Source: Pedobacter yulinensis (GTDB taxonomy: Bacteria; Bacteroidota; Bacteroidia; Sphingobacteriales; Sphingobacteriaceae). Taken from it: a stretch of DNA of 64,000 bases. Shown piece by piece: positions 1 to 64,000 of the stretch (position 1 is its first letter; each line of letters begins with the position of its first letter). The DNA lies in NCBI RefSeq assembly GCF_003029735.1, contig NZ_KZ686270.1, positions 310,001 to 374,000 of the forward strand, in the 5' to 3' direction. The notes below the pieces were generated by a model. That model had not been told where the DNA came from. It saw only the letters and a program-made list of their open reading frames with translations, and did no database searches. The translations under genes were made by a program, and so were the position numbers.

Positions 1-304
1 AAGCCTGCAGTGCGTAATGGTACTTATAGACAGTCGGCACGAGCCGCAGCAGATCGATCTTGATTTCTGTTACTGGCTCGGCGAATGCGGCCTGCCCTTT
101 GCCATTGTGTTTACCAAGGCCGACAAACAGGGCGCCGGCAAAACCGACCAGAATGTAGCCAAATTCCGAAAGTCGCTTTCAGCCTGGTTCGAGGAAATAC
201 CTCCGGTATTCGTTACCTCTGCCGAAAAAGGTGAGGGGCGCGAAGAACTGCTTGGCTTTATTGAAGAGGTAAACAAAGATTTTGTGTTACCCAAGCTTTC
301 CTGA
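1..304 (+). CDS. engB: Ribosome biogenesis GTP-binding protein EngB/YihA, C-terminal part
   Basis: Partial gene cut by the left edge; the reading frame is open from base 2. EngB (YsxC/YihA) is a TRAFAC-class GTPase needed for assembly of the 50S subunit in the cytoplasm. The visible part has the DSRHEPQQIDL stretch typical of the family after G3, then TKAD (the G4 base-specificity motif, NKxD-like) and TSAEKGEG (G5). The P-loop and switch regions lie outside the window. The last codons overlap a consensus promoter for the next gene. Family assignment is secure; nothing can be said about the missing N-terminus. Confidence 0.93.
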   Translation, partial: SLQCVMVLIDSRHEPQQIDLDFCYWLGECGLPFAIVFTKADKQGAGKTDQNVAKFRKSLSAWFEEIPPVFVTSAEKGEGREELLGFIEEVNKDFVLPKLS

Positions 305-312
305 TACTTTTG
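281..312 (+). promoter_or_regulatory. Bacteroidetes-type promoter for the ubiA-like gene
   Basis: TTTG (281-284), 20 bases, then TACTTTTG (305-312) matches the Bacteroidetes -33/-7 consensus TTTG/TAnnTTTG exactly. It lies across the end of engB and would start transcription near 319, about 24 bases before the next ATG. Inferred from pattern only. Confidence 0.6.
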
Positions 313-342
313 TAAGTTTTTAATCGCAGAAGACCTGATTTA

Positions 343-1209
343 ATGAAAAAATACTTCTCACTTGTGCTCTTCGCCCACTCTATATTTGCCATGCCATTTG
401 CGCTGATCGGCTTTTTCCTGGGAGTGAGCAGCGCTGATGCACCATTTTCCTGGCTCAAATTGTTGCTGGTGGTTCTGTGTATGGTCTTTGCCAGAAATTC
501 GGCCATGGCGTTTAACCGCTACCTGGACCGCGATATTGACGCACGCAACCCGCGTACGGCCGACCGCGACATTCCTGCAGGTCGCATTTCTGCCAGAGAG
601 GCTCTGCTGTTCGTGGTGATCAACTGCGGTTTATTCATGGCCGCAACCTGGTTCATCAATCCGCTGTGCTTTTACCTCTCGCCTGTGGCGCTGTTTGTGG
701 TCTTGTTTTACAGCTACACAAAACGTTTCACGGCACTTTGTCACCTGGTGCTCGGGCTGGGGCTGGCGCTTGCTCCGATCGGCGCATACATTGCCGTAAC
801 CGGTCACTTTGATCTTGTTCCACTGCTCTACTCGTTTACCGTATTGTTCTGGACCGCGGGCTTTGATATCATTTATGCGCTGCAGGACGAAGACTTTGAT
901 AAACAGGAAAAACTACATTCCATCCCCTCGTTGCTGGGCCGGCGGCGGGCGCTACAGGTGTCGGTTTGGCTGCATGTTCTGTCGGCTGCCTGTGTAATCG
1001 CGCCTTTGTTCTTCAGCACCTTTGGTCCTGTATATTACGTCGGTCTTCTTTTTTTCTGCGCCATGTTGATCTACCAGCACCTGCTTGTTAAACCCGGCGA
1101 CATCAGTAAAGTTAACCGGGCATTTGCCACCACGAACGGCGTGGCTTCGGTAATTTTCGCCGCCTGTTTCCTTATCGATACACTCATCAGAACTTATCCC
1201 AATACCTGA
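343..1209 (+). CDS. UbiA-family polyprenyltransferase (MqnP/4-hydroxybenzoate polyprenyltransferase type)
   Basis: A 288-residue integral membrane prenyltransferase. Both Asp-rich motifs of the family are visible: N58-R-Y-L-D62-R-D-I-D66 (NxxxDxxxD) and D182-E-D-F-D186 (DxxxD), which bind the Mg-diphosphate of the polyprenyl donor. About eight or nine hydrophobic segments fill the rest. Bacteroidota make menaquinone, so the acceptor is more likely a menaquinone precursor (the MqnP role in the futalosine route) than 4-hydroxybenzoate; this is inference, since MenA would be a different subfamily. A consensus promoter precedes it, and its stop lies one base before the peptidase start, so the two are probably co-transcribed. 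Confidence 0.85.
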   Translation: MKKYFSLVLFAHSIFAMPFALIGFFLGVSSADAPFSWLKLLLVVLCMVFARNSAMAFNRYLDRDIDARNPRTADRDIPAGRISAREALLFVVINCGLFMAATWFINPLCFYLSPVALFVVLFYSYTKRFTALCHLVLGLGLALAPIGAYIAVTGHFDLVPLLYSFTVLFWTAGFDIIYALQDEDFDKQEKLHSIPSLLGRRRALQVSVWLHVLSAACVIAPLFFSTFGPVYYVGLLFFCAMLIYQHLLVKPGDISKVNRAFATTNGVASVIFAACFLIDTLIRTYPNT

Positions 1210-1210
1210 C

Positions 1211-2926
1211 ATGAACACACTGAGCATCCATAAAAAACCCCGCACCTGGGTACCCGCCGATCTTGAAATCAAATGGGAGAACCTGGAGCCGCTTTTCAAC
1301 GAACTTCTGGAGCGTCCGGTAGACAATGCCGAAGCGCTCGAAACCTGGCTGAAAAACCGCAGCGAACTCGAAGCGGTACTGGAAGAGGATTTTGCCTGGC
1401 GGTACATCAGGATGACCTGCGACACAGCCAATGAACAATTGGTGCAGGATTTCCAGTATTTCGCAACCGAAATTGAGCCAAAAATCGCGCCCCTGGGCAA
1501 CCAGTTAAATATCAAATTTACTGAGAGTCCATATTTACAGGAGCTTGATCAGGACAAGTATTTTGTCTACCTGCGCGGCATCAGGAAAGCGCTCGAGTTG
1601 TACCGTGAAGAAAACATCCCGCTGTTTACCAAACTGCAGGTTACGCAGCAGAAATACCAGTCCATTACAGGGGCCATGAGCGTTGAGATCAGGGGCAAAG
1701 AATATACCCTGGAACAGGCCGCCAATTTTCTCAAAGACCAGGACCGCGAGCTGCGGCAGCTGGCCTGGGAAACCATTCAGCAGCGGCGCATGACAGACAA
1801 AGACGAGCTGAACCTGCTGTTTGATGAATTGGTTAGCCTGCGCCACCAGGTGGCCCTGAATGCCGGCTTTGAAAACTACCGTGACTACATGTTTCAGGCG
1901 CTTGGCCGGTTTGACTACACCCCAAAAGACTGTTACGATTTTCACGAAGCCATAGAAAAAGAGATCGTACCGATTTTACAGGAACTGGCCGGGCAGCGCA
2001 GCCAGGCGCTGGGTCTATCCCCGCTCCGGCCCTGGGATATGGATGTCAGCACCAGCGGTAAACCTGCGCTCAAACCCTTCCAGAACGGCAGCGAACTGAT
2101 CGACAAAAGTATTGCCTGCTTCAATAACATCGATGAACGACTTGGCGAAAAACTGGCTGCAATGAAGGCCAACAACCTGTTCGACGTGGAAAGCAGGAAA
2201 GGCAAAGCGCCCGGCGGGTACAATTATCCTCTGGCAGAAACAGGCGCTCCGTTCATTTTCATGAATGCTGCCAACTCGTTCAGGGATCTGACCACCATGG
2301 TGCACGAAGGCGGCCACGCTGTGCACACCTTTCTGACCGCAAACCTGGAGCTGAACGATTTTAAACATTGCCCGTCTGAAGTGGCTGAACTGGCCTCGAT
2401 GAGCATGGAACTGCTTTCTATGGATAGCTGGCATGTTTACTTCGACAAAGAAGAAGACCTGCTGCGTGCGCGCCGGGAACAGCTTATCGATGTACTGAAA
2501 ACCCTGCCCTGGGTAGCTGTTATTGACCAGTTTCAACATTGGATCTACACCAACCCAGACCACAACCCCGCCGACCGTGACGAAGCCTTCAAACAGATTT
2601 ACAGCCGTTTTGGTGCAGCTTTCGCCGACTGGACCGGCCTGGAAGCTGCGTTCGGCAACGCCTGGCAGAAACAGCTGCATCTGTTTGAGGTCCCGTTTTA
2701 TTATATTGAGTACGGAATTGCCCAGCTTGGTGCCATTGCTGTGTGGAAAAATTACAAAGAAGCCCCCGAACGGGCACTTGAACAATACCTTGCGGCGCTT
2801 TCGCTCGGGTACACGCGCCCAATGAACGAGATTTATGAAACAGCAGGGATCAGGTTCGATTTCAGTGCAGCTTATGTGCAAAAACTTGCAGCGTTTGTGA
2901 AAGAAGAGCTGGATAAACTGGGTTAG
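1211..2926 (+). CDS. M3 family oligoendopeptidase (thimet/PepF-like)
   Basis: A 571-residue cytosolic zinc metallopeptidase of family M3, expected to cut short peptides during protein turnover. The zinc motif H365-E-G-G-H369 is present in the M3 context (MVHEGGHAVHTF), followed about 25 residues later by the E-x-A-S-M-x-M-E region that supplies the third zinc ligand. The N-terminal 200 residues are the usual all-helical half of the clamshell. There is no signal peptide. Length fits the shorter PepF-like branch (M3_9 type) rather than the 680-residue OpdA/Dcp type. It starts one base after the ubiA-like stop codon, with no SD sequence. Confidence 0.93.
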   Translation: MNTLSIHKKPRTWVPADLEIKWENLEPLFNELLERPVDNAEALETWLKNRSELEAVLEEDFAWRYIRMTCDTANEQLVQDFQYFATEIEPKIAPLGNQLNIKFTESPYLQELDQDKYFVYLRGIRKALELYREENIPLFTKLQVTQQKYQSITGAMSVEIRGKEYTLEQAANFLKDQDRELRQLAWETIQQRRMTDKDELNLLFDELVSLRHQVALNAGFENYRDYMFQALGRFDYTPKDCYDFHEAIEKEIVPILQELAGQRSQALGLSPLRPWDMDVSTSGKPALKPFQNGSELIDKSIACFNNIDERLGEKLAAMKANNLFDVESRKGKAPGGYNYPLAETGAPFIFMNAANSFRDLTTMVHEGGHAVHTFLTANLELNDFKHCPSEVAELASMSMELLSMDSWHVYFDKEEDLLRARREQLIDVLKTLPWVAVIDQFQHWIYTNPDHNPADRDEAFKQIYSRFGAAFADWTGLEAAFGNAWQKQLHLFEVPFYYIEYGIAQLGAIAVWKNYKEAPERALEQYLAALSLGYTRPMNEIYETAGIRFDFSAAYVQKLAAFVKEELDKLG

Positions 2927-2960
2927 TCAGGGCGCAGGCTTACATTTATTAAATTATAAT

Positions 2961-2968
2961 TAAGTTTG
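2961..2968 (+). promoter_or_regulatory. Candidate -7 element for the amino acid permease
   Basis: TAAGTTTG matches TAnnTTTG and lies 22 bases before the permease ATG. No clear TTTG box is found 19-22 bases upstream, so this is a half-site only. Confidence 0.35.
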
Positions 2969-2990
2969 GCGACAAACTTATTGGGCGCAT

Positions 2991-4940
2991 ATGTTCAAAA
3001 AACTATTCAGAAAAAAAACGATCGAAAAGATTTTGCTAGATGCGCAGCGGGGTTATGGCGAACACGACCATAGCCTCCGTAAAACGCTTGGCGTACGTGA
3101 CCTGACAGCCTTCGGCATTGCGGCCATTATCGGCGCCGGAATTTTCAGCACCATAGGCAAGGCCAGCGCCGATGGCGGTCCGGCAGTCATTTTTCTTTTC
3201 ATCTTTACGGCAATAGCCTGTAGTTTCGCCGCTTTTGCGTATGCTGAATTTGCCTCTATGGTTCCCGTTTCGGGAAGTGCTTATACCTACTCTTACGTGG
3301 CCTTCGGCGAACTTGTGGCCTGGATTATCGGGTGGTCGCTGATCATGGAGTATGCAGTCGGGAACATCACAGTCGCCATTTCCTGGTCTGACTACTTTAC
3401 AGGTCTCCTGTCATCGATCAATATACCGGCCCTGGACATCAAAGGCATCCATTTGCCCGACTGGATGACCATGGACTACCTGTCTGCCTACAATGGTCAC
3501 CTGCGGGCCGAGGCTCTTCAGAAAGCGGGAACAAATGCCCTCAATCTGGACGAGGCGACTGCGGTAGCCAGTAATGCCTGGAATACCGCGCCGACCATTG
3601 GCAGTTTTCATTTCGTGGCAGACCTTCCCGCATTGGGCATCATTATTTTCATTACCTGGCTCGTATACCGCGGCATGAAAGAGTCAAGAAATGCAAGCAA
3701 CGCCATGGTCGTTGTTAAACTGGCGGTGATCCTGCTGGTCATCTCGGTCGGCATTTTTTATGTGGATACCAACAACTGGAATCCTTTTGCCCCAAACGGG
3801 GTCTCGGGCATACTAAAAGGCGTTTCTGCCGTTTTCTTTGCATACATTGGTTTTGACGCCATCTCGACTACTGCCGAAGAGTGCCGTGACCCGCAGCGCG
3901 ATCTGCCCAGGGGCATGATGTGGGCCATCATTATCTGTACGGTATTGTATGTTGCCATTGCGCTCGTGCTGACAGGAATTGTCAATTACAAAAGCCTGGC
4001 CGTAGGCGACCCGCTTGCTTACGTGTTCGATAAAATAGACCTGAAGCTCATGAGCGGTATTATTGCCGTCAGTGCCATTTTTGCCATGGCCAGCGTATTG
4101 CTGGTTTTCCAGCTGGGCCAGCCCCGCATCTGGATGAGCATGAGCCGCGACGGCCTGCTGCCCAAAGCTTTTTCACGCATTCACCCGGTACACAAAACGC
4201 CTTCTTTTGCCACCATCGTGGTCGGTTTTGTGGTGGCAGTTCCCTCACTTTTCATGAATCTGACCATAGTTACCGATCTGTGCTCTATCGGCACGCTGTT
4301 CGCCTTCGTGCTGGTCTGCGCTGGCGTGCTGGTGCTGCAGAACCGGCCCGACGTAAAACGGGGCAGGTTTAGAATCCCTTACCTGAACAGCCGGTACATT
4401 ATTCCGCTGGCATTTGCCGCCTTACTTGTCCTTGCCTTTACGCGGTACAAGCAGGAAACGCTTGCCTTCGTAACGAATGAAGCAAAATTGAATGAGCCCG
4501 TTACCTTTGTAACCTCGCTTGACTCTGTCGAACTGGCTACCGTGCGCAGGGAGATCAGCACGTTTATGGCGCCGGTTATCCTGCCCAAAGGCAATATCGA
4601 TGCCGTGGCGTACCTGACAGACCTGAAAGCCGACCGCTATGCAGCCTTTATTAACCAGAGCAAAATAACTCAGGATAAAAAATACGAATCAGGATGGGCA
4701 CTGTTCAAGCATAAAATACCCATGTGGATCTTTTTGGCAATCTCTGTGGTCATTGCCGTTTTCTGTGTTACGCACAAACTCTCGCTGATTCCCGTACTGG
4801 GACTGATCAGCTGCCTGTATATGATGTGCGAGCTGGGTATATCAAACTGGATCGGCTTCGGCATCTGGCTGGTTATTGGCCTGGTTATTTACTTCATGTA
4901 CGGATACCGTCACAGCAAACTGCGCCAAACTGAGGCATAA
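2991..4940 (+). CDS. APC-superfamily amino acid permease (CAT/YfnA-like) with extra soluble insertion
   Basis: A 649-residue inner-membrane amino acid/proton symporter of the APC superfamily, closest in style to cationic amino acid transporters. The N-terminal signature GIAAIIGAGIFSTIG lies in the first membrane segment, and the EECRDPQRDLPRG motif follows TM6-7, both hallmarks of the CAT/YfnA group. It is longer than the usual 480-560 residues. A hydrophilic stretch of about 55 residues separates TM4 and TM5, and a second of about 90 residues (roughly 485-573) precedes the last pair of membrane segments. The substrate cannot be deduced from sequence. Confidence 0.88.
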   Translation: MFKKLFRKKTIEKILLDAQRGYGEHDHSLRKTLGVRDLTAFGIAAIIGAGIFSTIGKASADGGPAVIFLFIFTAIACSFAAFAYAEFASMVPVSGSAYTYSYVAFGELVAWIIGWSLIMEYAVGNITVAISWSDYFTGLLSSINIPALDIKGIHLPDWMTMDYLSAYNGHLRAEALQKAGTNALNLDEATAVASNAWNTAPTIGSFHFVADLPALGIIIFITWLVYRGMKESRNASNAMVVVKLAVILLVISVGIFYVDTNNWNPFAPNGVSGILKGVSAVFFAYIGFDAISTTAEECRDPQRDLPRGMMWAIIICTVLYVAIALVLTGIVNYKSLAVGDPLAYVFDKIDLKLMSGIIAVSAIFAMASVLLVFQLGQPRIWMSMSRDGLLPKAFSRIHPVHKTPSFATIVVGFVVAVPSLFMNLTIVTDLCSIGTLFAFVLVCAGVLVLQNRPDVKRGRFRIPYLNSRYIIPLAFAALLVLAFTRYKQETLAFVTNEAKLNEPVTFVTSLDSVELATVRREISTFMAPVILPKGNIDAVAYLTDLKADRYAAFINQSKITQDKKYESGWALFKHKIPMWIFLAISVVIAVFCVTHKLSLIPVLGLISCLYMMCELGISNWIGFGIWLVIGLVIYFMYGYRHSKLRQTEA

Positions 4941-5006
4941 CCTGAAAATCGCTACACCGGGAGCCTTAATTTTGTTTTAACACAGTCAAAAGAATTAAAA
5001 AAAACT

Positions 5007-5037
5007 TTTGCCCTTCAAAATTAATAGGTTATATTTA
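5007..5037 (+). promoter_or_regulatory. Bacteroidetes-type promoter for the small RNA
   Basis: TTTG (5007-5010), 19 bases, TATATTTA (5030-5037): one mismatch, at the last base of the -7 box. It points into the intergenic region with no gene on this strand downstream, which is why a non-coding transcript starting near 5043 is proposed. Confidence 0.55.
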
Positions 5038-5042
5038 CATAT

Positions 5043-5178
5043 AGTCTTCCGGGAAAAAGATAGATAACGTGGGTATGGTTCCGGAACGGGTCTTAAAGGC
5101 CCCCACAAGTTGTTCCCTCCTAGTTATCCCTATAGTTTGTTTTACAAACAAAGGCTCCATCCCCCGGAGCCTTTATTG
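5043..5178 (+). ncRNA. Putative structured small RNA with own promoter and terminator
   Basis: About 130 bases between the permease and kup that are bounded by a promoter and an intrinsic terminator and hold no plausible ORF. Visible pairings are nested: GATAAC (5063-5068) with GTTATC (5123-5128), GTGGG (5069-5073) with CCCAC (5102-5106), and GGGTC (5088-5092) with GGCCC (5098-5102) around a TTAAA loop. GTTCCGGAAC (5078-5087) is self-complementary. A small hairpin GTTTGT/ACAAAC lies just before the terminator. Size and a stem with an internal bubble would be compatible with a 6S-like RNA, but I cannot assign a family. It lacks the SRP RNA domain IV signature. The strand is set by the promoter. 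Confidence 0.5.
5150..5174. terminator. Bidirectional intrinsic terminator
   Basis: Perfect 9-bp stem AAAGGCTCC / GGAGCCTTT around a 7-base loop, T-rich on both sides. It can end the small RNA on the plus strand and kup on the minus strand. Confidence 0.8.
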
Positions 5179-5189
5179 TTTTACAGCGG

Positions 5190-7142
5190 TCAGACCGGGA
5201 GCCGGTTCAGTTCAATATCATCTGGCGTAACAAAGATTAGCGGCACCTTCTCCACATCCACGTAACTGCTGTCCAACCCGAAACTGCGTTCCTCAGAAAG
5301 ACTCAGGCGTTTCAGCACGAAGTAATAATCCATAATAGACCGCTCGTAGAAACCGAGTTTATTAAATTTAGACAGGTGTTTTTCAAGTAACACAAAGCGG
5401 AAATCGCCTGCAATTTTGTGCCGGTTCAGCGACGTGTATTGGCTGGTAATGTCGACCTCACCATTTTTAACCAGTTCCTCCACCACCTTGCGGTACAAAA
5501 GGTTAACACGTTGCTCAATCCTGAAGCCCAGCCTGAAGTCAATACGGATCAGTTTGCCCGGTATCAGGAACTCGACCTTATAGTCGGTTGTATAGGGCTC
5601 GTCCATCACATCGACGTGAACCAGCCAGTAGATATCGGCCCGCTTTGGCTCCTTTTGGATAATTGAATAAATAATCTTTGACTCGATCTCTGTTTTAAAG
5701 TTTGCGCTGGTCAGGTAAACGAGCTGGGAAGAATATTTTGGTACGCTGATATCTTCGCTTAGCTCGCTGATGATGGGGAAATAGTCTTCGATCTCCACAT
5801 ACTTTACAAAGCGATTCTTGATTTTCCTGGCTGCATACCAGGTCCACATGACACTGAAAAGCAGCGAGCCGATCAGCACGGTAACCCAGCCGCCATGCAG
5901 GAATTTGGCCACGTTTCCAACCAGGAACGTAAGTTCAATGACACCGTAAACAACAACGAAAATGGCAATGATGTAGACTGGTATCTTTTTCCGGCGCATG
6001 TAGGTGGCCACCAGGACCGTGGTCATGAGAAAAGTCAGGTTGATGGCCAGGCCATACGCCCCTTCCATTTTTTCAGACTCGCGCAGGGTAAGCACGATGA
6101 TGACACAGCCTATAAAGAGCAGCCAGTTAATGGACGGCACATAAAGCTGTCCTTTCTGATCGCTCGGGTAATTGATCTTGATCTTGGGCCAGAGGTTGAG
6201 CCTGACCGCTTCTGAAATAAGCGTGAACGACCCGGTAATCATGGCCTGGCTCGCGATGACCGCAGCCATGGTAGCCAGGATAACAATGGCAACCACATAA
6301 TTATCGGGTACGATCTCAAAGAAGGGGTTTACCTTGTCATAATTGCCCGAGTGGTGCATCATCCAAACGCCCTGCCCGAGGTAATTGATGATCAGCGTCG
6401 CTTTTACAAAAATCCAGCTGATGCGAATATTTTTACGGCCGCAGTGGCCCAGGTCTGAATACAACGCTTCGGCACCCGTTGTACATAAAAAAACGCCGCC
6501 CAGGATAACGAGCGCCATTGGGTTGGTAACCAGCAGGTGTACTGCATAATAAGGGCTCAGGGCCTTCAGAATACTGAGGTCCTGGAGCACAAAAATGCCA
6601 CCCAGGACACCGAGCACCGAAAACCAGAGAAACATGATCGGCCCAAAAAGCTTGCCGACCAGGTTGGTACCGAATTGCTGAATAACGAACAGCAGCACAA
6701 TGATGGCCAGCACAATCGGGATGACCTGAACCTGCGGAAACTTGACCTGCAACCCCTCTACGGCAGAAGTCACCGTGATACTGGGCGTAATGATTCCGTC
6801 GGCAAGCATGGCGCAGCCACCCACGATGGCCGGAATGACCAGCCAGCGTGCTTTTTTCCGCACAAGTGAGTAGAGAGAAAAGATGCCGCCTTCACCTTTA
6901 TTGTCGGCACGCAGCGTTACGACAACATATTTGATCGTAGTTTGCAGTGTAAGCGTCCAAATAATACAGGAAAGAGAGCCCAAAACCACATCAGGCGTGA
7001 TGTCTCCCCCGTTTCCTTTAACGCTGTTGAAGATGGCCTTCAGGGTATAGAGCGGAGATGTTCCGATGTCGCCGTAAACAATTCCTAAACTGATGAGGAG
7101 GCCGGCGGCGGTGAGTGTGTTTAAATTTTTGTGACTCGACAC
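5190..7142 (-). CDS. kup: KUP-family potassium uptake protein
   Basis: A 650-residue K+/H+ symporter of the Kup/HAK/KT family in the inner membrane. The N-terminal family signature GIVYGDIGTSPLY is intact in TM1, and GGVFLCTTGAEALYSDLGH (TM5-6 region) is another hallmark. About twelve hydrophobic segments are followed by a cytoplasmic C-terminal domain of about 180 residues. Length fits the bacterial family (620-650). The start codon is GTG; no in-frame ATG lies just upstream, and the N-terminus MSSHKNLNTLTAAGLL looks like other Kup proteins. A perfect promoter sits 20 bases upstream, so the leader would be only about 15 bases. Confidence 0.96.
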   Translation of the reverse strand: MSSHKNLNTLTAAGLLISLGIVYGDIGTSPLYTLKAIFNSVKGNGGDITPDVVLGSLSCIIWTLTLQTTIKYVVVTLRADNKGEGGIFSLYSLVRKKARWLVIPAIVGGCAMLADGIITPSITVTSAVEGLQVKFPQVQVIPIVLAIIVLLFVIQQFGTNLVGKLFGPIMFLWFSVLGVLGGIFVLQDLSILKALSPYYAVHLLVTNPMALVILGGVFLCTTGAEALYSDLGHCGRKNIRISWIFVKATLIINYLGQGVWMMHHSGNYDKVNPFFEIVPDNYVVAIVILATMAAVIASQAMITGSFTLISEAVRLNLWPKIKINYPSDQKGQLYVPSINWLLFIGCVIIVLTLRESEKMEGAYGLAINLTFLMTTVLVATYMRRKKIPVYIIAIFVVVYGVIELTFLVGNVAKFLHGGWVTVLIGSLLFSVMWTWYAARKIKNRFVKYVEIEDYFPIISELSEDISVPKYSSQLVYLTSANFKTEIESKIIYSIIQKEPKRADIYWLVHVDVMDEPYTTDYKVEFLIPGKLIRIDFRLGFRIEQRVNLLYRKVVEELVKNGEVDITSQYTSLNRHKIAGDFRFVLLEKHLSKFNKLGFYERSIMDYYFVLKRLSLSEERSFGLDSSYVDVEKVPLIFVTPDDIELNRLPV

Positions 7143-7162
7143 GTTTCGTTGATATGACGCGA

Positions 7163-7193
7163 CAAAATTAGCCTAATTAATTACTTCCACAAA
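7163..7193 (-). promoter_or_regulatory. Bacteroidetes-type promoter for kup
   Basis: On the minus strand, TTTG (7193-7190), 19 bases, TAATTTTG (7170-7163): an exact match to the consensus, with a predicted start near 7157. Confidence 0.65.
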
Positions 7194-7334
7194 CAATTGT
7201 CTGACAATTGCGTAGCCCTTCATGCGGGGTCCTGCAACGTCACGGCGCATGTTAAATTGTGTTAAATATTCAGGCTTTGAACAAAAACTTTAATTTCTTT
7301 GTTTTTATTTATACTTTTATGGCACGAACCTATA

Positions 7335-7847
7335 ATGAGACGACTCTTTAAAATAGCGCTCCCTATTGCTATGCCGGGAATACTCCTCCTGGTGTTTGCT
7401 ATGTCGTTCAGCGGTTACGCGCAACAGGACAGCATCCGGGTTGCCCTCCGGAACAAAGGAAAAAAAGCGGTCAAAGCACCTGAAATCAAGGCAAATATTA
7501 CCCCTTACAAATCATTTACAGGCAACAGCATTTCTTTCGGTACCGGATCCCTGCCCTCTAAAACGCAAAACCAAAAACAGGATAAACTGCTTACCGTGAT
7601 CAAGGTTTCACCCAATCCGGTCGATGCACAGGTTAACCTTGTTTACCGGCTCGAAAAAGAAAGCATTGTCTCTGTCAAGATCATGGACGTACTCGGCAAC
7701 GAAATCGTTACCCTGTCTAATGAACGGGTATCGTCGGGTGAACAGACAAAAAATTATACCATTCCCAGTCGCTTAAACCCAGGCATTTATTTTCTGCGCA
7801 TCGTTGCAGGCACTGACAATGTCGTAAAACGAATCTCTGTACTGTAG
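7335..7847 (+). CDS. Small secreted protein with T9SS type A C-terminal sorting domain
   Basis: Residues 1 to about 29 form a signal peptide ending near GYAQQ. The last 80 residues form a type A (Por secretion) sorting domain: a start like VIKVSPNPVDAQVNLVYRLE, a central KIMDVLGNEI, and a GIYFLRIVAGTD...VVKRISVL end. Such domains take cargo through the type IX secretion system and are cleaved at the cell surface. Only about 60 residues lie between signal and sorting domain, and they are low-complexity and basic, so there is almost no cargo. I chose ATG 7335 over the upstream TTG at 7299 because it begins the signal peptide. The function of the mature peptide is unknown. Confidence 0.78.
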   Translation: MRRLFKIALPIAMPGILLLVFAMSFSGYAQQDSIRVALRNKGKKAVKAPEIKANITPYKSFTGNSISFGTGSLPSKTQNQKQDKLLTVIKVSPNPVDAQVNLVYRLEKESIVSVKIMDVLGNEIVTLSNERVSSGEQTKNYTIPSRLNPGIYFLRIVAGTDNVVKRISVL

Positions 7848-8149
7848 TCAGGCCGCCTTTCTGCAGCGCCCGTTGGTTGCTGTCGCCCTACACCCATACC
7901 GTTCACTTAGTAAGTTACCAGGCACGTCATTGGCGCATCAGTAGCCAATGGCCGGTCCCCTGCGCCGGGCAAAGATGCCGTTCGGGTACGGGTCGTGTCG
8001 CCTTTTCACATCCGGTATGTCTGCGGCCCCGCCGCCTGACGGCATTGCTCAGGGTGGTGATTTTACTTTCAGGAGAGCCAGAAGTCGGTTAAAAGCACTA
8101 ATTTACGGGCATTTCAAATCCTTTGACCACTTAAAATCCTCATATATCC
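7848..8149 (+). other. 302-base non-coding stretch, no recognised gene
   Basis: GC-rich for an intergenic region in this window. Two plus-strand frames stay open (7877-8092 and 7948-8238), but both translate to Arg/Pro/Cys-rich sequence with no family resemblance, and the second runs into the next gene in another frame. I see no hairpin terminator, RNA fold or clear promoter. It may be decayed coding sequence. Confidence 0.4.
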
Positions 8150-8761
8150 ATGAAGATCATTGCCATAGGCCGCAATTATGCCGAACATGCGCGCGAACTG
8201 AACAACCCGATCCCAACTGTTCCGGTTATTTTTCTTAAACCTGACACGGCTGTCTTAAAGGACAACCGGCCCTTCTACCTGCCTGAGTTTTCTGATGATA
8301 TTCATTATGAACTGGAGGTCGTGCTGAAAGTCTGTAAAGAAGGAAAACACATCGCCGAAAAATTCGCGGCATCCTATTATGATGAGATCGGGCTGGGCAT
8401 TGACTTTACCGCCCGCGACCTGCAAAGCAGGCACAAGGAGAAAGGCTTGCCCTGGGAGCTGGCTAAAGCTTTTGACAATTCTGCCCCGGTTAGCCGGTTT
8501 ATTCCCAAAACAGACTTTGCTAATCTTTATCAGCTGCAGTTTGAACTGGAAGTGAATGGCGATATCCGGCAACGCGGCGATACCAGTCTCCTGCTGTTTT
8601 CATTTGAGCAGATCATCGCCTTCGTTTCGAAATACATTACCCTGAAAAAAGGCGACCTGATCTTTACCGGAACACCAGCCGGCGTAGGCCGCGTACAGGC
8701 CGGGGACCAGTTAAAAGCCAGGCTTCAAAACCAGGAACTCCTGAACTTCGTTATTAAATAA
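8150..8761 (+). CDS. Fumarylacetoacetate hydrolase (FAH) family protein
   Basis: A 203-residue single-domain member of the FAH superfamily, the size of YcgM-like acylpyruvate hydrolases. It begins directly with the conserved MKIIAIGRNYAEHA, has PVIFLKPDTAVL, the acidic metal-site region HYELEVVLKV, GIDFTARDLQ, and the C-terminal FTGTPAGVG motif. Members cleave carbon-carbon bonds or decarboxylate 2-oxo acids such as acylpyruvates or oxaloacetate with a divalent metal. The exact substrate cannot be named. The M23 peptidase gene begins 13 bases after its stop, so they may share a transcript, although the functions do not suggest a pathway. Confidence 0.9.
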   Translation: MKIIAIGRNYAEHARELNNPIPTVPVIFLKPDTAVLKDNRPFYLPEFSDDIHYELEVVLKVCKEGKHIAEKFAASYYDEIGLGIDFTARDLQSRHKEKGLPWELAKAFDNSAPVSRFIPKTDFANLYQLQFELEVNGDIRQRGDTSLLLFSFEQIIAFVSKYITLKKGDLIFTGTPAGVGRVQAGDQLKARLQNQELLNFVIK

Positions 8762-8774
8762 CAAGTCAAATTTA

Positions 8775-10505
8775 ATGAAGTATATTTTCAGCAGTATTCT
8801 CCTTATTGCCCTGCTCACCCAGTCTCCCTTCAAGGTGTACGCGCAGCAGGTGTTCAGCAACAACAAATATCCTTTAACGGATTTCCGGATGCCCCTCGAC
8901 ATCAGTCCGCCTGCACTTGCCGGCTCGTTCGGTGAACTGCGGGCCAACCACTTTCATTCAGGTGCCGATTTTCGCACCAATCAACGTGAAGGTTATCCCG
9001 TTTATGCCGTGGCAGATGGCTACGTCTCGCGCCTCAGGGTACAGAACAGCGGTTTTGGCCTGGCGCTTTACCTGGTACACCCCAATGGCTTTACGACTGT
9101 TTACGGGCACCTGCAGCGATTCGCGCCCAAAATAGCCCGTGAAGTAAAAACACTGCAATACAGCAAGAAGAGTTATGAGCTCGACGAGTTCCCGAAGGCC
9201 GACCTTTTGCCTGTCAGAAAAGGAGAGGTGATCGCCTATTCTGGCAATACCGGTGGTTCTGGGGGACCGCACCTGCACTTTGAAGTGCGCGATAGCCGGA
9301 CTGAAGAGACCATTAATCCGCAGTTGTTCGGCATTGATATTCCCGACAACATTCCCCCGGTACTTTCTGCAATGTATGTGTACAGGCTGAATGGAAAACC
9401 TTTTAACGAGTCAACCCCGCGTCAGTACTTTCAGTTAAGCGGTGGTGGAGGCAGCTACCGGCTGCACCAGGTAAACACCATCCGGTTAAGCGGCGAAGTG
9501 GGCTTTGGCATCATCACCACCGACAAACACAATGGCGCTTCGGGCACCAATGGTGTTTACTCGATACAGTTGTTTGTTGACAATGTACCGGTGTATACTT
9601 CTGCACTGGAACGCTTCAGTTTCGCCAACAGCAAGGGGATCAATTCCCACATCGATTACCCGGTTTTTCTGAACCAGCGCCGCAGCATCCAGAAAAGTTT
9701 CATAGATCCGGGAAATCCGCTTAAAATATACAGCAATGTTGTCAACAACGGACGCATTGTATTTGACGACGGCCGTCTGCACCGCGTAAGGTATGAGATA
9801 ACCGATGCAAAAGGCAACCAGACCAGGCTGGAATTCAGCGTACAGGCGGGGGCCAAAAATTTCGTAGAGGAACCGCCCGAAGTTGTGGGGCAGCAGTTCA
9901 GGTGGAATACCAAAAATGAACTGAACACCGGCGATGTGCGCATCAGCATTCCCCGCGGCTCGCTTTACGACGATATTACTTTTGTTTATAAAACCCTGCC
10001 CAAGCCGGCTAAAGGTGCCTATTCTGCCATACACCAGGTCCATAACAGGCTTACACCCCTACATAGCGGCTTTGACCTGGCTATCCGGGCCGACAGCAGT
10101 CTTTATGCGCTGCGCGATAAAGCACTTATTGTCAGCACAGGTGGCGCATCGCAAGGCGGCATATTCGAAAATGGGTTTGTTAGAACAAGCCCGAGAAGTT
10201 TCGGCGGTTTCTATATCGCCGTCGATACGGTTGCTCCGCGCATTGTTCCGCTTAATATTGCCGAAGGCAAGAACATGGCCGGCCTGGCACGGATCAGTTT
10301 TCGCATCAGCGACAACCTGGCCGGCATTAAAAGCTTTAACGGTTACATTGACGGCAAATGGGTGCTTTTCGAGTTTGATGCAAAAACCGCTTCGCTCTGG
10401 TACCGGTTCGATGAAAATATAGCGCCGGGCAAACATACGCTTGAATTGGCTGTAACCGATATGAAAGACAATGTACGCAGGTACCGGGTAGGCTTTACCA
10501 GGTAG
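8775..10505 (+). CDS. Secreted M23 family metallopeptidase (LytM-like)
   Basis: A 576-residue exported protein with a signal peptide (residues 1-24, ending VYAQQ). The N-terminal catalytic domain is of the LytM/peptidase M23 type: H61-S-G-A-D65 (HxxxD zinc motif), YGHLQRF, then H166-L-H-F-E170 (HxH motif). These residues indicate an active zinc endopeptidase acting on peptidoglycan cross-links, presumably in the periplasm. The remaining 380 residues are beta-rich, with no lysine/LysM-type binding repeats that I recognise, and end in a fold-like segment at about 505-576. The long C-terminal region is typical of Bacteroidota M23 proteins of unknown partner specificity. Confidence 0.9.
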   Translation: MKYIFSSILLIALLTQSPFKVYAQQVFSNNKYPLTDFRMPLDISPPALAGSFGELRANHFHSGADFRTNQREGYPVYAVADGYVSRLRVQNSGFGLALYLVHPNGFTTVYGHLQRFAPKIAREVKTLQYSKKSYELDEFPKADLLPVRKGEVIAYSGNTGGSGGPHLHFEVRDSRTEETINPQLFGIDIPDNIPPVLSAMYVYRLNGKPFNESTPRQYFQLSGGGGSYRLHQVNTIRLSGEVGFGIITTDKHNGASGTNGVYSIQLFVDNVPVYTSALERFSFANSKGINSHIDYPVFLNQRRSIQKSFIDPGNPLKIYSNVVNNGRIVFDDGRLHRVRYEITDAKGNQTRLEFSVQAGAKNFVEEPPEVVGQQFRWNTKNELNTGDVRISIPRGSLYDDITFVYKTLPKPAKGAYSAIHQVHNRLTPLHSGFDLAIRADSSLYALRDKALIVSTGGASQGGIFENGFVRTSPRSFGGFYIAVDTVAPRIVPLNIAEGKNMAGLARISFRISDNLAGIKSFNGYIDGKWVLFEFDAKTASLWYRFDENIAPGKHTLELAVTDMKDNVRRYRVGFTR

Positions 10506-10534
10506 AATTTGAATACGATATAAAAAATACAAAC

Positions 10535-11002
10535 ATGAGTGAACTTAAAGAAGGCCAGCAGGCCCCCGCATTCAGCGGCAAGGACCAGGACGGAAAGCCA
10601 GTTAGCCTGGCCGATTATTCAGGTAAAACCCTCGTACTTTATTTCTATCCGAAAGACGACACACCCGGCTGCACCGCAGAAGCCTGTAACTTCCGCGACA
10701 ATTACCAGGCGCTGCTTGGAAAGGGAATTGCCGTGGTTGGTGTAAGCGTTGACGACGAAAAATCGCACCGGAAGTTTGCCACCAAACACAGCCTGCCTTT
10801 CCCCCTGATCGTCGATACCGACCAGGCGATCGTAAACAGCTACGGCGTATGGGGCGAAAAAAACATGTATGGCAAGACCTACATGGGAACGAACCGGACC
10901 ACTTTCATCATCGGCCCTGATGGCAGGATCCTTCATATCATCCGAAAGGTAAAAAATGATAGTGCTACTGCCCAGGTGCTGGACCTGCTCGAAGCCAAAT
11001 AG
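10535..11002 (+). CDS. bcp: Thioredoxin-dependent thiol peroxidase (BCP/PrxQ)
   Basis: A 155-residue cytosolic peroxiredoxin of the BCP/PrxQ group that reduces H2O2 and organic hydroperoxides using thioredoxin. The peroxidatic cysteine lies in DDTPGC46T. A second cysteine five residues on (C51, in TAEAC) is the resolving cysteine of the atypical 2-Cys subgroup, so an intramolecular disulfide is expected. Full length for the family. A thioredoxin (trxA) that could serve as electron donor is encoded elsewhere in the window. There is no SD sequence; the upstream region is AT-rich. Confidence 0.95.
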   Translation: MSELKEGQQAPAFSGKDQDGKPVSLADYSGKTLVLYFYPKDDTPGCTAEACNFRDNYQALLGKGIAVVGVSVDDEKSHRKFATKHSLPFPLIVDTDQAIVNSYGVWGEKNMYGKTYMGTNRTTFIIGPDGRILHIIRKVKNDSATAQVLDLLEAK

Positions 11003-11033
11003 CAATTGGCTGCCTCAGAATCCTTTAAAACAC

Positions 11034-11041
11034 TATATTTG
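11034..11041 (+). promoter_or_regulatory. Candidate -7 element for split transketolase genes
   Basis: TATATTTG is a perfect TAnnTTTG box 32 bases before the transketolase ATG. A TTGG lies 24 bases upstream (11006-11009), a little far for a -33 box. Confidence 0.45.
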
Positions 11042-11073
11042 TTTTTTCCTGAAAACAATCCAAAAAAACTTAA

Positions 11074-11919
11074 ATGAAACATACCACAGAAGAGCTTGAA
11101 GAAATCGCCTCCCAGATACGCAGAGATATTGTCAGAATGGTTCATGGCTGCCAATCCGGCCATCCCGGGGGTTCTTTAGGCTGTGCGGATTTTTTTACTG
11201 CACTCTATTTCGAAGTGATGCACCATGCTGCCGATTTCACGATGGATGGGAAGGGCGAAGACCTCTTTTTCCTCTCAAACGGGCACATTTCGCCTGTATG
11301 GTACAGTACACTTGCCCGGGCCGGTTATTTCGAAGCTGCTGAACTGGCTACCTTCAGAAAGCTCGACAGTCGCCTGCAGGGCCACCCTACTACCCACGAA
11401 CACCTTCCCGGTATACGCATTGCCTCAGGATCTCTTGGTCAGGGCATGTCGGTAGCCATCGGTGCGGCACTTGCAAAAAAACTGAATGATGACAAAGCGC
11501 TTGTTTTCACCTTACACGGCGACGGTGAACTTCAGGAAGGTCAGAACTGGGAGGCCGCCATGTTTGCGCCTTTCAATAAAGTCGATAACCTGATCTGCAC
11601 GGTTGATTACAACGGGCAGCAGATCGATGGCCCGACAGAGAAAGTACTTTCGCTTGAAAGTCTGCAGGCTAAGTTTGAGGCGTTTGGCTGGCATGTGATC
11701 GTTTCTAATGGGAACGACATGGCTGAGATCGTGAAAACACTGCAATATGCCGTTTCCCTCACGGGCAAAGGAAGACCAATCATGAACCTCATGAGTACCC
11801 AAATGGGCTACGGTGTTGATTTCATGATGGGTTCGCACAAGTGGCATGGCGTTGCACCGAACGATGAGCAGTTGAAACTTGCGTTAGACCAGCTAAAAGA
11901 AACCTTGGGAGATTACTAG
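11074..11919 (+). CDS. Transketolase, N-terminal (TPP-binding) subunit
   Basis: A 281-residue protein equal to the thiamine diphosphate-binding half of transketolase, which moves two-carbon units in the non-oxidative pentose phosphate pathway. It shows SGHPGGSLG near the N-terminus and the TPP/Mg motif GDGELQEGQNWEA (from about residue 149) closing with the DYN of VDYNGQQIDG. The gene for the pyrimidine-binding and C-terminal half follows after 38 bases. Split transketolases occur in many Bacteroidota, archaea and Firmicutes, so this is not a frameshift: the first subunit ends cleanly and the second has its own start and full N-terminal domain. Confidence 0.95.
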   Translation: MKHTTEELEEIASQIRRDIVRMVHGCQSGHPGGSLGCADFFTALYFEVMHHAADFTMDGKGEDLFFLSNGHISPVWYSTLARAGYFEAAELATFRKLDSRLQGHPTTHEHLPGIRIASGSLGQGMSVAIGAALAKKLNDDKALVFTLHGDGELQEGQNWEAAMFAPFNKVDNLICTVDYNGQQIDGPTEKVLSLESLQAKFEAFGWHVIVSNGNDMAEIVKTLQYAVSLTGKGRPIMNLMSTQMGYGVDFMMGSHKWHGVAPNDEQLKLALDQLKETLGDY

Positions 11920-11957
11920 TCCTGTTCAATCAACAACACGGGCTTCAGCTTACAGAC

Positions 11958-12911
11958 ATGAAGAAATACACATATACAGAGAAAAAAGATACACGTTCCG
12001 GCTTTGGCGCCGGGCTGCATGAAGCAGGTAAGAAGAACGAAAACGTGGTTGCACTGTGTGCAGACCTGGTCGGCTCGCTCAAAATGGATGCTTTCATTAA
12101 AGATTTTCCGGAGCGGTTTACGCAGGTAGGCATTGCAGAAGCTAACATGATCGGTATTGCCGCAGGTATGACCATTGGCGGGAAAATTCCTTATACCGGC
12201 ACCTTTGCCAATTTTTCTACCGGCAGGGTTTATGACCAGATCAGGCAATCTGTAGCTTATTCAAATAAAAACGTAAAGATTTGCGCATCGCATGCTGGCC
12301 TGACACTGGGCGAAGATGGTGCTACGCATCAGATCCTGGAAGACATCGGCCTCATGAAAATGCTGCCGGGTATGGTGGTTATCAATCCCTGCGATTATAA
12401 CCAGACAAAAGCCGCCACACTTGCAATTGCCGATTATGAAGGACCTGTCTACCTGCGTTTTGGCCGCCCGACTGTTCCGGTATTCACCGATCCTGATCAG
12501 AACTTCGAGATCGGCAAGGCCTGGATGGTCAACGAAGGCAAAGACGTAACCATCATTGCAACCGGCCACCTGGTCTGGGAAGCAATTGAAGCGGGCGAAC
12601 AACTGGCCGAAATGGGTATTGATGCTGAGATCATCAACATCCACACGATCAAACCGCTTGATGAAGATGCCATTTTAAAATCGGTTCAGAAGACCGGCTG
12701 CGTGGTCACTGCTGAAGAACATAACAAATACGGCGGCCTGGGCGAAAGCGTAGCACGCCTCCTGGCTACCACCCAACCCACCCCACAAGAGTTTGTTGCT
12801 GTAAACGATTCTTTTGGCGAAAGCGGCACCCCCGACCAGCTGATGGAGAAATATGGCCTGACCGACAAAGACATCGTAAAAGCAGTACAGCGCGTACTGG
12901 AACGAAAATAA
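11958..12911 (+). CDS. Transketolase, C-terminal (Pyr and C-domain) subunit
   Basis: A 317-residue partner of the preceding subunit. Residues 1-165 form the pyrimidine-binding domain, with the catalytic Glu region VGIAEANMIGIAAGM and the H-x-G-L-T-L-G-E-D-G-A-T-H loop typical of transketolase and DXS. Residues about 190-310 form the C-terminal regulatory fold (VTIIATGHLVWEAIEAGEQL). Together the two chains should form an alpha2beta2 cytosolic enzyme. The sigma factor gene starts six bases after the stop codon, but that closeness is probably incidental; there may also be read-through expression. Confidence 0.95.
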   Translation: MKKYTYTEKKDTRSGFGAGLHEAGKKNENVVALCADLVGSLKMDAFIKDFPERFTQVGIAEANMIGIAAGMTIGGKIPYTGTFANFSTGRVYDQIRQSVAYSNKNVKICASHAGLTLGEDGATHQILEDIGLMKMLPGMVVINPCDYNQTKAATLAIADYEGPVYLRFGRPTVPVFTDPDQNFEIGKAWMVNEGKDVTIIATGHLVWEAIEAGEQLAEMGIDAEIINIHTIKPLDEDAILKSVQKTGCVVTAEEHNKYGGLGESVARLLATTQPTPQEFVAVNDSFGESGTPDQLMEKYGLTDKDIVKAVQRVLERK

Positions 12912-12917
12912 CATCGC

Positions 12918-13478
12918 ATGAAGCAGGTTGAAGACGCGGAGATTCTGCAGAAGTTTGCGCAGCCGCAAACACGAAATGAAGCCTTCAACCTGCTTTTACA
13001 AAAATACCAGCAAAAAATTTACTGGCACATTCGCCGGATCGTCATTGACCACGATGACGCAGATGACCTGGTTCAGGAAGTCTTTATAAAAGTCTGGAAG
13101 AACCTGTCCGGATTCAGAAACGATGCGCAGCTGTACACCTGGATCTACCGCATTGCGAGCAACGAATCGATCACGTTTCTCAATAAAAAAAAACAGCGAA
13201 ACAACATCTCGATAGAAGACAATTCGGTCGAACTGGCCGAGCACCTGACCGCAGCTTCTTATTTTAACGGAGACAAGGCCCAGCTTAAGCTGCAAAAAGC
13301 CCTGCTAACCCTGCCAGACAAACAGCGGCTTATCTTTAACATGAAATATTTCGAGGAAATGAAATACGAGGAAATCTCGCAGGTTCTGGGCACCTCGGTT
13401 GGTGCGCTGAAGGCTTCTTTCCACATTGCGGTCAAGAAAATCGAAGCTTTTTTGTTAAATGACGACATCACCTTTTAA
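12918..13478 (+). CDS. ECF-type RNA polymerase sigma factor
   Basis: A 186-residue sigma-70 family protein with only regions 2 and 4, i.e. an ECF sigma. Region 2 (about 25-95) includes DADDLVQEVFIKVWKNL and the -10-binding segment around AQLYTWIYRIASNESI. Region 4 (about 125-180) includes LPDKQRLIFNMKYFEEMKYEEISQVLGTSVGALKA, a helix-turn-helix for the -35 element. The next two genes code for a one-pass membrane protein and a Spy/CpxP-like periplasmic protein, so the three probably form a membrane-stress signalling cassette. It begins six bases after the transketolase stop. Confidence 0.92.
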   Translation: MKQVEDAEILQKFAQPQTRNEAFNLLLQKYQQKIYWHIRRIVIDHDDADDLVQEVFIKVWKNLSGFRNDAQLYTWIYRIASNESITFLNKKKQRNNISIEDNSVELAEHLTAASYFNGDKAQLKLQKALLTLPDKQRLIFNMKYFEEMKYEEISQVLGTSVGALKASFHIAVKKIEAFLLNDDITF

Positions 13479-13511
13479 ACCTTTTGCCGGCAATTGCATC
13501 AATGAAGTATC

Positions 13512-14141
13512 ATGCTTGAAGAAATAGAAGATCGCGAATGGATGGAAACGGCTAAAGAGCTGATGAAAACGGGCAATGCCACGCCCTTCGAAGTACCTGC
13601 AGGTTACTTTGAAGCACTCAGTGCGCAATTGAATGCCTGCCTGAAAATTGATGAAGCCTCTGGTACAGGAGCAGGTTTTAATGTACCCCCGGCTTATTTC
13701 GACCACCTGCAGCAGCAGATCAGCGCACGTGTGCTGATCAGGGAGACTCAGGCTCCCGCGCAGCAGGCCTTCTCGACACCGCCAGGTTATTTTGAGACGC
13801 TCAGTCCACGCATCTTTGCAGCTACCCGCCCGTCAGCACCGGTACGCAGGTTGTGGCCTTTGGTCGCTAAATATGCCGCGGCAGCATCGGTTGTCCTTCT
13901 GGCGGGACTTGCAATGTTTTATAGCCAGGAACCGCCGGTAAAACACAGCGAAAAGGCCCCAATGGTGCACACCACTACGCCACTGGCCGATCAATACTTA
14001 TATGATATTGACGAGCAGGTCATTGTAGAACATGTACAGATGAGCGAGGCAGAGGCACTTCACGCAACACCGAGCCAGGATGAGGTGGAGAGTTATATTT
14101 TGAATCATTATTCGCAGAACGAATTGATATCTGCTTTATAA
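13512..14141 (+). CDS. Probable membrane-anchored anti-sigma-like protein with three F-x-V/T-P-x-x-Y-F repeats
   Basis: A 209-residue protein without a recognised Pfam-type anti-sigma zinc-finger motif. It has an N-terminal cytoplasmic part of about 115 residues, one membrane segment (about 117-137, VAKYAAAASVVLLAGLAMFY) and a periplasmic tail of about 70 acidic residues. The cytoplasmic part holds three copies of a motif about 30 residues apart: FEVPAGYFEAL (26-36), FNVPPAYFDHL (56-66) and FSTPPGYFETL (87-97), each followed by an I/L-x-A. Position right after an ECF sigma gene and single-pass topology suggest an anti-sigma factor, with the repeats as candidate sigma-binding units. That role is inference. 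Confidence 0.65.
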   Translation: MLEEIEDREWMETAKELMKTGNATPFEVPAGYFEALSAQLNACLKIDEASGTGAGFNVPPAYFDHLQQQISARVLIRETQAPAQQAFSTPPGYFETLSPRIFAATRPSAPVRRLWPLVAKYAAAASVVLLAGLAMFYSQEPPVKHSEKAPMVHTTTPLADQYLYDIDEQVIVEHVQMSEAEALHATPSQDEVESYILNHYSQNELISAL

Positions 14142-14151
14142 ATAACAGTAC

Positions 14152-14601
14152 ATGAAACCATTTATCTTCTTCGCAGCGCTTTTCTTCCCTGTTTTGCTTT
14201 TTGCCCAGGGGCCAGGCGGCAAACGGGGAGCGGAAATAGAATCTTTCAAAGTTGCTTACCTGACACAGAAACTTGACCTTTCGCCCGAAGATGCTAAGGT
14301 ATTCTGGCCTATATACAATGAATGGCAAAAGGAGCAGGAAACCCTGCGTAAAGAGCGTTTCCAGAAAATGATCAGTTTTCGCAAAATTGCGGACATTGAT
14401 GAACTGAGTGACGCACAGATCCAGTCGCTCATTACCAGCGAGTTTGCCCTTAAACAGCGGGAACTGAACCTCGAAAAAAAGTACTATGCCAGGCTGAAGG
14501 CCAACTTGCCAATCCGTGTGATCGGCAAGTTTTACCGCGCACAGGAAACGTTCAAGCGGGAGCTGCTCACCCGCTTCCGCGAAGGCAAGATGAACAACTA
14601 G
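14152..14601 (+). CDS. Spy/CpxP-like periplasmic helical protein
   Basis: A 149-residue protein with a clear signal peptide (1-19, ending LLFAQ) and an almost fully helical, highly charged mature part. It contains LDLSPEDAKVFWPIYNEWQKEQETLRKER and a long helix rich in K, E and R, the layout of Spy/CpxP and heavy-metal-resistance periplasmic chaperones (LTxxQ-like helices). It is the third gene of the sigma/membrane protein cassette, ten bases after the previous stop, so it may be the stress sensor or a target chaperone of that pathway. No Cys or His cluster argues against direct metal binding. Confidence 0.62.
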   Translation: MKPFIFFAALFFPVLLFAQGPGGKRGAEIESFKVAYLTQKLDLSPEDAKVFWPIYNEWQKEQETLRKERFQKMISFRKIADIDELSDAQIQSLITSEFALKQRELNLEKKYYARLKANLPIRVIGKFYRAQETFKRELLTRFREGKMNN

Positions 14602-14615
14602 AGCTGTGCAGGCGC

Positions 14616-14646
14616 TTCTGCATCCAGGCTAAAAAGCCTACTTTTG
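14616..14646 (+). promoter_or_regulatory. Candidate promoter giving a leaderless aminotransferase mRNA
   Basis: TACTTTTG (14639-14646) is a perfect -7 box only four bases before the ATG at 14651, with TTCTG 18 bases upstream. If used, transcription would begin at or next to the start codon. A small AGGCT/AGCCT hairpin (14625-14638) abuts the box. Confidence 0.45.
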
Positions 14647-14650
14647 CTGC

Positions 14651-15829
14651 ATGCTTACGCAAAGACAGCTTTTTCTACAACACAACGCCCAGACGAGCCG
14701 CACCCCCCTGCTGCTTGAATTTCAGAAGGCCTCAGGCATGTACCTGCACGATTCATCGGGCCGGAAATACATGGATCTCATTGCCGGCATCGGCGTCAGT
14801 AATGTCGGCCATTGTCATCCGGCAGTGGTGACCGCGGTTCAAAAGCAGGCCGAAACCTATATGCACCTGATGGTGTATGGTGAGTTCGTACAGACACCGC
14901 AAGTGGAGTTTGCTGCAGCGCTCGCTGCCATACTTCCGCAAAGCCTGAACTGCACCTATTTCGTAAACTCGGGCGCCGAGGCTACCGAAGGTGCCATGAA
15001 ACTGGCCAAGCGGTATACCGGCCGAGGTGAAATTCTTGCCTGCAAAAATGCGTATCATGGCAGTACCCAGGGTGCGCTGAGCCTGATCGGCGACGAAGAA
15101 TTCAAGCGGGCATACCGGCCGCTGTTACCCTGTACCGGTTCCATTCGCTTCAACCACATGGACGACCTGGCACGCATCAGCCCTAAAACAGCTGCTGTCT
15201 TCGTCGAAACCATTCAGGGCGAGGCAGGAGTCCGTTTGCCCGACGAGGTCTGGTTGCAGGCGCTGCGCAGCCGGTGTACCGAAACCGGTACGCTGCTGAT
15301 CTTTGATGAAATTCAGTGCGGCTTTGGCAGAACAGGAAAAATGTTCGCCTTTGAACATTTTGATGTGATACCGGACGTGCTTTTGCTGGCAAAAGGTATC
15401 GGGGGCGGCATGCCGATCGGCGCGTTCATTTCCTCGTCTGCCATCATGGATGTTTTTACTGAAAGGCCTATACTCGGCCACCTGACCACGTTTGGCGGTC
15501 ACCCGGTTTGCTGTGCCGCCGGTCTGGCTACGCTACAAACCCTGCAGCAGGAGCGGCTGGTAGCGGGCGTTTTCGCGAAAGGGCAGTTGTTTAAATCGCT
15601 GCTGCAGCATCCCGCAATCAGGGAAGTACGCGGCATCGGTTTGATGCTGGCAGTCGAATTTGACAGCTTTGAAACTAACAAACGCATCATCGACGCGTGT
15701 ATAGCGGATGGCCTGATCACCGACTGGTTTTTACATTGCAGCAACTCCATGCGCATTGCACCGCCGCTGATCATTACGGAAGAGGAAATTCAGGAAGCCT
15801 GCAAGATCATTCTCAAACATCTGGACTAA
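14651..15829 (+). CDS. Class III PLP-dependent aminotransferase (acetylornithine/ornithine aminotransferase-like)
   Basis: A 392-residue fold-type I aminotransferase of subgroup II (class III). It shows the PLP phosphate-site NSGAEATEGAMKLAKRYTGR, the aromatic NAYHGSTQGALS, the LIFDEIQCGFGRTGKMFAFEH signature with the PLP-pairing Asp, and the Schiff-base lysine K248 in LLLAKGIGGGMPIGAF. Family members use 2-oxoglutarate as amino acceptor with omega-amino donors (ornithine, acetylornithine, 4-aminobutyrate, lysine). No arginine-biosynthesis genes are adjacent, so the substrate is not assigned. It stands alone, with its own promoter and a bidirectional terminator facing susD. Confidence 0.9.
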   Translation: MLTQRQLFLQHNAQTSRTPLLLEFQKASGMYLHDSSGRKYMDLIAGIGVSNVGHCHPAVVTAVQKQAETYMHLMVYGEFVQTPQVEFAAALAAILPQSLNCTYFVNSGAEATEGAMKLAKRYTGRGEILACKNAYHGSTQGALSLIGDEEFKRAYRPLLPCTGSIRFNHMDDLARISPKTAAVFVETIQGEAGVRLPDEVWLQALRSRCTETGTLLIFDEIQCGFGRTGKMFAFEHFDVIPDVLLLAKGIGGGMPIGAFISSSAIMDVFTERPILGHLTTFGGHPVCCAAGLATLQTLQQERLVAGVFAKGQLFKSLLQHPAIREVRGIGLMLAVEFDSFETNKRIIDACIADGLITDWFLHCSNSMRIAPPLIITEEEIQEACKIILKHLD

Positions 15830-15845
15830 CCTCCGGCTAAAAACA

Positions 15846-15869
15846 AAGGCCACCTTTCCAGGTGGCCTT
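15846..15869. terminator. Bidirectional intrinsic terminator between aminotransferase and susD
   Basis: Perfect 9-bp stem AAGGCCACC / GGTGGCCTT with a TTTCCA loop between two convergent genes. The flanking T tracts are short on either side. Confidence 0.75.
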
Positions 15870-15894
15870 GTCATCTATATCTACTAATAAGGCA

Positions 15895-17847
15895 TTATTG
15901 CTTTTTAGCCCACCAGAGCGGGGTCAAAGGTGCATCGCCACCAGCGCCCAACGCAGTCTTCGCCTGGTTATAACCAGCAACGTTTGAATTGGATAAGCCG
16001 GAAGGGTATTTTAACCGCTGCGGGAAGAAACTTACGCTGCTTGTCATATAGTTCGCAGTAGTCAGTGCAGGAAGGTTAGGCAGTGGGTTTTCGATAACCG
16101 GGTTTTCAAAGAAAGGCAAACCCAAACGACGCTGGTCATTCCACACTTCAAGAGGCTGCCATGGAAAGGAAGCAATGAATTTTTGGGTAAGGATCTTTGT
16201 CATATGGTCATTGCGAACCGTTCCATTCTTATACAGGTCGTTTTTTGGATAGGCGACTGCTACTGTTCCCTCTGCGCCTGTATAACCATTCTTGAAAGTC
16301 ATGGTGCGGGTTGCTGCAGGTTCAGTCGTATGGTCCCAGTTTACGGATGTGCCCAACCTGTTATAGCTTGTTGATGTCAGGTAAGCAGCGGTGAACCCTG
16401 AAATATTGCCGCTTTCATAAACCGAAGCCGCATCATCCCAGTCTTTATCCCAGAACTTGAAACTAAGTGCAATACCTGCTTCGTAGGCAGCTTTACCGCC
16501 TATAGGTACGGTCCAACCACGCTCGGCAGCTTCGGCCAGCAGGAAGTAAGTTTCCCAGGGTGCAAAGAAAATCCGGTAACTTCTGCTTTGCCTGAACCGT
16601 TTGCTCATGCGTGGCATGGTTCCTTCATAGGTAACAACCTGGTTCATGGTTCCTTTAGCTCCCCAATCGCCGGCGGCACGTGCATTCCATGTGTTTTTGG
16701 CATCAATTTCCTTAACCAGTGCACCAGAAGCATCGACCAGCTTTCTTACCGTGTTTTTAGAATCGTTTCCGTTGTCTGTAAATGCCGGATTGTTCACATC
16801 GCCAGGAATAATGAACGCTTTGTAAGCCCTCGGATCAATCGCATTCGGAAGTCCGTCGAGCCAGTATCCAGCCGAAGGGTCGTTGGTTTTGGTTGAAAAG
16901 TGGTTTTCAAACTTCAGGCCGATGTAATCGGCCGGCTTGATCGCACCTTGGAAGGAAGCGCCCAACTGATCGGCCGATTTGATCCCACCCAGTCCCAGAC
17001 AGGCATTGTTAAATGACGCAGAGATCAACTGGGTATTCCAGCTGCGGCTCATGACACCGGTAAGCGGGTCCCAGCCGTCTTTCTCTTTCACCTGGAACAT
17101 GTCTTCTTTTGTGGTAATCACGTTTGCAATGCTTGAAACGGCAGCTTCAAACTCACCCTTAGCTTTAACCGCATCAACCTCCGAAAGGCGCATGGCAAAG
17201 CGCATCCGTAACGAATTGGCAAACTTGCGCCACTTGGTGTAGTTGTAACCATAAGCTGGGTCCTGCTTGTCCAGGCCGGCCGGATTTGATATGGCTACAT
17301 CCAGTTTCCCGGAGGCATCTTTTAATTCATCAAGGATGAAATAGTAGACCGATTTCACATCGTTAAATGACGGGTTTTCGCCATTGAAGCCATTTACCGG
17401 AATCGGTCCGAAATTGTCTGACATTTCTGACATCAGGTACGCACGCCAGATCCTTGCCACCTGAACCAGGTTTTTAAGGTAAGTACGGGTGTCGCCCGAG
17501 GCCATTTGTTTTTCCGCGATCTGAATAGCTGTATTGGCATTATTCAGCCATTCCGATACCTGATTATAGTAGGCTGAAGACCAGTCATCACTCACTGTGC
17601 CACCTGAAAAGCCGGTTACACTGTGCTGGTGGGCCGCTGTTTTCCAGTATAGGATAAACGACCGTTCTGCCACGTCGGGATTCATTTGCGCCCCGATGAT
17701 TGAATTATTTATAAAATATTCAACCTGAACCTGTTCTTCGCTGGCAGCCAGCGGATTGGTATTGATATCATCGAACTTCTTGCACGACGAAACGAAAAGT
17801 GAGGCAGCCAGCATGACGACCGCCGACTTTGTATAAATATTTCTCAT
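15895..17847 (-). CDS. SusD/RagB-family outer membrane lipoprotein (SusD-like_2 type)
   Basis: A 650-residue surface lipoprotein that binds a nutrient (usually a glycan) and forms the lid of the SusC channel. The signal peptide ends in lipobox LFVSSC22, and KKFDDINTNP follows, a typical SusD start. The body has the helical TPR-like features of the family: SEWLNNANTAIQIAEKQ, IWRAYLMSEMSDNFGPIPV, and the C-terminal FFAPWETYFLLAEAAERGW. It belongs to the SusD-like_2/RagB group usually paired with larger peptide or glycan systems. It lies 18 bases after susC, so the pair is translated from one message. Confidence 0.93.
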   Translation of the reverse strand: MRNIYTKSAVVMLAASLFVSSCKKFDDINTNPLAASEEQVQVEYFINNSIIGAQMNPDVAERSFILYWKTAAHQHSVTGFSGGTVSDDWSSAYYNQVSEWLNNANTAIQIAEKQMASGDTRTYLKNLVQVARIWRAYLMSEMSDNFGPIPVNGFNGENPSFNDVKSVYYFILDELKDASGKLDVAISNPAGLDKQDPAYGYNYTKWRKFANSLRMRFAMRLSEVDAVKAKGEFEAAVSSIANVITTKEDMFQVKEKDGWDPLTGVMSRSWNTQLISASFNNACLGLGGIKSADQLGASFQGAIKPADYIGLKFENHFSTKTNDPSAGYWLDGLPNAIDPRAYKAFIIPGDVNNPAFTDNGNDSKNTVRKLVDASGALVKEIDAKNTWNARAAGDWGAKGTMNQVVTYEGTMPRMSKRFRQSRSYRIFFAPWETYFLLAEAAERGWTVPIGGKAAYEAGIALSFKFWDKDWDDAASVYESGNISGFTAAYLTSTSYNRLGTSVNWDHTTEPAATRTMTFKNGYTGAEGTVAVAYPKNDLYKNGTVRNDHMTKILTQKFIASFPWQPLEVWNDQRRLGLPFFENPVIENPLPNLPALTTANYMTSSVSFFPQRLKYPSGLSNSNVAGYNQAKTALGAGGDAPLTPLWWAKKQ

Positions 17848-17865
17848 CTTTTTATATTTTAAAGA

Positions 17866-20800
17866 TTAAAAACCTAAAGTTAAGTTGAACAGGAAGCTGC
17901 GGTTTGTAGGCGCGCTGGCGTTTTCAAATCCTGTTGCGTTAGTTCCGGTATTGAAGATTGATTCAGGGTCAATTCCGTTCATATGACTCTTGATCAGCCA
18001 CACATTGTTACAGGACACTCCAACACGCGCCCTGCGTACCGGGGAGTTGCCCAAATACTTCGCAGGAAGATCATAACCCAGCTGTACGTTGCGCAGCCGG
18101 ATATTCGATGCATCATAAATGTTGGCTTCATTGATACCAAGGTTACCACTTGCGTTCGTTACCTGGGTCCAGTACAATTGCTGCGAAACTGGCGTTGTGT
18201 TTGGTTGGAATTGCTGAGTGGATGTATTGCGAATTACACCTGGCACCACGAAGTTTTCGCGAACACCGTCTGGTGCAGTCAGGGCTGCCGTACCTGCCCG
18301 TTGCAGGCTCACATTAGTACCTGAGAAGATTTCGCCGCCGAAACGTGCATCAACCTGGAAAGAAAGCGAAATGCCTTTGTAAGCAAAGCTGTTTGTGATG
18401 CCCATCAAGCCAAAGGCCTGCTGGTCACCCAGCTTCACTGCTTCAGCATCTGCCTGCGGTAAACCCTGTGCATTTAAGATCAGTTGTCCGAAATACGGGC
18501 TGTTTGCATCCTGCACGCGCAGGAACCGCGAACCGTAAATCTCACCGTAGTTGCCGCCAACTACAGCCTCTATACGCAAGTTGTCGTAACCACCCAGGCG
18601 GTAGGTTTTGACATCGCCATACAGGCTTTCAATGGTGTTGCGGTTACGTGAGAAATTTCCCGACAGATTCCAGGTGAATCCTTGGGGATCGTTAAAGATC
18701 CGGGCATCGGCCATGATTTCAAAGCCCTGGTTCCGAATGTTACCGGCATTGATCTTGCGGAAGCTATAGCCGCTTAACGGATCCATTGGCAAATTGATCA
18801 GCTGATTTGTGGCGTCAGATTTATACCACGAAAAATCCACACCAAATCGACTTTTGAAAAAGCGAAGTTCGGTGCCGGCCTCAAATGACTTGATCAGTTC
18901 GTTCTTCAACTGAGGATTAAACAAGGTTGAATTTCTTCCGGCAGTTGTATTACCATTCGGATCTTTACCAATTACATAAGTGTTGTACAATTCATAAGGA
19001 TTCAGGTCATTACCAACGCTTGCATAAGAAGCCCGGAGTTTACCATAGCTCAACCATTCTGGGAGCGCAGCTCCCATTTTGGTAAACATATCGGTGAATA
19101 CATACGACAAACTTACCGAAGGATAGAAAAATGACCGGTTTTCTGTGCTGAAGGTTGAGCTCCAGTCATTACGAAAAGTTGCGTCTACGAACAGATAGCC
19201 GTCGTAATTTACCTGAGCAGAACCGTAAACCGAATTGATGCGGCGCTGGTTGAATATCTGCTCCACTGTAGGATTATTTTTGCCATTGTTCAGCGAAAAG
19301 AGGTCGCGGGCGTTCAATTCTCCTGAAGAGCTGTTCAGACCAGAATTTTTCTGGCTCATCAGGTTACCGCCCAGGGTGAGCGCACCTCCAAATTTACCAA
19401 CCAGATTATCTTTGCTCGCGGAGATCAACGTACTGAAATTGGTCTCAGTGAATGTCTGTTTCCCCATTGAATACCGGCCTGTAGCTGAGATGGGGCTGCC
19501 ACCATAAAGTTTAGCCTCTGTATTGGTAGTATACAGGTCTGCGCCACCTTTGACCTCGGCATTCAACCAATCGGTAAATTGGTACTTGATCGAGCCGTTC
19601 ATGATGAAACGGTCGCGAATATCCTGGTTGGTGTTGTAACGTTGGGTCCAGTACGGGTTGGTTGGCCCGGGCTCACCGTACCAGAACATGTTGTTGGTGG
19701 CCGGATTAACCGCACCGCTGAACTCGGTAATATCAAGTGAACGCGGATGAAGATAGGTAACAAAGAACGGGTTATCCGTACGGTTACCTGAAATCGGCCT
19801 GTTGATCGCATTTGCGTTGCTGTACTGCACTTTTGTGTCTGTCGACCATCTTTCTTCCTTTCCGAACTTACTTGTGGCCCGTGCCATCAGGTTAGTGCGG
19901 TTGTATTTAACACCAGGGATCATACTCTTGTCATCGAGGCGATTAACCGACGTATAAACCGTCGTATTGTTAAATCCTTGTGAAAGGGAAATACTCTGAT
20001 TAGAAGAAATACCCTGCCCCAGGAAGTTGCCGATATTGTCGTACGCACTCAGGGGCACATTTCGTCCGTCCCAGTTTTGTACCGTCTGGCCTTCAATTTT
20101 CGGTCCCCAGCTCTGAGTAGAGCGGTTGTCGAAGATGTTGTTTGTACCTTGCCCGTAACTGCTCTGAAGCTCCGGGGTAGTAAAGATGTTTTCTATGCCC
20201 AGCGATGAGGATACAGTGATACCCAGCCCCTTTTGAGCTGATCCCGATTTGGTAGTAATGAGGATCACGCCATTACCGGCGCGGGTCCCGTACAGTGCCG
20301 CAGCAGAAGGCCCTTTCAGTACCGACATCGTGGCAATATCTTCCGGATTGATGTCTGAGAGCCCATTGCCCATATCCTGGCTTGGATTCCAGAAATCGTT
20401 ATTGGTCGCGCCAATAAAGTTATTTACAGGAACCCCGTCAACAACAATCAGTGGCTGGTTATTGCCAGTCAGCGAGTTATTGCCACGCAGGGTAATCCGC
20501 GAAGATCCCGCCGGACCATTACTTGAACGCGTAATTTGTAAGCCGGCAACTTTACCCGTCAGGGCGTTCGTCACGTTAGGCTCGCGTGCCTGTGTGAGCG
20601 TGGTACCCGAAATTTCCTGGACAGCATAACCCAAAGACTTTTTCTCCCGTTTAATGCCAAGCGCTGTTACCACGATTTCAGACAGTTCGTTGCTCGCCGC
20701 AGCCAGTGTTACGTTAATGGTGTTGCTGCTGCCAACGGTTACTTCTTTTGTTGTATAACCAATGTAACTGATCACCAAAACATCCCCCGTTCTGGCTTTC

Positions 20801-20997
20801 ACCGAGAAGTTGCCGTTTGCATCGGTTCCCGTGCCGACACCCCTGCCCTTTACGGCAATATTTGCTGCGGGAATTGCCTGCCCCTCCCCGTCGGTCACCT
20901 TTCCGGTGAGTGTCCGGCTGTCTTGCGCCAGCAAGTTCAGGCTACAAAATAAGGCGACCATGCATACCGCCATTATTTTTAGTAAGTGTTTACTCAT
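17866..20997 (-). CDS. SusC/RagA-family TonB-linked outer membrane protein
   Basis: A 1043-residue TonB-dependent transporter. It has a signal peptide (1-24, ending NLLAQ), a carboxypeptidase regulatory-like domain (about 27-112, LTGKVTDGEGQAIPAANI), a short linker with the SusC-type IVVTALGIKREKKSLGYAVQ segment, a plug domain (about 117-230, containing PLIVVDGVPVNNF), and a 22-strand barrel ending in aromatic FNLTLGF. It imports the ligand captured by SusD using TonB energy. The operon is led by a ROK repressor-like gene, and no glycosidase, sulfatase or peptidase gene is next to it, so the ligand is unknown. SusC/SusD pairs are abundant in this phylum. Confidence 0.95.
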   Translation of the reverse strand: MSKHLLKIMAVCMVALFCSLNLLAQDSRTLTGKVTDGEGQAIPAANIAVKGRGVGTGTDANGNFSVKARTGDVLVISYIGYTTKEVTVGSSNTINVTLAAASNELSEIVVTALGIKREKKSLGYAVQEISGTTLTQAREPNVTNALTGKVAGLQITRSSNGPAGSSRITLRGNNSLTGNNQPLIVVDGVPVNNFIGATNNDFWNPSQDMGNGLSDINPEDIATMSVLKGPSAAALYGTRAGNGVILITTKSGSAQKGLGITVSSSLGIENIFTTPELQSSYGQGTNNIFDNRSTQSWGPKIEGQTVQNWDGRNVPLSAYDNIGNFLGQGISSNQSISLSQGFNNTTVYTSVNRLDDKSMIPGVKYNRTNLMARATSKFGKEERWSTDTKVQYSNANAINRPISGNRTDNPFFVTYLHPRSLDITEFSGAVNPATNNMFWYGEPGPTNPYWTQRYNTNQDIRDRFIMNGSIKYQFTDWLNAEVKGGADLYTTNTEAKLYGGSPISATGRYSMGKQTFTETNFSTLISASKDNLVGKFGGALTLGGNLMSQKNSGLNSSSGELNARDLFSLNNGKNNPTVEQIFNQRRINSVYGSAQVNYDGYLFVDATFRNDWSSTFSTENRSFFYPSVSLSYVFTDMFTKMGAALPEWLSYGKLRASYASVGNDLNPYELYNTYVIGKDPNGNTTAGRNSTLFNPQLKNELIKSFEAGTELRFFKSRFGVDFSWYKSDATNQLINLPMDPLSGYSFRKINAGNIRNQGFEIMADARIFNDPQGFTWNLSGNFSRNRNTIESLYGDVKTYRLGGYDNLRIEAVVGGNYGEIYGSRFLRVQDANSPYFGQLILNAQGLPQADAEAVKLGDQQAFGLMGITNSFAYKGISLSFQVDARFGGEIFSGTNVSLQRAGTAALTAPDGVRENFVVPGVIRNTSTQQFQPNTTPVSQQLYWTQVTNASGNLGINEANIYDASNIRLRNVQLGYDLPAKYLGNSPVRRARVGVSCNNVWLIKSHMNGIDPESIFNTGTNATGFENASAPTNRSFLFNLTLGF

Positions 20998-21052
20998 AAT
21001 TGATTTGTTTAGTTAGTGTGCGATAATTACTCCTGATGTTATGTATGTTGTT

Positions 21053-22243
21053 TTAATTGAATTCACAGTTTTCAATGACGAGGTTAGCGGCACCAAGCAG
21101 CTCTGCATTCCGGGCAATGGTCGACACCGAAATTTGCGTTTGCTCGGCGAGCCTTGGTATACAAAACTCATTGATCGCCTGCTGAATCGGTGGCAGAAAA
21201 ATTTTTCCCGCCGTTGCGCCGCGACCGCTCAGGATGATTTTTTTAGGGTTCAGGATATGAATAAGGGTAGAAATGCCCTTGCCGATTAAAAAAGCAGCAT
21301 CAGACAAGATTGAAACTGCCAGTGGATCACCTTCAAGGGCAGCCTCCAGCAAATGGTCGCCGTCAGATTTGTGACCGTTGCCAAGTACCTGCGCGAGCTT
21401 TGATTCTGCCCCTTCGGCAATCTTGTCTCTGGCGTTCTGCACCATAACCAGGAGCGAGCTTTCTACCTCCAGGCAGCCGCGCTTGCCGCAGGAACACAGG
21501 TTGTTACTGTTTGACAGCGGTATGTGGCTGAACTCTCCCGCAAAACCGGTCGACCCGCGAAAAATACTTCCGTTCAGGATCATGCCAAGACCTGTTCCCC
21601 AGCCAATGTTGACCACCAGCACATCACTTTCGTTGCGCCCCTGGCCAAATTTGAATTCGGCAAGTGCAATAAGCGATGAGTCATTGTCGATCATCACCGG
21701 CAGGTTTAACCGGTTTTCCAGGTAAGAGCGCAGGTCCTGCCCATCTTCTGTAGGGAAAAAAGAATAATTGATTCCCTTATCAATATCGACAAATCCCGGC
21801 ATGCCAATCCCTACGCCCAGTATCTCTTCGGGTAACATACCGGAATGTTCAATCCCCGTTTTAATAAATTGGTAGAGCTCCTGTAAGCTTTGATCATTAC
21901 CCGCCAGATTGATCTCTGCTGTCTGCTCCGGCACTTTCACCCCATTCATCAGGTCGAAAATTACCAGACGGCTCAGCATCTGATCAATAGCAACTGCAAC
22001 AATATAGCGGGCTTTTTTACGGTTCAGCAAAAACATCAGGGGCCGGCGGCCGCCACTTGAAGGCGCCAGGCCCTGGTCAATGACGTAACCGTCCGCGATC
22101 AGTTCATTGATTGCAGCAGTAACCAGAGGCAAACTTTTGTTACTGAGTTTACTTAGCTCATTTAATGACAAAGCAGAATGATGGTACAGATGCGTGATCA
22201 AATCACGCCGCAGTTGCCGGCTCTTTTCAATAATAACTGACAT
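21053..22243 (-). CDS. ROK-family transcriptional regulator (NagC/XylR-like)
   Basis: A 396-residue ROK repressor. Residues 1-75 form an N-terminal winged helix-turn-helix (LSLNELSKLSNKSLPLVTAAINELIADGYV). The rest is a sugar kinase-like ROK fold with nucleotide-site GIGMPGFVDIDKG, ligand motif NIGWGTGLGMILNG and the zinc-binding CSCGKRGCLEVE cluster. Such proteins bind a sugar or sugar phosphate and release DNA. It is the first gene of the operon with susC (55 bases on) and susD, so it very likely controls that uptake system and itself. A 17-base inverted repeat in its promoter is a candidate operator. Confidence 0.93.
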   Translation of the reverse strand: MSVIIEKSRQLRRDLITHLYHHSALSLNELSKLSNKSLPLVTAAINELIADGYVIDQGLAPSSGGRRPLMFLLNRKKARYIVAVAIDQMLSRLVIFDLMNGVKVPEQTAEINLAGNDQSLQELYQFIKTGIEHSGMLPEEILGVGIGMPGFVDIDKGINYSFFPTEDGQDLRSYLENRLNLPVMIDNDSSLIALAEFKFGQGRNESDVLVVNIGWGTGLGMILNGSIFRGSTGFAGEFSHIPLSNSNNLCSCGKRGCLEVESSLLVMVQNARDKIAEGAESKLAQVLGNGHKSDGDHLLEAALEGDPLAVSILSDAAFLIGKGISTLIHILNPKKIILSGRGATAGKIFLPPIQQAINEFCIPRLAEQTQISVSTIARNAELLGAANLVIENCEFN

Positions 22244-22247
22244 GTTC

Positions 22248-22293
22248 GTTTGGTTAAAACAAACATAACCAATTTATTATTGAACAATGCAAA
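22248..22293 (-). promoter_or_regulatory. Promoter and candidate operator of the ROK-susC-susD operon
   Basis: On the minus strand, TTTG (22293-22290), 22 bases, TATGTTTG (22267-22260) fits the Bacteroidetes consensus. The inverted repeat GTTTG-N7-CAAAC (22248-22264) overlaps the -7 box, as expected for an autorepressor site. A related sequence lies in the ROK-susC gap (21038-21056). Confidence 0.5.
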
Positions 22294-22343
22294 ACTTTTT
22301 AAAAAAAATATTAAGATAACTTAACATTAAAAAACTATAGGGC

Positions 22344-23264
22344 TTATTGGAGTCGTTGCCGTTTAATCAAATAGGCCTGCAATACGGGGTAATAACCGGC
22401 GTCAATATCTGCTGAAACGAGATCAATCCGGTATTGCGCACATTTTAGTTCCAGTTCCTGCATCCAACTGGACATTTGCGCCTGGTAATTCTCGCGGACC
22501 TTGCCGGCATGCACTTTCGTTCGCTGCCCGGTTTCCAGGTCTGTAAATTCATATGGCCGGTTTTCGAAGTCAAATTCAATTTCCTGTTTATGCTGCATCA
22601 CATGAAAAATGACAACCTCATGCCGGTTAAACTTCAGATGCTGAAGCGCCGAGAAAAACGCTTCCTTTCTGGATGCATCGCGCAAGGTATTCAGCAAGTC
22701 GCTGAAAACAATGACCAGCGAACGTTTGTGTACAGATTCAGATAATTGGTGTAAGGATGTGGCGAGTTCCGTTTTATTCGGCAGATCAGGTTGGATCAGT
22801 AGCTTCTCCAGTTCGTTTAAAAGCATCTTCTGATGCTGCACGGTTGAACGTGCGGGCGTATGGATTCCGAGTTGTTCGCTGAAACAGCTGAGGCCAAATG
22901 CGTCACGCTGCCGCTTTAGCAGATAAATCAGCGATGCAATGGCCTGTACGGCAAAGCGCAGTTTGTTCTGCCTGCCCGAGGGGAAGTACATGGATGACGA
23001 AACATCCAGTACAAACTGGCAGCGCAGGTTGGTTTCTTCTTCATACCGCTTGCTGAAAAGCTTGCCGGTACGTGCGTAAAGTTTCCAGTCAACATTCCTG
23101 ATGTTATCTCCCGAGTTGTACAGGCGATGTTCTGCAAACTCTACAGAAAAACCATGAAAGGGACTTTTATGAAGCCCCGTGATAAAACCCTCAACAACCT
23201 GCCGAGCCAGCAGCTCCAGGTTGGGAAAATGCGCGTCTTCTTCGTTCAGCCAGGATTGGTCCAT
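22344..23264 (-). CDS. DUF58 domain-containing protein (vWA-like)
   Basis: A 306-residue cytosolic protein of the DUF58 family. The family signature is clear: NSGDNIRNVDWKLYARTGKLF, followed by KRYEEETNLRCQFVLDVSSSM, whose DVSSS is a MIDAS-like motif of the von Willebrand A fold. DUF58 proteins usually sit beside MoxR-type AAA ATPases and membrane vWA proteins and are thought to act in complex assembly or stress response. Here no MoxR gene is adjacent, so it is an isolated copy in this window. The role is unknown. The gene is followed after 100 bases by the ROK operon promoter. Confidence 0.88.
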   Translation of the reverse strand: MDQSWLNEEDAHFPNLELLARQVVEGFITGLHKSPFHGFSVEFAEHRLYNSGDNIRNVDWKLYARTGKLFSKRYEEETNLRCQFVLDVSSSMYFPSGRQNKLRFAVQAIASLIYLLKRQRDAFGLSCFSEQLGIHTPARSTVQHQKMLLNELEKLLIQPDLPNKTELATSLHQLSESVHKRSLVIVFSDLLNTLRDASRKEAFFSALQHLKFNRHEVVIFHVMQHKQEIEFDFENRPYEFTDLETGQRTKVHAGKVRENYQAQMSSWMQELELKCAQYRIDLVSADIDAGYYPVLQAYLIKRQRLQ

Positions 23265-23310
23265 AATTTAAAGGTAAAAAAAGCATGCATTAAAAAGGAC
23301 TGAAACAAAA

Positions 23311-23337
23311 AACCCGGCAATGTCTGATTGCCGGGTT
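23311..23337 (-). terminator. Intrinsic terminator of trxA
   Basis: Perfect 11-bp stem AACCCGGCAAT / ATTGCCGGGTT with a five-base loop, followed on the minus strand by TTTTTGTTT. Confidence 0.85.
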
Positions 23338-23375
23338 CTCTATTTTTTCCTTCCACGTGGAAGGGATGCTATCGG

Positions 23376-23696
23376 TTAAACAAGTTGTTTGTTTAGTTTG
23401 TCTGCCAGGATAGATTTAGGCACTGCACCAATCTGTTTGTCTACAACCTGCCCGTCTTTGAAGTACAACAATGCAGGGATATTCCTGATACCAAACTGAG
23501 TAGATATTTGCGGATTGTTGTCTACATTCACTTTACCCACGATTGCTTTACCGGCATACTCCTTCGAAATCTCTTCAACAACCGGTCCGACCATGCGGCA
23601 CGGTCCGCACCATTCAGCCCAAAAATCTACCAATACCGGTTTATCTGATTTTAATACAACTTCCTCGAAGTTTGCATCTGTTATTTCTAAAGCCAT
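23376..23696 (-). CDS. trxA: Thioredoxin
   Basis: A 106-residue cytosolic thioredoxin with the active site W29-C30-G-P-C33 in the usual [12 protein letters not shown] context and the cis-Pro loop [13 protein letters not shown]. It reduces protein disulfides and is the expected electron donor for ribonucleotide reductase and for the BCP peroxidase also found in this window. Length matches the family. It is a single-gene transcript with a near-perfect promoter (TTTG-N21-TATATTTG) and its own terminator. Confidence 0.97.
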
Positions 23697-23715
23697 AATC
23701 TAACTGTTTTTATTT

Positions 23716-23748
23716 CAAATATAGTATTCAATAGTAATGCCAGCCAAA
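23716..23748 (-). promoter_or_regulatory. Bacteroidetes-type promoter for trxA
   Basis: On the minus strand, TTTG (23748-23745), 21 bases, TATATTTG (23723-23716), an exact consensus match. Predicted start is near 23709, 13 bases before the ATG. Confidence 0.65.
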
Positions 23749-23767
23749 GTAATGTGTCAATATGACA

Positions 23768-26700
23768 TTAGTTCAATGTATACTCAGCTAACAACTTAAC
23801 CCTTTCCAGGAACTCATTGTTTGGATTTACACGCAAAGACTTAGAGGGCAGCTCTACCTTAACGCCCTTTTCTACGTCAAAAACAGCGAAATTGAGCTTA
23901 CAGTTCTGTTGTTCGGTCGTTTTGGTATTATCGGCGATCAGTCCTTCAACCTGCTGCATCAGCTCTTCGGTAAGACGGTCTATAGATATCTGGAGGGTAA
24001 TTGATTTGGCCAATTTGTCGCGCAGGTCAGACAGCAGGTTCATCGACGTAACCTTGAATTCCCAGTCGCCGGCTTTCCCGAAACGCTCAGTCATCCGGCC
24101 CCTGATCTGCAGAAAATAACCCTCGGTCAGGAAGGACTTAAACTTTATAAAATCCTCTCCAAAAAGTGCCAGTTCCGCGCTGTCATTGTAATCTTCGAAC
24201 ATGAATGTACCAAATGGCTTACCTGTTTTTGTTACCCGTTGCGAAGCAGAAGCGACCAGTCCGCCTACGCAAAGCTCGCGGTTCCTGATCTTATCAAATT
24301 CAGCCAGCACCTCTTCATTCGTATCGCCCATTTTCACTTTGTTAGCTACCACCAGTTGCCTGACGGTATGCGTGCAAAAGCTATCGAGCTCCAGGCGGTA
24401 ATTGTCCAGCGGGTGGCCCGACAAAAAGATACCGATGGCGTCTTTCTCGTATTTGAGGCGGTCAATCAGGCTCCATTCATTGGTTACCGGCAAAGGCGGT
24501 TCCAAAATCATATCTGCCTTTGACCCGCCAAAAAGCGAAGCCTGGGAGGTACTCTCATTATTTATAAAATCATTGGCATACTTGATCAGTTTCTCAATGC
24601 CGTTCATCTTGTCGTTCGGTCCCAGATGGAAATATTGCGCCCGGTGAAAACCAAAGGCATCGAACGCACCACTGTACACAAAACTTTCGTAAGCTTTTTT
24701 GTTAACGATCCGGGTATTTGAGCGCTTTGCAAAGTCATAAATTGAGCTGTATGCACCTTTTGCAGCCCGCTCCTCGATAATACTTTCTACCGCTTTTTCA
24801 CCCACGCCCTTTACACCCGAAAGGCCGAAGCGAACTTCGCCCTGCGGGTTTACCGAGAACTTGATGTCTGATTCATTCACGTCCGGGCCAAGTACCTTCA
24901 CCCCCATTTGCTTGCACTCTTCCATGAAGAAAGCCACCTGCTTAATGTCGCTCATGTTGTTCGACAGTACCGCAGCCATGTATTCTGCCGGGTAGTGTGC
25001 TTTCAGGTAAGCTGTCTGGTAGGCAATCCACGCATAACAGGTCGAGTGCGACTTGTTGAATGCATATGATGCAAACGCCTCCCAATCCTTCCAGATCTTT
25101 TCCAGCACCGCCGGCGAATGACCTTTCTCTGCGGCCTGCGACACGAACTTCGGCTTCATCTTATCGAGCACGTCTTTCTGCTTCTTCCCCATGGCCTTTC
25201 GCAGAACGTCGGCTTCGCCTTTGGTAAAGCCCGCCAATTTTTGCGAGAGGAGCATCACCTGTTCCTGGTAAACCGTAATACCGTACGTTTCTTTCAGGTA
25301 TTCTTCACACGCGTCCAGGTCATAACTGATCTCTTCTTCGCCGTTTTTACGGCGCACGAAACTTGGAATGTACTCCATAGGTCCTGGCCGGTACAGGGCG
25401 TTCATCGCAATAAGGTCGTCGAAAACGGTAGGCTTCAGCTCTTTCATGTACTTCTGCATACCGGGCGACTCGTACTGGAAAATACCAATGGTTTCGCCTC
25501 GCTGAAAGAGCTCGTAGGTTTTTACGTCATCTATAGGAAAGTGGTCGGGATCCAGATCAATGTTGAAGCGTTTTTTAACAAGCTTTACCGTGTCTTTGAT
25601 CAGGGTCAGTGTTTTCAGACCCAAAAAGTCCATCTTCAGCAGGCCGGCACTTTCCACAACGGAGTTGTCGAATTGTGTTACAAACAGATCGGAATCTTTG
25701 GCAGTAGATACAGGGACGAAATTGGTAATATCATCCGGTGTAATGATCACACCACAGGCGTGAATACCGGTATTCCGTACCGAGCCCTCGAGCACTTTGG
25801 CCTGCTGAATGGTTTCGCCGCCCAGGTTGCCTGAACCGGCCAGGGCTTTCAGTTCGACCACACGTTCGTATTCATCGGGGCGCAGCGCCTCGCGAAGTGC
25901 TTTTTCTTCCAGGTTGAAGATCTTGGCCAGCTTCATGTTTGGAATGAGCTTGGCGATTTTGTCAGCTTCGAACAAAGGCAGGTCAAGCACCCTCGCGGTA
26001 TCGCGGATAGACGATTTCGCAGCCATCGTACCATAGGTAATGATCTGCGCCACCTGGTTAGACCCGTATTTCCTGATCACGTAATCCATAACCCGGCCAC
26101 GGCCCTCATCGTCAAAGTCAATATCAATATCGGGCATGGATACCCGGTCAGGGTTCAGGAACCTCTCGAAAAGGAGGTCATATTTGATGGGGTCGATGTT
26201 TGTAATACCCAAACAATAGGCCACTGCCGATCCGGCTGCCGAGCCCCTGCCCGGCCCCACTGAAACATCGAGTTTTCGCGCCTCGGCGATAAAATCTTGC
26301 ACAATGAGAAAGTAGCCCGGATAGCCGGTCTTTTCAATCGTCTGCAGCTCGAAATCGAGCCGCTCGGCAATGGCCGGTGTAATTTCGGGATAGCGGCGTT
26401 TCGCCCCTTCATAGGTCAGGTACCGCAAGTATTTGTTCTCCCCCCTTTTTCCGCCGTCATGTTCATCTTCCGGAACCAGGAACTCTTCGGGAATGCCGAA
26501 TTTTGGAAGCAGTACTTCACGGGCAAGTTTATAGATCTCGATCTTGTCGATCACCTCCTGAATGTTGAGAATGGCTTCCGGAATATCGGCGAAGATCTTT
26601 TTCATCTCTGCTTCCGACTTGAAATAATATTCCTGATTGGGCAGCCCGTAGCGGTAACCACGACCGCGGCCAATCGGTGTAGCCTGTTTTTCGCCGTCTT

Positions 26701-28192
26701 TTACACACAACAAAATATCGTGCGCATTGGCATCTTTCTTTTGCAGGTAATAGGTATTATTGGTAGCGACCAGTTTCACCCCGTGCCTGCGGGCCAGGTT
26801 AACCAGCGCTGCGTTGACCCGGTCTTCATCTTCCTGGCCGTGGCGCTGTATTTCGACATAAAAGTCGTCGCCAAATTGCGATTTCCACCAGAGCAATGCT
26901 TCTTCGGCCTGCTTTTCGCCGGTGTTGAGGAGCTTGTTCGAGACCTCTCCGTATAAGTTGCCTGACAAAACAATCAAGTCGTCTTTGTACGTTTCTACCA
27001 CATCCCGGTCAATGCGCGGAACATAATAGAAGCCCTTGGTATAGGCGATGGACGACATTTTAGCCAGGTTATGGTAGCCTTTTTTGTTTTTAGCCAGAAA
27101 TACGATCTGATAGCCATCATCTTTGCGGGTTTTGTCGAGGTGGTTGTCGCAAACATAAAACTGGCAGCCTACGATCGGCTTAAGAATAACTTCGCTTGCG
27201 GGCTCGCCGCGTTCAATGGCTTCTTTATTTTTGGCCTCTGCAGCCTTGTTGTGGTTCAGCACATGGCTCACGAAATGGAAAGCGCCCATCATGTTGGCGT
27301 GATCGGTCATGGCCACGGCCGGCATTTTTTGTGTTGCTGCAGCTTTGACCAGGTCAGGCACACTGATGGTAGACTGCAATACAGAAAATTGCGTATGGTT
27401 GTGAAGGTGCACGAAAGCCGCATCCTGAAGCGCTTCGGCGCTGACAAGGGGTGCGGTAGTTACCGGACCGCCCGAAGCCGCAGCCTGTTTGCGGCGCAGG
27501 GCCTCTGAAGCCGCCTTGAGATTGACAGCCTTCAGCCCGATCGGCTTGATCACACCGGGGTTGTACTCCCGGAAAGCCTGGATATAATTCGTATCGACCA
27601 GCAGTTCTTCGGGTTTGAAGACTCCTTTTTTGATCAGTTCAAGAAAGCAACGTGTCGTTGCCTCCACATCGGCGGTTGCGTTATGCGCTTCGGCAAACGG
27701 CTCGCCGAAAAGATACTGATGCAGCTCGGTCAGGTTGGGCAGTTTGAAACGTCCGCCCCGGCCACCCGGAAGCTTGAGCAATTCTGCCGTGGTTTCGGTA
27801 CAGGTATCCAGCACAGGCATATCCTGCATGGCGTTGTCTACGCCCATGCGGTAAAACTCGCAGCCCATGATGTTGATATCGAAATTAAGGTTCTGCCCGA
27901 CCAGGAACCGTGCTTTACGAACCGCCGCGGTAAATTTTTCCAGGACCTCTGCAAGGGGCAAGCCCTCTGTCTCGGCCAGTTCGGTAGATATGCCGTGAAT
28001 GCGCTCGGCATCGTAGGGAATATTGAAACCATCGGGCCTGACCAGGTAATCCTGGTGTTCGATCAGCCTGCCCATTTCATCATGCAGCTGCCAGGCCAGC
28101 TGAATACAGCGCGGCCAGTTGTCTGTATCGGTTATGGGCGCATTCCAGTTACGCGGCAAGCCGGTCGTTTCGGTATCGAAAATAAGGTACAT
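23768..28192 (-). CDS. dnaE: DNA polymerase III alpha subunit with fused N-terminal 3'-5' exonuclease domain
   Basis: A 1474-residue replicative polymerase. Residues 1-190 form a DnaQ-like DEDDh exonuclease with all metal and catalytic residues present: D6 and E8 (DTETTG), D105 (NLNFD), H170 and D175 (HNATAD). This proofreading part is normally a separate epsilon subunit. From about 260 there is a PHP domain (HLHNHTQFS with His262, 264, 266), then the family C polymerase core with its catalytic Asp triad in PDIDIDFDDE (about 686-693), a helix-hairpin-helix and an OB fold. A clamp-binding QASLF motif lies near residue 1215. Alone in its transcript as far as can be seen. Confidence 0.95.
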   Translation of the reverse strand: MYLIFDTETTGLPRNWNAPITDTDNWPRCIQLAWQLHDEMGRLIEHQDYLVRPDGFNIPYDAERIHGISTELAETEGLPLAEVLEKFTAAVRKARFLVGQNLNFDINIMGCEFYRMGVDNAMQDMPVLDTCTETTAELLKLPGGRGGRFKLPNLTELHQYLFGEPFAEAHNATADVEATTRCFLELIKKGVFKPEELLVDTNYIQAFREYNPGVIKPIGLKAVNLKAASEALRRKQAAASGGPVTTAPLVSAEALQDAAFVHLHNHTQFSVLQSTISVPDLVKAAATQKMPAVAMTDHANMMGAFHFVSHVLNHNKAAEAKNKEAIERGEPASEVILKPIVGCQFYVCDNHLDKTRKDDGYQIVFLAKNKKGYHNLAKMSSIAYTKGFYYVPRIDRDVVETYKDDLIVLSGNLYGEVSNKLLNTGEKQAEEALLWWKSQFGDDFYVEIQRHGQEDEDRVNAALVNLARRHGVKLVATNNTYYLQKKDANAHDILLCVKDGEKQATPIGRGRGYRYGLPNQEYYFKSEAEMKKIFADIPEAILNIQEVIDKIEIYKLAREVLLPKFGIPEEFLVPEDEHDGGKRGENKYLRYLTYEGAKRRYPEITPAIAERLDFELQTIEKTGYPGYFLIVQDFIAEARKLDVSVGPGRGSAAGSAVAYCLGITNIDPIKYDLLFERFLNPDRVSMPDIDIDFDDEGRGRVMDYVIRKYGSNQVAQIITYGTMAAKSSIRDTARVLDLPLFEADKIAKLIPNMKLAKIFNLEEKALREALRPDEYERVVELKALAGSGNLGGETIQQAKVLEGSVRNTGIHACGVIITPDDITNFVPVSTAKDSDLFVTQFDNSVVESAGLLKMDFLGLKTLTLIKDTVKLVKKRFNIDLDPDHFPIDDVKTYELFQRGETIGIFQYESPGMQKYMKELKPTVFDDLIAMNALYRPGPMEYIPSFVRRKNGEEEISYDLDACEEYLKETYGITVYQEQVMLLSQKLAGFTKGEADVLRKAMGKKQKDVLDKMKPKFVSQAAEKGHSPAVLEKIWKDWEAFASYAFNKSHSTCYAWIAYQTAYLKAHYPAEYMAAVLSNNMSDIKQVAFFMEECKQMGVKVLGPDVNESDIKFSVNPQGEVRFGLSGVKGVGEKAVESIIEERAAKGAYSSIYDFAKRSNTRIVNKKAYESFVYSGAFDAFGFHRAQYFHLGPNDKMNGIEKLIKYANDFINNESTSQASLFGGSKADMILEPPLPVTNEWSLIDRLKYEKDAIGIFLSGHPLDNYRLELDSFCTHTVRQLVVANKVKMGDTNEEVLAEFDKIRNRELCVGGLVASASQRVTKTGKPFGTFMFEDYNDSAELALFGEDFIKFKSFLTEGYFLQIRGRMTERFGKAGDWEFKVTSMNLLSDLRDKLAKSITLQISIDRLTEELMQQVEGLIADNTKTTEQQNCKLNFAVFDVEKGVKVELPSKSLRVNPNNEFLERVKLLAEYTLN

Positions 28193-28314
28193 AGGCTATC
28201 AACAGAACCGCGAAGAAAAACTGCGGTACCTCAAAAGTACGCAATCCGCCGCCAGGCTTTGTCAGTTAATTATCAACAGCGTGCTTTTCACGGTCCTGCC
28301 AGCTGGTGGCGGCG

Positions 28315-28833
28315 TTAAAACCCCTGATTTACGAGCCTTGATGTATCATACCCTTTGCTGGCACAGCGTGTTAAGATTTGTTCCAGCACATCAGCATCCA
28401 GGCCGGGCTTGCGCGACATGATGGAAAGGTATTTTTGCCGTGGATGTCCGATCACAACATAGCTGTAGTCGTCATCGCGGTCAATGATCCAATAGTCAGT
28501 GCTGAGCGGCCAAAAAAAGGTAGACTTCAGCCTGGCATTGTTGCTGCCGCGTACAACACGGAGTTTGCTGCGCATGTACTTTCTTTTGTCCTGGCCCACA
28601 ACCTGGTAGGTGGTGAACACCACATAGTACCCGTCAGGATGGATAACATGCGTGTGAACCGTCTGGCGCCAGTGCGAGTCGAGGAAAGAAGGAATCGAAT
28701 AAAGGTTGTACCATTTGCCGGCGAAGGCGACTACATCAGCGCGGTCAACAGGTGCATTTTCCATGAAGGGATTGTTAGAAATTCTGCTTTTGTATGGAAA
28801 CGGCCACAGGCCATATAAAGTTTTAAAAAGCAT
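28315..28833 (-). CDS. Lipocalin family protein (Blc-like)
   Basis: A 172-residue beta-barrel protein of the bacterial lipocalin (Blc) group. It has the first signature GKWYNLYSIPSF near residue 38 and the diagnostic central part DYWIIDRDDDYSYVVIGHPRQKYLSIMSRKP, which matches E. coli Blc and apolipoprotein D. These proteins bind fatty acids or lysolipids. It lacks the lipoprotein signal seen in E. coli Blc; the first 20 residues are aromatic and basic but no cleavage or lipobox is evident, so location is uncertain. An internal ATG (MENAPVDRADVV) would give a shorter, more typical start. Confidence 0.85.
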   Translation of the reverse strand: MLFKTLYGLWPFPYKSRISNNPFMENAPVDRADVVAFAGKWYNLYSIPSFLDSHWRQTVHTHVIHPDGYYVVFTTYQVVGQDKRKYMRSKLRVVRGSNNARLKSTFFWPLSTDYWIIDRDDDYSYVVIGHPRQKYLSIMSRKPGLDADVLEQILTRCASKGYDTSRLVNQGF

Positions 28834-28905
28834 TTTTTAAAGCAAAGCCTTATTTCTACCTTAGGCAGGAATCAAATATGATCGATCACCATTAAACCAC
28901 CTGAT

Positions 28906-29844
28906 ATGAAAGTAACTGTTGTAGGAGCCGGGGCAGTCGGCGCAACTTGCGCTGACAACATTGCGAGAAAAGAACTTGCAGAAGAAGTCGTATTGCTCGA
29001 CATCAAGGAAGGCTTCGCCGAAGGCAAGTCGATAGATATGATGCAGACAGCGACACTCCTGGGCTTCGACACCAAGATAACCGGTGTTACAGGCGATTAC
29101 AGCAAAACCGCCGGCTCTAGCGTTGTGGTGATTACCTCCGGTCTGCCGCGTAAACCCGGTATGACGCGCGAGGAGCTCATCGGCATCAATGCAGGCATTG
29201 TTAAAGGCGTTGCAGAAAACATTCTGAAATACTCGCCCGATGCGATCTTCATCGTGATCAGCAACCCGATGGATACGATGACTTACCTGGCGCTCAAATC
29301 GCTTGGCCTGCCAAAGAAACGCATTATAGGCATGGGCGGAACCTTAGACAGTTCGCGCTTCAAATACTACCTCAGCCAGGCGCTGAACTGTAGTCCGAAC
29401 GATTTGCAGGGTTTCGTGATCGGTGGTCATGGCGACACGACCATGATCCCGCTTACGCGTTTTGCAACTTACCAAAGCCTGCCGGTAAGCAACCTGCTCG
29501 ACGAAGCAACGCTTGAAAAAATAGCTGCAGACACCATGGTTGGCGGGGCCACCCTGACCGGGTTGATCGGCACCTCTGCCTGGTATGCCCCTGGTGCAGC
29601 GGGAGCCGCCCTTGTTGAAGCCATTCTGCGCGATGAGAAAAAGCTGTTTACATGCTGCGTATCGCTCGAAGGCGAATATGGCCAGTCAGATATCTGCCTG
29701 GGTGTGCCGGTAATCATTGGCAAAGACGGCTGGGAACGCATCATCGACTTCCCGCTGAATGAAAAAGAACAGGCGGCTTTCAACAAAAGTGCAGAGGCGG
29801 TGCGCAACATGAACAACGTATTGGCCGAGATGAGCCTCGTATAA
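28906..29844 (+). CDS. mdh: Malate dehydrogenase (LDH-like type)
   Basis: A 312-residue NAD-dependent enzyme of the LDH/MDH family that interconverts malate and oxaloacetate in the citric acid cycle. It begins with the Rossmann motif VTVVGAGAVGA. The substrate loop reads SGLPRKPGMTREEL: Arg82 in the position that is Gln in lactate dehydrogenases gives malate specificity, and R88 lies on the same loop. The catalytic pair has its His in VIGGHGDTTMIP. Full length (309-320 for the family). The retropepsin-like gene starts four bases after the stop codon, so the two are likely co-transcribed. Confidence 0.96.
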   Translation: MKVTVVGAGAVGATCADNIARKELAEEVVLLDIKEGFAEGKSIDMMQTATLLGFDTKITGVTGDYSKTAGSSVVVITSGLPRKPGMTREELIGINAGIVKGVAENILKYSPDAIFIVISNPMDTMTYLALKSLGLPKKRIIGMGGTLDSSRFKYYLSQALNCSPNDLQGFVIGGHGDTTMIPLTRFATYQSLPVSNLLDEATLEKIAADTMVGGATLTGLIGTSAWYAPGAAGAALVEAILRDEKKLFTCCVSLEGEYGQSDICLGVPVIIGKDGWERIIDFPLNEKEQAAFNKSAEAVRNMNNVLAEMSLV

Positions 29845-29847
29845 CCA

Positions 29848-30291
29848 ATGCGTACTTCAGCAGCCCTGAAACTTCTTAACCTTGACGATGGCTTCCACCT
29901 GCTGGTGGAAGTTTTCGTTTTGGGCCGTAAACATTTTGCCGTACTCGATACCGGCGCATCGCGTACGGTATTCGACCGTACCTTCATCGCCGCCCACCTG
30001 AGCCCCGCAACCGACCATGAAGAGCTCAGCGCCACCACCCTGTTCAGCACCGCCGCTACCGCATCGGCTACGGTTCCGCTGCTGGGAATTGGCCGGTTGA
30101 AGGTCACAGACCTGCCCGTCATTGTGCTCGACCTGCAGACCGTTACAGACACCTACAGCCAATTCGGCTTTCCGGCCATTGTTGCCGTGATTGGCGGCGA
30201 TATCCTGACCAGATACAGGGCTGTGATCAATTACCCGAAACTCCGCCTGTTTCTTGAAACGGCACCTTCAGCAGCCGGACCGAACGGCTGA
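29848..30291 (+). CDS. Retropepsin-like aspartic protease domain protein
   Basis: A 147-residue single-domain protein with AVLDTGASRTVFD, the D-T-G-A active site of retropepsin-like and clan AA proteases, followed by a predicted beta-rich flap region and IGGDIL, which matches the hydrophobic-hydrophobic-Gly signature near the C-terminus. It has no signal peptide or membrane segment. Such single-domain proteins act as dimers when active. Its placement directly after mdh has no obvious functional meaning. Protease activity is inferred from the motif alone; some family members are regulatory or inactive. Confidence 0.75.
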   Translation: MRTSAALKLLNLDDGFHLLVEVFVLGRKHFAVLDTGASRTVFDRTFIAAHLSPATDHEELSATTLFSTAATASATVPLLGIGRLKVTDLPVIVLDLQTVTDTYSQFGFPAIVAVIGGDILTRYRAVINYPKLRLFLETAPSAAGPNG

Positions 30292-30397
30292 AAAACGGAA
30301 AGGTTTTTTACCATTTTAAGATTTTATTTATTACATTCGTTTTAAGCATTATAACCATTCTTTATCGTATTGTTAAACGGCCGAAAGGCTAAAAAAG

Positions 30398-30420
30398 AAG
30401 GAGGTTATATGCATCTGTAA
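30398..30420 (+). promoter_or_regulatory. Perfect SD sequence and three-codon mini-ORF upstream of the M60 gene
   Basis: AAGGAGGT (30398-30405) is a perfect complement of the 16S anti-SD and lies four bases before ATG CAT CTG TAA (30409-30420). SD sequences are almost absent at other gene starts in this window. It lies 86 bases before the M60 peptidase start and may be a leader peptide or ribosome-binding control element. Confidence 0.4.
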
Positions 30421-30505
30421 TATTGCTGTTCAGCATGGCAACCGTGTGTTGCACCAAAGGTCGAACAGACCTTTCTAACCAAATCATTACCTATTAAATC
30501 AAACC

Positions 30506-31885
30506 ATGAAAATCACCCTTTTAAGGCTGGCTATTCTATGCACAGCTTTCCAAACCATTGCCTCGTGTAAAAAAGCGGCTAATCCGGCCGAAACAGCAGA
30601 AAAGCAGGTTACCCAACCCGCCCAGACGAGCGCAGCAAATCCCAACCTGTACACCACGGTGGGCACCAATATCCAGGAATTCAACGAACTGAAAGACGCA
30701 GGCTCAGAGAACACACGACTTCAGCTCGGCGCCTATTGGACCGACTTTGATCCTACTGGTTTTTACCTGGCGCCGAACGCCTCCATGCAAATAACCGTGC
30801 AGCAGCTGCTCGGCACACGCCGGCCGCAGATTCTGATCGGCACCTATTCCCGGTATACCAATAAATGGAACCCGCAGGTCATTAACCTGAATACCGGCAC
30901 AAACACGATTACCGCAGACAGCAACGGCGGATTGATCTGGGTCCGTTTTGGCACCAACCAGACGCCGAACAGCAAGGTGCGCATTACCTTTAACAGCGGC
31001 CATCAGCGCGTTCCGATCTACATTAAAAATGCGACAACCGCAACCAGTTGGGCCAGCCAGATCGCCACGTACAGCAATGTGCCTGATGTAATCCTGATCG
31101 GCGACAGGGTGTACCAGGTCTATTCGCGCAGCCGTGCGCAGTCTACCCAAACCCAGGACAACAACTATGTATTGGCAAAAGCTGACCAGACCATGAATGT
31201 GCAGGAAGCGTTCAGCGGCCTAGATGGATCTGCACCACAGCACCAGCGGAATGTGAACAGCCGCTTGCTGTTAACTGAAACCGACAATCCGGACTACTGG
31301 ATGGTTGCCACCTATTACCGGACGGCTTACGTTACGGCTGCTGCGCCGGCAGCCTTCACTTCGATGATCGGCGGCCAGGATGGCTGGGGACCATGGCATG
31401 AACTGGGCCATATGCACCAGCAGCAGCCTTGGAAATGGAGCACATTGGGCGAAGTTACCGTAAATATCTATAGTCTGGCGGTCGAGCGCGCCATGGGTGT
31501 TACCCCTTCCCGGCTTAAACGCGAGAACAAGTGGGCGGCAGCACTGACATGGATTGCGAACCCGTCTACGACCAAAGATTTTAACAGCAGTTCGATGGCA
31601 GGCGATGTTTGGACACGTCTTTGCATGTTTGAGCAACTGCGCCTGGCATTCGGAGAAAACTTCTATAAAAACCTGCATAAAGTTACACGCGTTGAACAAC
31701 CGGCTGTATCGACAGACGCACAGAAAATGCGCTACTTTATGCTTAAGTCCTGCACTGTTTCGGGCCGTAACCTGACCAACTTTTTTAAAAAATGGGGCTT
31801 CCAGGTAGACGCTTCTGTTTACACCGAAATCGCCAACCTCGGACTGCCGCAGCCGGTAGTGGAACCGAGTACCCTGAGCGAATAA
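30506..31885 (+). CDS. M60-like (enhancin/SslE-type) metallopeptidase lipoprotein
   Basis: A 459-residue lipoprotein (signal peptide with lipobox TIASC21, then KK) in the gluzincin M60-like family. The catalytic H298-E-L-G-H302 is followed by Glu316 (STLGEV), fitting HExxH-x(8-28)-E. Upstream is the usual beta-sandwich half (ISQTPNS-type region around LIWVRFGTNQTPNSKVRI). M60-like proteases cleave mucins and other O-glycoproteins and are common in Bacteroidota. The substrate here is unknown. Lys-Lys after the lipidated Cys is not the surface-export signal (LES) of Bacteroides, so periplasmic or surface display is undecided. It has a 12-bp hairpin terminator. Confidence 0.87.
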   Translation: MKITLLRLAILCTAFQTIASCKKAANPAETAEKQVTQPAQTSAANPNLYTTVGTNIQEFNELKDAGSENTRLQLGAYWTDFDPTGFYLAPNASMQITVQQLLGTRRPQILIGTYSRYTNKWNPQVINLNTGTNTITADSNGGLIWVRFGTNQTPNSKVRITFNSGHQRVPIYIKNATTATSWASQIATYSNVPDVILIGDRVYQVYSRSRAQSTQTQDNNYVLAKADQTMNVQEAFSGLDGSAPQHQRNVNSRLLLTETDNPDYWMVATYYRTAYVTAAAPAAFTSMIGGQDGWGPWHELGHMHQQQPWKWSTLGEVTVNIYSLAVERAMGVTPSRLKRENKWAAALTWIANPSTTKDFNSSSMAGDVWTRLCMFEQLRLAFGENFYKNLHKVTRVEQPAVSTDAQKMRYFMLKSCTVSGRNLTNFFKKWGFQVDASVYTEIANLGLPQPVVEPSTLSE

Positions 31886-31890
31886 TAGCA

Positions 31891-31921
31891 TACCTGCAGG
31901 CCGGTGGCCTGCAGGTATTTT
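31891..31921 (+). terminator. Intrinsic terminator of the M60 gene
   Basis: Perfect 12-bp stem TACCTGCAGGCC / GGCCTGCAGGTA with a three-base loop, then TTTT. Confidence 0.85.
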
Positions 31922-31967
31922 GATATTCATAACGATTGGTTAACTTCAACCAACCAAAACAAACGTT

Positions 31968-32504
31968 ATGAAAGCGCTAAAAATTATTGTGGGGATCATT
32001 ATTGTCCTGGCAATCATCTTCTTCGTTGGCGGCCTTTTTCTGCCTGCCACTTACAGCCTGAGCCGCAGCACCGAAATCAATGCGCCAGACAGTGTGATTT
32101 ACCGGAACATTTCGGATTTTAATGAGTTCAGGCAATGGAATCCCTGGGCCAAAATGGAACCGACCGCGAAGGTTACCGTAACCGGAACGCCGGCCCAGCC
32201 CGGACACATTTATGCCTGGCAGGGCGACAAGACCGGCAGCGGCGAGATGAAGATCACCGAAACCGTGCCCAACAAAATGACAGACATCGACCTCAGGTTT
32301 ATCAAACCCTTTGAGAGCAGCTCTGACACGCGGTTTGACCTGTCGCCTGCCGGCAAGGCCACCCGGGTTACCTGGACCATGTCGGGAGAAAATCGCGGCA
32401 CTTTCGATAAATGGATGTCGCTCATGATGGACGGCATGGTTGGCAAAGATTTCGAAAACGGGCTTAAATCCCTGAAAGAAAAATCTGAAGCGGTAAAAAT
32501 GTAG
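31968..32504 (+). CDS. SRPBCC (START/Bet v1-like) family protein with N-terminal membrane anchor
   Basis: A 178-residue protein: one hydrophobic segment (about 5-24) followed by an SRPBCC lipid-binding fold. The motif EINAPDSVIYRNISDFNEFRQWNPWAKME is the standard start of polyketide-cyclase-like SRPBCC proteins of Bacteroidota, and the fold ends with a long amphipathic helix (FENGLKSLKEKSE). These proteins bind small hydrophobic ligands; no enzymatic role can be assigned. It is flanked by terminators and is probably a single transcription unit. Confidence 0.82.
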   Translation: MKALKIIVGIIIVLAIIFFVGGLFLPATYSLSRSTEINAPDSVIYRNISDFNEFRQWNPWAKMEPTAKVTVTGTPAQPGHIYAWQGDKTGSGEMKITETVPNKMTDIDLRFIKPFESSSDTRFDLSPAGKATRVTWTMSGENRGTFDKWMSLMMDGMVGKDFENGLKSLKEKSEAVKM

Positions 32505-32586
32505 TGCCCGGTGCCTTTCTTTAGGCGGTTGGCGGGAAATCGTCAAGGCGGGACTGTTTACCATTTCAGCATTCCCCTGTCACAAA

Positions 32587-32612
32587 AAAAGCCGCCCATT
32601 GGGGCGGCTTTT
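32587..32612. terminator. Bidirectional intrinsic terminator
   Basis: Stem AAAAGCCGCCC / GGGCGGCTTTT with a short ATTG loop between the convergent SRPBCC gene and gyrB. A and T runs on the two sides serve both strands. Confidence 0.85.
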
Positions 32613-32630
32613 GCATATTTTAATTCTAAA

Positions 32631-34640
<2,010 letters not shown>

Positions 34641-34696
34641 CTACGATGTGGATAATTTATTTGACCCTGAAGGGGCTTTTGTACAATTCCGTGCAT

Positions 34697-34730
34697 TTTA
34701 TCGGATACTTGAATTTGATTTTTATATTTG
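34697..34730 (+). promoter_or_regulatory. Candidate promoter for the OmpH-like gene
   Basis: TATATTTG (34723-34730) is a perfect -7 box 19 bases before the ATG at 34750; a TTTA lies 22 bases upstream in place of TTTG. Confidence 0.45.
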
Positions 34731-34749
34731 TTGAAATTTATTGAAGAGA

Positions 34750-35355
34750 ATGAAAATTAAAACCCTGAATGTGTTTGGTATTTTTGCGGCGGCCGCAATG
34801 ATCTCTTCGTTCGCTGCGTGCAAGAACGAAACATCTAAAAACACGGCTGCAACCACGAAAACCGAAAGTGCTGCACCCGTGTCCGCTTCAGATAAGATCG
34901 TGTTCGTGAACTCAGATTCACTGCTGAACAAATATGACTTTTACAAAGACCTGAAAACCAAATTCGACAGCAAATCAAAAAATGCCCAGTCAGATCTGAC
35001 GGCCAAAGGCCAGGCGTTTCAGCGTGAAGTAGCCCAGTACCAGCAGCAGGCACAGTCACTTTCTGCCGATCAGCGCAAAGCGACCGAAGAGCGCCTGGCG
35101 CGCAAACAGCAGGAACTGCAGGCTTACCAGCAAAATGCCGGTGCCGCTTTCCAGAATGAGCAAGCCCAGGAAAATGAGAAACTGTATGACCGCGTGGCAG
35201 ATTACCTTAAAAAATACGCCAAAGAAAAAGGTTATAAGATGGTCATGAGTTATACCCGCGGCAACGGGACCATCCTGTTTGCCGATGAGAGCCTTGACGT
35301 AACTTCAGAAGTAATCAAGGGCCTGAATGAGGATTACAAAAGCAGGAAAAAATAA
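34750..35355 (+). CDS. OmpH/Skp-family periplasmic chaperone, lipoprotein form
   Basis: A 201-residue protein of the OmpH (Skp) family. The signal peptide ends with lipobox FAAC24, so it is a lipoprotein, unlike soluble E. coli Skp. After a low-complexity Thr/Ala/Lys linker, KIVFVNSDSLLNKYDFYKDL begins the OmpH fold; a long coiled coil (about 85-150, rich in Gln, Glu and Ala) forms the Skp arms, and the C-terminal strand includes YKMVMSYTRGNGTILFADE. It is expected to hold outer-membrane proteins in the periplasm. I used ATG 34750 rather than the TTG at 34741 because a -7 box sits 19 bases upstream. Confidence 0.85.
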   Translation: MKIKTLNVFGIFAAAAMISSFAACKNETSKNTAATTKTESAAPVSASDKIVFVNSDSLLNKYDFYKDLKTKFDSKSKNAQSDLTAKGQAFQREVAQYQQQAQSLSADQRKATEERLARKQQELQAYQQNAGAAFQNEQAQENEKLYDRVADYLKKYAKEKGYKMVMSYTRGNGTILFADESLDVTSEVIKGLNEDYKSRKK

Positions 35356-35372
35356 AACGCTCAGAGCGTACG

Positions 35373-35404
35373 AAAAAATGCCCCGAATTCGGGGCATTTT
35401 TTTT
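35373..35404 (+). terminator. Intrinsic terminator of the OmpH-like gene
   Basis: AAAATGCCCC / GGGGCATTTT stem around a GAATTC loop, followed by eight Ts. A smaller hairpin (ACGCTC/GAGCGT, 35357-35369) precedes it. Confidence 0.88.
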
Positions 35405-35418
35405 GCTGCTGCAGAACC

Positions 35419-35898
35419 ATGCAAGATTCCGAACACGCAAAATTCATGAGAATGGCCATTGAGCTGGCCGAGCAGAATGTATCCAGCCTGAAAGGCGGCC
35501 CTTTCGGCGCTGTGGTGGTAAAGGACGGTGAGGTTGTGGCAAGAAGCGCTAATAAGGTCACCAGCACCAACGACCCTACGGCACATGCCGAGGTATCTGC
35601 CATTCGCCTGGCTTGCAAGGAACTCGACTCGTTCGACCTGAGTGGCTGTGTCATTTACACCAGTTGTGAACCTTGCCCCATGTGCCTGGGTGCCATATAC
35701 TGGTCACGCATTCAGGCCATTTACTACGGCAATACCAAACAGGATGCAGCCGCCGCCGGCTTTAATGACCAGTTCATTTATGAAGAGCTGGATAAACCTG
35801 CAGCAGCGCGCAGCCTTCCGGCCCGGCAGTTGCTGGCTGATGAGGCTGCCAAAGCGTTTGAAGACTGGAACCGCACAGAAGGCCGGATTGCCTATTAA
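35419..35898 (+). CDS. Guanine/nucleoside deaminase (GuaD-like)
   Basis: A 159-residue zinc deaminase of the cytidine deaminase superfamily. The catalytic motif is H56-A-E58 and the second zinc motif PC86PMC89 (TSCEPCPMCLGAIYW). The C-terminal GFNDQFIYEELDKPAAAR closely resembles B. subtilis guanine deaminase GuaD, which differs from tRNA adenosine deaminase TadA in this region. So it most probably converts guanine to xanthine in purine salvage. It is cytosolic, and the preceding terminator separates it from ompH. A second hairpin (35903-35921) follows its stop. Confidence 0.87.
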   Translation: MQDSEHAKFMRMAIELAEQNVSSLKGGPFGAVVVKDGEVVARSANKVTSTNDPTAHAEVSAIRLACKELDSFDLSGCVIYTSCEPCPMCLGAIYWSRIQAIYYGNTKQDAAAAGFNDQFIYEELDKPAAARSLPARQLLADEAAKAFEDWNRTEGRIAY

Positions 35899-35902
35899 AA
35901 AA

Positions 35903-35921
35903 GGCCGGCAAGCTGCCGGCC
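35903..35921 (+). terminator. GC-rich hairpin after the deaminase gene
   Basis: GGCCGGCA / TGCCGGCC, 8-bp perfect stem with a three-base loop. There is no T run after it, so it is a weak terminator or mRNA 3'-end stabiliser. Confidence 0.45.
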
Positions 35922-36120
35922 GGTTACCTCTATAGTTTGTTGTTTGTGATCGGTGTTAACCCGTTGCTGCAGGTGTCTTTTAAAGGCAAGATACCGCCGT
36001 TTCTTAAATTTACAGATTCAACCTTTAGTTCCCAAACTTTTTTTTCACGCTGCGGGCGCCGCTTTGCGGCAACGCCGCTTAATTTCTCAACTTTAGCGAC
36101 TTGCAAGCGTTTATACTTAC

Positions 36121-36870
36121 ATGATGACCTACGAAGAAAAAATCGGCGCAGAATGGATGGAATGGCAGCACAAATTACTGAGACGCCCTGGCCTGTATGA
36201 TCAGGTAACCCGGAAAGTCCAGGAAAAGCTGAACGGTTACATTCCCGAGAAGGTTCATAAAGGCATTACGGCGGCGGTGAAATCCATGGTGCAGCTGGTT
36301 TTGTTCGGCTCTCGCTATACCACGAGCAGCAACCCGCCGGCAGACCTGAGCCTGATGCACCGCGAAGCACTCGTTCGGCACAAAATTGAAAGTTACCGCA
36401 AAACCGGTGCTGCCGAAGGCGGCATAACCGGAGCCGGCGGCTTCCTGATGAGCCTGGCAGACTTCCCCATCCTGATTGGCATCAAGATCAAACTGGTCTT
36501 TGAGATCGCTTCTGTTTATGGCTATGACGTAAAAGATTTCAAAGAGCGCCTGTTCATTCTCCATATTTTTCAACTAGCATTCTCCAGCAAACAGGGCAGT
36601 CACCAGGTTTTTAGCCGCATGCGCAACTGGGATACGCAACCCATGCTGCTTTCAACCGATGCGGATCATTTCGACTGGCAGCGGTTTCAGCAGGAATACC
36701 GCGATTACATTGACCTCGCCAAAATGGCCCAGCTTATTCCGGGAGTAGGGGCAGCAGTGGGCGCGGTGGTCAATTACCGCCTCTTAAGCAAACTTGGACG
36801 TACAGCCATGATGGCGTACCGGATGCGCCATTTTGAAAAAAGAGGCTTGCTTGAAAATGTACCGCGTTGA
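36121..36870 (+). CDS. EcsC family protein
   Basis: A 249-residue protein of the EcsC family, named after the third gene of the B. subtilis ecs ABC transporter locus. Conserved features are AAVKSMVQLVLFGSRYTTS, the glycine-rich EGGITGAGGFLMSLADFPILIGIKIKLVFEIASVYG and LIPGVGAAVGAVVNYRL. Two hydrophobic stretches (around 115-140 and 205-225) suggest peripheral or shallow membrane association. The biochemical function of the family is unknown, and there is no ABC transporter gene nearby here. Confidence 0.85.
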   Translation: MMTYEEKIGAEWMEWQHKLLRRPGLYDQVTRKVQEKLNGYIPEKVHKGITAAVKSMVQLVLFGSRYTTSSNPPADLSLMHREALVRHKIESYRKTGAAEGGITGAGGFLMSLADFPILIGIKIKLVFEIASVYGYDVKDFKERLFILHIFQLAFSSKQGSHQVFSRMRNWDTQPMLLSTDADHFDWQRFQQEYRDYIDLAKMAQLIPGVGAAVGAVVNYRLLSKLGRTAMMAYRMRHFEKRGLLENVPR

Positions 36871-37035
36871 GGCTCCCGGTTTCGTCTGCTCTGGCAGGGA
36901 AAGCTGCCGCTGTTTGCTGCACCGCCGCCCGTTCATTAAACCTTGCTGCAGCGGCGTACCCGGAGGTACGACGGGACACAGCGGAAGAAAGGGCTGCCGG
37001 CTGCGAGAAGCAGTACGCTCGCTTTCCGGAAAAGA

Positions 37036-37437
37036 CTATTCCTCGTCGCCGAAGAAACCTTCGATCAGGCCGTCTGTTTCCCGACGGTCTTTTTTTGTGG
37101 GGCGCCCGCTGCCGCGGTCGCGCTTCAGTACAGGTGCATGAAACATCGATTTAAAGCCCTGCGTTTCTTCCGGCGGGGTCAGGTCCTTGTATTTGGTCAG
37201 GGCGGTTGGCGAATCGGTTCGGTTGTAAGACAGCTCGACCACCTCAATGATCTTTTTTTCAATCCCTTTCGAAACCTGGTACACCTCGCCCACCTTGACA
37301 ATGGCCGAGGGTTTGATATTCTGCCCGTTCAGTTTGACCCTTCCCGCCTTACAGGCTTCGGTTGCCAGGCTGCGGGTCTTAAAAATCCGTATCGCCCAAA
37401 GGTATTTATCGATCCTGAGTTTTTCCTGTTCTGCCAT
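37036..37437 (-). CDS. S4 domain RNA-binding protein (Hsp15/RqcP-like)
   Basis: A 133-residue protein with an S4 RNA-binding domain at residues about 7-70 (LRIDKYLWAIRIFKTRSLATEACKAGRVKLNGQ, AIVKVGEVYQVSKGIEKKIIEVVEL). The C-terminal 60 residues are hydrophilic and basic, like Hsp15 (HslR), which in E. coli binds 50S subunits carrying stalled nascent chains. The start is the ATG at 37437; a TTG nine bases upstream is less likely. It is divergent from dapD, with the two starts 72 bases apart. Confidence 0.85.
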   Translation of the reverse strand: MAEQEKLRIDKYLWAIRIFKTRSLATEACKAGRVKLNGQNIKPSAIVKVGEVYQVSKGIEKKIIEVVELSYNRTDSPTALTKYKDLTPPEETQGFKSMFHAPVLKRDRGSGRPTKKDRRETDGLIEGFFGDEE

Positions 37438-37508
37438 GAAATTCAAAATTACGGAACAAAATAGCGGGTCAATAGAGATTTTTGATTTATTTTGTGCAAA
37501 AAATTCAA

Positions 37509-38327
37509 ATGTTATCAGATTTAAAGAAACTTATTGAAGCCGCCTGGGAAGACCGTTCCTTACTCGAATACAGCGAATACTGCGAAGCGATAGAGACCGT
37601 CATCATGCAACTCGACAAAGGGGAAATCCGTGTCGCCGAGCCGGTACTCAATTCCTGGGGAGTCAATGAGTGGATCAAAAAGGCAGTAATCCTTTATTTT
37701 CCGATTCGGGAAATGAAAGAGATAAAAGTGGGTCCCTTTGTATTTCATGACAAAATGGAACTCAAGACCGACTACCGGGAAAAAGGCGTACGCGTTGTTC
37801 CGCACGGTCTGGCCCGTTATGGCGCTTATCTGGCCAAGGGCGTGATCATGATGCCTTCATACGTCAATATCGGCGCATATGTAGACGAAGGCACAATGGT
37901 CGATACCTGGGCTACGGTCGGTTCCTGCGCACAGATCGGCAAGCGGGTTCACCTTTCGGGTGGTGTGGGCATTGGTGGTGTGCTCGAGCCTGTTCAGGCT
38001 GCACCGGTCATCATTGAAGACGATTGTTTCATCGGCTCACGTGCCATAGTTGTTGAAGGTGTGCGTGTAGAAAAAGAGGCCGTTCTGGGTGCGAACGTTG
38101 TATTGACGGCATCGACAAAGATCATTGATGTAACTGGAAACGAGCCTGTGGAATACAAAGGCATTGTTCCTGCAAGATCTGTCGTGATTCCGGGCAGCTA
38201 CACCAAAAAATTCCCTGCCGGCGACTTCCAGGTTCCCTGTGCGCTCATCATTGGCCAGCGCAAGGAATCTACAGATAAAAAGACATCGCTCAATAACGCG
38301 CTGCGCGATCATAACGTAGCAGTTTAA
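37509..38327 (+). CDS. dapD: 2,3,4,5-tetrahydropyridine-2,6-dicarboxylate N-succinyltransferase
   Basis: A 272-residue enzyme (ATG 37509; a TTG 27 bases upstream is less likely) that succinylates tetrahydrodipicolinate in the lysine and meso-diaminopimelate pathway. The C-terminal two thirds form a left-handed beta-helix of hexapeptide repeats, seen as IGAYVDEGTMVDTWATVGSCAQIGKRVHLSGGVGIGG. Length is almost that of E. coli DapD (274). In Bacteroidota this pathway supplies peptidoglycan cross-linking residues. A strong hairpin terminator lies just after it, inside the 5' part of the next gene. Confidence 0.95.
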   Translation: MLSDLKKLIEAAWEDRSLLEYSEYCEAIETVIMQLDKGEIRVAEPVLNSWGVNEWIKKAVILYFPIREMKEIKVGPFVFHDKMELKTDYREKGVRVVPHGLARYGAYLAKGVIMMPSYVNIGAYVDEGTMVDTWATVGSCAQIGKRVHLSGGVGIGGVLEPVQAAPVIIEDDCFIGSRAIVVEGVRVEKEAVLGANVVLTASTKIIDVTGNEPVEYKGIVPARSVVIPGSYTKKFPAGDFQVPCALIIGQRKESTDKKTSLNNALRDHNVAV

Positions 38328-38337
38328 CTACCGCGAC

Positions 38338-39555
38338 GTGGAAAACGCAAAAGGGGCAATCCAGATAAAAGAAAGTTCAGCTTCGGTAACCGGGGCTGAA
38401 CTTTCTTCTTTCAGCCCCGTCACGATCGGTTTTGACGGCAAGCGCGCTGCCAACAACAGCACAGGACTGGGCAATTACAGCCGCTGGCTGATCGGCACCC
38501 TGGCACGCACCTTTCCGGGCCAGAACTACCTGGTCTACACGCCAAAAAGATCTTCCGGGCCAGCCATAGACCGCTTTTTAAGCATACCGGGTGTCGCCCT
38601 GAAGACCCCGGCAAAAAAAAGCCTGTTCTGGCGAAGCTTTGGTGTGATCAGGGACCTGCTGCGCGACCGCGTTCAGCTGTTTCACGGTCTGAGCCATGAA
38701 ATACCGTTTGCCATCAGCAAAACACGCATCCGTTCTGTGGTTACAATCCATGACCTTATTTTTTTAAAGTTTCCGCAGTGGTACAAACCCGCAGACCGAC
38801 TGATTTATAAGCTAAAAAGCCAGTATGCCTGCCGGCAGGCAGACCAGATCATTGCCATCAGCGAGCGTACAAAGCAGGACATTGTGCAGCATTACGGCAT
38901 TGACCCTTCGCGGATCGAAGTGGTATATCAAAGCTGTGATCCAGCCTTTAGAAACAAATTGCCAGAAAACACACTGCAAGACATCAGAAGCCGCTATGCC
39001 CTGCCTGCCGGCTACCTGCTGAACGTGGGTACGATAGAAGTACGTAAGAACCTGCTCCTGCTGATCGAAGCACTGCCGCACCTGTCCGAGCCGGCACTGA
39101 AACTGGTTGTGGTCGGAAAAAAAACACCATACTTTGCCCGCGTACAGGCGGCAATAGATCGGCTGCAGCTCGAGAATCGGGTTATTTTCCTGGAAAACGT
39201 TCCTTTTGCCGATCTGCCGGGAATTTATCAGTGCGCTAAGATTTTTGTATATCCCTCGCGGTACGAAGGTTTCGGCATTCCCTTGCTTGAGGCTCTGCAC
39301 AGCGGCGTGCCCGTGGTGGCGGCCACCGGATCCTGCCTGGAAGAGGCCGGCGGTCCCGGGGGTTTGTACGTCTCGCCTGACGACGCTCCTGCGCTTGCCG
39401 GTGCCATTAACCGCATACTGACCGATCATGCGCTGCGGGCGGAGATGATCCGCTCAGGCACAGGGCACCTGCAGCAGTTCGATGATGCCCTGCTGGCCGG
39501 ACAGCTCATGAAATGTTACCTCAAATTACTGAACCATGTTGAAACAGGAAATTGA
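38338..39555 (+). CDS. GT4-family glycosyltransferase (start uncertain)
   Basis: A 405-residue GT-B glycosyltransferase of family GT4. The N-terminal domain has IGFDGKRAANNSTGLGNYSRWL, and the C-terminal donor domain has GTIEVRKNLLLLIEAL and EGFGIPLLEALHSGVPVVAATGSCLEE with the conserved E-x(7)-E. Sugar and acceptor are unknown. The only in-frame start before the conserved N-terminus is GTG at 38338, 11 bases after the dapD stop, but a perfect 12-bp hairpin (38370-38406) lies within the first 23 codons. Homologues as I know them start near IGFDGKRA (38425). The last codons overlap tsaC by 20 bases, suggesting coupling. Confidence 0.82.
   Translation: MENAKGAIQIKESSASVTGAELSSFSPVTIGFDGKRAANNSTGLGNYSRWLIGTLARTFPGQNYLVYTPKRSSGPAIDRFLSIPGVALKTPAKKSLFWRSFGVIRDLLRDRVQLFHGLSHEIPFAISKTRIRSVVTIHDLIFLKFPQWYKPADRLIYKLKSQYACRQADQIIAISERTKQDIVQHYGIDPSRIEVVYQSCDPAFRNKLPENTLQDIRSRYALPAGYLLNVGTIEVRKNLLLLIEALPHLSEPALKLVVVGKKTPYFARVQAAIDRLQLENRVIFLENVPFADLPGIYQCAKIFVYPSRYEGFGIPLLEALHSGVPVVAATGSCLEEAGGPGGLYVSPDDAPALAGAINRILTDHALRAEMIRSGTGHLQQFDDALLAGQLMKCYLKLLNHVETGN
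38370..38406 (+). terminator. Strong terminator-like hairpin inside the 5' end of the glycosyltransferase gene
   Basis: AGAAAGTTCAGC (38370-38381) pairs perfectly with GCTGAACTTTCT (38395-38406). The stem continues inside through TT/GG wobble pairs and CGG/CCG around a TAA loop, and is followed by TCTTTC. It could end dapD transcription. Confidence 0.7.
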
Positions 39556-40102
39556 AAAAGCCCTCGACGTATTAAAAAACGGAGGCGTTATTTTGTACCC
39601 GACCGATACGATCTGGGGCCTGGGCTGCGATGCGACGAACAGCGAAGCCGTAAAAAAATTGCTGGCCATTAAACAGCGTCCCGCCGAGAAGAGCCTCATC
39701 GTGCTGCTGGATACCGACACCAAACTGGCAGGTTATGTGCAGGAAATTCCGGAAGTGGCATACGACCTGATCGAATATGCAGAGAAGCCGCTGACGCTGA
39801 TCTTTGACGGCGCAAAAAACCTGGCGCCGGAAGTCATCAACAGCGACGGCTCGGTCGGCATCCGCATTGTAAAACATGATTTCTGCACGCAACTCCTGCA
39901 GCGCTTTCGCAAACCCATTGTCTCTACATCGGCCAACCCAAGCGGCGCGCCCTCGCCCGCAACCTTCGACGATATTGACGCAACAATCAAGGCAGCAGCA
40001 GACCTGGTTATTGACTTTGAACAGGAACTGCGAACACCGAAAACGCCGTCTACGATCATGAAACTTGGTGCCGGCGGGCAATTTTCCTTTATCAGGAAAT
40101 AA
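39536..40102 (+). CDS. tsaC: L-threonylcarbamoyladenylate synthase (Sua5/YciO/YrdC family)
   Basis: A 188-residue cytosolic enzyme that makes threonylcarbamoyl-AMP for the t6A37 modification of ANN-decoding tRNAs. The YrdC fold is marked by GGVILYPTDTIWGLGCDATN, KQRPAEKSLIVLL, and the C-terminal PIVSTSANPSGAPSP. It has no C-terminal Sua5 domain, so it is the TsaC-length form. It overlaps the glycosyltransferase by 20 bases and precedes the CCA-adding enzyme, another tRNA gene; miaA, also for tRNA modification, lies nearby. Co-transcription with the glycosyltransferase is likely. Confidence 0.93.
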   Translation: MLKQEIEKALDVLKNGGVILYPTDTIWGLGCDATNSEAVKKLLAIKQRPAEKSLIVLLDTDTKLAGYVQEIPEVAYDLIEYAEKPLTLIFDGAKNLAPEVINSDGSVGIRIVKHDFCTQLLQRFRKPIVSTSANPSGAPSPATFDDIDATIKAAADLVIDFEQELRTPKTPSTIMKLGAGGQFSFIRK

Positions 40103-40109
40103 GAATTCT

Positions 40110-40117
40110 TATTTTTG
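40110..40117 (+). promoter_or_regulatory. Candidate -7 element for the CCA-adding enzyme gene
   Basis: TATTTTTG fits TAnnTTTG and ends 15 bases before the TTG start at 40133, so the predicted leader would be only a few bases. Confidence 0.4.
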
Positions 40118-40132
40118 TGACCCCCGGCCATT

Positions 40133-41557
40133 TTGGCCCAGCTAACTCAAGAAAATTTGGAACAATACCTGTCACACCCCGTGTTTGAGACCCTGGCCAG
40201 CGTTGCCGCAGAAGAGCAGATCCGGGTTTTTGTGATCGGCGGTTATGTACGTGACATTTTCCTGCACCGCCCCTCGAAAGATCTCGACATCGTTGTGCTG
40301 GGAAACGGGATCTCATTTGCTGAGAAGGTTGGCAGAAAACTGCAGGCCAGGGTTTCGGTATTTAAAAATTTCGGCACGGCCATGCTGCGGCACCAGGACC
40401 TTGAGATTGAATTTGTTGGTGCCCGGAAAGAATCGTACCGGAGCGATTCGCGAAAACCCATTGTAGAAGACGGCAGCCTGGAAGACGACCAGTTGCGGCG
40501 TGATTTCACGATCAACGCCCTGGCCATATCGCTGAATCACGGCACATACGGGCAGCTTGTCGATCCCTTTGGCGGTGTTGAAGACCTGGACAACCGGCTC
40601 ATCCGCACACCGCTCGACCCGGAAATCACTTTTTCAGATGACCCCCTGCGCATGATGCGGGCCATCCGTTTTGCCGCTCAGCTGGCCTTTCGCATCGATG
40701 AAGCTGCGCTTAAGGCCATCGAAAGCCAAAAGGCACGCATCAGCATTGTGTCTAAAGAGCGTATTACAGACGAACTGAACAAAATTATTCTCTCACCTGA
40801 ACCATCGGTCGGTTTTAATTACCTTTTTGACACCGGTTTACTGCGGCTGATCTTTCCGCAAATGGCCGACCTGTACGGTGTAGACATCGTAAAAGGCAAG
40901 GGACACAAGGACAATTTTTACCACACCCTACAGGTGCTGGACAATCTCAGTCTTTATTCAGACGACCTGTGGCTTCGATGGGCCGCCATTCTGCATGACA
41001 TTGCCAAGCCCGCTACCAAACGTTTTGAAGACGGCCATGGCTGGACATTTCATGGGCATGAAGACAAGGGTGCACGCATGGTGCCCAAGATCTTTGCCCA
41101 GTTGAAGCTGCCGCTGAATGAGCACATGAAATTTGTTCAGAAACTGGTGCAACTGCACCTTCGCCCCATCGTGCTGGCGCAGGAGGTGGTTACAGACTCT
41201 GCCGTTCGCCGGCTTCTGTTCGATGCAGGAGAAGACATTGAGGCCTTGATGCTGTTGTGCAATGCCGACGTCACGACCAAGAACGAATACAAGATTAAAA
41301 AATACCGGAGCAATTTCGAACTGGTAAAGCAGAAACTGAAAGATGTGGAGGAGCGTGACCAGATTCGCAACTGGCAGCCGCCCGTAACCGGAACAGACAT
41401 CATGGAAACGTTCGGCCTTGGCCCTGGAAAAGAGGTCGGTATCATTAAAAATGCAATTCGCGAAGCCATCCTCGAGGGCGAAATCAGGAACGACCGTACA
41501 GAGGCTTTCAACTTTATGCTGTCTACAGCAGCGGGCATGGGTCTGCAGCCGAAATAA
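40133..41557 (+). CDS. cca: CCA tRNA nucleotidyltransferase with HD domain
   Basis: A 474-residue class II nucleotidyltransferase. The catalytic part begins at G36-G37 (VIGGYVRDIFLHRP) and has DLDIVV (the DxD metal site), LRRDFTINALA and the RMMRAIRF neck signature. An HD phosphohydrolase domain follows (H288-D289 in LHDIAKP, HGHEDKG). It should add or repair the 3'-CCA of tRNAs; three of the five tRNAs in this window have no encoded CCA, so this activity is needed here. A role as poly(A) polymerase is possible from sequence alone. The start is TTG: an in-frame stop lies just upstream at 40118 and no ATG is available. Confidence 0.9.
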   Translation: MAQLTQENLEQYLSHPVFETLASVAAEEQIRVFVIGGYVRDIFLHRPSKDLDIVVLGNGISFAEKVGRKLQARVSVFKNFGTAMLRHQDLEIEFVGARKESYRSDSRKPIVEDGSLEDDQLRRDFTINALAISLNHGTYGQLVDPFGGVEDLDNRLIRTPLDPEITFSDDPLRMMRAIRFAAQLAFRIDEAALKAIESQKARISIVSKERITDELNKIILSPEPSVGFNYLFDTGLLRLIFPQMADLYGVDIVKGKGHKDNFYHTLQVLDNLSLYSDDLWLRWAAILHDIAKPATKRFEDGHGWTFHGHEDKGARMVPKIFAQLKLPLNEHMKFVQKLVQLHLRPIVLAQEVVTDSAVRRLLFDAGEDIEALMLLCNADVTTKNEYKIKKYRSNFELVKQKLKDVEERDQIRNWQPPVTGTDIMETFGLGPGKEVGIIKNAIREAILEGEIRNDRTEAFNFMLSTAAGMGLQPK

Positions 41558-41699
41558 CCATTCACAACATACAATGCGGCACACCGGTACAGGATTCGAT
41601 ATTTATTTTTAATTTTACACTTATTATAAACTTTGCGTTATTTCTACTGTTAAGGCATAACGCGGAAAAAAAACACTGCGCTGACAGGCGGATTGGTAT
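41558..41699 (+). other. 142-base leader with a small hairpin before the pRiA4b ORF-3-like gene
   Basis: AT-rich gap. GCGTTAT (41635-41641) pairs with ATAACGC (41657-41663) and is followed by GGAAAAAAAA. TAAACTTTG (41627-41635) resembles a -7 box with one extra base. It may be a promoter-leader region; no RNA family is recognised. Confidence 0.35.
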
Positions 41700-42350
41700 A
41701 TGGCTATCTATAAATTCAAAATCACATTCGAAGACTACGACGAGATCTCGCGCGAGATCGAGATTAAATCAAACCAGACGTTTGAGGATCTGCACCGGGC
41801 AATTCACCGTTCAACCGGTTATTCGCCTGAAAAATCGTCGTCGTTCTACGTGAGTACCGATAACTGGATCAAAGGTGACGAAATTGCGTATCTGCCGAAC
41901 AAAAGAAAGGAAGATCAGGGCGTGGCGCTGATGGGTAAATCCAAGCTGAGTGCCTTTATAGAAGATCCGCACCAGAAATTTTACTACACTTACAATTTTG
42001 AACGGCCGTATGACTTTCATGTCGAGCTGATCCGAATTATTCTGGATGCCGATCCGAACATCGAGTACCCTTTCCTGGCAAAAAGTGTGGGCGAGGCGCC
42101 AAAAATATTTGACAAAAACCTGCCTGCCGCCGCTGCCGAAACGGCTAAGTCTGACGAATTCGATTTCCTGAATGACATGGACTTTGTGCCTGAAGATACA
42201 GACGAACTGGAAGCCATGGGCGAGATGGGCATCAACGAGCAGGAACGGGAAGGAGAGGACACAGAAGAAGAGGGTGAAGGAGACGAGTTTTCTGACGAAT
42301 TTTCTGACAACGAAAACTACGACGAAGACGGCCATAAGAACGATTACTAA
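41700..42350 (+). CDS. Plasmid pRiA4b ORF-3-like protein (IS1096 passenger TnpR-like family)
   Basis: A 216-residue protein. Residues 1-130 match the pRiA4b ORF-3-like fold: YKFKITFEDYDEISREIEI, then TFEDLHRAIHRSTGYSPEKSSSFYVS and FYYTYNFERPYDFHVELI. The C-terminal 55 residues are extremely acidic (Asp/Glu-rich) and probably disordered. The family name comes from a mobile element passenger gene, but this copy is single, next to miaA, with base composition like its surroundings, and I see no transposase or terminal repeats. Function unknown; a nucleic acid or protein-interaction role is guesswork. Confidence 0.8.
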   Translation: MAIYKFKITFEDYDEISREIEIKSNQTFEDLHRAIHRSTGYSPEKSSSFYVSTDNWIKGDEIAYLPNKRKEDQGVALMGKSKLSAFIEDPHQKFYYTYNFERPYDFHVELIRIILDADPNIEYPFLAKSVGEAPKIFDKNLPAAAAETAKSDEFDFLNDMDFVPEDTDELEAMGEMGINEQEREGEDTEEEGEGDEFSDEFSDNENYDEDGHKNDY

Positions 42351-42382
42351 CGGCACCTGCACACGTTTCTCCAGCAGAACAC

Positions 42383-43315
42383 ATGGCGACAGCGGACACA
42401 CAAGCTAAATTACTGGTCGTGGTGGCCGGTCCGACAGCCGTGGGAAAAACGGCGCTTGCCATCAAGCTGGCCAGGCATTTTAATACAGAAATTATCTCTG
42501 CAGACTCCAGGCAGTTTTTTCGTGAAATGAGCATTGGCACCGCCAAGCCAGACGCGGAAGAACGCGCTGCTGTTCCGCACCATTTCATTGATTCCCATAG
42601 CATTACCACTTTATTCAGCACCGGCGATTTTGAAAATGCCGCACTCGCCACTTTAAACGGGTTGTTTAAGAAACACCAGGTAATTGTTGCTGTTGGCGGT
42701 TCGGGTTTGTATATCAATGCGCTCTGCAACGGGCTTGATGATATGCCTGAGATTGATCTGGAGGTTCGTGAAAAGATGAACCGGCTGCACCGGGAACAAG
42801 GCGTTGAGGTCATCCGCCAGAAATTATGGGAAGTTGATCCGGAGTATGCTGCCATCGTTGACCAACACAATCCGCAGCGCATGATTCGCGGGCTGGAAGT
42901 GTTTTTTTCTACAGGACTCAAACTTTCAGGCATGCGAACGCGAACACAAAAGGAACGTCCGTTTCATATATTGCGCATTGGCCTCAACATGGATCGAGCA
43001 GCGCTTTACGAACGCATCAACAACCGTGTAGACCAGATGATGGCTGCGGGATTGCTTGACGAAGTACAGACGCTGCTGCCCTATCGCGGCTTAAATGCGC
43101 TGCAGACCGTAGGTTATACCGAACTGTTTGATTACCTGGATGGCAAAAGTAACCTTAGGGAGGCTGTAGAACGCATCAAGCAAAATACACGGCGATTTGC
43201 CAAACGCCAGCTAACCTGGTTCAGAAAAGACAGCGCCATGCATTGGTTCGAGCCCGCTATGTATGCGCAGATTGAAAAGCTGGTAACCGGGCAGCTGAAC
43301 AGTCTGCCCCGATAA
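42383..43315 (+). CDS. miaA: tRNA dimethylallyltransferase
   Basis: A 310-residue cytosolic enzyme that adds dimethylallyl to N6 of A37 in tRNAs that read UNN codons. The P-loop GPTAVGKTALA is followed by the DSRQFFREMSIGTAKP motif with the catalytic Asp, and RMIRGLEVFFSTG and LQTVGYTELFDYLDG mark the insertion and C-terminal parts. Length fits the family (300-320). It is the fourth tRNA-processing gene near tsaC and cca, consistent with a loose tRNA-maturation neighbourhood. Confidence 0.96.
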   Translation: MATADTQAKLLVVVAGPTAVGKTALAIKLARHFNTEIISADSRQFFREMSIGTAKPDAEERAAVPHHFIDSHSITTLFSTGDFENAALATLNGLFKKHQVIVAVGGSGLYINALCNGLDDMPEIDLEVREKMNRLHREQGVEVIRQKLWEVDPEYAAIVDQHNPQRMIRGLEVFFSTGLKLSGMRTRTQKERPFHILRIGLNMDRAALYERINNRVDQMMAAGLLDEVQTLLPYRGLNALQTVGYTELFDYLDGKSNLREAVERIKQNTRRFAKRQLTWFRKDSAMHWFEPAMYAQIEKLVTGQLNSLPR

Positions 43316-43317
43316 CG

Positions 43318-43632
43318 TCAGGCCTGTGCTGCCGGGCCGCCAAAATTCATCGGGAAAGGCGGCTCATCCTGCGTTTTGATGCGGCCGTTAATTGCTTCAT
43401 ATTTCTCAATGTTATCCTCCATGGCCTGCATCAGCCGTTTCGCATGTTCAGGCGTTAAAATAATTCTCGACTTCACTTTTGCCTTTGGTACACCCGGCAT
43501 AACCCGGATAAAATCGAGTACAAATTCGGTATTTGAATGCGTAATGATGGCCAGGTTGGAAAATATGCCCTCGGCCACCTCTTCTGAAAGTTCAATATTG
43601 AGTTGGTTATCTTGTGTTTGTTCTTCTTGCAT
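43318..43632 (-). CDS. DUF3467 domain-containing protein
   Basis: A 104-residue cytosolic protein of the DUF3467 family: IELSEEVAEGIFSNLAIITHSNTEFVLDFIRVMPG then SRIILTPEHAKRLMQAMEDNI. Small proteins of this family are found next to rpoC in many Bacteroidota, as here, and no function is known. It lies downstream of the rpoC terminator, so it is at least partly a separate unit. Confidence 0.88.
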   Translation of the reverse strand: MQEEQTQDNQLNIELSEEVAEGIFSNLAIITHSNTEFVLDFIRVMPGVPKAKVKSRIILTPEHAKRLMQAMEDNIEKYEAINGRIKTQDEPPFPMNFGGPAAQA

Positions 43633-43706
43633 GGTTGTTAAGTTGTAGATTATTTATTGCAAAAGTTAAGTAGACAGGTGCTTGTATACACCTTGCTTAA
43701 CAAAAA

Positions 43707-43733
43707 AATCCCGGCCTTGTTCAGGCCGGGATT
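43707..43733 (-). terminator. Intrinsic terminator of rpoC
   Basis: Perfect 11-bp stem AATCCCGGCCT / AGGCCGGGATT with a five-base loop; the minus strand continues TTTTTTG. Confidence 0.88.
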
Positions 43734-43753
43734 GTATTCGTAACTGGAAAAGC

Positions 43754-46700
43754 TTATGCTTCTACTTCTTCCTGTTTAGAAGCCAGCAGTTTGTCGTATT
43801 CTTCCTGCGAACCGACAATGATGCGTTCGTAGCCGCGTACACCGGTACCGGAAGGGATGAGGTGACCAACGATCACATTTTCCTTCAGACCCAGCATGTT
43901 GTCGCGTTTACCCGCGATAGCCGCTTCGTTCAGTACTTTGGTGGTTTCCTGGAAGGATGCCGCTGAGATAAACGATTTGGTACCCAACGACGCACGGGTA
44001 ATACCCTGCAGCATGGAGCTCGCTGTAGCCGGGCGTGCATCGCGCACCTCGATCTGTTTGAGGTCCTTCCGTTTCAACTGCGAGTTTTCGTCGCGCAGCT
44101 TACGCAGGGAAAGGATCTGGCCTGGCTTTACGGTTGTTGAATCTCCCGCGTCTACAACCACTTTCTGGTCATAGATTGAGTCGTTCTCTTCTGTAAAGTC
44201 CCACCGGTCAACAGATTCGTTCTCAAGGAAACGGGTATCTCCCGGATCTTCGATATGCACTTTCTGCATCATCTGGTGAACGATCACTTCGAAGTGCTTG
44301 TCATTGATTTTCACACCCTGCAGGCGGTAAACTTCCTGGATACCATTAACAAGGTATTCCTGAACCGCTGCCGGTCCCTTGATGGCCAGGATATCTGCCG
44401 GCGAAATCGATCCGTCAGACAGTGGCATCCCTGCCTTCACAAAGTCATTGTCCTGAACCAGGATGTGTTTCGACAATGGAACGAGGTATTTTTTAACTTC
44501 CCCATCTTTCGACTCGATGGTAATTTCGCGGTTACCACGTTTGATACCCCCAAGGGTAACAACACCGTCAATTTCTGTTACTACGGCAGGGTTTGATGGG
44601 TTACGGGCTTCGAAAAGCTCAGTTACACGTGGAAGACCACCGGTAATATCCCGGGTTTTACCTGTTGCACGTGGAATTTTCGCGATAACTTTACCGGTTT
44701 TAATGGGTTCGCCTTCGTCAATAGCGATGTGTGCACCAACCGGAATGTTGTAGCCTTTTACCATATCGCCTTTTTTGTCGACGATGCGAATAGAAGGGTT
44801 CTTGGTTTTATCGCGGGTATCGATAATTACTTTCTCACGGTGACCGGTCTGCTCGTCAGACTCCTCACGGAAGGTAACACCTTCGATGATGGCGTCGAAC
44901 TCTGCTTTGCCCGCGAATTCTGAGATGATAACCGCATTGTAAGGGTCCCATGAACAGATCTTATCGCCTTTGGAAAGCTTGTCTCCTTCTTTTACATACA
45001 GGTATGCACCATAAGGAATGTTATTGGTCATAATAACCCGGCCGCTTGAAGGCTCCACGATCCGGAATTCACCGGAACGGCCCAGTACAACCTGGATCTT
45101 TCCTTCTTCGGTTTCGGTATCGACCGTACGGATGTTTTCAAATTCAATGACACCGTCAAACTTCGCATTGATCTGCGATTCTGCAGCAATGTTAGAAGCG
45201 GTACCACCCACGTGGAAGGTACGGAGTGTAAGCTGGGTACCAGGCTCACCGATCGACTGTGCTGCGATTACACCAACTGCCTCGCCACGCTGTACGCGCT
45301 TGCCTGTTGCCAGGTTTCGGCCATAACAAAGTGCGCAGACGCCGCGTTTGCTTTCGCAGGTAAGTACCGAGCGGATCTCTACTCCTTCTACAGGTGAATC
45401 TTCGATTGCTTTTGCAACCTCTTCGTTGATATCTTCACCGGCGCCTACCATCAGCTCGCCGCTAAGCGGGTTGTATACGTCGTGCAGGGAAGTACGGCCG
45501 AGGATACGTTCGTAAAGTGGCTCCACGATGTCTTCGTTGTCTTTCAGCGCTGTGGTATAGATACCGCGCAGCGTTCCGCAATCCTCATCGTTCACGATCA
45601 TGTCTTGCGCAACGTCATGCAAACGACGGGTCAGGTAACCGGCATCAGCCGTTTTCAGGGCCGTATCGGCAAGACCTTTACGGGCACCGTGCGTAGAGAT
45701 GAAGTACTCAAGTACCGACAGGCCTTCTTTAAAGTTTGAAAGGATCGGGTTTTCGATAATTTCACCGCCTGAACCTGATTTTTGTGGCTTGGCCATCAGA
45801 CCACGCATGCCGCAAAGCTGACGAATCTGTTCTTTGGAACCACGCGCACCTGAATCAAGCATCATGTACACAGAGTTGAAGCCCTGGTTGTCGTTTGACA
45901 GCTGGGTCATAACATACGAGGTCAGCCTGTTGTTGATACGGGTCCAGATGTCAATGATCTGGTTGTAACGCTCGTTGTTGGTAATGAAACCCATGTTATA
46001 GTTGTTCCGTACCTCTTCAACTTCTGCAGCAGCCTGCTCAAGCAAGGTATGTTTTTCAACCGGGATGTTCACATCCTGCAGGTTGAAGGAAAGTCCGCCG
46101 CGGAATGCCATCTGGAATCCAAGCTCCTTGATATCATCAAGGAACTTTGACGCGCGCGCCATACCGGTCATTTTAACCACTTCGCCAATGATGTCGCGAA
46201 GCGATTTTTTGGTAAGCAGTTCGTTGATATAACCAACTTCTTCGGGAACCATCTGGTTAAAGAGTACCCGGCCAACAGTGGTTTCAAGCAATTTATTGAC
46301 AATGGTTCCGTCTGCTTCTTTTACGTTTACTTTAACGCGGATGAAAGCATGCAGATCCACTTGTTTCTCATTATAGGCAATGATCACCTCTTCAGGCGAA
46401 TAGAACACCGCATCCTGGCCTTTTACCACGCGGGTCTCGTCTGTACGGCGGCCTTTGGTGATGTAATAAAGACCGAGAACCATGTCTTGCGACGGAACGG
46501 TAATAGGCGTACCGTTGGCAGGGTTCAGGATGTTGTGGGCCGCCAGCATCAGTACCTGGGCTTCCAGGATTGCCGCGTTGCCAAGTGGCAGGTGCACGGC
46601 CATCTGGTCACCGTCAAAGTCGGCGTTGAATGCCGTACATACCAACGGGTGCAGCTGAATGGCTTTTCCTTCGACCAGTTTAGGCTGGAAGGCCTGGATA

Positions 46701-48040
46701 CCCAGACGGTGCAGCGTAGGTGCACGGTTCAGGAGAACCGGGTGGCCTTTCAGCACGTTTTCCAGGATATCCCAGACAAGCGGGTCTTTGCGGTCAACGA
46801 TCTTTTTGGCAGATTTAACCGTCTTTACAACGCCACGCTCAATCATTTTGCGAATGATAAACGGTTTGAACAGCTCAGCCGCCATGTCTTTAGGCAAACC
46901 ACACTCATGGAGTTTTAGGTTCGGACCAACGACAATTACCGAACGGGCCGAGTAATCGACACGTTTACCAAGCAGGTTCTGACGGAAACGGCCTTGTTTA
47001 CCTTTCAGGATGTCTGAAAGTGACTTAAGGGCGCGGTTTCCTTCAGTTTTAACTGCGTTTACTTTACGTGAGTTATCGAACAAAGAGTCGACAGCTTCCT
47101 GGAGCATGCGTTTTTCGTTACGCAGGATCACCTCAGGGGCTTTGATCTCGATCAGTCTCTTCAAACGGTTGTTCCTGATGATTACCCGGCGATACAGGTC
47201 ATTCAGGTCGGAAGTCGCGAATCGGCCACCCTCCAACGGAACCAGTGGACGCAGTTCCGGAGGAATGACAGGAACGATCTTCACGATCATCCACTCAGGG
47301 TTGTTCTGGATCCGGGTATTTGCTCCGCGGAAAGCCTCAACCACCTGAAGGCGTTTCAATGCTTCGTTTTTACGTTGCTGCGAAGTTTCATTCGCTGCCT
47401 GGTGACGCAGGTCATAAGACAAGGTATCAAGATCAATGCGCCTTAACAGGTCTTCGAGTGCTTCAGCACCCATTTTCGCGATGAACTTGTTCGGGTCTTT
47501 ATCGTCCAGGTATTGATTTTCTTTCGGCAGTTTGTCCAGGATATCCAGGTACTCTTCTTCCGTCAGGAAGTCCATGTACTGGATTCCTTCCTCGCCCATC
47601 AGACCGGCCTGAATAACAACATACCGTTCGTAATAAATGATCAGGTCGAGTTTTTTGGTTGGCAATCCGAGCAGGTAACCGATTTTGTTCGGCAACGAGC
47701 GGAAATACCAGATGTGCGCCACAGGAACCACCAGGTTGATGTGACCCATGCGTTCGCGGCGAACCTTCTTCTCTGTTACCTCTACACCGCAACGGTCGCA
47801 CACGATGCCTTTGTAGCGAATACGTTTGTATTTGCCGCAATGACATTCATAATCTTTTACCGGCCCAAAAATACGCTCGCAGAACAAACCGTCACGTTCA
47901 GGTTTGTAAGTACGGTAATTAATGGTTTCGGGTTTCAACACTTCACCGCTCGAGCGCTCCAGGATGGATTCGGGAGAAGCCAGGCTGATGGTGATCGAGG
48001 TGAAATTGCTTTTTAATTTATTATCCTTTTTGTAAGACAT
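43754..48040 (-). CDS. rpoC: DNA-directed RNA polymerase subunit beta'
   Basis: A 1428-residue catalytic subunit. The ATG at 48040 ([12 protein letters not shown]) is preferred over one 60 bases upstream that adds residues outside the conserved N-terminus. It has the N-terminal zinc ribbon ([23 protein letters not shown]), the active-site NADFDGDQM that binds the catalytic Mg, the bridge helix and trigger loop ([16 protein letters not shown]), and the Bacteroidota insertions toward the C-terminus. It follows rpoB after 73 bases and ends the large ribosomal-protein/RNA polymerase operon. Confidence 0.97.
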
Positions 48041-48113
48041 ATCTCTTAATGTTGAAAGTGGTAAGTCAAAGTTGAAAGCGGCCGGGGCCTGAACTTCCAA
48101 CTTTGGCTTTTAC

Positions 48114-51100
48114 TTAGTCTAACGTAATATCCAGACCCAGGCCGCGCAGTTCGTGTACAAGGACGTTGAACGACTCAGGAACGCCAGGTGTTGGCAGGTT
48201 TTCACCTTTAACGATCGCTTCGTAGGTCTTGGCCCTTCCGATCACGTCATCCGACTTCACAGTCAGGATCTCCTGGAGAATGTTTGCTGCACCGAATGCT
48301 TCGAGTGCCCAAACCTCCATCTCACCGAAACGCTGACCACCGAACTGGGCTTTACCACCCAATGGCTGTTGAGTAATCAGTGAGTATGGTCCGATAGAAC
48401 GTGCGTGCATTTTATCATCAACCATGTGGCCAAGTTTCAGCATGTAGATAATACCTACTGTAGTTGGCTGGTCGAAACGCTCACCGGTCAGACCGTTGTG
48501 CAGGTACGTTCTGCCCGAGGCAGGAACACCGGCTTTGGCAATCCATTCTTCCACTTCATCGTGCGAAGCACCGTCGAAGATCGGGGTAGCGAATTTCACA
48601 CCCAGTTCTTTTCCGGCCCAGCCGAGAACGGTTTCGTAGATCTGGCCAAGGTTCATACGCGAAGGTACACCGAGTGGGTTCAGTACGATATCAACCGGCG
48701 AACCATCGGCCAGGAAAGGCATGTCTTCATCCCGTACAATACGGGCAACAATACCTTTGTTACCATGGCGGCCCGCCATTTTATCGCCCACTTTCAGTTT
48801 ACGTTTCTTGGCTACATATACTTTGGCCATCTGAACGATACCTGAAGGAAGCTCATCGCCCACGCTGATGGCAAACTTGTCACGTTTGTATGCACCCAGC
48901 TCTTCGTTTACACGAATGCCGTAATTGTGCAGCAATTGTTTGATCAGTTCGTTCTTATCATCGTCGGTTGTCCATTTGTTCGGACTGATGTGGTTGTAAT
49001 CCAGGTCGGCCAGGATTTTCTGGGTAAACTTAGCGCCTTTGGCAACCAGCAGCTCCTTGTAAATATTGAATACACCCTGTGAGGTCTTTCCGTTTACAAT
49101 GTGGAACAGCTTGTCGACCAGTTCAGCTTTCAGCTTTTCAATAGCCCTGTTGTATTTCACATCCAGTTTCTCCAGCTGTGATTTCTCTTCGGCTTTTGAA
49201 GTTTTTTTCGCACGCGAGAACAGTTTGGTATCGATCACGACACCCTGGATAGAAGGAGGCGTTTTCAGTGACGCGTCTTTCACGTCGCCTGCTTTGTCGC
49301 CAAAGATGGCCCGCAGCAGCTTTTCTTCCGGTGAAGGATCAGACTCCCCTTTTGGTGTGATCTTACCGATCAGGATATCGCCTTCTTTCACCTCTGCACC
49401 GATACGGATGATACCGTTTTCATCCAGGTCTTTTGTTGCTTCTTCAGAAACGTTTGGAATATCTGGTGTCAGTTCCTCTTCACCGCGTTTTGTGTCGCGC
49501 ACTTCAAGTTCAAACTCTTCAATGTGAAGGGAAGTGAAAATGTCATCGCGAACAATGCGCTCGTTGATTACGATCGCATCCTCAAAGTTAAACCCTTGCC
49601 AAGGCATGAATGCCACTTTGAGGTTTCGGCCCAGGGCCAGTTCGCCGTCTTGTGTTGCATAACCTTCGCAAAGCACCTGTCCTTTGGTTACCTTCTGGCC
49701 TTTCTTCACGATAGGCTTCAGGTTGATACAGGTGTTCTGGTTCGTCTTTTTGAACTTGATCAGTCTGTAAGTCTTGCTGTCGCCTTCGAAAGAAACGAGG
49801 CGGTCGTCGTCAGACCTTTCATATTTAATGGTGATCTCGTTGGCATCTACATATTCAACCACGCCGTCGCCTTCAGCGTTGATGAGGGTACGCGAGTCGC
49901 GTGCTACACGGCCTTCAAGACCGGTGCCAACGATCGGCGCCTCAGGACGCAGCAATGGAACCGCCTGGCGTTGCATGTTCGAGCCCATGAGCGCACGGTT
50001 GGCGTCATCATGCTCGAGGAACGGGATCAGTGAAGCAGCAATCGATGTGATCTGGTTTGGCGCAATGTCCATCAGGTCAAGTTTCTCAGGCTCAATAATC
50101 GGGAAGTCACCCTCGTAACGTGCTTTTACGCGTGGCGTGTTGAACACACCGTTGTCATCGTACTCAGCATTCGCCTGGGCAATTGTCTTGCCATCTTCGT
50201 CTTCTGCAGAGAGGTAAATAACCGGCTCATCTACGACAACCTTGCCATCGGCAACGCGTTTGTAAGGCGTTTCGATAAAGCCGAGGTTGTTGATCTTCGC
50301 ATGAACGCACAGTGAAGAGATCAGACCGATGTTTGGTCCCTCTGGCGTTTCAATGGTGCAAAGGCGGCCATAGTGGGTATAGTGAACGTCACGAACCTCG
50401 AAACCGGCACGCTCACGCGAAAGACCACCTGGTCCGAGCGCAGACAAACGGCGTTTATGGGTAATCTCAGCCAACGGATTGGTCTGATCCATAAACTGCG
50501 AAAGCTGATTGGTACCAAAGAACGAATTGATCACTGAAGAAAGGGTTCGTGCATTGATCAGGTCGGTAGGCGTGAACACCTCGTTGTCACGAATGTTCAT
50601 GCGCTCGCGGATGGTACGTGCCATACGGGCAAGACCTACGCCGAACTGTGCATACAACTGCTCGCCCACCGTACGAACACGGCGATTTGACAGGTGATCG
50701 ATATCATCGACTTCTTCTTTTGAGTTGATCAGTTTGATCAGGTACTTCACGATGGCAATGATATCGGCTTTGGTCAATACCTTTACATCATCGGGCGTAT
50801 CCATTTTCAGTTTCCGGTTGATGCGGTACCGGCCCACATCGCCCAGGTCATACCGTTTGTCTGAGAAGAACAAGCGGTCAATGATACCCCTGGCAGTTTC
50901 CTCATCGGGTGGTTCTGCGTTACGCAGGGCCCGGTAAATATTCTCTACCGCCTCTTTCTCAGAGTTCGAGGTATCTTTCTGTAATGTATTATAGATAATG
51001 GTATAATCTGCCTGGCTGGCTCCGTCATCTTTTGAAAGGATGATGGTCTTAACACCGGCATCGATAACCATATCGATGTGTTCGTCTTCAAGAATGGTTT

Positions 51101-51917
51101 CGCGCTCGAGGATCACTTCGTTGCGGTCAATAGAGACCACCTCGCCTGTGTCTTCGTCAACGAAATCTTCCACCCATTTTCTAAGTACCCTGGCGGCAAG
51201 TTTACGGCCAATGTACTTTCTAAGTCCTGATTTGCTAACCTTTACTTCATCGGCAAGGTCAAACAGTTCGAGAATATCTTTGTCAGAATCGTAACCGATT
51301 GCACGCAACAGGGTAGTAACCGGGAATTTCTTCTTCCGGTCAATGTATGCATACATGACGTTGTTCACGTCGGTAGCAAACTCGATCCATGAACCTTTGA
51401 AAGGAATTACACGGGCCGAATAAAGCTTGGTGCCGTTGGTGTGGCGGCTTTGGCCAAAGAAAACACCGGGTGAGCGGTGCAACTGTGACACGATTACGCG
51501 TTCTGCTCCATTGATCACAAAAGTACCTTTGGGAGTCATGTAAGGGATGGTACCCAGGTAAACGTCCTGGATGATGGTCTCAAAATCCTCATGCTCCTCG
51601 TCGTTACAGGAAAGCTTAAGCTTAGCCTTGAGTGGAACATTGTAGGTGAGTCCCCTTTCAATACACTCCTGGATGTCGTACCGTGGCGGATCAATAAAAT
51701 AGTCAAGAAATTCTAAAACGAAGATGTTTCTTGAATCTGTGATCGGAAAATTTTCTGCGAAAACCTTAAAGAGACCTTCCTGGTGGCGGTCGTCTGAAGT
51801 CGTTTCGATCTGAAAGAATTCCCTGAAGGATTGCAACTGCACATCAAGAAAATCAGGATAATCGATGATGTGTTTGCTCGTTGCAAAATTTACTCTTTGT
51901 TCGACTTTATTTGCCAA
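48114..51917 (-). CDS. rpoB: DNA-directed RNA polymerase subunit beta
   Basis: A 1267-residue subunit that forms the catalytic cleft with beta'. Features include [19 protein letters not shown], the rifampicin-resistance region [20 protein letters not shown] and RLSALGPGG with the wild-type residues at positions equal to E. coli D516, H526 and S531, and the C-terminal [20 protein letters not shown]. Length fits the phylum (1265-1275). The gap to rplL contains a hairpin that may tune expression relative to the ribosomal proteins. Confidence 0.98.
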
Positions 51918-52017
51918 TGGACTAAAAGTTTTTTTAGTTTAAGAATAAACTACTTGTTTGGCTTTGGTGAAAGCTGCTCATCAACCAAACAAAATGAGCT
52001 GCTTATAAACGGGTAAA

Positions 52018-52042
52018 GACTCCGACATTTTCAGTCGGAGTC
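52018..52042 (-). terminator. Hairpin (attenuator-like) between rplL and rpoB
   Basis: GACTCCGAC / GTCGGAGTC, 9-bp perfect stem with a seven-base loop. The following minus-strand sequence TTTACCCG has few Ts, so partial termination or RNase processing is more likely than a full stop. E. coli has an attenuator at the same place. Confidence 0.6.
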
Positions 52043-52076
52043 TGAGAATTTTTAGCGTTTGCCGGAAATTAAGCGC

Positions 52077-52454
52077 TTACTTAATTTCAACAACAGCTCC
52101 TGCTTCTTCTAATTGTTTTTTCAGGGCTTCAGCTTCGTCTTTAGCAACACCGGTTTTCAGTTCTTTAGGTGCACCGTCAACAAGGTCTTTTGCTTCTTTC
52201 AAACCAAGGCCAGTCAGGTCTTTAACAAGTTTAACAACTGCTAATTTCTGACCACCAGCTTCTTTCAAAATTACGTCGAAAGCTGTTTTTTCCTCAGCAG
52301 CAGCAGGAGCGTCGCCACCAGCAGCAGGCGCTACCGCAACCGCAGCTGCAGCAGGCTCGATGCCATACTCGTCTTTCAAAATTTGAGCTAACTCATTAAC
52401 TTCCTTAACTGTCAAGTTTACCAATTGCTCAGCAAACGATTTCAAATCTGCCAT
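52077..52454 (-). CDS. rplL: 50S ribosomal protein bL12 (L7/L12)
   Basis: A 125-residue stalk protein. The N-terminal dimer domain, an Ala-rich flexible hinge (about 34-55) and the C-terminal factor-binding domain [38 protein letters not shown] are all present. It binds translation GTPases at the base of the large subunit stalk through uL10, the product of the gene before it. Gap to rplJ is 68 bases. Confidence 0.97.
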
Positions 52455-52522
52455 TTTTATAAGATTTTAAAAATTTACGTTTAATAATTTAATTTAATAC
52501 GGATCTGTATACAGGGAATCCG

Positions 52523-53050
52523 TTACCCTTCTCTCTCCTGGAGAGTTTTAACAATTCCTGCAATTTTGCCACCACCTGATTTAAGGGCAGAGATAACGTT
52601 TTTAGCAGGCGACTGGAGCAGTCCGACAATGTCTCCGATAAGCTCTTCTCTTGATTTCAGGCTTACCAAAGTATCGAGCTGGTTGTCACCAACAAATACG
52701 GTTGAATCTATAAATGCCGCCTTAAGAACAGGCTTGTCTGATGTTTTCCTCAGTGCTTTGATCAGCTTTGCCGGGCCATTGCCGGTTTTTGAGAACCAAA
52801 GTGATGATGAACCTTTCAGTGCGGGATAAATTTCAGCTGCGTCGCTTCCGTTTTCAAGACCTTCGATCGCTTTGCGGATCAGGGTGTTCTTGGCCACTTT
52901 CATTACGATGCCGCTTTCATAACATTTGCGACGGATGTTGTTCACCTGGTCAACAGACAGGCTTGAAGTATCGGTTACATAAAAGTTACCATACTCCTGC
53001 ATTTGCTGCTGAAGGTCTGAAACTACTTCGTGTTTTTCTTCTCTGTTCAT
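52523..53050 (-). CDS. rplJ: 50S ribosomal protein uL10
   Basis: A 175-residue protein that links bL12 dimers to the ribosome. It has the N-terminal rRNA-binding part (VTDTSSLSVDQVNNIRRKCY) and the helical C-terminal part ISALKSGGGKIAGIVKTLQ. Only two bases separate it from rplA. In E. coli the L10-L12 complex represses this operon by binding its leader; no equivalent site is visible here because rplA abuts directly. Confidence 0.95.
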   Translation of the reverse strand: MNREEKHEVVSDLQQQMQEYGNFYVTDTSSLSVDQVNNIRRKCYESGIVMKVAKNTLIRKAIEGLENGSDAAEIYPALKGSSSLWFSKTGNGPAKLIKALRKTSDKPVLKAAFIDSTVFVGDNQLDTLVSLKSREELIGDIVGLLQSPAKNVISALKSGGGKIAGIVKTLQEREG

Positions 53051-53052
53051 GA

Positions 53053-53751
53053 TTAGATCCCCGCTACTGATTTAGTTTCAATTGCAATTCCGGGACTCAT
53101 TGTAGAAGACATGTGAATGCTCTTAAAATAAGTTCCTTTTGCTGCAGAGGGTTTCAACTTAGATACGACCTGAATGACTTCAAGTGCGTTCTCATAAATC
53201 TTTTCTGCAGGGAATGATACTTTCCCGATTGAAGCGTGAATGATACCTGTTTTGTCTACTTTAAAATCGATCTTACCTGCCTTAACCTCAGTTACCGCTT
53301 TACCAACTTCATTGGTTACCGTACCTGATTTAGGATTTGGCATCAGGTTCCTCGGACCGAGTACACGGCCCAGTTTACCTACTTTTGCCATACATGCAGG
53401 TGTAGTGATGATAATGTCAACATCGGTCCAGCCACCTTCAATTTTAGACACATATTCGTCTAAGCCAACGAAGTCTGCACCGGCTGCTTTCGCCTCTTCT
53501 TCTTTATCTGGTGTAACCAGGGCAAGAACACGAACCGTTTTACCGGTACCGTGCGGAAGCGTAGCAATACCACGAACCATTTGGTTCGCTTTACGCGGGT
53601 CTACCCCTAAACTGATGTCAATATCAACTGAAGCATCAAATTTAGTGGTCGTGATATCTTTCACCAAAGCAGCCGCATCCTGAAGCGTGTAGGCCTTACC
53701 AGCCTCGATCTTCGCATGTGCTTTCTTTTGATTTTTTGTTAATTTCGCCAC
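53053..53751 (-). CDS. rplA: 50S ribosomal protein uL1
   Basis: A 232-residue protein of the L1 stalk. The start [21 protein letters not shown] and the interdomain [21 protein letters not shown] are typical; [17 protein letters not shown] is the RNA-binding signature. Also an autogenous repressor of the L11 operon in other bacteria. It follows rplK after 22 bases. Confidence 0.97.
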
Positions 53752-53773
53752 TGTTGTAAACTGTTTTTGTGAA

Positions 53774-54217
53774 TTAATTGTTCAAGGGCGATTCACCTGT
53801 AACAGTGATACCCATACTGCGTGCTGTACCGGCAACCATACTCATTGCCGATTCGAGCGTGAATGCATTGAGATCTGGCATCTTGTCTTCAGCAATCGCC
53901 TTAACCTGATCCCAAGTCACCGATCCAACTTTTTTACGGTTGGGCTCAGCAGAACCACTCTGTAACTTCGTCGCATCTTTCAGCTGCACCGCTACCGGAG
54001 GGGTCTTGATGATGAAATCGAATGACTTATCAGCATAAACAGTAATTACAACCGGTAAAACTTTACCTGGCTTATCTTGGGTACGAGCATTGTACTGTTT
54101 GCAAAACTCCATGATGTTTACCCCTTTGGCACCCAAAGCTGGGCCAACGGGTGGCGACGGGTTTGCAGCTCCACCTTTGATCTGTAATTTTATCAGTGCA
54201 CTGACTTCTTTTGCCAT
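53774..54217 (-). CDS. rplK: 50S ribosomal protein uL11
   Basis: A 147-residue protein of the GTPase-associated centre. It begins with [16 protein letters not shown], has the flexible Pro-rich [16 protein letters not shown] loop that binds thiostrepton-type drugs, and the C-terminal rRNA-binding domain. It is the first gene of rplKAJL-rpoBC in this organism: a terminator follows nusG and a promoter lies 91 bases upstream. Confidence 0.97.
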
Positions 54218-54307
54218 TTTGTGTTTCTATTTATTTAAAACTCAATGTTAAATTTGGAAGCATGTAACATTTAAGATTCCTCTATCTCCTTAAAAATAAA
54301 GGGACTG

Positions 54308-54338
54308 CAAAGATATCAGTAATATTAGATAATTGCAA
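54308..54338 (-). promoter_or_regulatory. Promoter for the rplK operon
   Basis: On the minus strand, TTG (54338-54336), 20 bases, TATCTTTG (54315-54308), a full -7 match with the core TTG of the -33 box. Start near 54301 gives an 84-base leader, long enough for autogenous control by uL1. Confidence 0.6.
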
Positions 54339-54664
54339 CAGGTATCGAAAATTAATATTAACGCTTTTCTGTCCGCAGCCGATCACCCCGCCAACCGCCC
54401 CGGCACCACTTCTACATGACCGCTCCGCTTCCCTTCCTGAAGCAGTCAGGAAGGCACTTTCGCACAAAACCTTCCCGCAATTCCGCTCAACATGACTTTT
54501 GTAACCTGCAAGCCTGAAGCGTATCGCCAACTTAATCTTTACTTCGGACAGACACGCCATAAAGTCTCCGCACAGTTGTGATCCTGCTTGTCTTAACACC
54601 ACCAAGGCACTGCCTGAATCTGAAGGCGACCGCCGTTCCAGGCGAAAAACCGCTCAAATAAAAA

Positions 54665-54708
54665 ATCCTTTTAATCTAAAGGCGCGAACACCTGCAGACT
54701 AAAAGGAT
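54665..54708 (-). terminator. Intrinsic terminator of the secE-nusG unit
   Basis: ATCCTTTTAATCT (54665-54677) pairs with AGACTAAAAGGAT (54696-54708), 13 bp with one G-T, and the minus strand continues TTTTTTATTTG. Confidence 0.8.
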
Positions 54709-54729
54709 CTACATATCTTTTTTGAGGAA

Positions 54730-55272
54730 CTACTCTTTCTCTACCTGCATGTAATTCAGCTCGAGCGGAGTTTTTCGGCCAAAGATCTTGACCATTACCT
54801 TGAGTTTTTTCTTTTCTTCATTCACCTCTTCAATGACGCCACTGAACCCGTTGAACGGACCATCCATCACTTTGATGTTCTCGCCAACATAGTAAGGAAC
54901 ACTCATCATCTCGCCCTGCTCGCTCATTTCATCAACCTTGCCAAGAATGCGGTTGACTTCAGCCTGGCGCATCGGGATGGCATTGCCTGCTTTATCGCCC
55001 AGGAAGCCGATCACGCTGTTAATGTTCTTGATGATGTGCTCAAGCTCACCGTCGAGTGCAGCTTCGATCAATACATAACCCGGATAGTAGTTTCTCTCTT
55101 TTGCAATTTTTTTCCCGTCGCGCATCTGGTAGTACTTTTCCATGGGAATGAGTACCTGCGGAACAAGGTGTGACAATCCTAAACGGCCAATTTCTGCGTC
55201 GATATACTGTTTAACTTTCTTCTCTTTACCGCTCACGGCCCGTACTACATACCATTTCAACTGATCGCTCAT
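54730..55272 (-). CDS. nusG: Transcription termination/antitermination protein NusG
   Basis: A 180-residue NusG. The N-terminal NGN domain starts at KWYVVRAVSGKEKKVKQYI and binds the RNA polymerase clamp; the C-terminal KOW domain is marked by DGPFNGFSGVIEEVNEEKKKLKV and binds Rho or S10. Typical length. It is followed by a strong terminator. Nine bases separate it from secE. Confidence 0.97.
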   Translation of the reverse strand: MSDQLKWYVVRAVSGKEKKVKQYIDAEIGRLGLSHLVPQVLIPMEKYYQMRDGKKIAKERNYYPGYVLIEAALDGELEHIIKNINSVIGFLGDKAGNAIPMRQAEVNRILGKVDEMSEQGEMMSVPYYVGENIKVMDGPFNGFSGVIEEVNEEKKKLKVMVKIFGRKTPLELNYMQVEKE

Positions 55273-55281
55273 GAGCCCGTA

Positions 55282-55479
55282 TTAATTTGAAAGTGATTTA
55301 TAAAACGTCTCCAGAATGAAAGTAGCACCTTTATCCATTGCGAAGATCATGAGTGCGATGATCAGGGACGCAACCAGCACAAGAATTGCAGAGCTCTGCA
55401 GATCTCCCCACGAAGGCCAGGTTACCTTCTGGGTCATTTCATCGTACGATTCTTTTACAAAATCAACTACCTTAGCCAT
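55282..55479 (-). CDS. secE: Preprotein translocase subunit SecE
   Basis: A 65-residue single-span subunit of the SecYEG channel. The ATG at 55479 (MAKVVDFVKESYDEMTQKVTWPSW) is preferred over the upstream one because it gives the family start; VTWPSW is the amphipathic SecE motif and one membrane helix follows. It is the short form typical of Gram-positives and Bacteroidota, not the three-helix E. coli type. Neighbour of nusG as in most bacteria. Confidence 0.95.
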   Translation of the reverse strand: MAKVVDFVKESYDEMTQKVTWPSWGDLQSSAILVLVASLIIALMIFAMDKGATFILETFYKSLSN

Positions 55480-55492
55480 ATTTAGTTTTTTG

Positions 55493-55563
55493 CACGGGAA
55501 CAAGGATTCGAACCCTGATCAAAGGTTTTGGAGACCTCTATTCTACCATTGAACTATTCCCGT
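55493..55563 (-). tRNA. tRNA-Trp (CCA anticodon)
   Basis: Cloverleaf on the minus strand: acceptor ACGGGAA/TTCCCGT, discriminator G, anticodon loop CTCCAAA with CCA, T arm CAGGG-TTCGAAT-CCTTG. No encoded 3'-CCA. It lies between tuf and secE, an insertion relative to the E. coli order. Confidence 0.95.
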
Positions 55564-55578
55564 GTATGAATAGTATTC

Positions 55579-55639
55579 AGTAGTTCGTATTTAGTATTCA
55601 GACTTCCGTCTGAACACCAAATACTTTATATGAACTACT
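55579..55639 (-). other. Long imperfect hairpin downstream of tuf
   Basis: AGTAGTTC / GAACTACT (55579-55586, 55632-55639) encloses TTCAGAC-TTCC-GTCTGAA (55597-55614). TAGTATTCAG is also repeated directly. No T run follows, so this is likely an RNase processing or mRNA stability element rather than a terminator. Confidence 0.45.
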
Positions 55640-55647
55640 AAAAATTT

Positions 55648-56835
55648 CTATTTCAGGATTTCGGTTACCTGACCGGCACCTACCGTTCTGCCACCTTCAC
55701 GGATCGCGAAACGAAGACCTTTTTCCATTGCAATGGCGTTGATCAGTTTCACAGTGATGGTCACGTTATCGCCAGGCATAACCATTTCAGTACCTTCTGC
55801 AAGGGAGATTTCTCCTGTTACGTCTGTAGTACGGAAATAGAACTGAGGACGGTATTTGTTGAAGAATGGAGTGTGACGGCCACCTTCTGCTTTTGACAAT
55901 ACATAGATCTCAGCTTTGAAATCGGTGTGAGGCGTTACTGAACCTGGTTTACAGATTACCATACCGCGACGGATATCGGTTTTCTCAATACCACGAAGCA
56001 ACAGACCTACGTTATCACCAGCTTCACCGTAGTCAAGGATTTTGCGGAACATTTCCACACCTGTAACGGTTGATTTCAGGTTTTCAGCACCCATACCCAG
56101 GATCTCTACTGCATCACCAGTGTTGATCTGACCACGCTCGATACGACCGGTAGCAACTGTACCACGACCAGTGATTGAGAATACGTCTTCAACAGGCATC
56201 AGGAAAGGAAGGTCGGTCAGACGTGGAGGAATTGGAATGTAGCTGTCAACAGCGTTCATCAGCTCCATGATTTTCTCAACCCACTGAGGCTCGCCGTTCA
56301 GACCACCAAGGGCAGAACCACGGATAACAGGGATATCATCACCAGGGAATTCGTAGAACGACAGGAGTTCACGAACTTCCATTTCAACAAGATCTAACAA
56401 TTCAGGATCATCAACCATGTCCACTTTGTTCATGAACACAACCAATGAAGGTACACCTACCTGGCGGGCCAAAAGGATGTGCTCGCGGGTTTGCGGCATC
56501 GGACCGTCTGTAGACGCAACCACGATGATCGCACCGTCCATCTGCGCAGCACCTGTAACCATGTTTTTTACGTAATCCGCGTGACCTGGACAGTCAACGT
56601 GTGCATAGTGACGGTTAGCAGTTGAGTACTCAACGTGGGCAGTATTGATGGTGATACCTCTTTCTTTTTCCTCAGGAGCTGAGTCAATCGAATCGAATGA
56701 ACGGGCCTCAGATAAACCTGCGTCAGACAGTACTTTTGTAATAGCTGCAGTCAGAGTGGTTTTACCGTGGTCAACGTGACCGATAGTACCGATGTTCAAG
56801 TGCGGTTTACTCCGGTCAAATTTTTCTTTTGCCAT
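55648..56835 (-). CDS. tuf: Elongation factor Tu
   Basis: A 395-residue GTPase that delivers aminoacyl-tRNA to the ribosome. It shows [15 protein letters not shown] (P-loop), RGITIN (switch I), [12 protein letters not shown] (G3), NKVDMVDD (G4) and the beta-barrel domains 2 and 3. It is downstream of four tRNA genes, as with tufB of E. coli, and probably shares their promoter; no separate promoter is evident in the 120-base gap. Confidence 0.98.
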
Positions 56836-56956
56836 TTTTTATAACTAATTAGTAGGTTAACTTTTTTATTTTTTACTGTTGTTCTATACAAATTCAATAC
56901 AAAAAACCTTGTTCAACCATGCCTACCGGATGATTTAACAAAGCCGTCTGATCATG

Positions 56957-57028
<72 letters not shown>

Positions 57029-57093
57029 TTTTAATTTACGACAGGTTGTGTTCCTGCTACGATTCTCTATCAGTATCGTGTACGTAAATATAT

Positions 57094-57169
57094 TGGAGCG
57101 GAAGACGGGTCTCGAACCCGCAACCTATAGCTTGGAAGGCTATCGCTCTACCAATTGAGCTACTTCCGC
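57094..57169 (-). tRNA. tRNA-Gly (TCC anticodon)
   Basis: Minus-strand cloverleaf: acceptor GCGGAAG/CTTCCGC, anticodon loop CTTCCAA with TCC, T arm GCGGG-TTCGAGA-CCCGT, discriminator T and an encoded CCA. Confidence 0.97.
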
Positions 57170-57257
57170 TTTTAATGATCGAATGATTGGATGCCTCATG
57201 ACTGAACGGCCGCAGACCGGTTCATCATTCATTCACTCAAACCTTCACCCATTGGTT

Positions 57258-57343
57258 TGGTGGGGAGAGAAGGATTCGAACCTTCGAAGTCTTGCGACAA
57301 CAGAGTTACAGTCTGTCCCATTTGGCCACTCTGGTATCTCCCC
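57258..57343 (-). tRNA. tRNA-Tyr (GTA anticodon)
   Basis: Minus-strand class II cloverleaf: acceptor GGGGAGA/TCTCCCC, anticodon loop CTGTAAC with GTA, a long variable arm, T arm AAGG-TTCGAAT-CCTT, discriminator A and an encoded CCA. Confidence 0.97.
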
Positions 57344-57385
57344 CCGATTACGCCCGCCAGATGTGCATCCGGCGAACATAAAAAG

Positions 57386-57458
<73 letters not shown>

Positions 57459-57562
57459 TTATGTGGATTACTGCCGCCCGAAGGCAATGCAGTGTTTGTA
57501 TTTCATCATTCAGAGAACATTCCAGTCCGTTTCGGGCCTTATGCCCCTTCCGAAATGGAATG

Positions 57563-57593
57563 CAAATCTACAACAAAATCATACACCCGCAAA
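57563..57593 (-). promoter_or_regulatory. Promoter of the tRNA-tuf operon
   Basis: On the minus strand, TTTG (57593-57590), 19 bases, TAGATTTG (57570-57563), an exact consensus match, starting near 57557 about 100 bases before tRNA-Thr(TGT). Confidence 0.65.
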
Positions 57594-57602
57594 TAATTTT
57601 AC

Positions 57603-57635
57603 AAAAAAAATTCGGCGACTTTTCAGCCGCCGAAT
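57603..57635 (-). terminator. Intrinsic terminator of hpf
   Basis: ATTCGGCG / CGCCGAAT, with a further inner stem, followed on the minus strand by TTTTTTTG. Confidence 0.82.
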
Positions 57636-57665
57636 GTTCTGTTTTATTCCGTACAAAGTACCGTC

Positions 57666-58013
57666 CTAATAGTCAGCAACTTCGTCGCTGGCGAGAATGT
57701 CTTTGTGCTCGCTTAATTTTGCACGGGTCTTATCTTTATGTTTATTCACCTGCCTCCTCAAGGATTCAATAGCCAGGTCGGTCGCCTCTTCAAACGTTTT
57801 GCACTGCTCTTTTGCGAACAGCGTTCCCCCGGGTACGATCAGCTTGATTTCGCTGATCTTGTTAGCCTCATCTTCGACGTTTTCCAGCTTCAGGTAAACT
57901 TCGCCACCGATGATGTGGTCGAAAAACTGGTCAAGCTTGTCCACTTTTTTCTGAATAAAGCTCAACAATTTCTGATCAGCATTGAAATGGATCGACTGAA
58001 CTCTGATTTTCAT
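57666..58013 (-). CDS. hpf: Ribosome hibernation-promoting factor, short form (HPF/YfiA)
   Basis: A 115-residue beta-alpha fold protein: MKIRVQSIHFNADQKLLSFIQKKVDKLDQFFDHI is the first half and TFEEATDLAIESLRRQVNKHKDKTR the basic C-terminal helix that lies in the decoding centre and mRNA channel. It inactivates 70S ribosomes in slow growth. Its length is that of short HPF/YfiA, without the C-terminal dimerisation domain. Unlike almost all neighbours, it is preceded by AAGGAGG four bases before the ATG. It follows the recombinase gene after 14 bases. Confidence 0.92.
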   Translation of the reverse strand: MKIRVQSIHFNADQKLLSFIQKKVDKLDQFFDHIIGGEVYLKLENVEDEANKISEIKLIVPGGTLFAKEQCKTFEEATDLAIESLRRQVNKHKDKTRAKLSEHKDILASDEVADY

Positions 58014-58017
58014 ATTT

Positions 58018-58022
58018 CCTCC
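58018..58022 (-). promoter_or_regulatory. Strong Shine-Dalgarno sequence of hpf
   Basis: GGAGG (within AAAGGAGG) on the minus strand, four bases before the hpf ATG. Unusual here, since the other gene starts in the window lack an SD. Confidence 0.7.
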
Positions 58023-58027
58023 TTTTT

Positions 58028-58960
58028 TTAAGCCTTCGGATGGGCTTGTTTATAAATTGATTTTAGTCTTTCAACCGAATTATGTGTATACACCTGCGTA
58101 GCAGCCAGGCTGGCGTGTCCGAGCAGTTCCTTAATTGCATTCAGGTCGGCTCCCCGGTTCAGCAGTTCGGTTGCAAAAGAATGCCGCAGTACATGCGGAC
58201 TCCGCTTTTGCTGTGTAGACACATAAGACAAATAGTGGTGTACGATCCGGTAAACCAGCTTGGCATAGGCACGTGCGCCTGTATTGGTAACGATCAGTGC
58301 GGCCGATTTGTTGTCGAAATTTTGCATTGACTTTTCAACAAGGTATTCTTCGAGCTGTCTGGCGAGCGCCGGCGTGAGCGGAACCAACCGCTCCTTACTC
58401 CTTTTGCCCATAACCCGGAGGGTCCTGTTTTCCCGGTCCACGCTTCCCTCATCCAGCCCGGTCAGTTCACTGAGCCTGATGCCCGTTCCGAAAAGCAACT
58501 CGAGCACGAGGCGGTCCCGGCGTGATGCAAACGAAGCATCAAAAATATCCCGGCCGTCAAGCAGTTCGTCCATTTTCCGGTGATCTACCACCACGGGCAG
58601 TTTGCCCGGAACCACCGGAGCCTTAACCAACAGCATCGGGTTCTTCTCGATACCCTTCGATCCCAACATAAAGCGGTAAAAGGAACGCAGGGCAGAAAGT
58701 TTACGGTTAATGGTTACCGCAGACCGTTTGGCATCCATAAGCGACACCACGTAACTCCTGATGTCGTTATGCCCTGCAGCATCGGCCGCCAGGCTAAATG
58801 TTTTGTCAAGATAAGCAGTATAGTCTTCCAGGTCTTTCCGGTAAGCTGTGAGCGTATGTGCTGCATACCGTTTTTCGTATTTAAGGTAAGTCAGGAAGGC
58901 CTCAATATGCATGGATCTCTGCGCTTGTTCTGCCCTTGAAGTTACTAATTGTTTTGTCAT
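58028..58960 (-). CDS. xerC: Tyrosine recombinase, XerC/XerD type
   Basis: A 310-residue site-specific recombinase. The N-terminal SAM-like core-binding domain (EAFLTYLKYEKRYAAHTLTAYRKDLEDY) is followed by the catalytic domain with Arg in TGIRLSELTGL, HVLRHSFATELL (H-x-x-R), LGHASLAATQVYTH (H and the nucleophilic Tyr). This place next to hpf and rpsU is where Bacteroidota usually keep a XerC-like gene for chromosome dimer resolution, and no attachment sites or other phage genes are around. Which of the two Xer proteins it is cannot be decided here. Confidence 0.88.
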   Translation of the reverse strand: MTKQLVTSRAEQAQRSMHIEAFLTYLKYEKRYAAHTLTAYRKDLEDYTAYLDKTFSLAADAAGHNDIRSYVVSLMDAKRSAVTINRKLSALRSFYRFMLGSKGIEKNPMLLVKAPVVPGKLPVVVDHRKMDELLDGRDIFDASFASRRDRLVLELLFGTGIRLSELTGLDEGSVDRENRTLRVMGKRSKERLVPLTPALARQLEEYLVEKSMQNFDNKSAALIVTNTGARAYAKLVYRIVHHYLSYVSTQQKRSPHVLRHSFATELLNRGADLNAIKELLGHASLAATQVYTHNSVERLKSIYKQAHPKA

Positions 58961-59024
58961 AAAAAAACGATCTTTCAGCCCTACCCGTCAAAGTGCCACC
59001 TCTGGCTGGCTATAAACAAAAAAA

Positions 59025-59048
59025 CCCTTTGCAGTTTGCTGCAAAGGG
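59025..59048 (-). terminator. Intrinsic terminator of rpsU
   Basis: CCCTTTGCAG / CTGCAAAGGG, 10-bp perfect stem, TTTG loop, followed on the minus strand by TTTTTTTG. Confidence 0.9.
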
Positions 59049-59071
59049 CTAAATATGATAAAACAGTAGTC

Positions 59072-59266
59072 TTAGAGACCGGCTTCCTGTTGCAAGCCTT
59101 GTTTGTAGATGGCGTGTTTAACCTGTGTACGACGGGTTACGGAACGTTTCTCATATGCCTGACGACTGCGAAGTTCTCTTAATACACCTGTTTTTTCAAA
59201 TTTCTTTTTGAAGCGTTTCAAGGCTTTGTCCAATGATTCGCCGTCTTTAATGTTGATAATGATCAT
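59072..59266 (-). CDS. rpsU: 30S ribosomal protein bS21
   Basis: A 64-residue basic protein of the small subunit platform. The family start MIIINIKDGESLDKALKRFKKK and the Arg-rich ELRSRQAYEKRSVTRR are clear. In Bacteroidota, bS21 (with bS6 and bS18) sequesters the 3'-end of 16S rRNA, which explains why SD sequences are little used. The gene has a promoter and terminator of its own and, unusually, an AGGAGGT sequence upstream. This fits reported autoregulation of rpsU in Flavobacterium. Confidence 0.95.
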   Translation of the reverse strand: MIIINIKDGESLDKALKRFKKKFEKTGVLRELRSRQAYEKRSVTRRTQVKHAIYKQGLQQEAGL

Positions 59267-59278
59267 AACGTTTTGATA

Positions 59279-59284
59279 CCTCCT
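59279..59284 (-). promoter_or_regulatory. Strong Shine-Dalgarno sequence of rpsU
   Basis: AGGAGG (then T) on the minus strand, 12 bases before the ATG, matching the anti-SD over seven bases. Spacing is longer than the classic 5-9. Confidence 0.65.
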
Positions 59285-59301
59285 CTCGTTTTTAAGGACT
59301 G

Positions 59302-59332
59302 CAAATATACGATTTGTAAATAAGTTAACAAA
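59302..59332 (-). promoter_or_regulatory. Promoter of rpsU
   Basis: On the minus strand, TTTG (59332-59329), 19 bases, TATATTTG (59309-59302), an exact consensus match. Start near 59296 gives a 30-base leader containing the SD sequence. Confidence 0.68.
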
Positions 59333-59480
59333 TGAAAATGTCTTTTTATCCAGTGCAGTTACCGGCTCTCAACCATATCGAAAGCCAGGCAGACCGCCTT
59401 GCCTGCAAAATAAAGCCCCGTTCAGGCCGGGAACCTGATTCGGCTTTACACGGACAGCTGTATGCGTATCGATAAAAAAA

Positions 59481-59505
59481 TCCGGCGCCTTTTGAGGCCA
59501 CCGGA
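59481..59505 (-). terminator. Intrinsic terminator of the acyl-CoA dehydrogenase gene
   Basis: TCCGG-C-GCC / GGC-CA-CCGGA imperfect stem with a TTTTGA loop, followed on the minus strand by TTTTTTTATCG. Confidence 0.7.
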
Positions 59506-59540
59506 CGCTCTTTTATGATATTTGGTTAGAATGGACGTGT

Positions 59541-60722
59541 TTATGCGTTCAGCACCTCGCGGGCAATAACGATCTTCTGAATTTCAGAAGTCCCCTCGCC
59601 TATTGTACAGAGCTTGCTGTCACGGTAATATTTTTCGACAGGAAAATCTTTTGTATATCCATAGCCGCCAAAGATCTGCACGGCTTCTGTAGCTGTTCTT
59701 ACGGCGACCTCAGACGCATAGTACTTGGCCATCGCCGAGAATTTAGTAACAGGTAAATGCCTGTTCTTCAGATCAGCTGCCTGGCGGATTAACAGGGTTG
59801 CCGCCTCGATCTCGGTTGCCATATCGGCCAGCTTAAAACTGATGGCCTGAAAGTTTGAGATCGGCTGTCCAAACTGGTGACGTTCTTTCGCATAACCAAC
59901 TGCAGCATCAAATGCGCCTTTTGCAATGCCTAAACCTAATGCTGCAATCGAGATCCGGCCCCCATCAAGCACCTTCATGGCCTGCTTGAAACCTTCGCCC
60001 TCCTGCCCCAGCAGGTTCTCTTTCGGCACCCGGCAGTTGTCAAAAATCATTTCGGTTGTTTCAGAAGCGCGCATACCCAGCTTGTTCTCCTTTTTGCCGG
60101 CGGCGAAACCCGGAGTTCCGCGCTCAACCACAATGGCCGATATACCAGAGGCTTTCCCTTTTTCGCCGGTTCGCACCATCACCACAGCGAGATCTCCTGA
60201 CTTGCCATGCGTAATCCAGTTCTTTGCACCGTTGATTACGTAATGGTCACCATCTGCAACTGCGGTCGTTTGCATGCGCAGCGCGTCTGATCCCGTACCT
60301 GCTTCAGTAAGCCCCCAGGCACCAATCCACTCGGCGGTAGCCAATCTGGGCAGCCAGCGTTGTTTTTGATCCTCATTGGCGAAATTCATCAAATGCCCGA
60401 CACATAACGAATTATGTGCGGCAAGCGACAAACCGATCGAACCGCACACCCGCGATACCTCTACAATAATATCTACATACTCCTGGTAACCAAGCCCCGA
60501 CCCGCCATAAGCTTCAGGTACAAGTACGCCCATCAACCCGAGCTGTCCCATCTCCTTAAACAGTGCGACAGGAAAGATCTGCGCTTCATCCCATTCCATC
60601 ACATGCGGGCGAATGTGCTTATCAGCAAAATCGCGTACCATTTGCCTGATCTGCAGCTGGCTCTCTGTTTCAGAAAAATCAAAGCCGGCCGGTACTTCAG
60701 TAAGATCTGTTCCGTTTGCCAT
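59541..60722 (-). CDS. Acyl-CoA dehydrogenase
   Basis: A 393-residue FAD-dependent enzyme that introduces the 2,3-double bond in acyl-CoA during beta-oxidation or branched-chain amino-acid breakdown. It has AWGLTEAGTGSDALRMQTTA (signature 1), QAISFKLADMATEIEAATLLIRQAA, and the C-terminal QIFGGYGYTKDFPVEKYYRDSKLCTIGEGTSEIQKIVIAREVL. Length fits short-chain-type members. The catalytic Glu is in the GYG-x-KD or the TIGEGTS region depending on subfamily, so chain-length specificity is open. Electrons go to ETF; no etf gene is adjacent. Confidence 0.94.
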   Translation of the reverse strand: MANGTDLTEVPAGFDFSETESQLQIRQMVRDFADKHIRPHVMEWDEAQIFPVALFKEMGQLGLMGVLVPEAYGGSGLGYQEYVDIIVEVSRVCGSIGLSLAAHNSLCVGHLMNFANEDQKQRWLPRLATAEWIGAWGLTEAGTGSDALRMQTTAVADGDHYVINGAKNWITHGKSGDLAVVMVRTGEKGKASGISAIVVERGTPGFAAGKKENKLGMRASETTEMIFDNCRVPKENLLGQEGEGFKQAMKVLDGGRISIAALGLGIAKGAFDAAVGYAKERHQFGQPISNFQAISFKLADMATEIEAATLLIRQAADLKNRHLPVTKFSAMAKYYASEVAVRTATEAVQIFGGYGYTKDFPVEKYYRDSKLCTIGEGTSEIQKIVIAREVLNA

Positions 60723-60877
60723 TTATAACTGATTTTCAGTACAATAATAACCATTCAGATGCATGGTGAATGCATCAAATATTTGCCTGGAAACAGAATA
60801 AAACGGTATTTGGTTCAATTAATGCCATAGAAATACTATGCAAGCATAAAAAACACCGAAAGTTTTTTTTAATTTTT

Positions 60878-61411
60878 TTAATGCTGCCAGCCCGCCAGCG
60901 TGTGCACGGCGTTGCTGAATGGCGAAAGGCGCTGCCGGCCATTCAAAAAATCAAGGCTTATAATAAAAGAATAACCCGTTACGCTGGCACCCAGGCGGCT
61001 GATGAGCGCAGAAGCTGCCAGCACAGTACCACCGGTAGCGAGCAGGTCGTCATGAACAAGCACCCTTTGCCCACTGCTAAACGCGTCTTCATGAACCTCA
61101 AGGGTCGCGGTACCATATTCAAGCGCGTACTCCTGCCTGACTGTTTTGTAAGGCAGTTTGCCTGCTTTTCTGACAGGCACAAAAGGCACGCCCAGATAAT
61201 TGGCCAGTGCAAGGCCAAACAGAAAGCCCCGGCTTTCAATGCCGGCCACCACATCGATCTGCAGTGCGGCTACCTGCGTTGCCAGCGCAGCTGTGATGTC
61301 AGTGCACAATGCGGCATCTTTAAGGATCGGCGTAATGTCTTTAAAAATAATACCCGGTGTTGGAAAATCGGCTACATCGCGTACCGCTGCTTTTATTCTG
61401 CTTTCGATCAT
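60878..61411 (-). CDS. apt: Adenine phosphoribosyltransferase
   Basis: A 177-residue purine salvage enzyme that makes AMP from adenine and PRPP. It begins with DVADFPTPGIIFKDITPIL, contains GIESRGFLFGLALA, FVPVRKAGKLPYKT, and the PRPP-binding VLVHDDLLATGGT. Full length. It is translationally coupled to the helix-hairpin-helix gene upstream: the ATG overlaps that gene's stop codon (ATGA). Confidence 0.96.
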   Translation of the reverse strand: MIESRIKAAVRDVADFPTPGIIFKDITPILKDAALCTDITAALATQVAALQIDVVAGIESRGFLFGLALANYLGVPFVPVRKAGKLPYKTVRQEYALEYGTATLEVHEDAFSSGQRVLVHDDLLATGGTVLAASALISRLGASVTGYSFIISLDFLNGRQRLSPFSNAVHTLAGWQH

Positions 61412-62298
61412 TCAAAGATGAGGTATGGTTCTAGTTTACGAATCGTTTCTGGTGGCAAAATAACGACTTTTTTTAAGTCGGCGGTACTTTTATATGGCCC
61501 ATGCTGGTCCCTGTAGGCGATCAGTGCGCTGACCTGTTTGTAGCGCAGGTATGGGTGTCCCTTCAGCTGATCGAATGTAACCTGGTTAACGGGAATGCGC
61601 CGGATCTTTGAAGGGTCAAGCCGCAACTGAGGCAGGATCTGCTGCAGCCTGAGGCTGTCCATGCCGTAGACCTCTGCCAGCTGATGCAGGCTGTAGAAAC
61701 CACCAAGCCGGTCGCGGTAGCGTACAATGCGGCTTGCAAAGGCCGGCCCCAGTCCCCTGACACTGGTTAGCCCGGCAGAGTCGGCCTCGTGTAAAGGAAC
61801 AATGATTATCTGGGACACCTTTTCTGCATTAAACCGCGGCTCATTTGCCGTTACTTCCTGGATATCAATGTAAGGTTCAAGTTTTTGATAGAGTTCCGGC
61901 CGGATGGTATACATGCGCGCTACATCGGCCTTTCTGCGAAAAACACCGCCTTTTTCCCGGTAGCGCAGAATGGCTGCCGCCTGCTTCTCTGAAAGACCCA
62001 ATTCCTGCCAGTCTGCCTGGTTCGCCTTGTTGGGATCAAACCGAAAGAAGCGCTGTGTGCGCCGCAAAGACCGTTTTTCACGTGGCTTTAAAGCAAATGG
62101 CCGGGCTTCAGGTAATGCCTGCAGCTCACGCACAGCCGCAAGCTCAGTGATGGTTGGCCCGGTTGCCTTTCCGCTCTGCCACCAGGACCAGGCAGCAGAA
62201 CATAGCCGAACCAAAGTAATCAGAACAGCGAGCACAACAAGGCCGTTGTATTCGCGCCGGCTCATGCCAAAATGCAGTCCAAGCCATTTTCTGATCAT
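61408..62298 (-). CDS. Membrane-anchored protein with helix-hairpin-helix repeats (ComEA-like)
   Basis: A 296-residue protein with one N-terminal membrane segment (about 18-38, GLVVLAVLITLVRLCSAAWSW) and then three helix-hairpin-helix repeats of the ComEA/DUF655 type: ELGLSEKQAAAILRYREKGG, VRGLGPAFASRIVRYRDRLGG and the C-terminal YLRYKQVSALIAYRDQHGPYK. Such repeats bind DNA non-specifically; in competent bacteria ComEA sits in the periplasm and draws in DNA. A location outside the membrane is likely but not proven. It overlaps apt by four bases, so the pair is one unit. Confidence 0.8.
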   Translation of the reverse strand: MIRKWLGLHFGMSRREYNGLVVLAVLITLVRLCSAAWSWWQSGKATGPTITELAAVRELQALPEARPFALKPREKRSLRRTQRFFRFDPNKANQADWQELGLSEKQAAAILRYREKGGVFRRKADVARMYTIRPELYQKLEPYIDIQEVTANEPRFNAEKVSQIIIVPLHEADSAGLTSVRGLGPAFASRIVRYRDRLGGFYSLHQLAEVYGMDSLRLQQILPQLRLDPSKIRRIPVNQVTFDQLKGHPYLRYKQVSALIAYRDQHGPYKSTADLKKVVILPPETIRKLEPYLIFE

Positions 62299-62330
62299 CG
62301 CTTTGTAACAGTTTTTTTAAATATAAATCT

Positions 62331-62338
62331 TATTTTTG
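62331..62338 (+). promoter_or_regulatory. Candidate -7 element for the acyltransferase gene
   Basis: TATTTTTG fits TAnnTTTG; TTTG is at 62302-62305, 25 bases upstream, which is long for the -33 box. The leader to the ATG would be about 130 bases. Confidence 0.35.
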
Positions 62339-62475
62339 AAATTTCGCGGCAGAGCGTTACCAAACATACCCCTTCAAAAACGCAGGAATTATTCCCTGCC
62401 TGCTGATTAAATCAATCCGGTACGTAAGGCGTTTTCTCCCGCTAAAAACACAAGAAACGAAGCGACTATTCCACC

Positions 62476-64000
62476 ATGAAGATCATTACCACGCAGGAAT
62501 TTGCGAAGGCTACCAAAATCGATAAACTTGGCGTACCCGGGCTGGCTGCGCTGATGATGGAAATCATGAAGTTGAATGACATCAACGACGTATTTTCCAG
62601 GAACCAGCATTATGAAGGGATTGAGTTTGTAGACAAGATCTTGGAAACCATTGGGGTATCCATCAGCTTCGACGAAAACGACCTCAGAAATATTCCGAAG
62701 ACCGGTCCGTTCATCGCGATAGCCAACCACCCCTATGGCGGAGTGGAGGGTCTGGCGCTCGTCAAGCTGCTCTGCACGGTTCGGCCGGAGGCCAAGGTAA
62801 TGGTCAATTTCATCCTGAAGAAAATTCCGAACCTGGACCAGTTCTTTGTTGCCGTGAACCCCTTCGAGAACGTCCAGCATTCATCGAGTATCAGCGGTCT
62901 CAAGACCACATTCGACCTGCTGAAGAATGGTACACCCCTGGGCATTTTCCCGGCGGGAGAGGTTTCAACCTTCAAACTTGACGCCCAGCAGATAACCGAC
63001 CGCATGTGGCATCCTGTGGTGGGAAAGTTGATTGCCAAAGCCAAAGTGCCCGTGGTTCCCATTTATTTTCATGGCAACAATGGTGTATTGTTCAACATCC
63101 TCAGCTTTATACACCCTACCCTGCGTACAGCTAAACTGCCTTCTGAATTCCTGAATAAACAGGGAAAAACCATCCGTGTGCGCATTGGCAAACCGATAGA
63201 CATTAACGACATTTCGTACAACAACAACTCAAACAAACTGCTCGACTTTCTGCGTGCACGTACCTATGCGCTTGGCGTAAGCCTGGAGCAGGAAAGAAAG
63301 CTGTTTAACCCGATCAACCTGTTCAAAAGAAAAAAGACGCCCGAGGCGGTTATTCCTGAGACGCCGCGCGAACAGATTTCAGCAGAGGTGGCCGAACTGG
63401 AAGACTTTAAGGTCTGGAAAGAAAAGAATTATGAGGTTTACATTGTGCCCACACTGAATATTCCGAATGTGCTGCGCGAAATAGGCCGGTTGCGCGAGAT
63501 TACTTTCAGGGAGGTTGGCGAAGGCACGAACAAAAAGATCGACCTGGATAATTATGATATTTATTATCACCACTTGTTTATCTGGGATACCGACCTGCAG
63601 AATATAGTCGGCGCCTACCGCATTGGCAAGGGCGATGAGATCCTGGAAAGCATGGGCCGCCGCGGCTTTTATCTCTCTGAGCTTTTCAAACTCAAAGACC
63701 AGATCTATCCTATGCTTCGGCAGGGTATTGAACTGGGCCGGTCATGGATCAGAAAAGAGTACCAGGGCAAACCGCTGCCGCTGTTCCTGCTGTGGAAGGG
63801 TATCCTGAAATACCTGATCGACAACCCGCAGTACCGCTACATGTTCGGACCGGTGAGCATCAGCAACAGCTTCTCCAAGTTTTCAAAGGCACTGATTGTA
63901 GACTACATCACCAGAAATCACTTTGATTATGAAATGGCTAAATACGTTAAGCCAAAAAACAAATTTAAGGCAGACCTCCTGCCTATTTCTACAGATTTGC
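62476..64000 (+). CDS. Bifunctional lysophospholipid acyltransferase/GNAT protein (OlsF-like), partial
   Basis: At least 508 residues; the right edge cuts the gene. The frame was read from the sequence since no stop is inside the window. Residues about 60-270 form a PlsC-type acyltransferase domain with NHPYGGVEG (N84-H85) as the catalytic block and FPAGEVS as the FPEGTRS-like block. From about 300 a second domain (VYIVPTLNIPNVLREIGRLREITF; NIVGAYRIGKG) resembles acyl-ACP N-acyltransferases of the OlsB/hemolysin type. This order equals OlsF, which makes ornithine lipids, and the GlsA/GlsB pair for glycine lipids. The exact aminolipid is not determined. Confidence 0.82.
   Translation, partial: MKIITTQEFAKATKIDKLGVPGLAALMMEIMKLNDINDVFSRNQHYEGIEFVDKILETIGVSISFDENDLRNIPKTGPFIAIANHPYGGVEGLALVKLLCTVRPEAKVMVNFILKKIPNLDQFFVAVNPFENVQHSSSISGLKTTFDLLKNGTPLGIFPAGEVSTFKLDAQQITDRMWHPVVGKLIAKAKVPVVPIYFHGNNGVLFNILSFIHPTLRTAKLPSEFLNKQGKTIRVRIGKPIDINDISYNNNSNKLLDFLRARTYALGVSLEQERKLFNPINLFKRKKTPEAVIPETPREQISAEVAELEDFKVWKEKNYEVYIVPTLNIPNVLREIGRLREITFREVGEGTNKKIDLDNYDIYYHHLFIWDTDLQNIVGAYRIGKGDEILESMGRRGFYLSELFKLKDQIYPMLRQGIELGRSWIRKEYQGKPLPLFLLWKGILKYLIDNPQYRYMFGPVSISNSFSKFSKALIVDYITRNHFDYEMAKYVKPKNKFKADLLPISTDL

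Follow-up and report, generated by a model that had tools for sequence, protein, structure and literature searches.

The gap between an amino-acid permease gene and kup in Pedobacter yulinensis (positions 5007–5178 of the window, that is, of the whole 64 000-nucleotide stretch of DNA analysed here) very probably holds a real RNA gene, judging from its sequence and from that of its relatives. Our best reading overall, held with moderate confidence, is that this is an independently transcribed, Pedobacter-specific, trans-acting sRNA whose C-rich boxes pair with G-rich sites on mRNAs. A sequence-only reading of the same DNA had proposed an unassigned structured RNA, probably acting in trans, and that proposal is supported by a promoter box, a terminator, covariation and a predicted open stretch among relatives, the lack of an Rfam match, and the lack of a following gene on the same strand in the window.

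Promoter, terminator and fold at the P. yulinensis locus

The RNA locus lies within a 249-base gap between two stop codons, that of an amino-acid permease of the APC family (2991–4940, plus strand; Pfam AA_permease_2, E 9e-60) and that of the potassium transporter gene kup (5190–7142, minus strand; Pfam K_trans, E 9e-159); both genes are outside the RNA gene. By protein similarity, the window's Kup stands nearest to named species of Pedobacter. As the sequence-only reading had stated, the gap is gene-free, with no listed open reading frame of at least 60 amino acids between the permease stop at 4940 and the kup stop at 5190, and the plus strand has no downstream gene in the window, the next gene being the convergent kup on the opposite strand. 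A cis-regulatory leader or riboswitch would be followed by a gene on its own strand, which is not what is found at the window's locus. The convergent permease/kup layout recurs in many of the relatives' loci that we compared, and the permease–kup gaps of several relatives hold a common C-rich stretch followed by two hairpins. Elsewhere in the window, a cluster of five tRNA genes occupies 55493–57458 on the minus strand.

A promoter of the form TTTG-N19-TATATTTA, claimed earlier from the letters, is indeed present on the plus strand: a predicted -33 element TTTG (5007–5010), as read in the sequence, stands 19 bases before a -7 box TATATTTA (5030–5037), for which the family has the variants TACATTAG, TACATTTA and others. 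The exact form and spacing of TTTG are not kept in the nearest relative (L083). For the -7 box, the exact variant TACATTAG is found at most 105 bases upstream in 20 of the 37 distinct elements versus 0.4% of simulated sequences; at least six of the eight letters of the box consensus, itself derived from the element set that was scored, are found in 34 of 37 versus 21%; and a box of the general form is found in all 37 versus 47%. If the -7 box lies at -12 to -5 relative to the transcription start, a placement taken from the available text of PMC9723704, the predicted sRNA would run from 5042 to 5178 on the plus strand and be about 135 nt long. The strong terminator reported at its end is also there, as a nine-pair hairpin (5150–5174) followed by ATTGTTTT; this intrinsic terminator, AAAGGCTCC-ATCCCCC-GGAGCCTTT with a C-rich loop and a T-rich tail (5150–5178, plus strand), is conserved across the family, most commonly as GGCTCC-TCCCC-GGAGCC. 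By sequence, then, the RNA has a promoter and a terminator of its own, as is expected of a trans-acting, base-pairing sRNA.

Upstream of the promoter box, 15 of 36 distinct members carry TGTAGAA-like words at a distance of 64–65 or 86 bases from the -7 box, two fixed distances that differ by 21–22 bases. Several relatives also have upstream TTCYACA..TCTACA repeats spaced by about 21 bases (L183, L209, L084 and L251 offer examples of such words or repeats); the window's copy is without them. Their placement at two fixed distances suggests a candidate regulator site.

The nested complementary segments to which the sequence-only reading had pointed stand only in part. All three exist as complementary strings, namely GATAAC (5063–5068) with GTTATC (5123–5128), GTGGG (5069–5073) with CCCAC (5102–5106) and GGGTC (5088–5092) with GGCCC (5098–5102), but as a fold without the terminator (5046–5140) the sequence does no better than chance (z = +1.1; 182 of 200 shuffles matched or exceeded its stability). 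With the terminator included, the plus strand folds at z = -2.1 (6 of 200 shuffles equally good), and the reverse strand gives z = 0.0 (96 of 200). Only GGGTC/GGCCC has a counterpart in the nearest relative, where a GGTC..GACC hairpin occupies the same place, whereas GATAAC/GTTATC and GTGGG/CCCAC are, by eye, not kept there; the GATAAC/GTTATC pairing would also mask the stretch of the RNA that is best conserved. The parts that we annotate on the plus strand are a 5′ hairpin GGGTC-TTAAA-GGCCC (5088–5102) upstream of the core; the conserved core CCCTCCTAGTTATCCCTAT (5115–5133), with two C-rich boxes, which is the proposed pairing or binding region (alignments A1 and A2); and a second hairpin GTTTGT-TTT-ACAAAC (5135–5149), the short form in this lineage of a hairpin that covaries across the family. 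The core is predicted to be mostly paired in the window's copy (accessibility 0.34) and in L083 (0.26), which argues against a pairing mechanism in just this lineage. The window's copy is a divergent member of its family.

Family anatomy and distribution in Pedobacter

Four features exceed chance, and they do so only in the comparison of relatives: the -7 box, the C-rich core, the covarying second hairpin and the terminator. A pattern search, followed by alignment of 20 distinct elements (one of them from the window), yielded a covariance model (R1); the 38 elements considered below comprise 37 that are distinct with their upstream sequence, 36 that are distinct in the alignment fitted to the model (A2, 36 rows) and 36 in the count of TGTAGAA words. 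Their plan begins with a -7 box and a 5′ hairpin of variable sequence; the C-rich core follows, and the second hairpin, which covaries, stands between the core and the terminator. The core, CCCTCC(TA)TAATTATCCCTAT, is nearly invariant, remains constant despite dissimilar sequence directly 5′ of it and is predicted to be open in most members, with a mean accessibility of 0.75 over the 37 distinct members. With the core held open, 32 of the 37 distinct elements have a 5′ helix whose end is no more than 12 nt from the core on its upstream side, and the sequences of these helices differ. A conserved unpaired region is thus predicted for the family but not for the window's own copy, at 0.34. Some members carry two extra bases within the core, an insertion that argues against a reading frame, and a protein-coding reading of the element was dropped on that account.

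Covariation was assessed on both sets of sequences. In the set of 20, both partners have changed at 7 of 18 pairs, a number reached by 4 of 500 shuffles (versions slid out of register gave 1–6), and the covariation score of 0.230 was reached by none of 500 shuffles and by no slid version (at most 0.081), while the number of pair types was equalled by 95 of 500 shuffles; in this set the covariation score is more decisive than the number of compensatory pairs. Across the 36 distinct rows of A2, compensatory change affects 9 of 18 pairs, a count that none of 500 shuffles reached, and slid versions gave 1–3. The sequence-only reading had staked its RNA on conservation and covariation among related genomes, and the family offers both, though two of the three pairings in that reading are not conserved.

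At E ≤ 0.01, R1 matched 39 of 145 Pedobacter genomes, 38 of them strongly (66.5–105.5 bits, one copy each). Carriers include Pedobacter panaciterrae and P. nutrimenti, at loci L003 and L006. The window's element is matched over 5107–5178 (66.5 bits, E 8e-11 for the genome) and is itself among the 20 sequences of the model. The remaining weak match (G108, 33.3 bits) was left out of the carriers, being essentially the terminator and lying on another contig than its permease. No match was found in the other 106 genomes of the genus, so that the RNA is either dispensable or often diverged. In 399 genomes of the taxonomic family, R1 found 25 of the genus Pedobacter, P. yulinensis included, and one weak match in another genus (G409, 31.6 bits), which was set aside as essentially a terminator that, by eye, follows another frame's end. 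Searched with at most one mismatch, the core pattern hits 23 of 400 genomes of the order, every one a Pedobacter (1 of 22 genera); this pattern is blind to cores with the two-base insertion. No convincing copy was found outside Pedobacter among the other genera sampled, where remote relatives may be missed because the large model searches used stricter filters and scored few candidates per genome. A blastn search of the gap against 58 other genomes returned only the self match, since the sequence around the core diverges.

The permease is the constant neighbour of the RNA, adjoining it in all 38 carriers. Every copy lies just downstream of this gene, 109 to 519 bases from the end of the permease match, with 37 on the permease strand and one inverted (L090/L112). 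The inverted copy keeps the core, the second hairpin and the terminator, with the box TATATTAG, and so looks like an independent unit. Other sequence stands at the same place in the 17 non-carriers that we looked at (the synteny check left out G060, G121, G130 and G146, in which the permease 3′ end is incomplete, while the model search covered all 145 genomes). Palindromic repeats (CTATCGGTYGGTG..CACCRACCG and TTGCGAGGAACGAAGCAATCT) were observed in genomes without the RNA there, in the permease–kup gaps of L015 and L092 and downstream of kup in L013. On a permease tree of 140 tips, built without the contig-end fragment L290, presence of the RNA amounts to five changes by a quick method, and a single carrier clade is not rejected (p-AU 0.151); the distribution favours vertical descent, with some copies lost or diverged. 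Four exact 18-base matches in viral contigs were rejected, as they lie in near-identical, coding-like sequence (by eye) and score 19 bits, and no relatives of the permease were found in viral contigs.

Identity and mode of action

The gap matched no family of Rfam 15 at its gathering score, with two chance matches at E ≤ 5, and ten loci of typical relatives gave nothing above chance, with no 6S RNA among 30 matches at E ≤ 10; the relatives' sub-threshold matches to Phe_leader and Atu_C8 were discarded as far under the gathering scores. Among the candidate RNAs of the phylum listed in the available text of PMC2864571 are Pedo-repair (RF01715) and Flavo-1 (RF01705), both numbered in Rfam yet unmatched at the locus at E ≤ 5. 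The predicted Pedo-repair motif apart, no published regulatory sRNA of Pedobacter was found in the open-access literature searched, and no report of the letters of the core was found there either. With neither Rfam match nor literature report found, we regard the element as a new family of a known kind, the sRNAs. The C-rich sRNAs of the RsaE/RoxS type in Firmicutes likewise expose UCCC-rich boxes, more than one per RNA. Their boxes meet Shine–Dalgarno (SD) sites, which are rare in Bacteroidota, and the Rfam search gave no match at the Pedobacter locus. Rfp18 of Flavobacterium, compared here by description, is a trans-acting sRNA that likewise occurs genus-wide, in a phylum whose promoters are unusual and whose SD sites are few; for Rfp18, a deletion effect and predicted targets are given (PMC9723704).

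Trans action is the simplest reading of an RNA that stands alone, ends in a terminator, keeps a conserved stretch open and is followed by no gene, and we lean, modestly, towards base pairing as its mode of action. In such a mechanism, the RNA would be transcribed from its own sigma-A-type promoter, the open core would offer two C-rich boxes, CCCUCCU and UUAUCCCUA, to G-rich sites on mRNAs, and the pairing would alter the translation or stability of those mRNAs. Because the spacer between the boxes gains two bases in some members, the boxes are probably separate modules rather than parts of one rigid duplex.

Simple searches for targets gave counts under those of reversed controls: the complement of the core (GU-tolerant, at most one mismatch) had 47 sites across 12 genomes, with the locus itself accounting for 10, versus 60 for the reversed sequence, and in 20 genomes the complement of one box followed by an ATG within 30 nt occurred at 55 sites (11 being the locus itself) versus 61 reversed, and that of the other box at 25 (9 being the locus itself) versus 32 reversed. 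At the loci examined, box-complement sites outside the RNA lie mostly inside long frames. One such site in G067 precedes a 432-amino-acid frame; the sole near-start site that was repeated (in G076, G084 and G135) lies inside a long frame, transporter-like by eye, just before an internal ATG. Within the window, the duplex with the permease mRNA (-20.7 kcal/mol) was the best of up to 52 predicted ORFs; we attribute it to chance, as its site is upstream of the likely permease promoter TAAGTTTG (by eye) and the value in L083 is -9.2. As a target, kup was unremarkable (-9.3), and the SD of rpsU was set aside as a generic match. The rpsU gene (bS21; approximately 59099–59257, minus strand) has a strong SD-like site before its ATG, and a GAGGAGG, GAGGGGG, AAGGAGG or AAGGGGG stands at that position in each of the 10 Pedobacter genomes read (L291–L300).

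The main rival to base pairing is a protein-sequestering RNA, in which two C-rich segments, the core and the loop of the terminator, would bind an RNA-binding protein and titrate it off mRNAs, an idea that we consider unlikely on the whole but not far-fetched. The near-invariant open core, at about 19 bases, exceeds the usual seed and could equally be a protein site, the terminator loop adds a third C-rich stretch to the two modules with their flexible spacer, and complements in mRNAs were not above control; however, known titrating RNAs repeat an identical motif in hairpin loops, and no such repeated motif is present here. The same core contains CCUCCU, which equals the anti-SD of 16S rRNA, and the RNA might instead be a dual-box C-rich regulator that exposes this anti-SD mimic and selects a few mRNAs with strong SDs, above all rpsU. 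SD-like sites precede rpsU in all 10 carriers read, where the generic core would form duplexes of -10.6 to -14.8 kcal/mol, yet the match is mostly a six-base one that any SD would give, and TTAGGAGGGC sites near an ATG do not exceed their control. Bacteroidota are said to rely little on SD sites, and their ribosomes hide their anti-SD. We give this selective anti-SD-like action a low probability; if true, a dual-box anti-SD-like RNA would tune bS21 and translation.

Two further alternatives concern what kind of gene, if any, occupies the gap. It is improbable, in our estimation, that there is no separate RNA gene and that the element is the 3′ end of the permease mRNA with its terminator, or a terminator common with kup. 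Such an arrangement would suit the fact that 37 of the 38 copies share the strand of the permease, at 109 to 519 bases past its match, as well as the convergence of permease and kup in many compared loci and the occurrence of a general-form box in 47% of simulated sequences too; but a terminator needs neither the core nor a covarying second hairpin, near-consensus boxes (at least 6 of 8 letters) are found in 34 of 37 elements versus 21% of simulated sequences, one genome has the copy inverted, and different sequence occupies the place in the 17 non-carriers inspected. The sequence-only reading had itself offered a 6S-like RNA as its example of a trans-acting RNA; such an RNA would bind RNA polymerase by imitating an open promoter, and this we judge very improbable. 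The length and the stand-alone gene are shared with 6S RNA (RF00013) and 6S-Flavo (RF01685), and the place of a 6S RNA in Pedobacter seems vacant: RF00013 gave no match in the P. yulinensis genome, the sole genome searched with it, and RF01685 gave none in 14 Pedobacter genomes, a weak negative in that none of 14 control genomes passed the cut-off either. A Pedobacter 6S RNA may be too diverged for the Rfam models, or absent. The present RNA, however, has no closing stem and central bubble: no rod is formed by pairing of its two ends, and the core-open folds of relatives are separate hairpins around an open core, with the terminator hairpin as the 3′ end. Nor did the 6S and 6S-Flavo models, which the earlier reading had named as the check, match at the locus at E ≤ 5. 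Finally, a 6S RNA is expected to be general, whereas this RNA is patchy, with no match in 106 of 145 Pedobacter genomes.

We therefore return to a trans-acting sRNA, particular to Pedobacter, whose C-rich boxes would pair with G-rich mRNA sites. With both carriers and non-carriers in one genus, and with a defined gene and a conserved stretch, the family makes the action of sRNAs testable in the SD-poor Bacteroidota.
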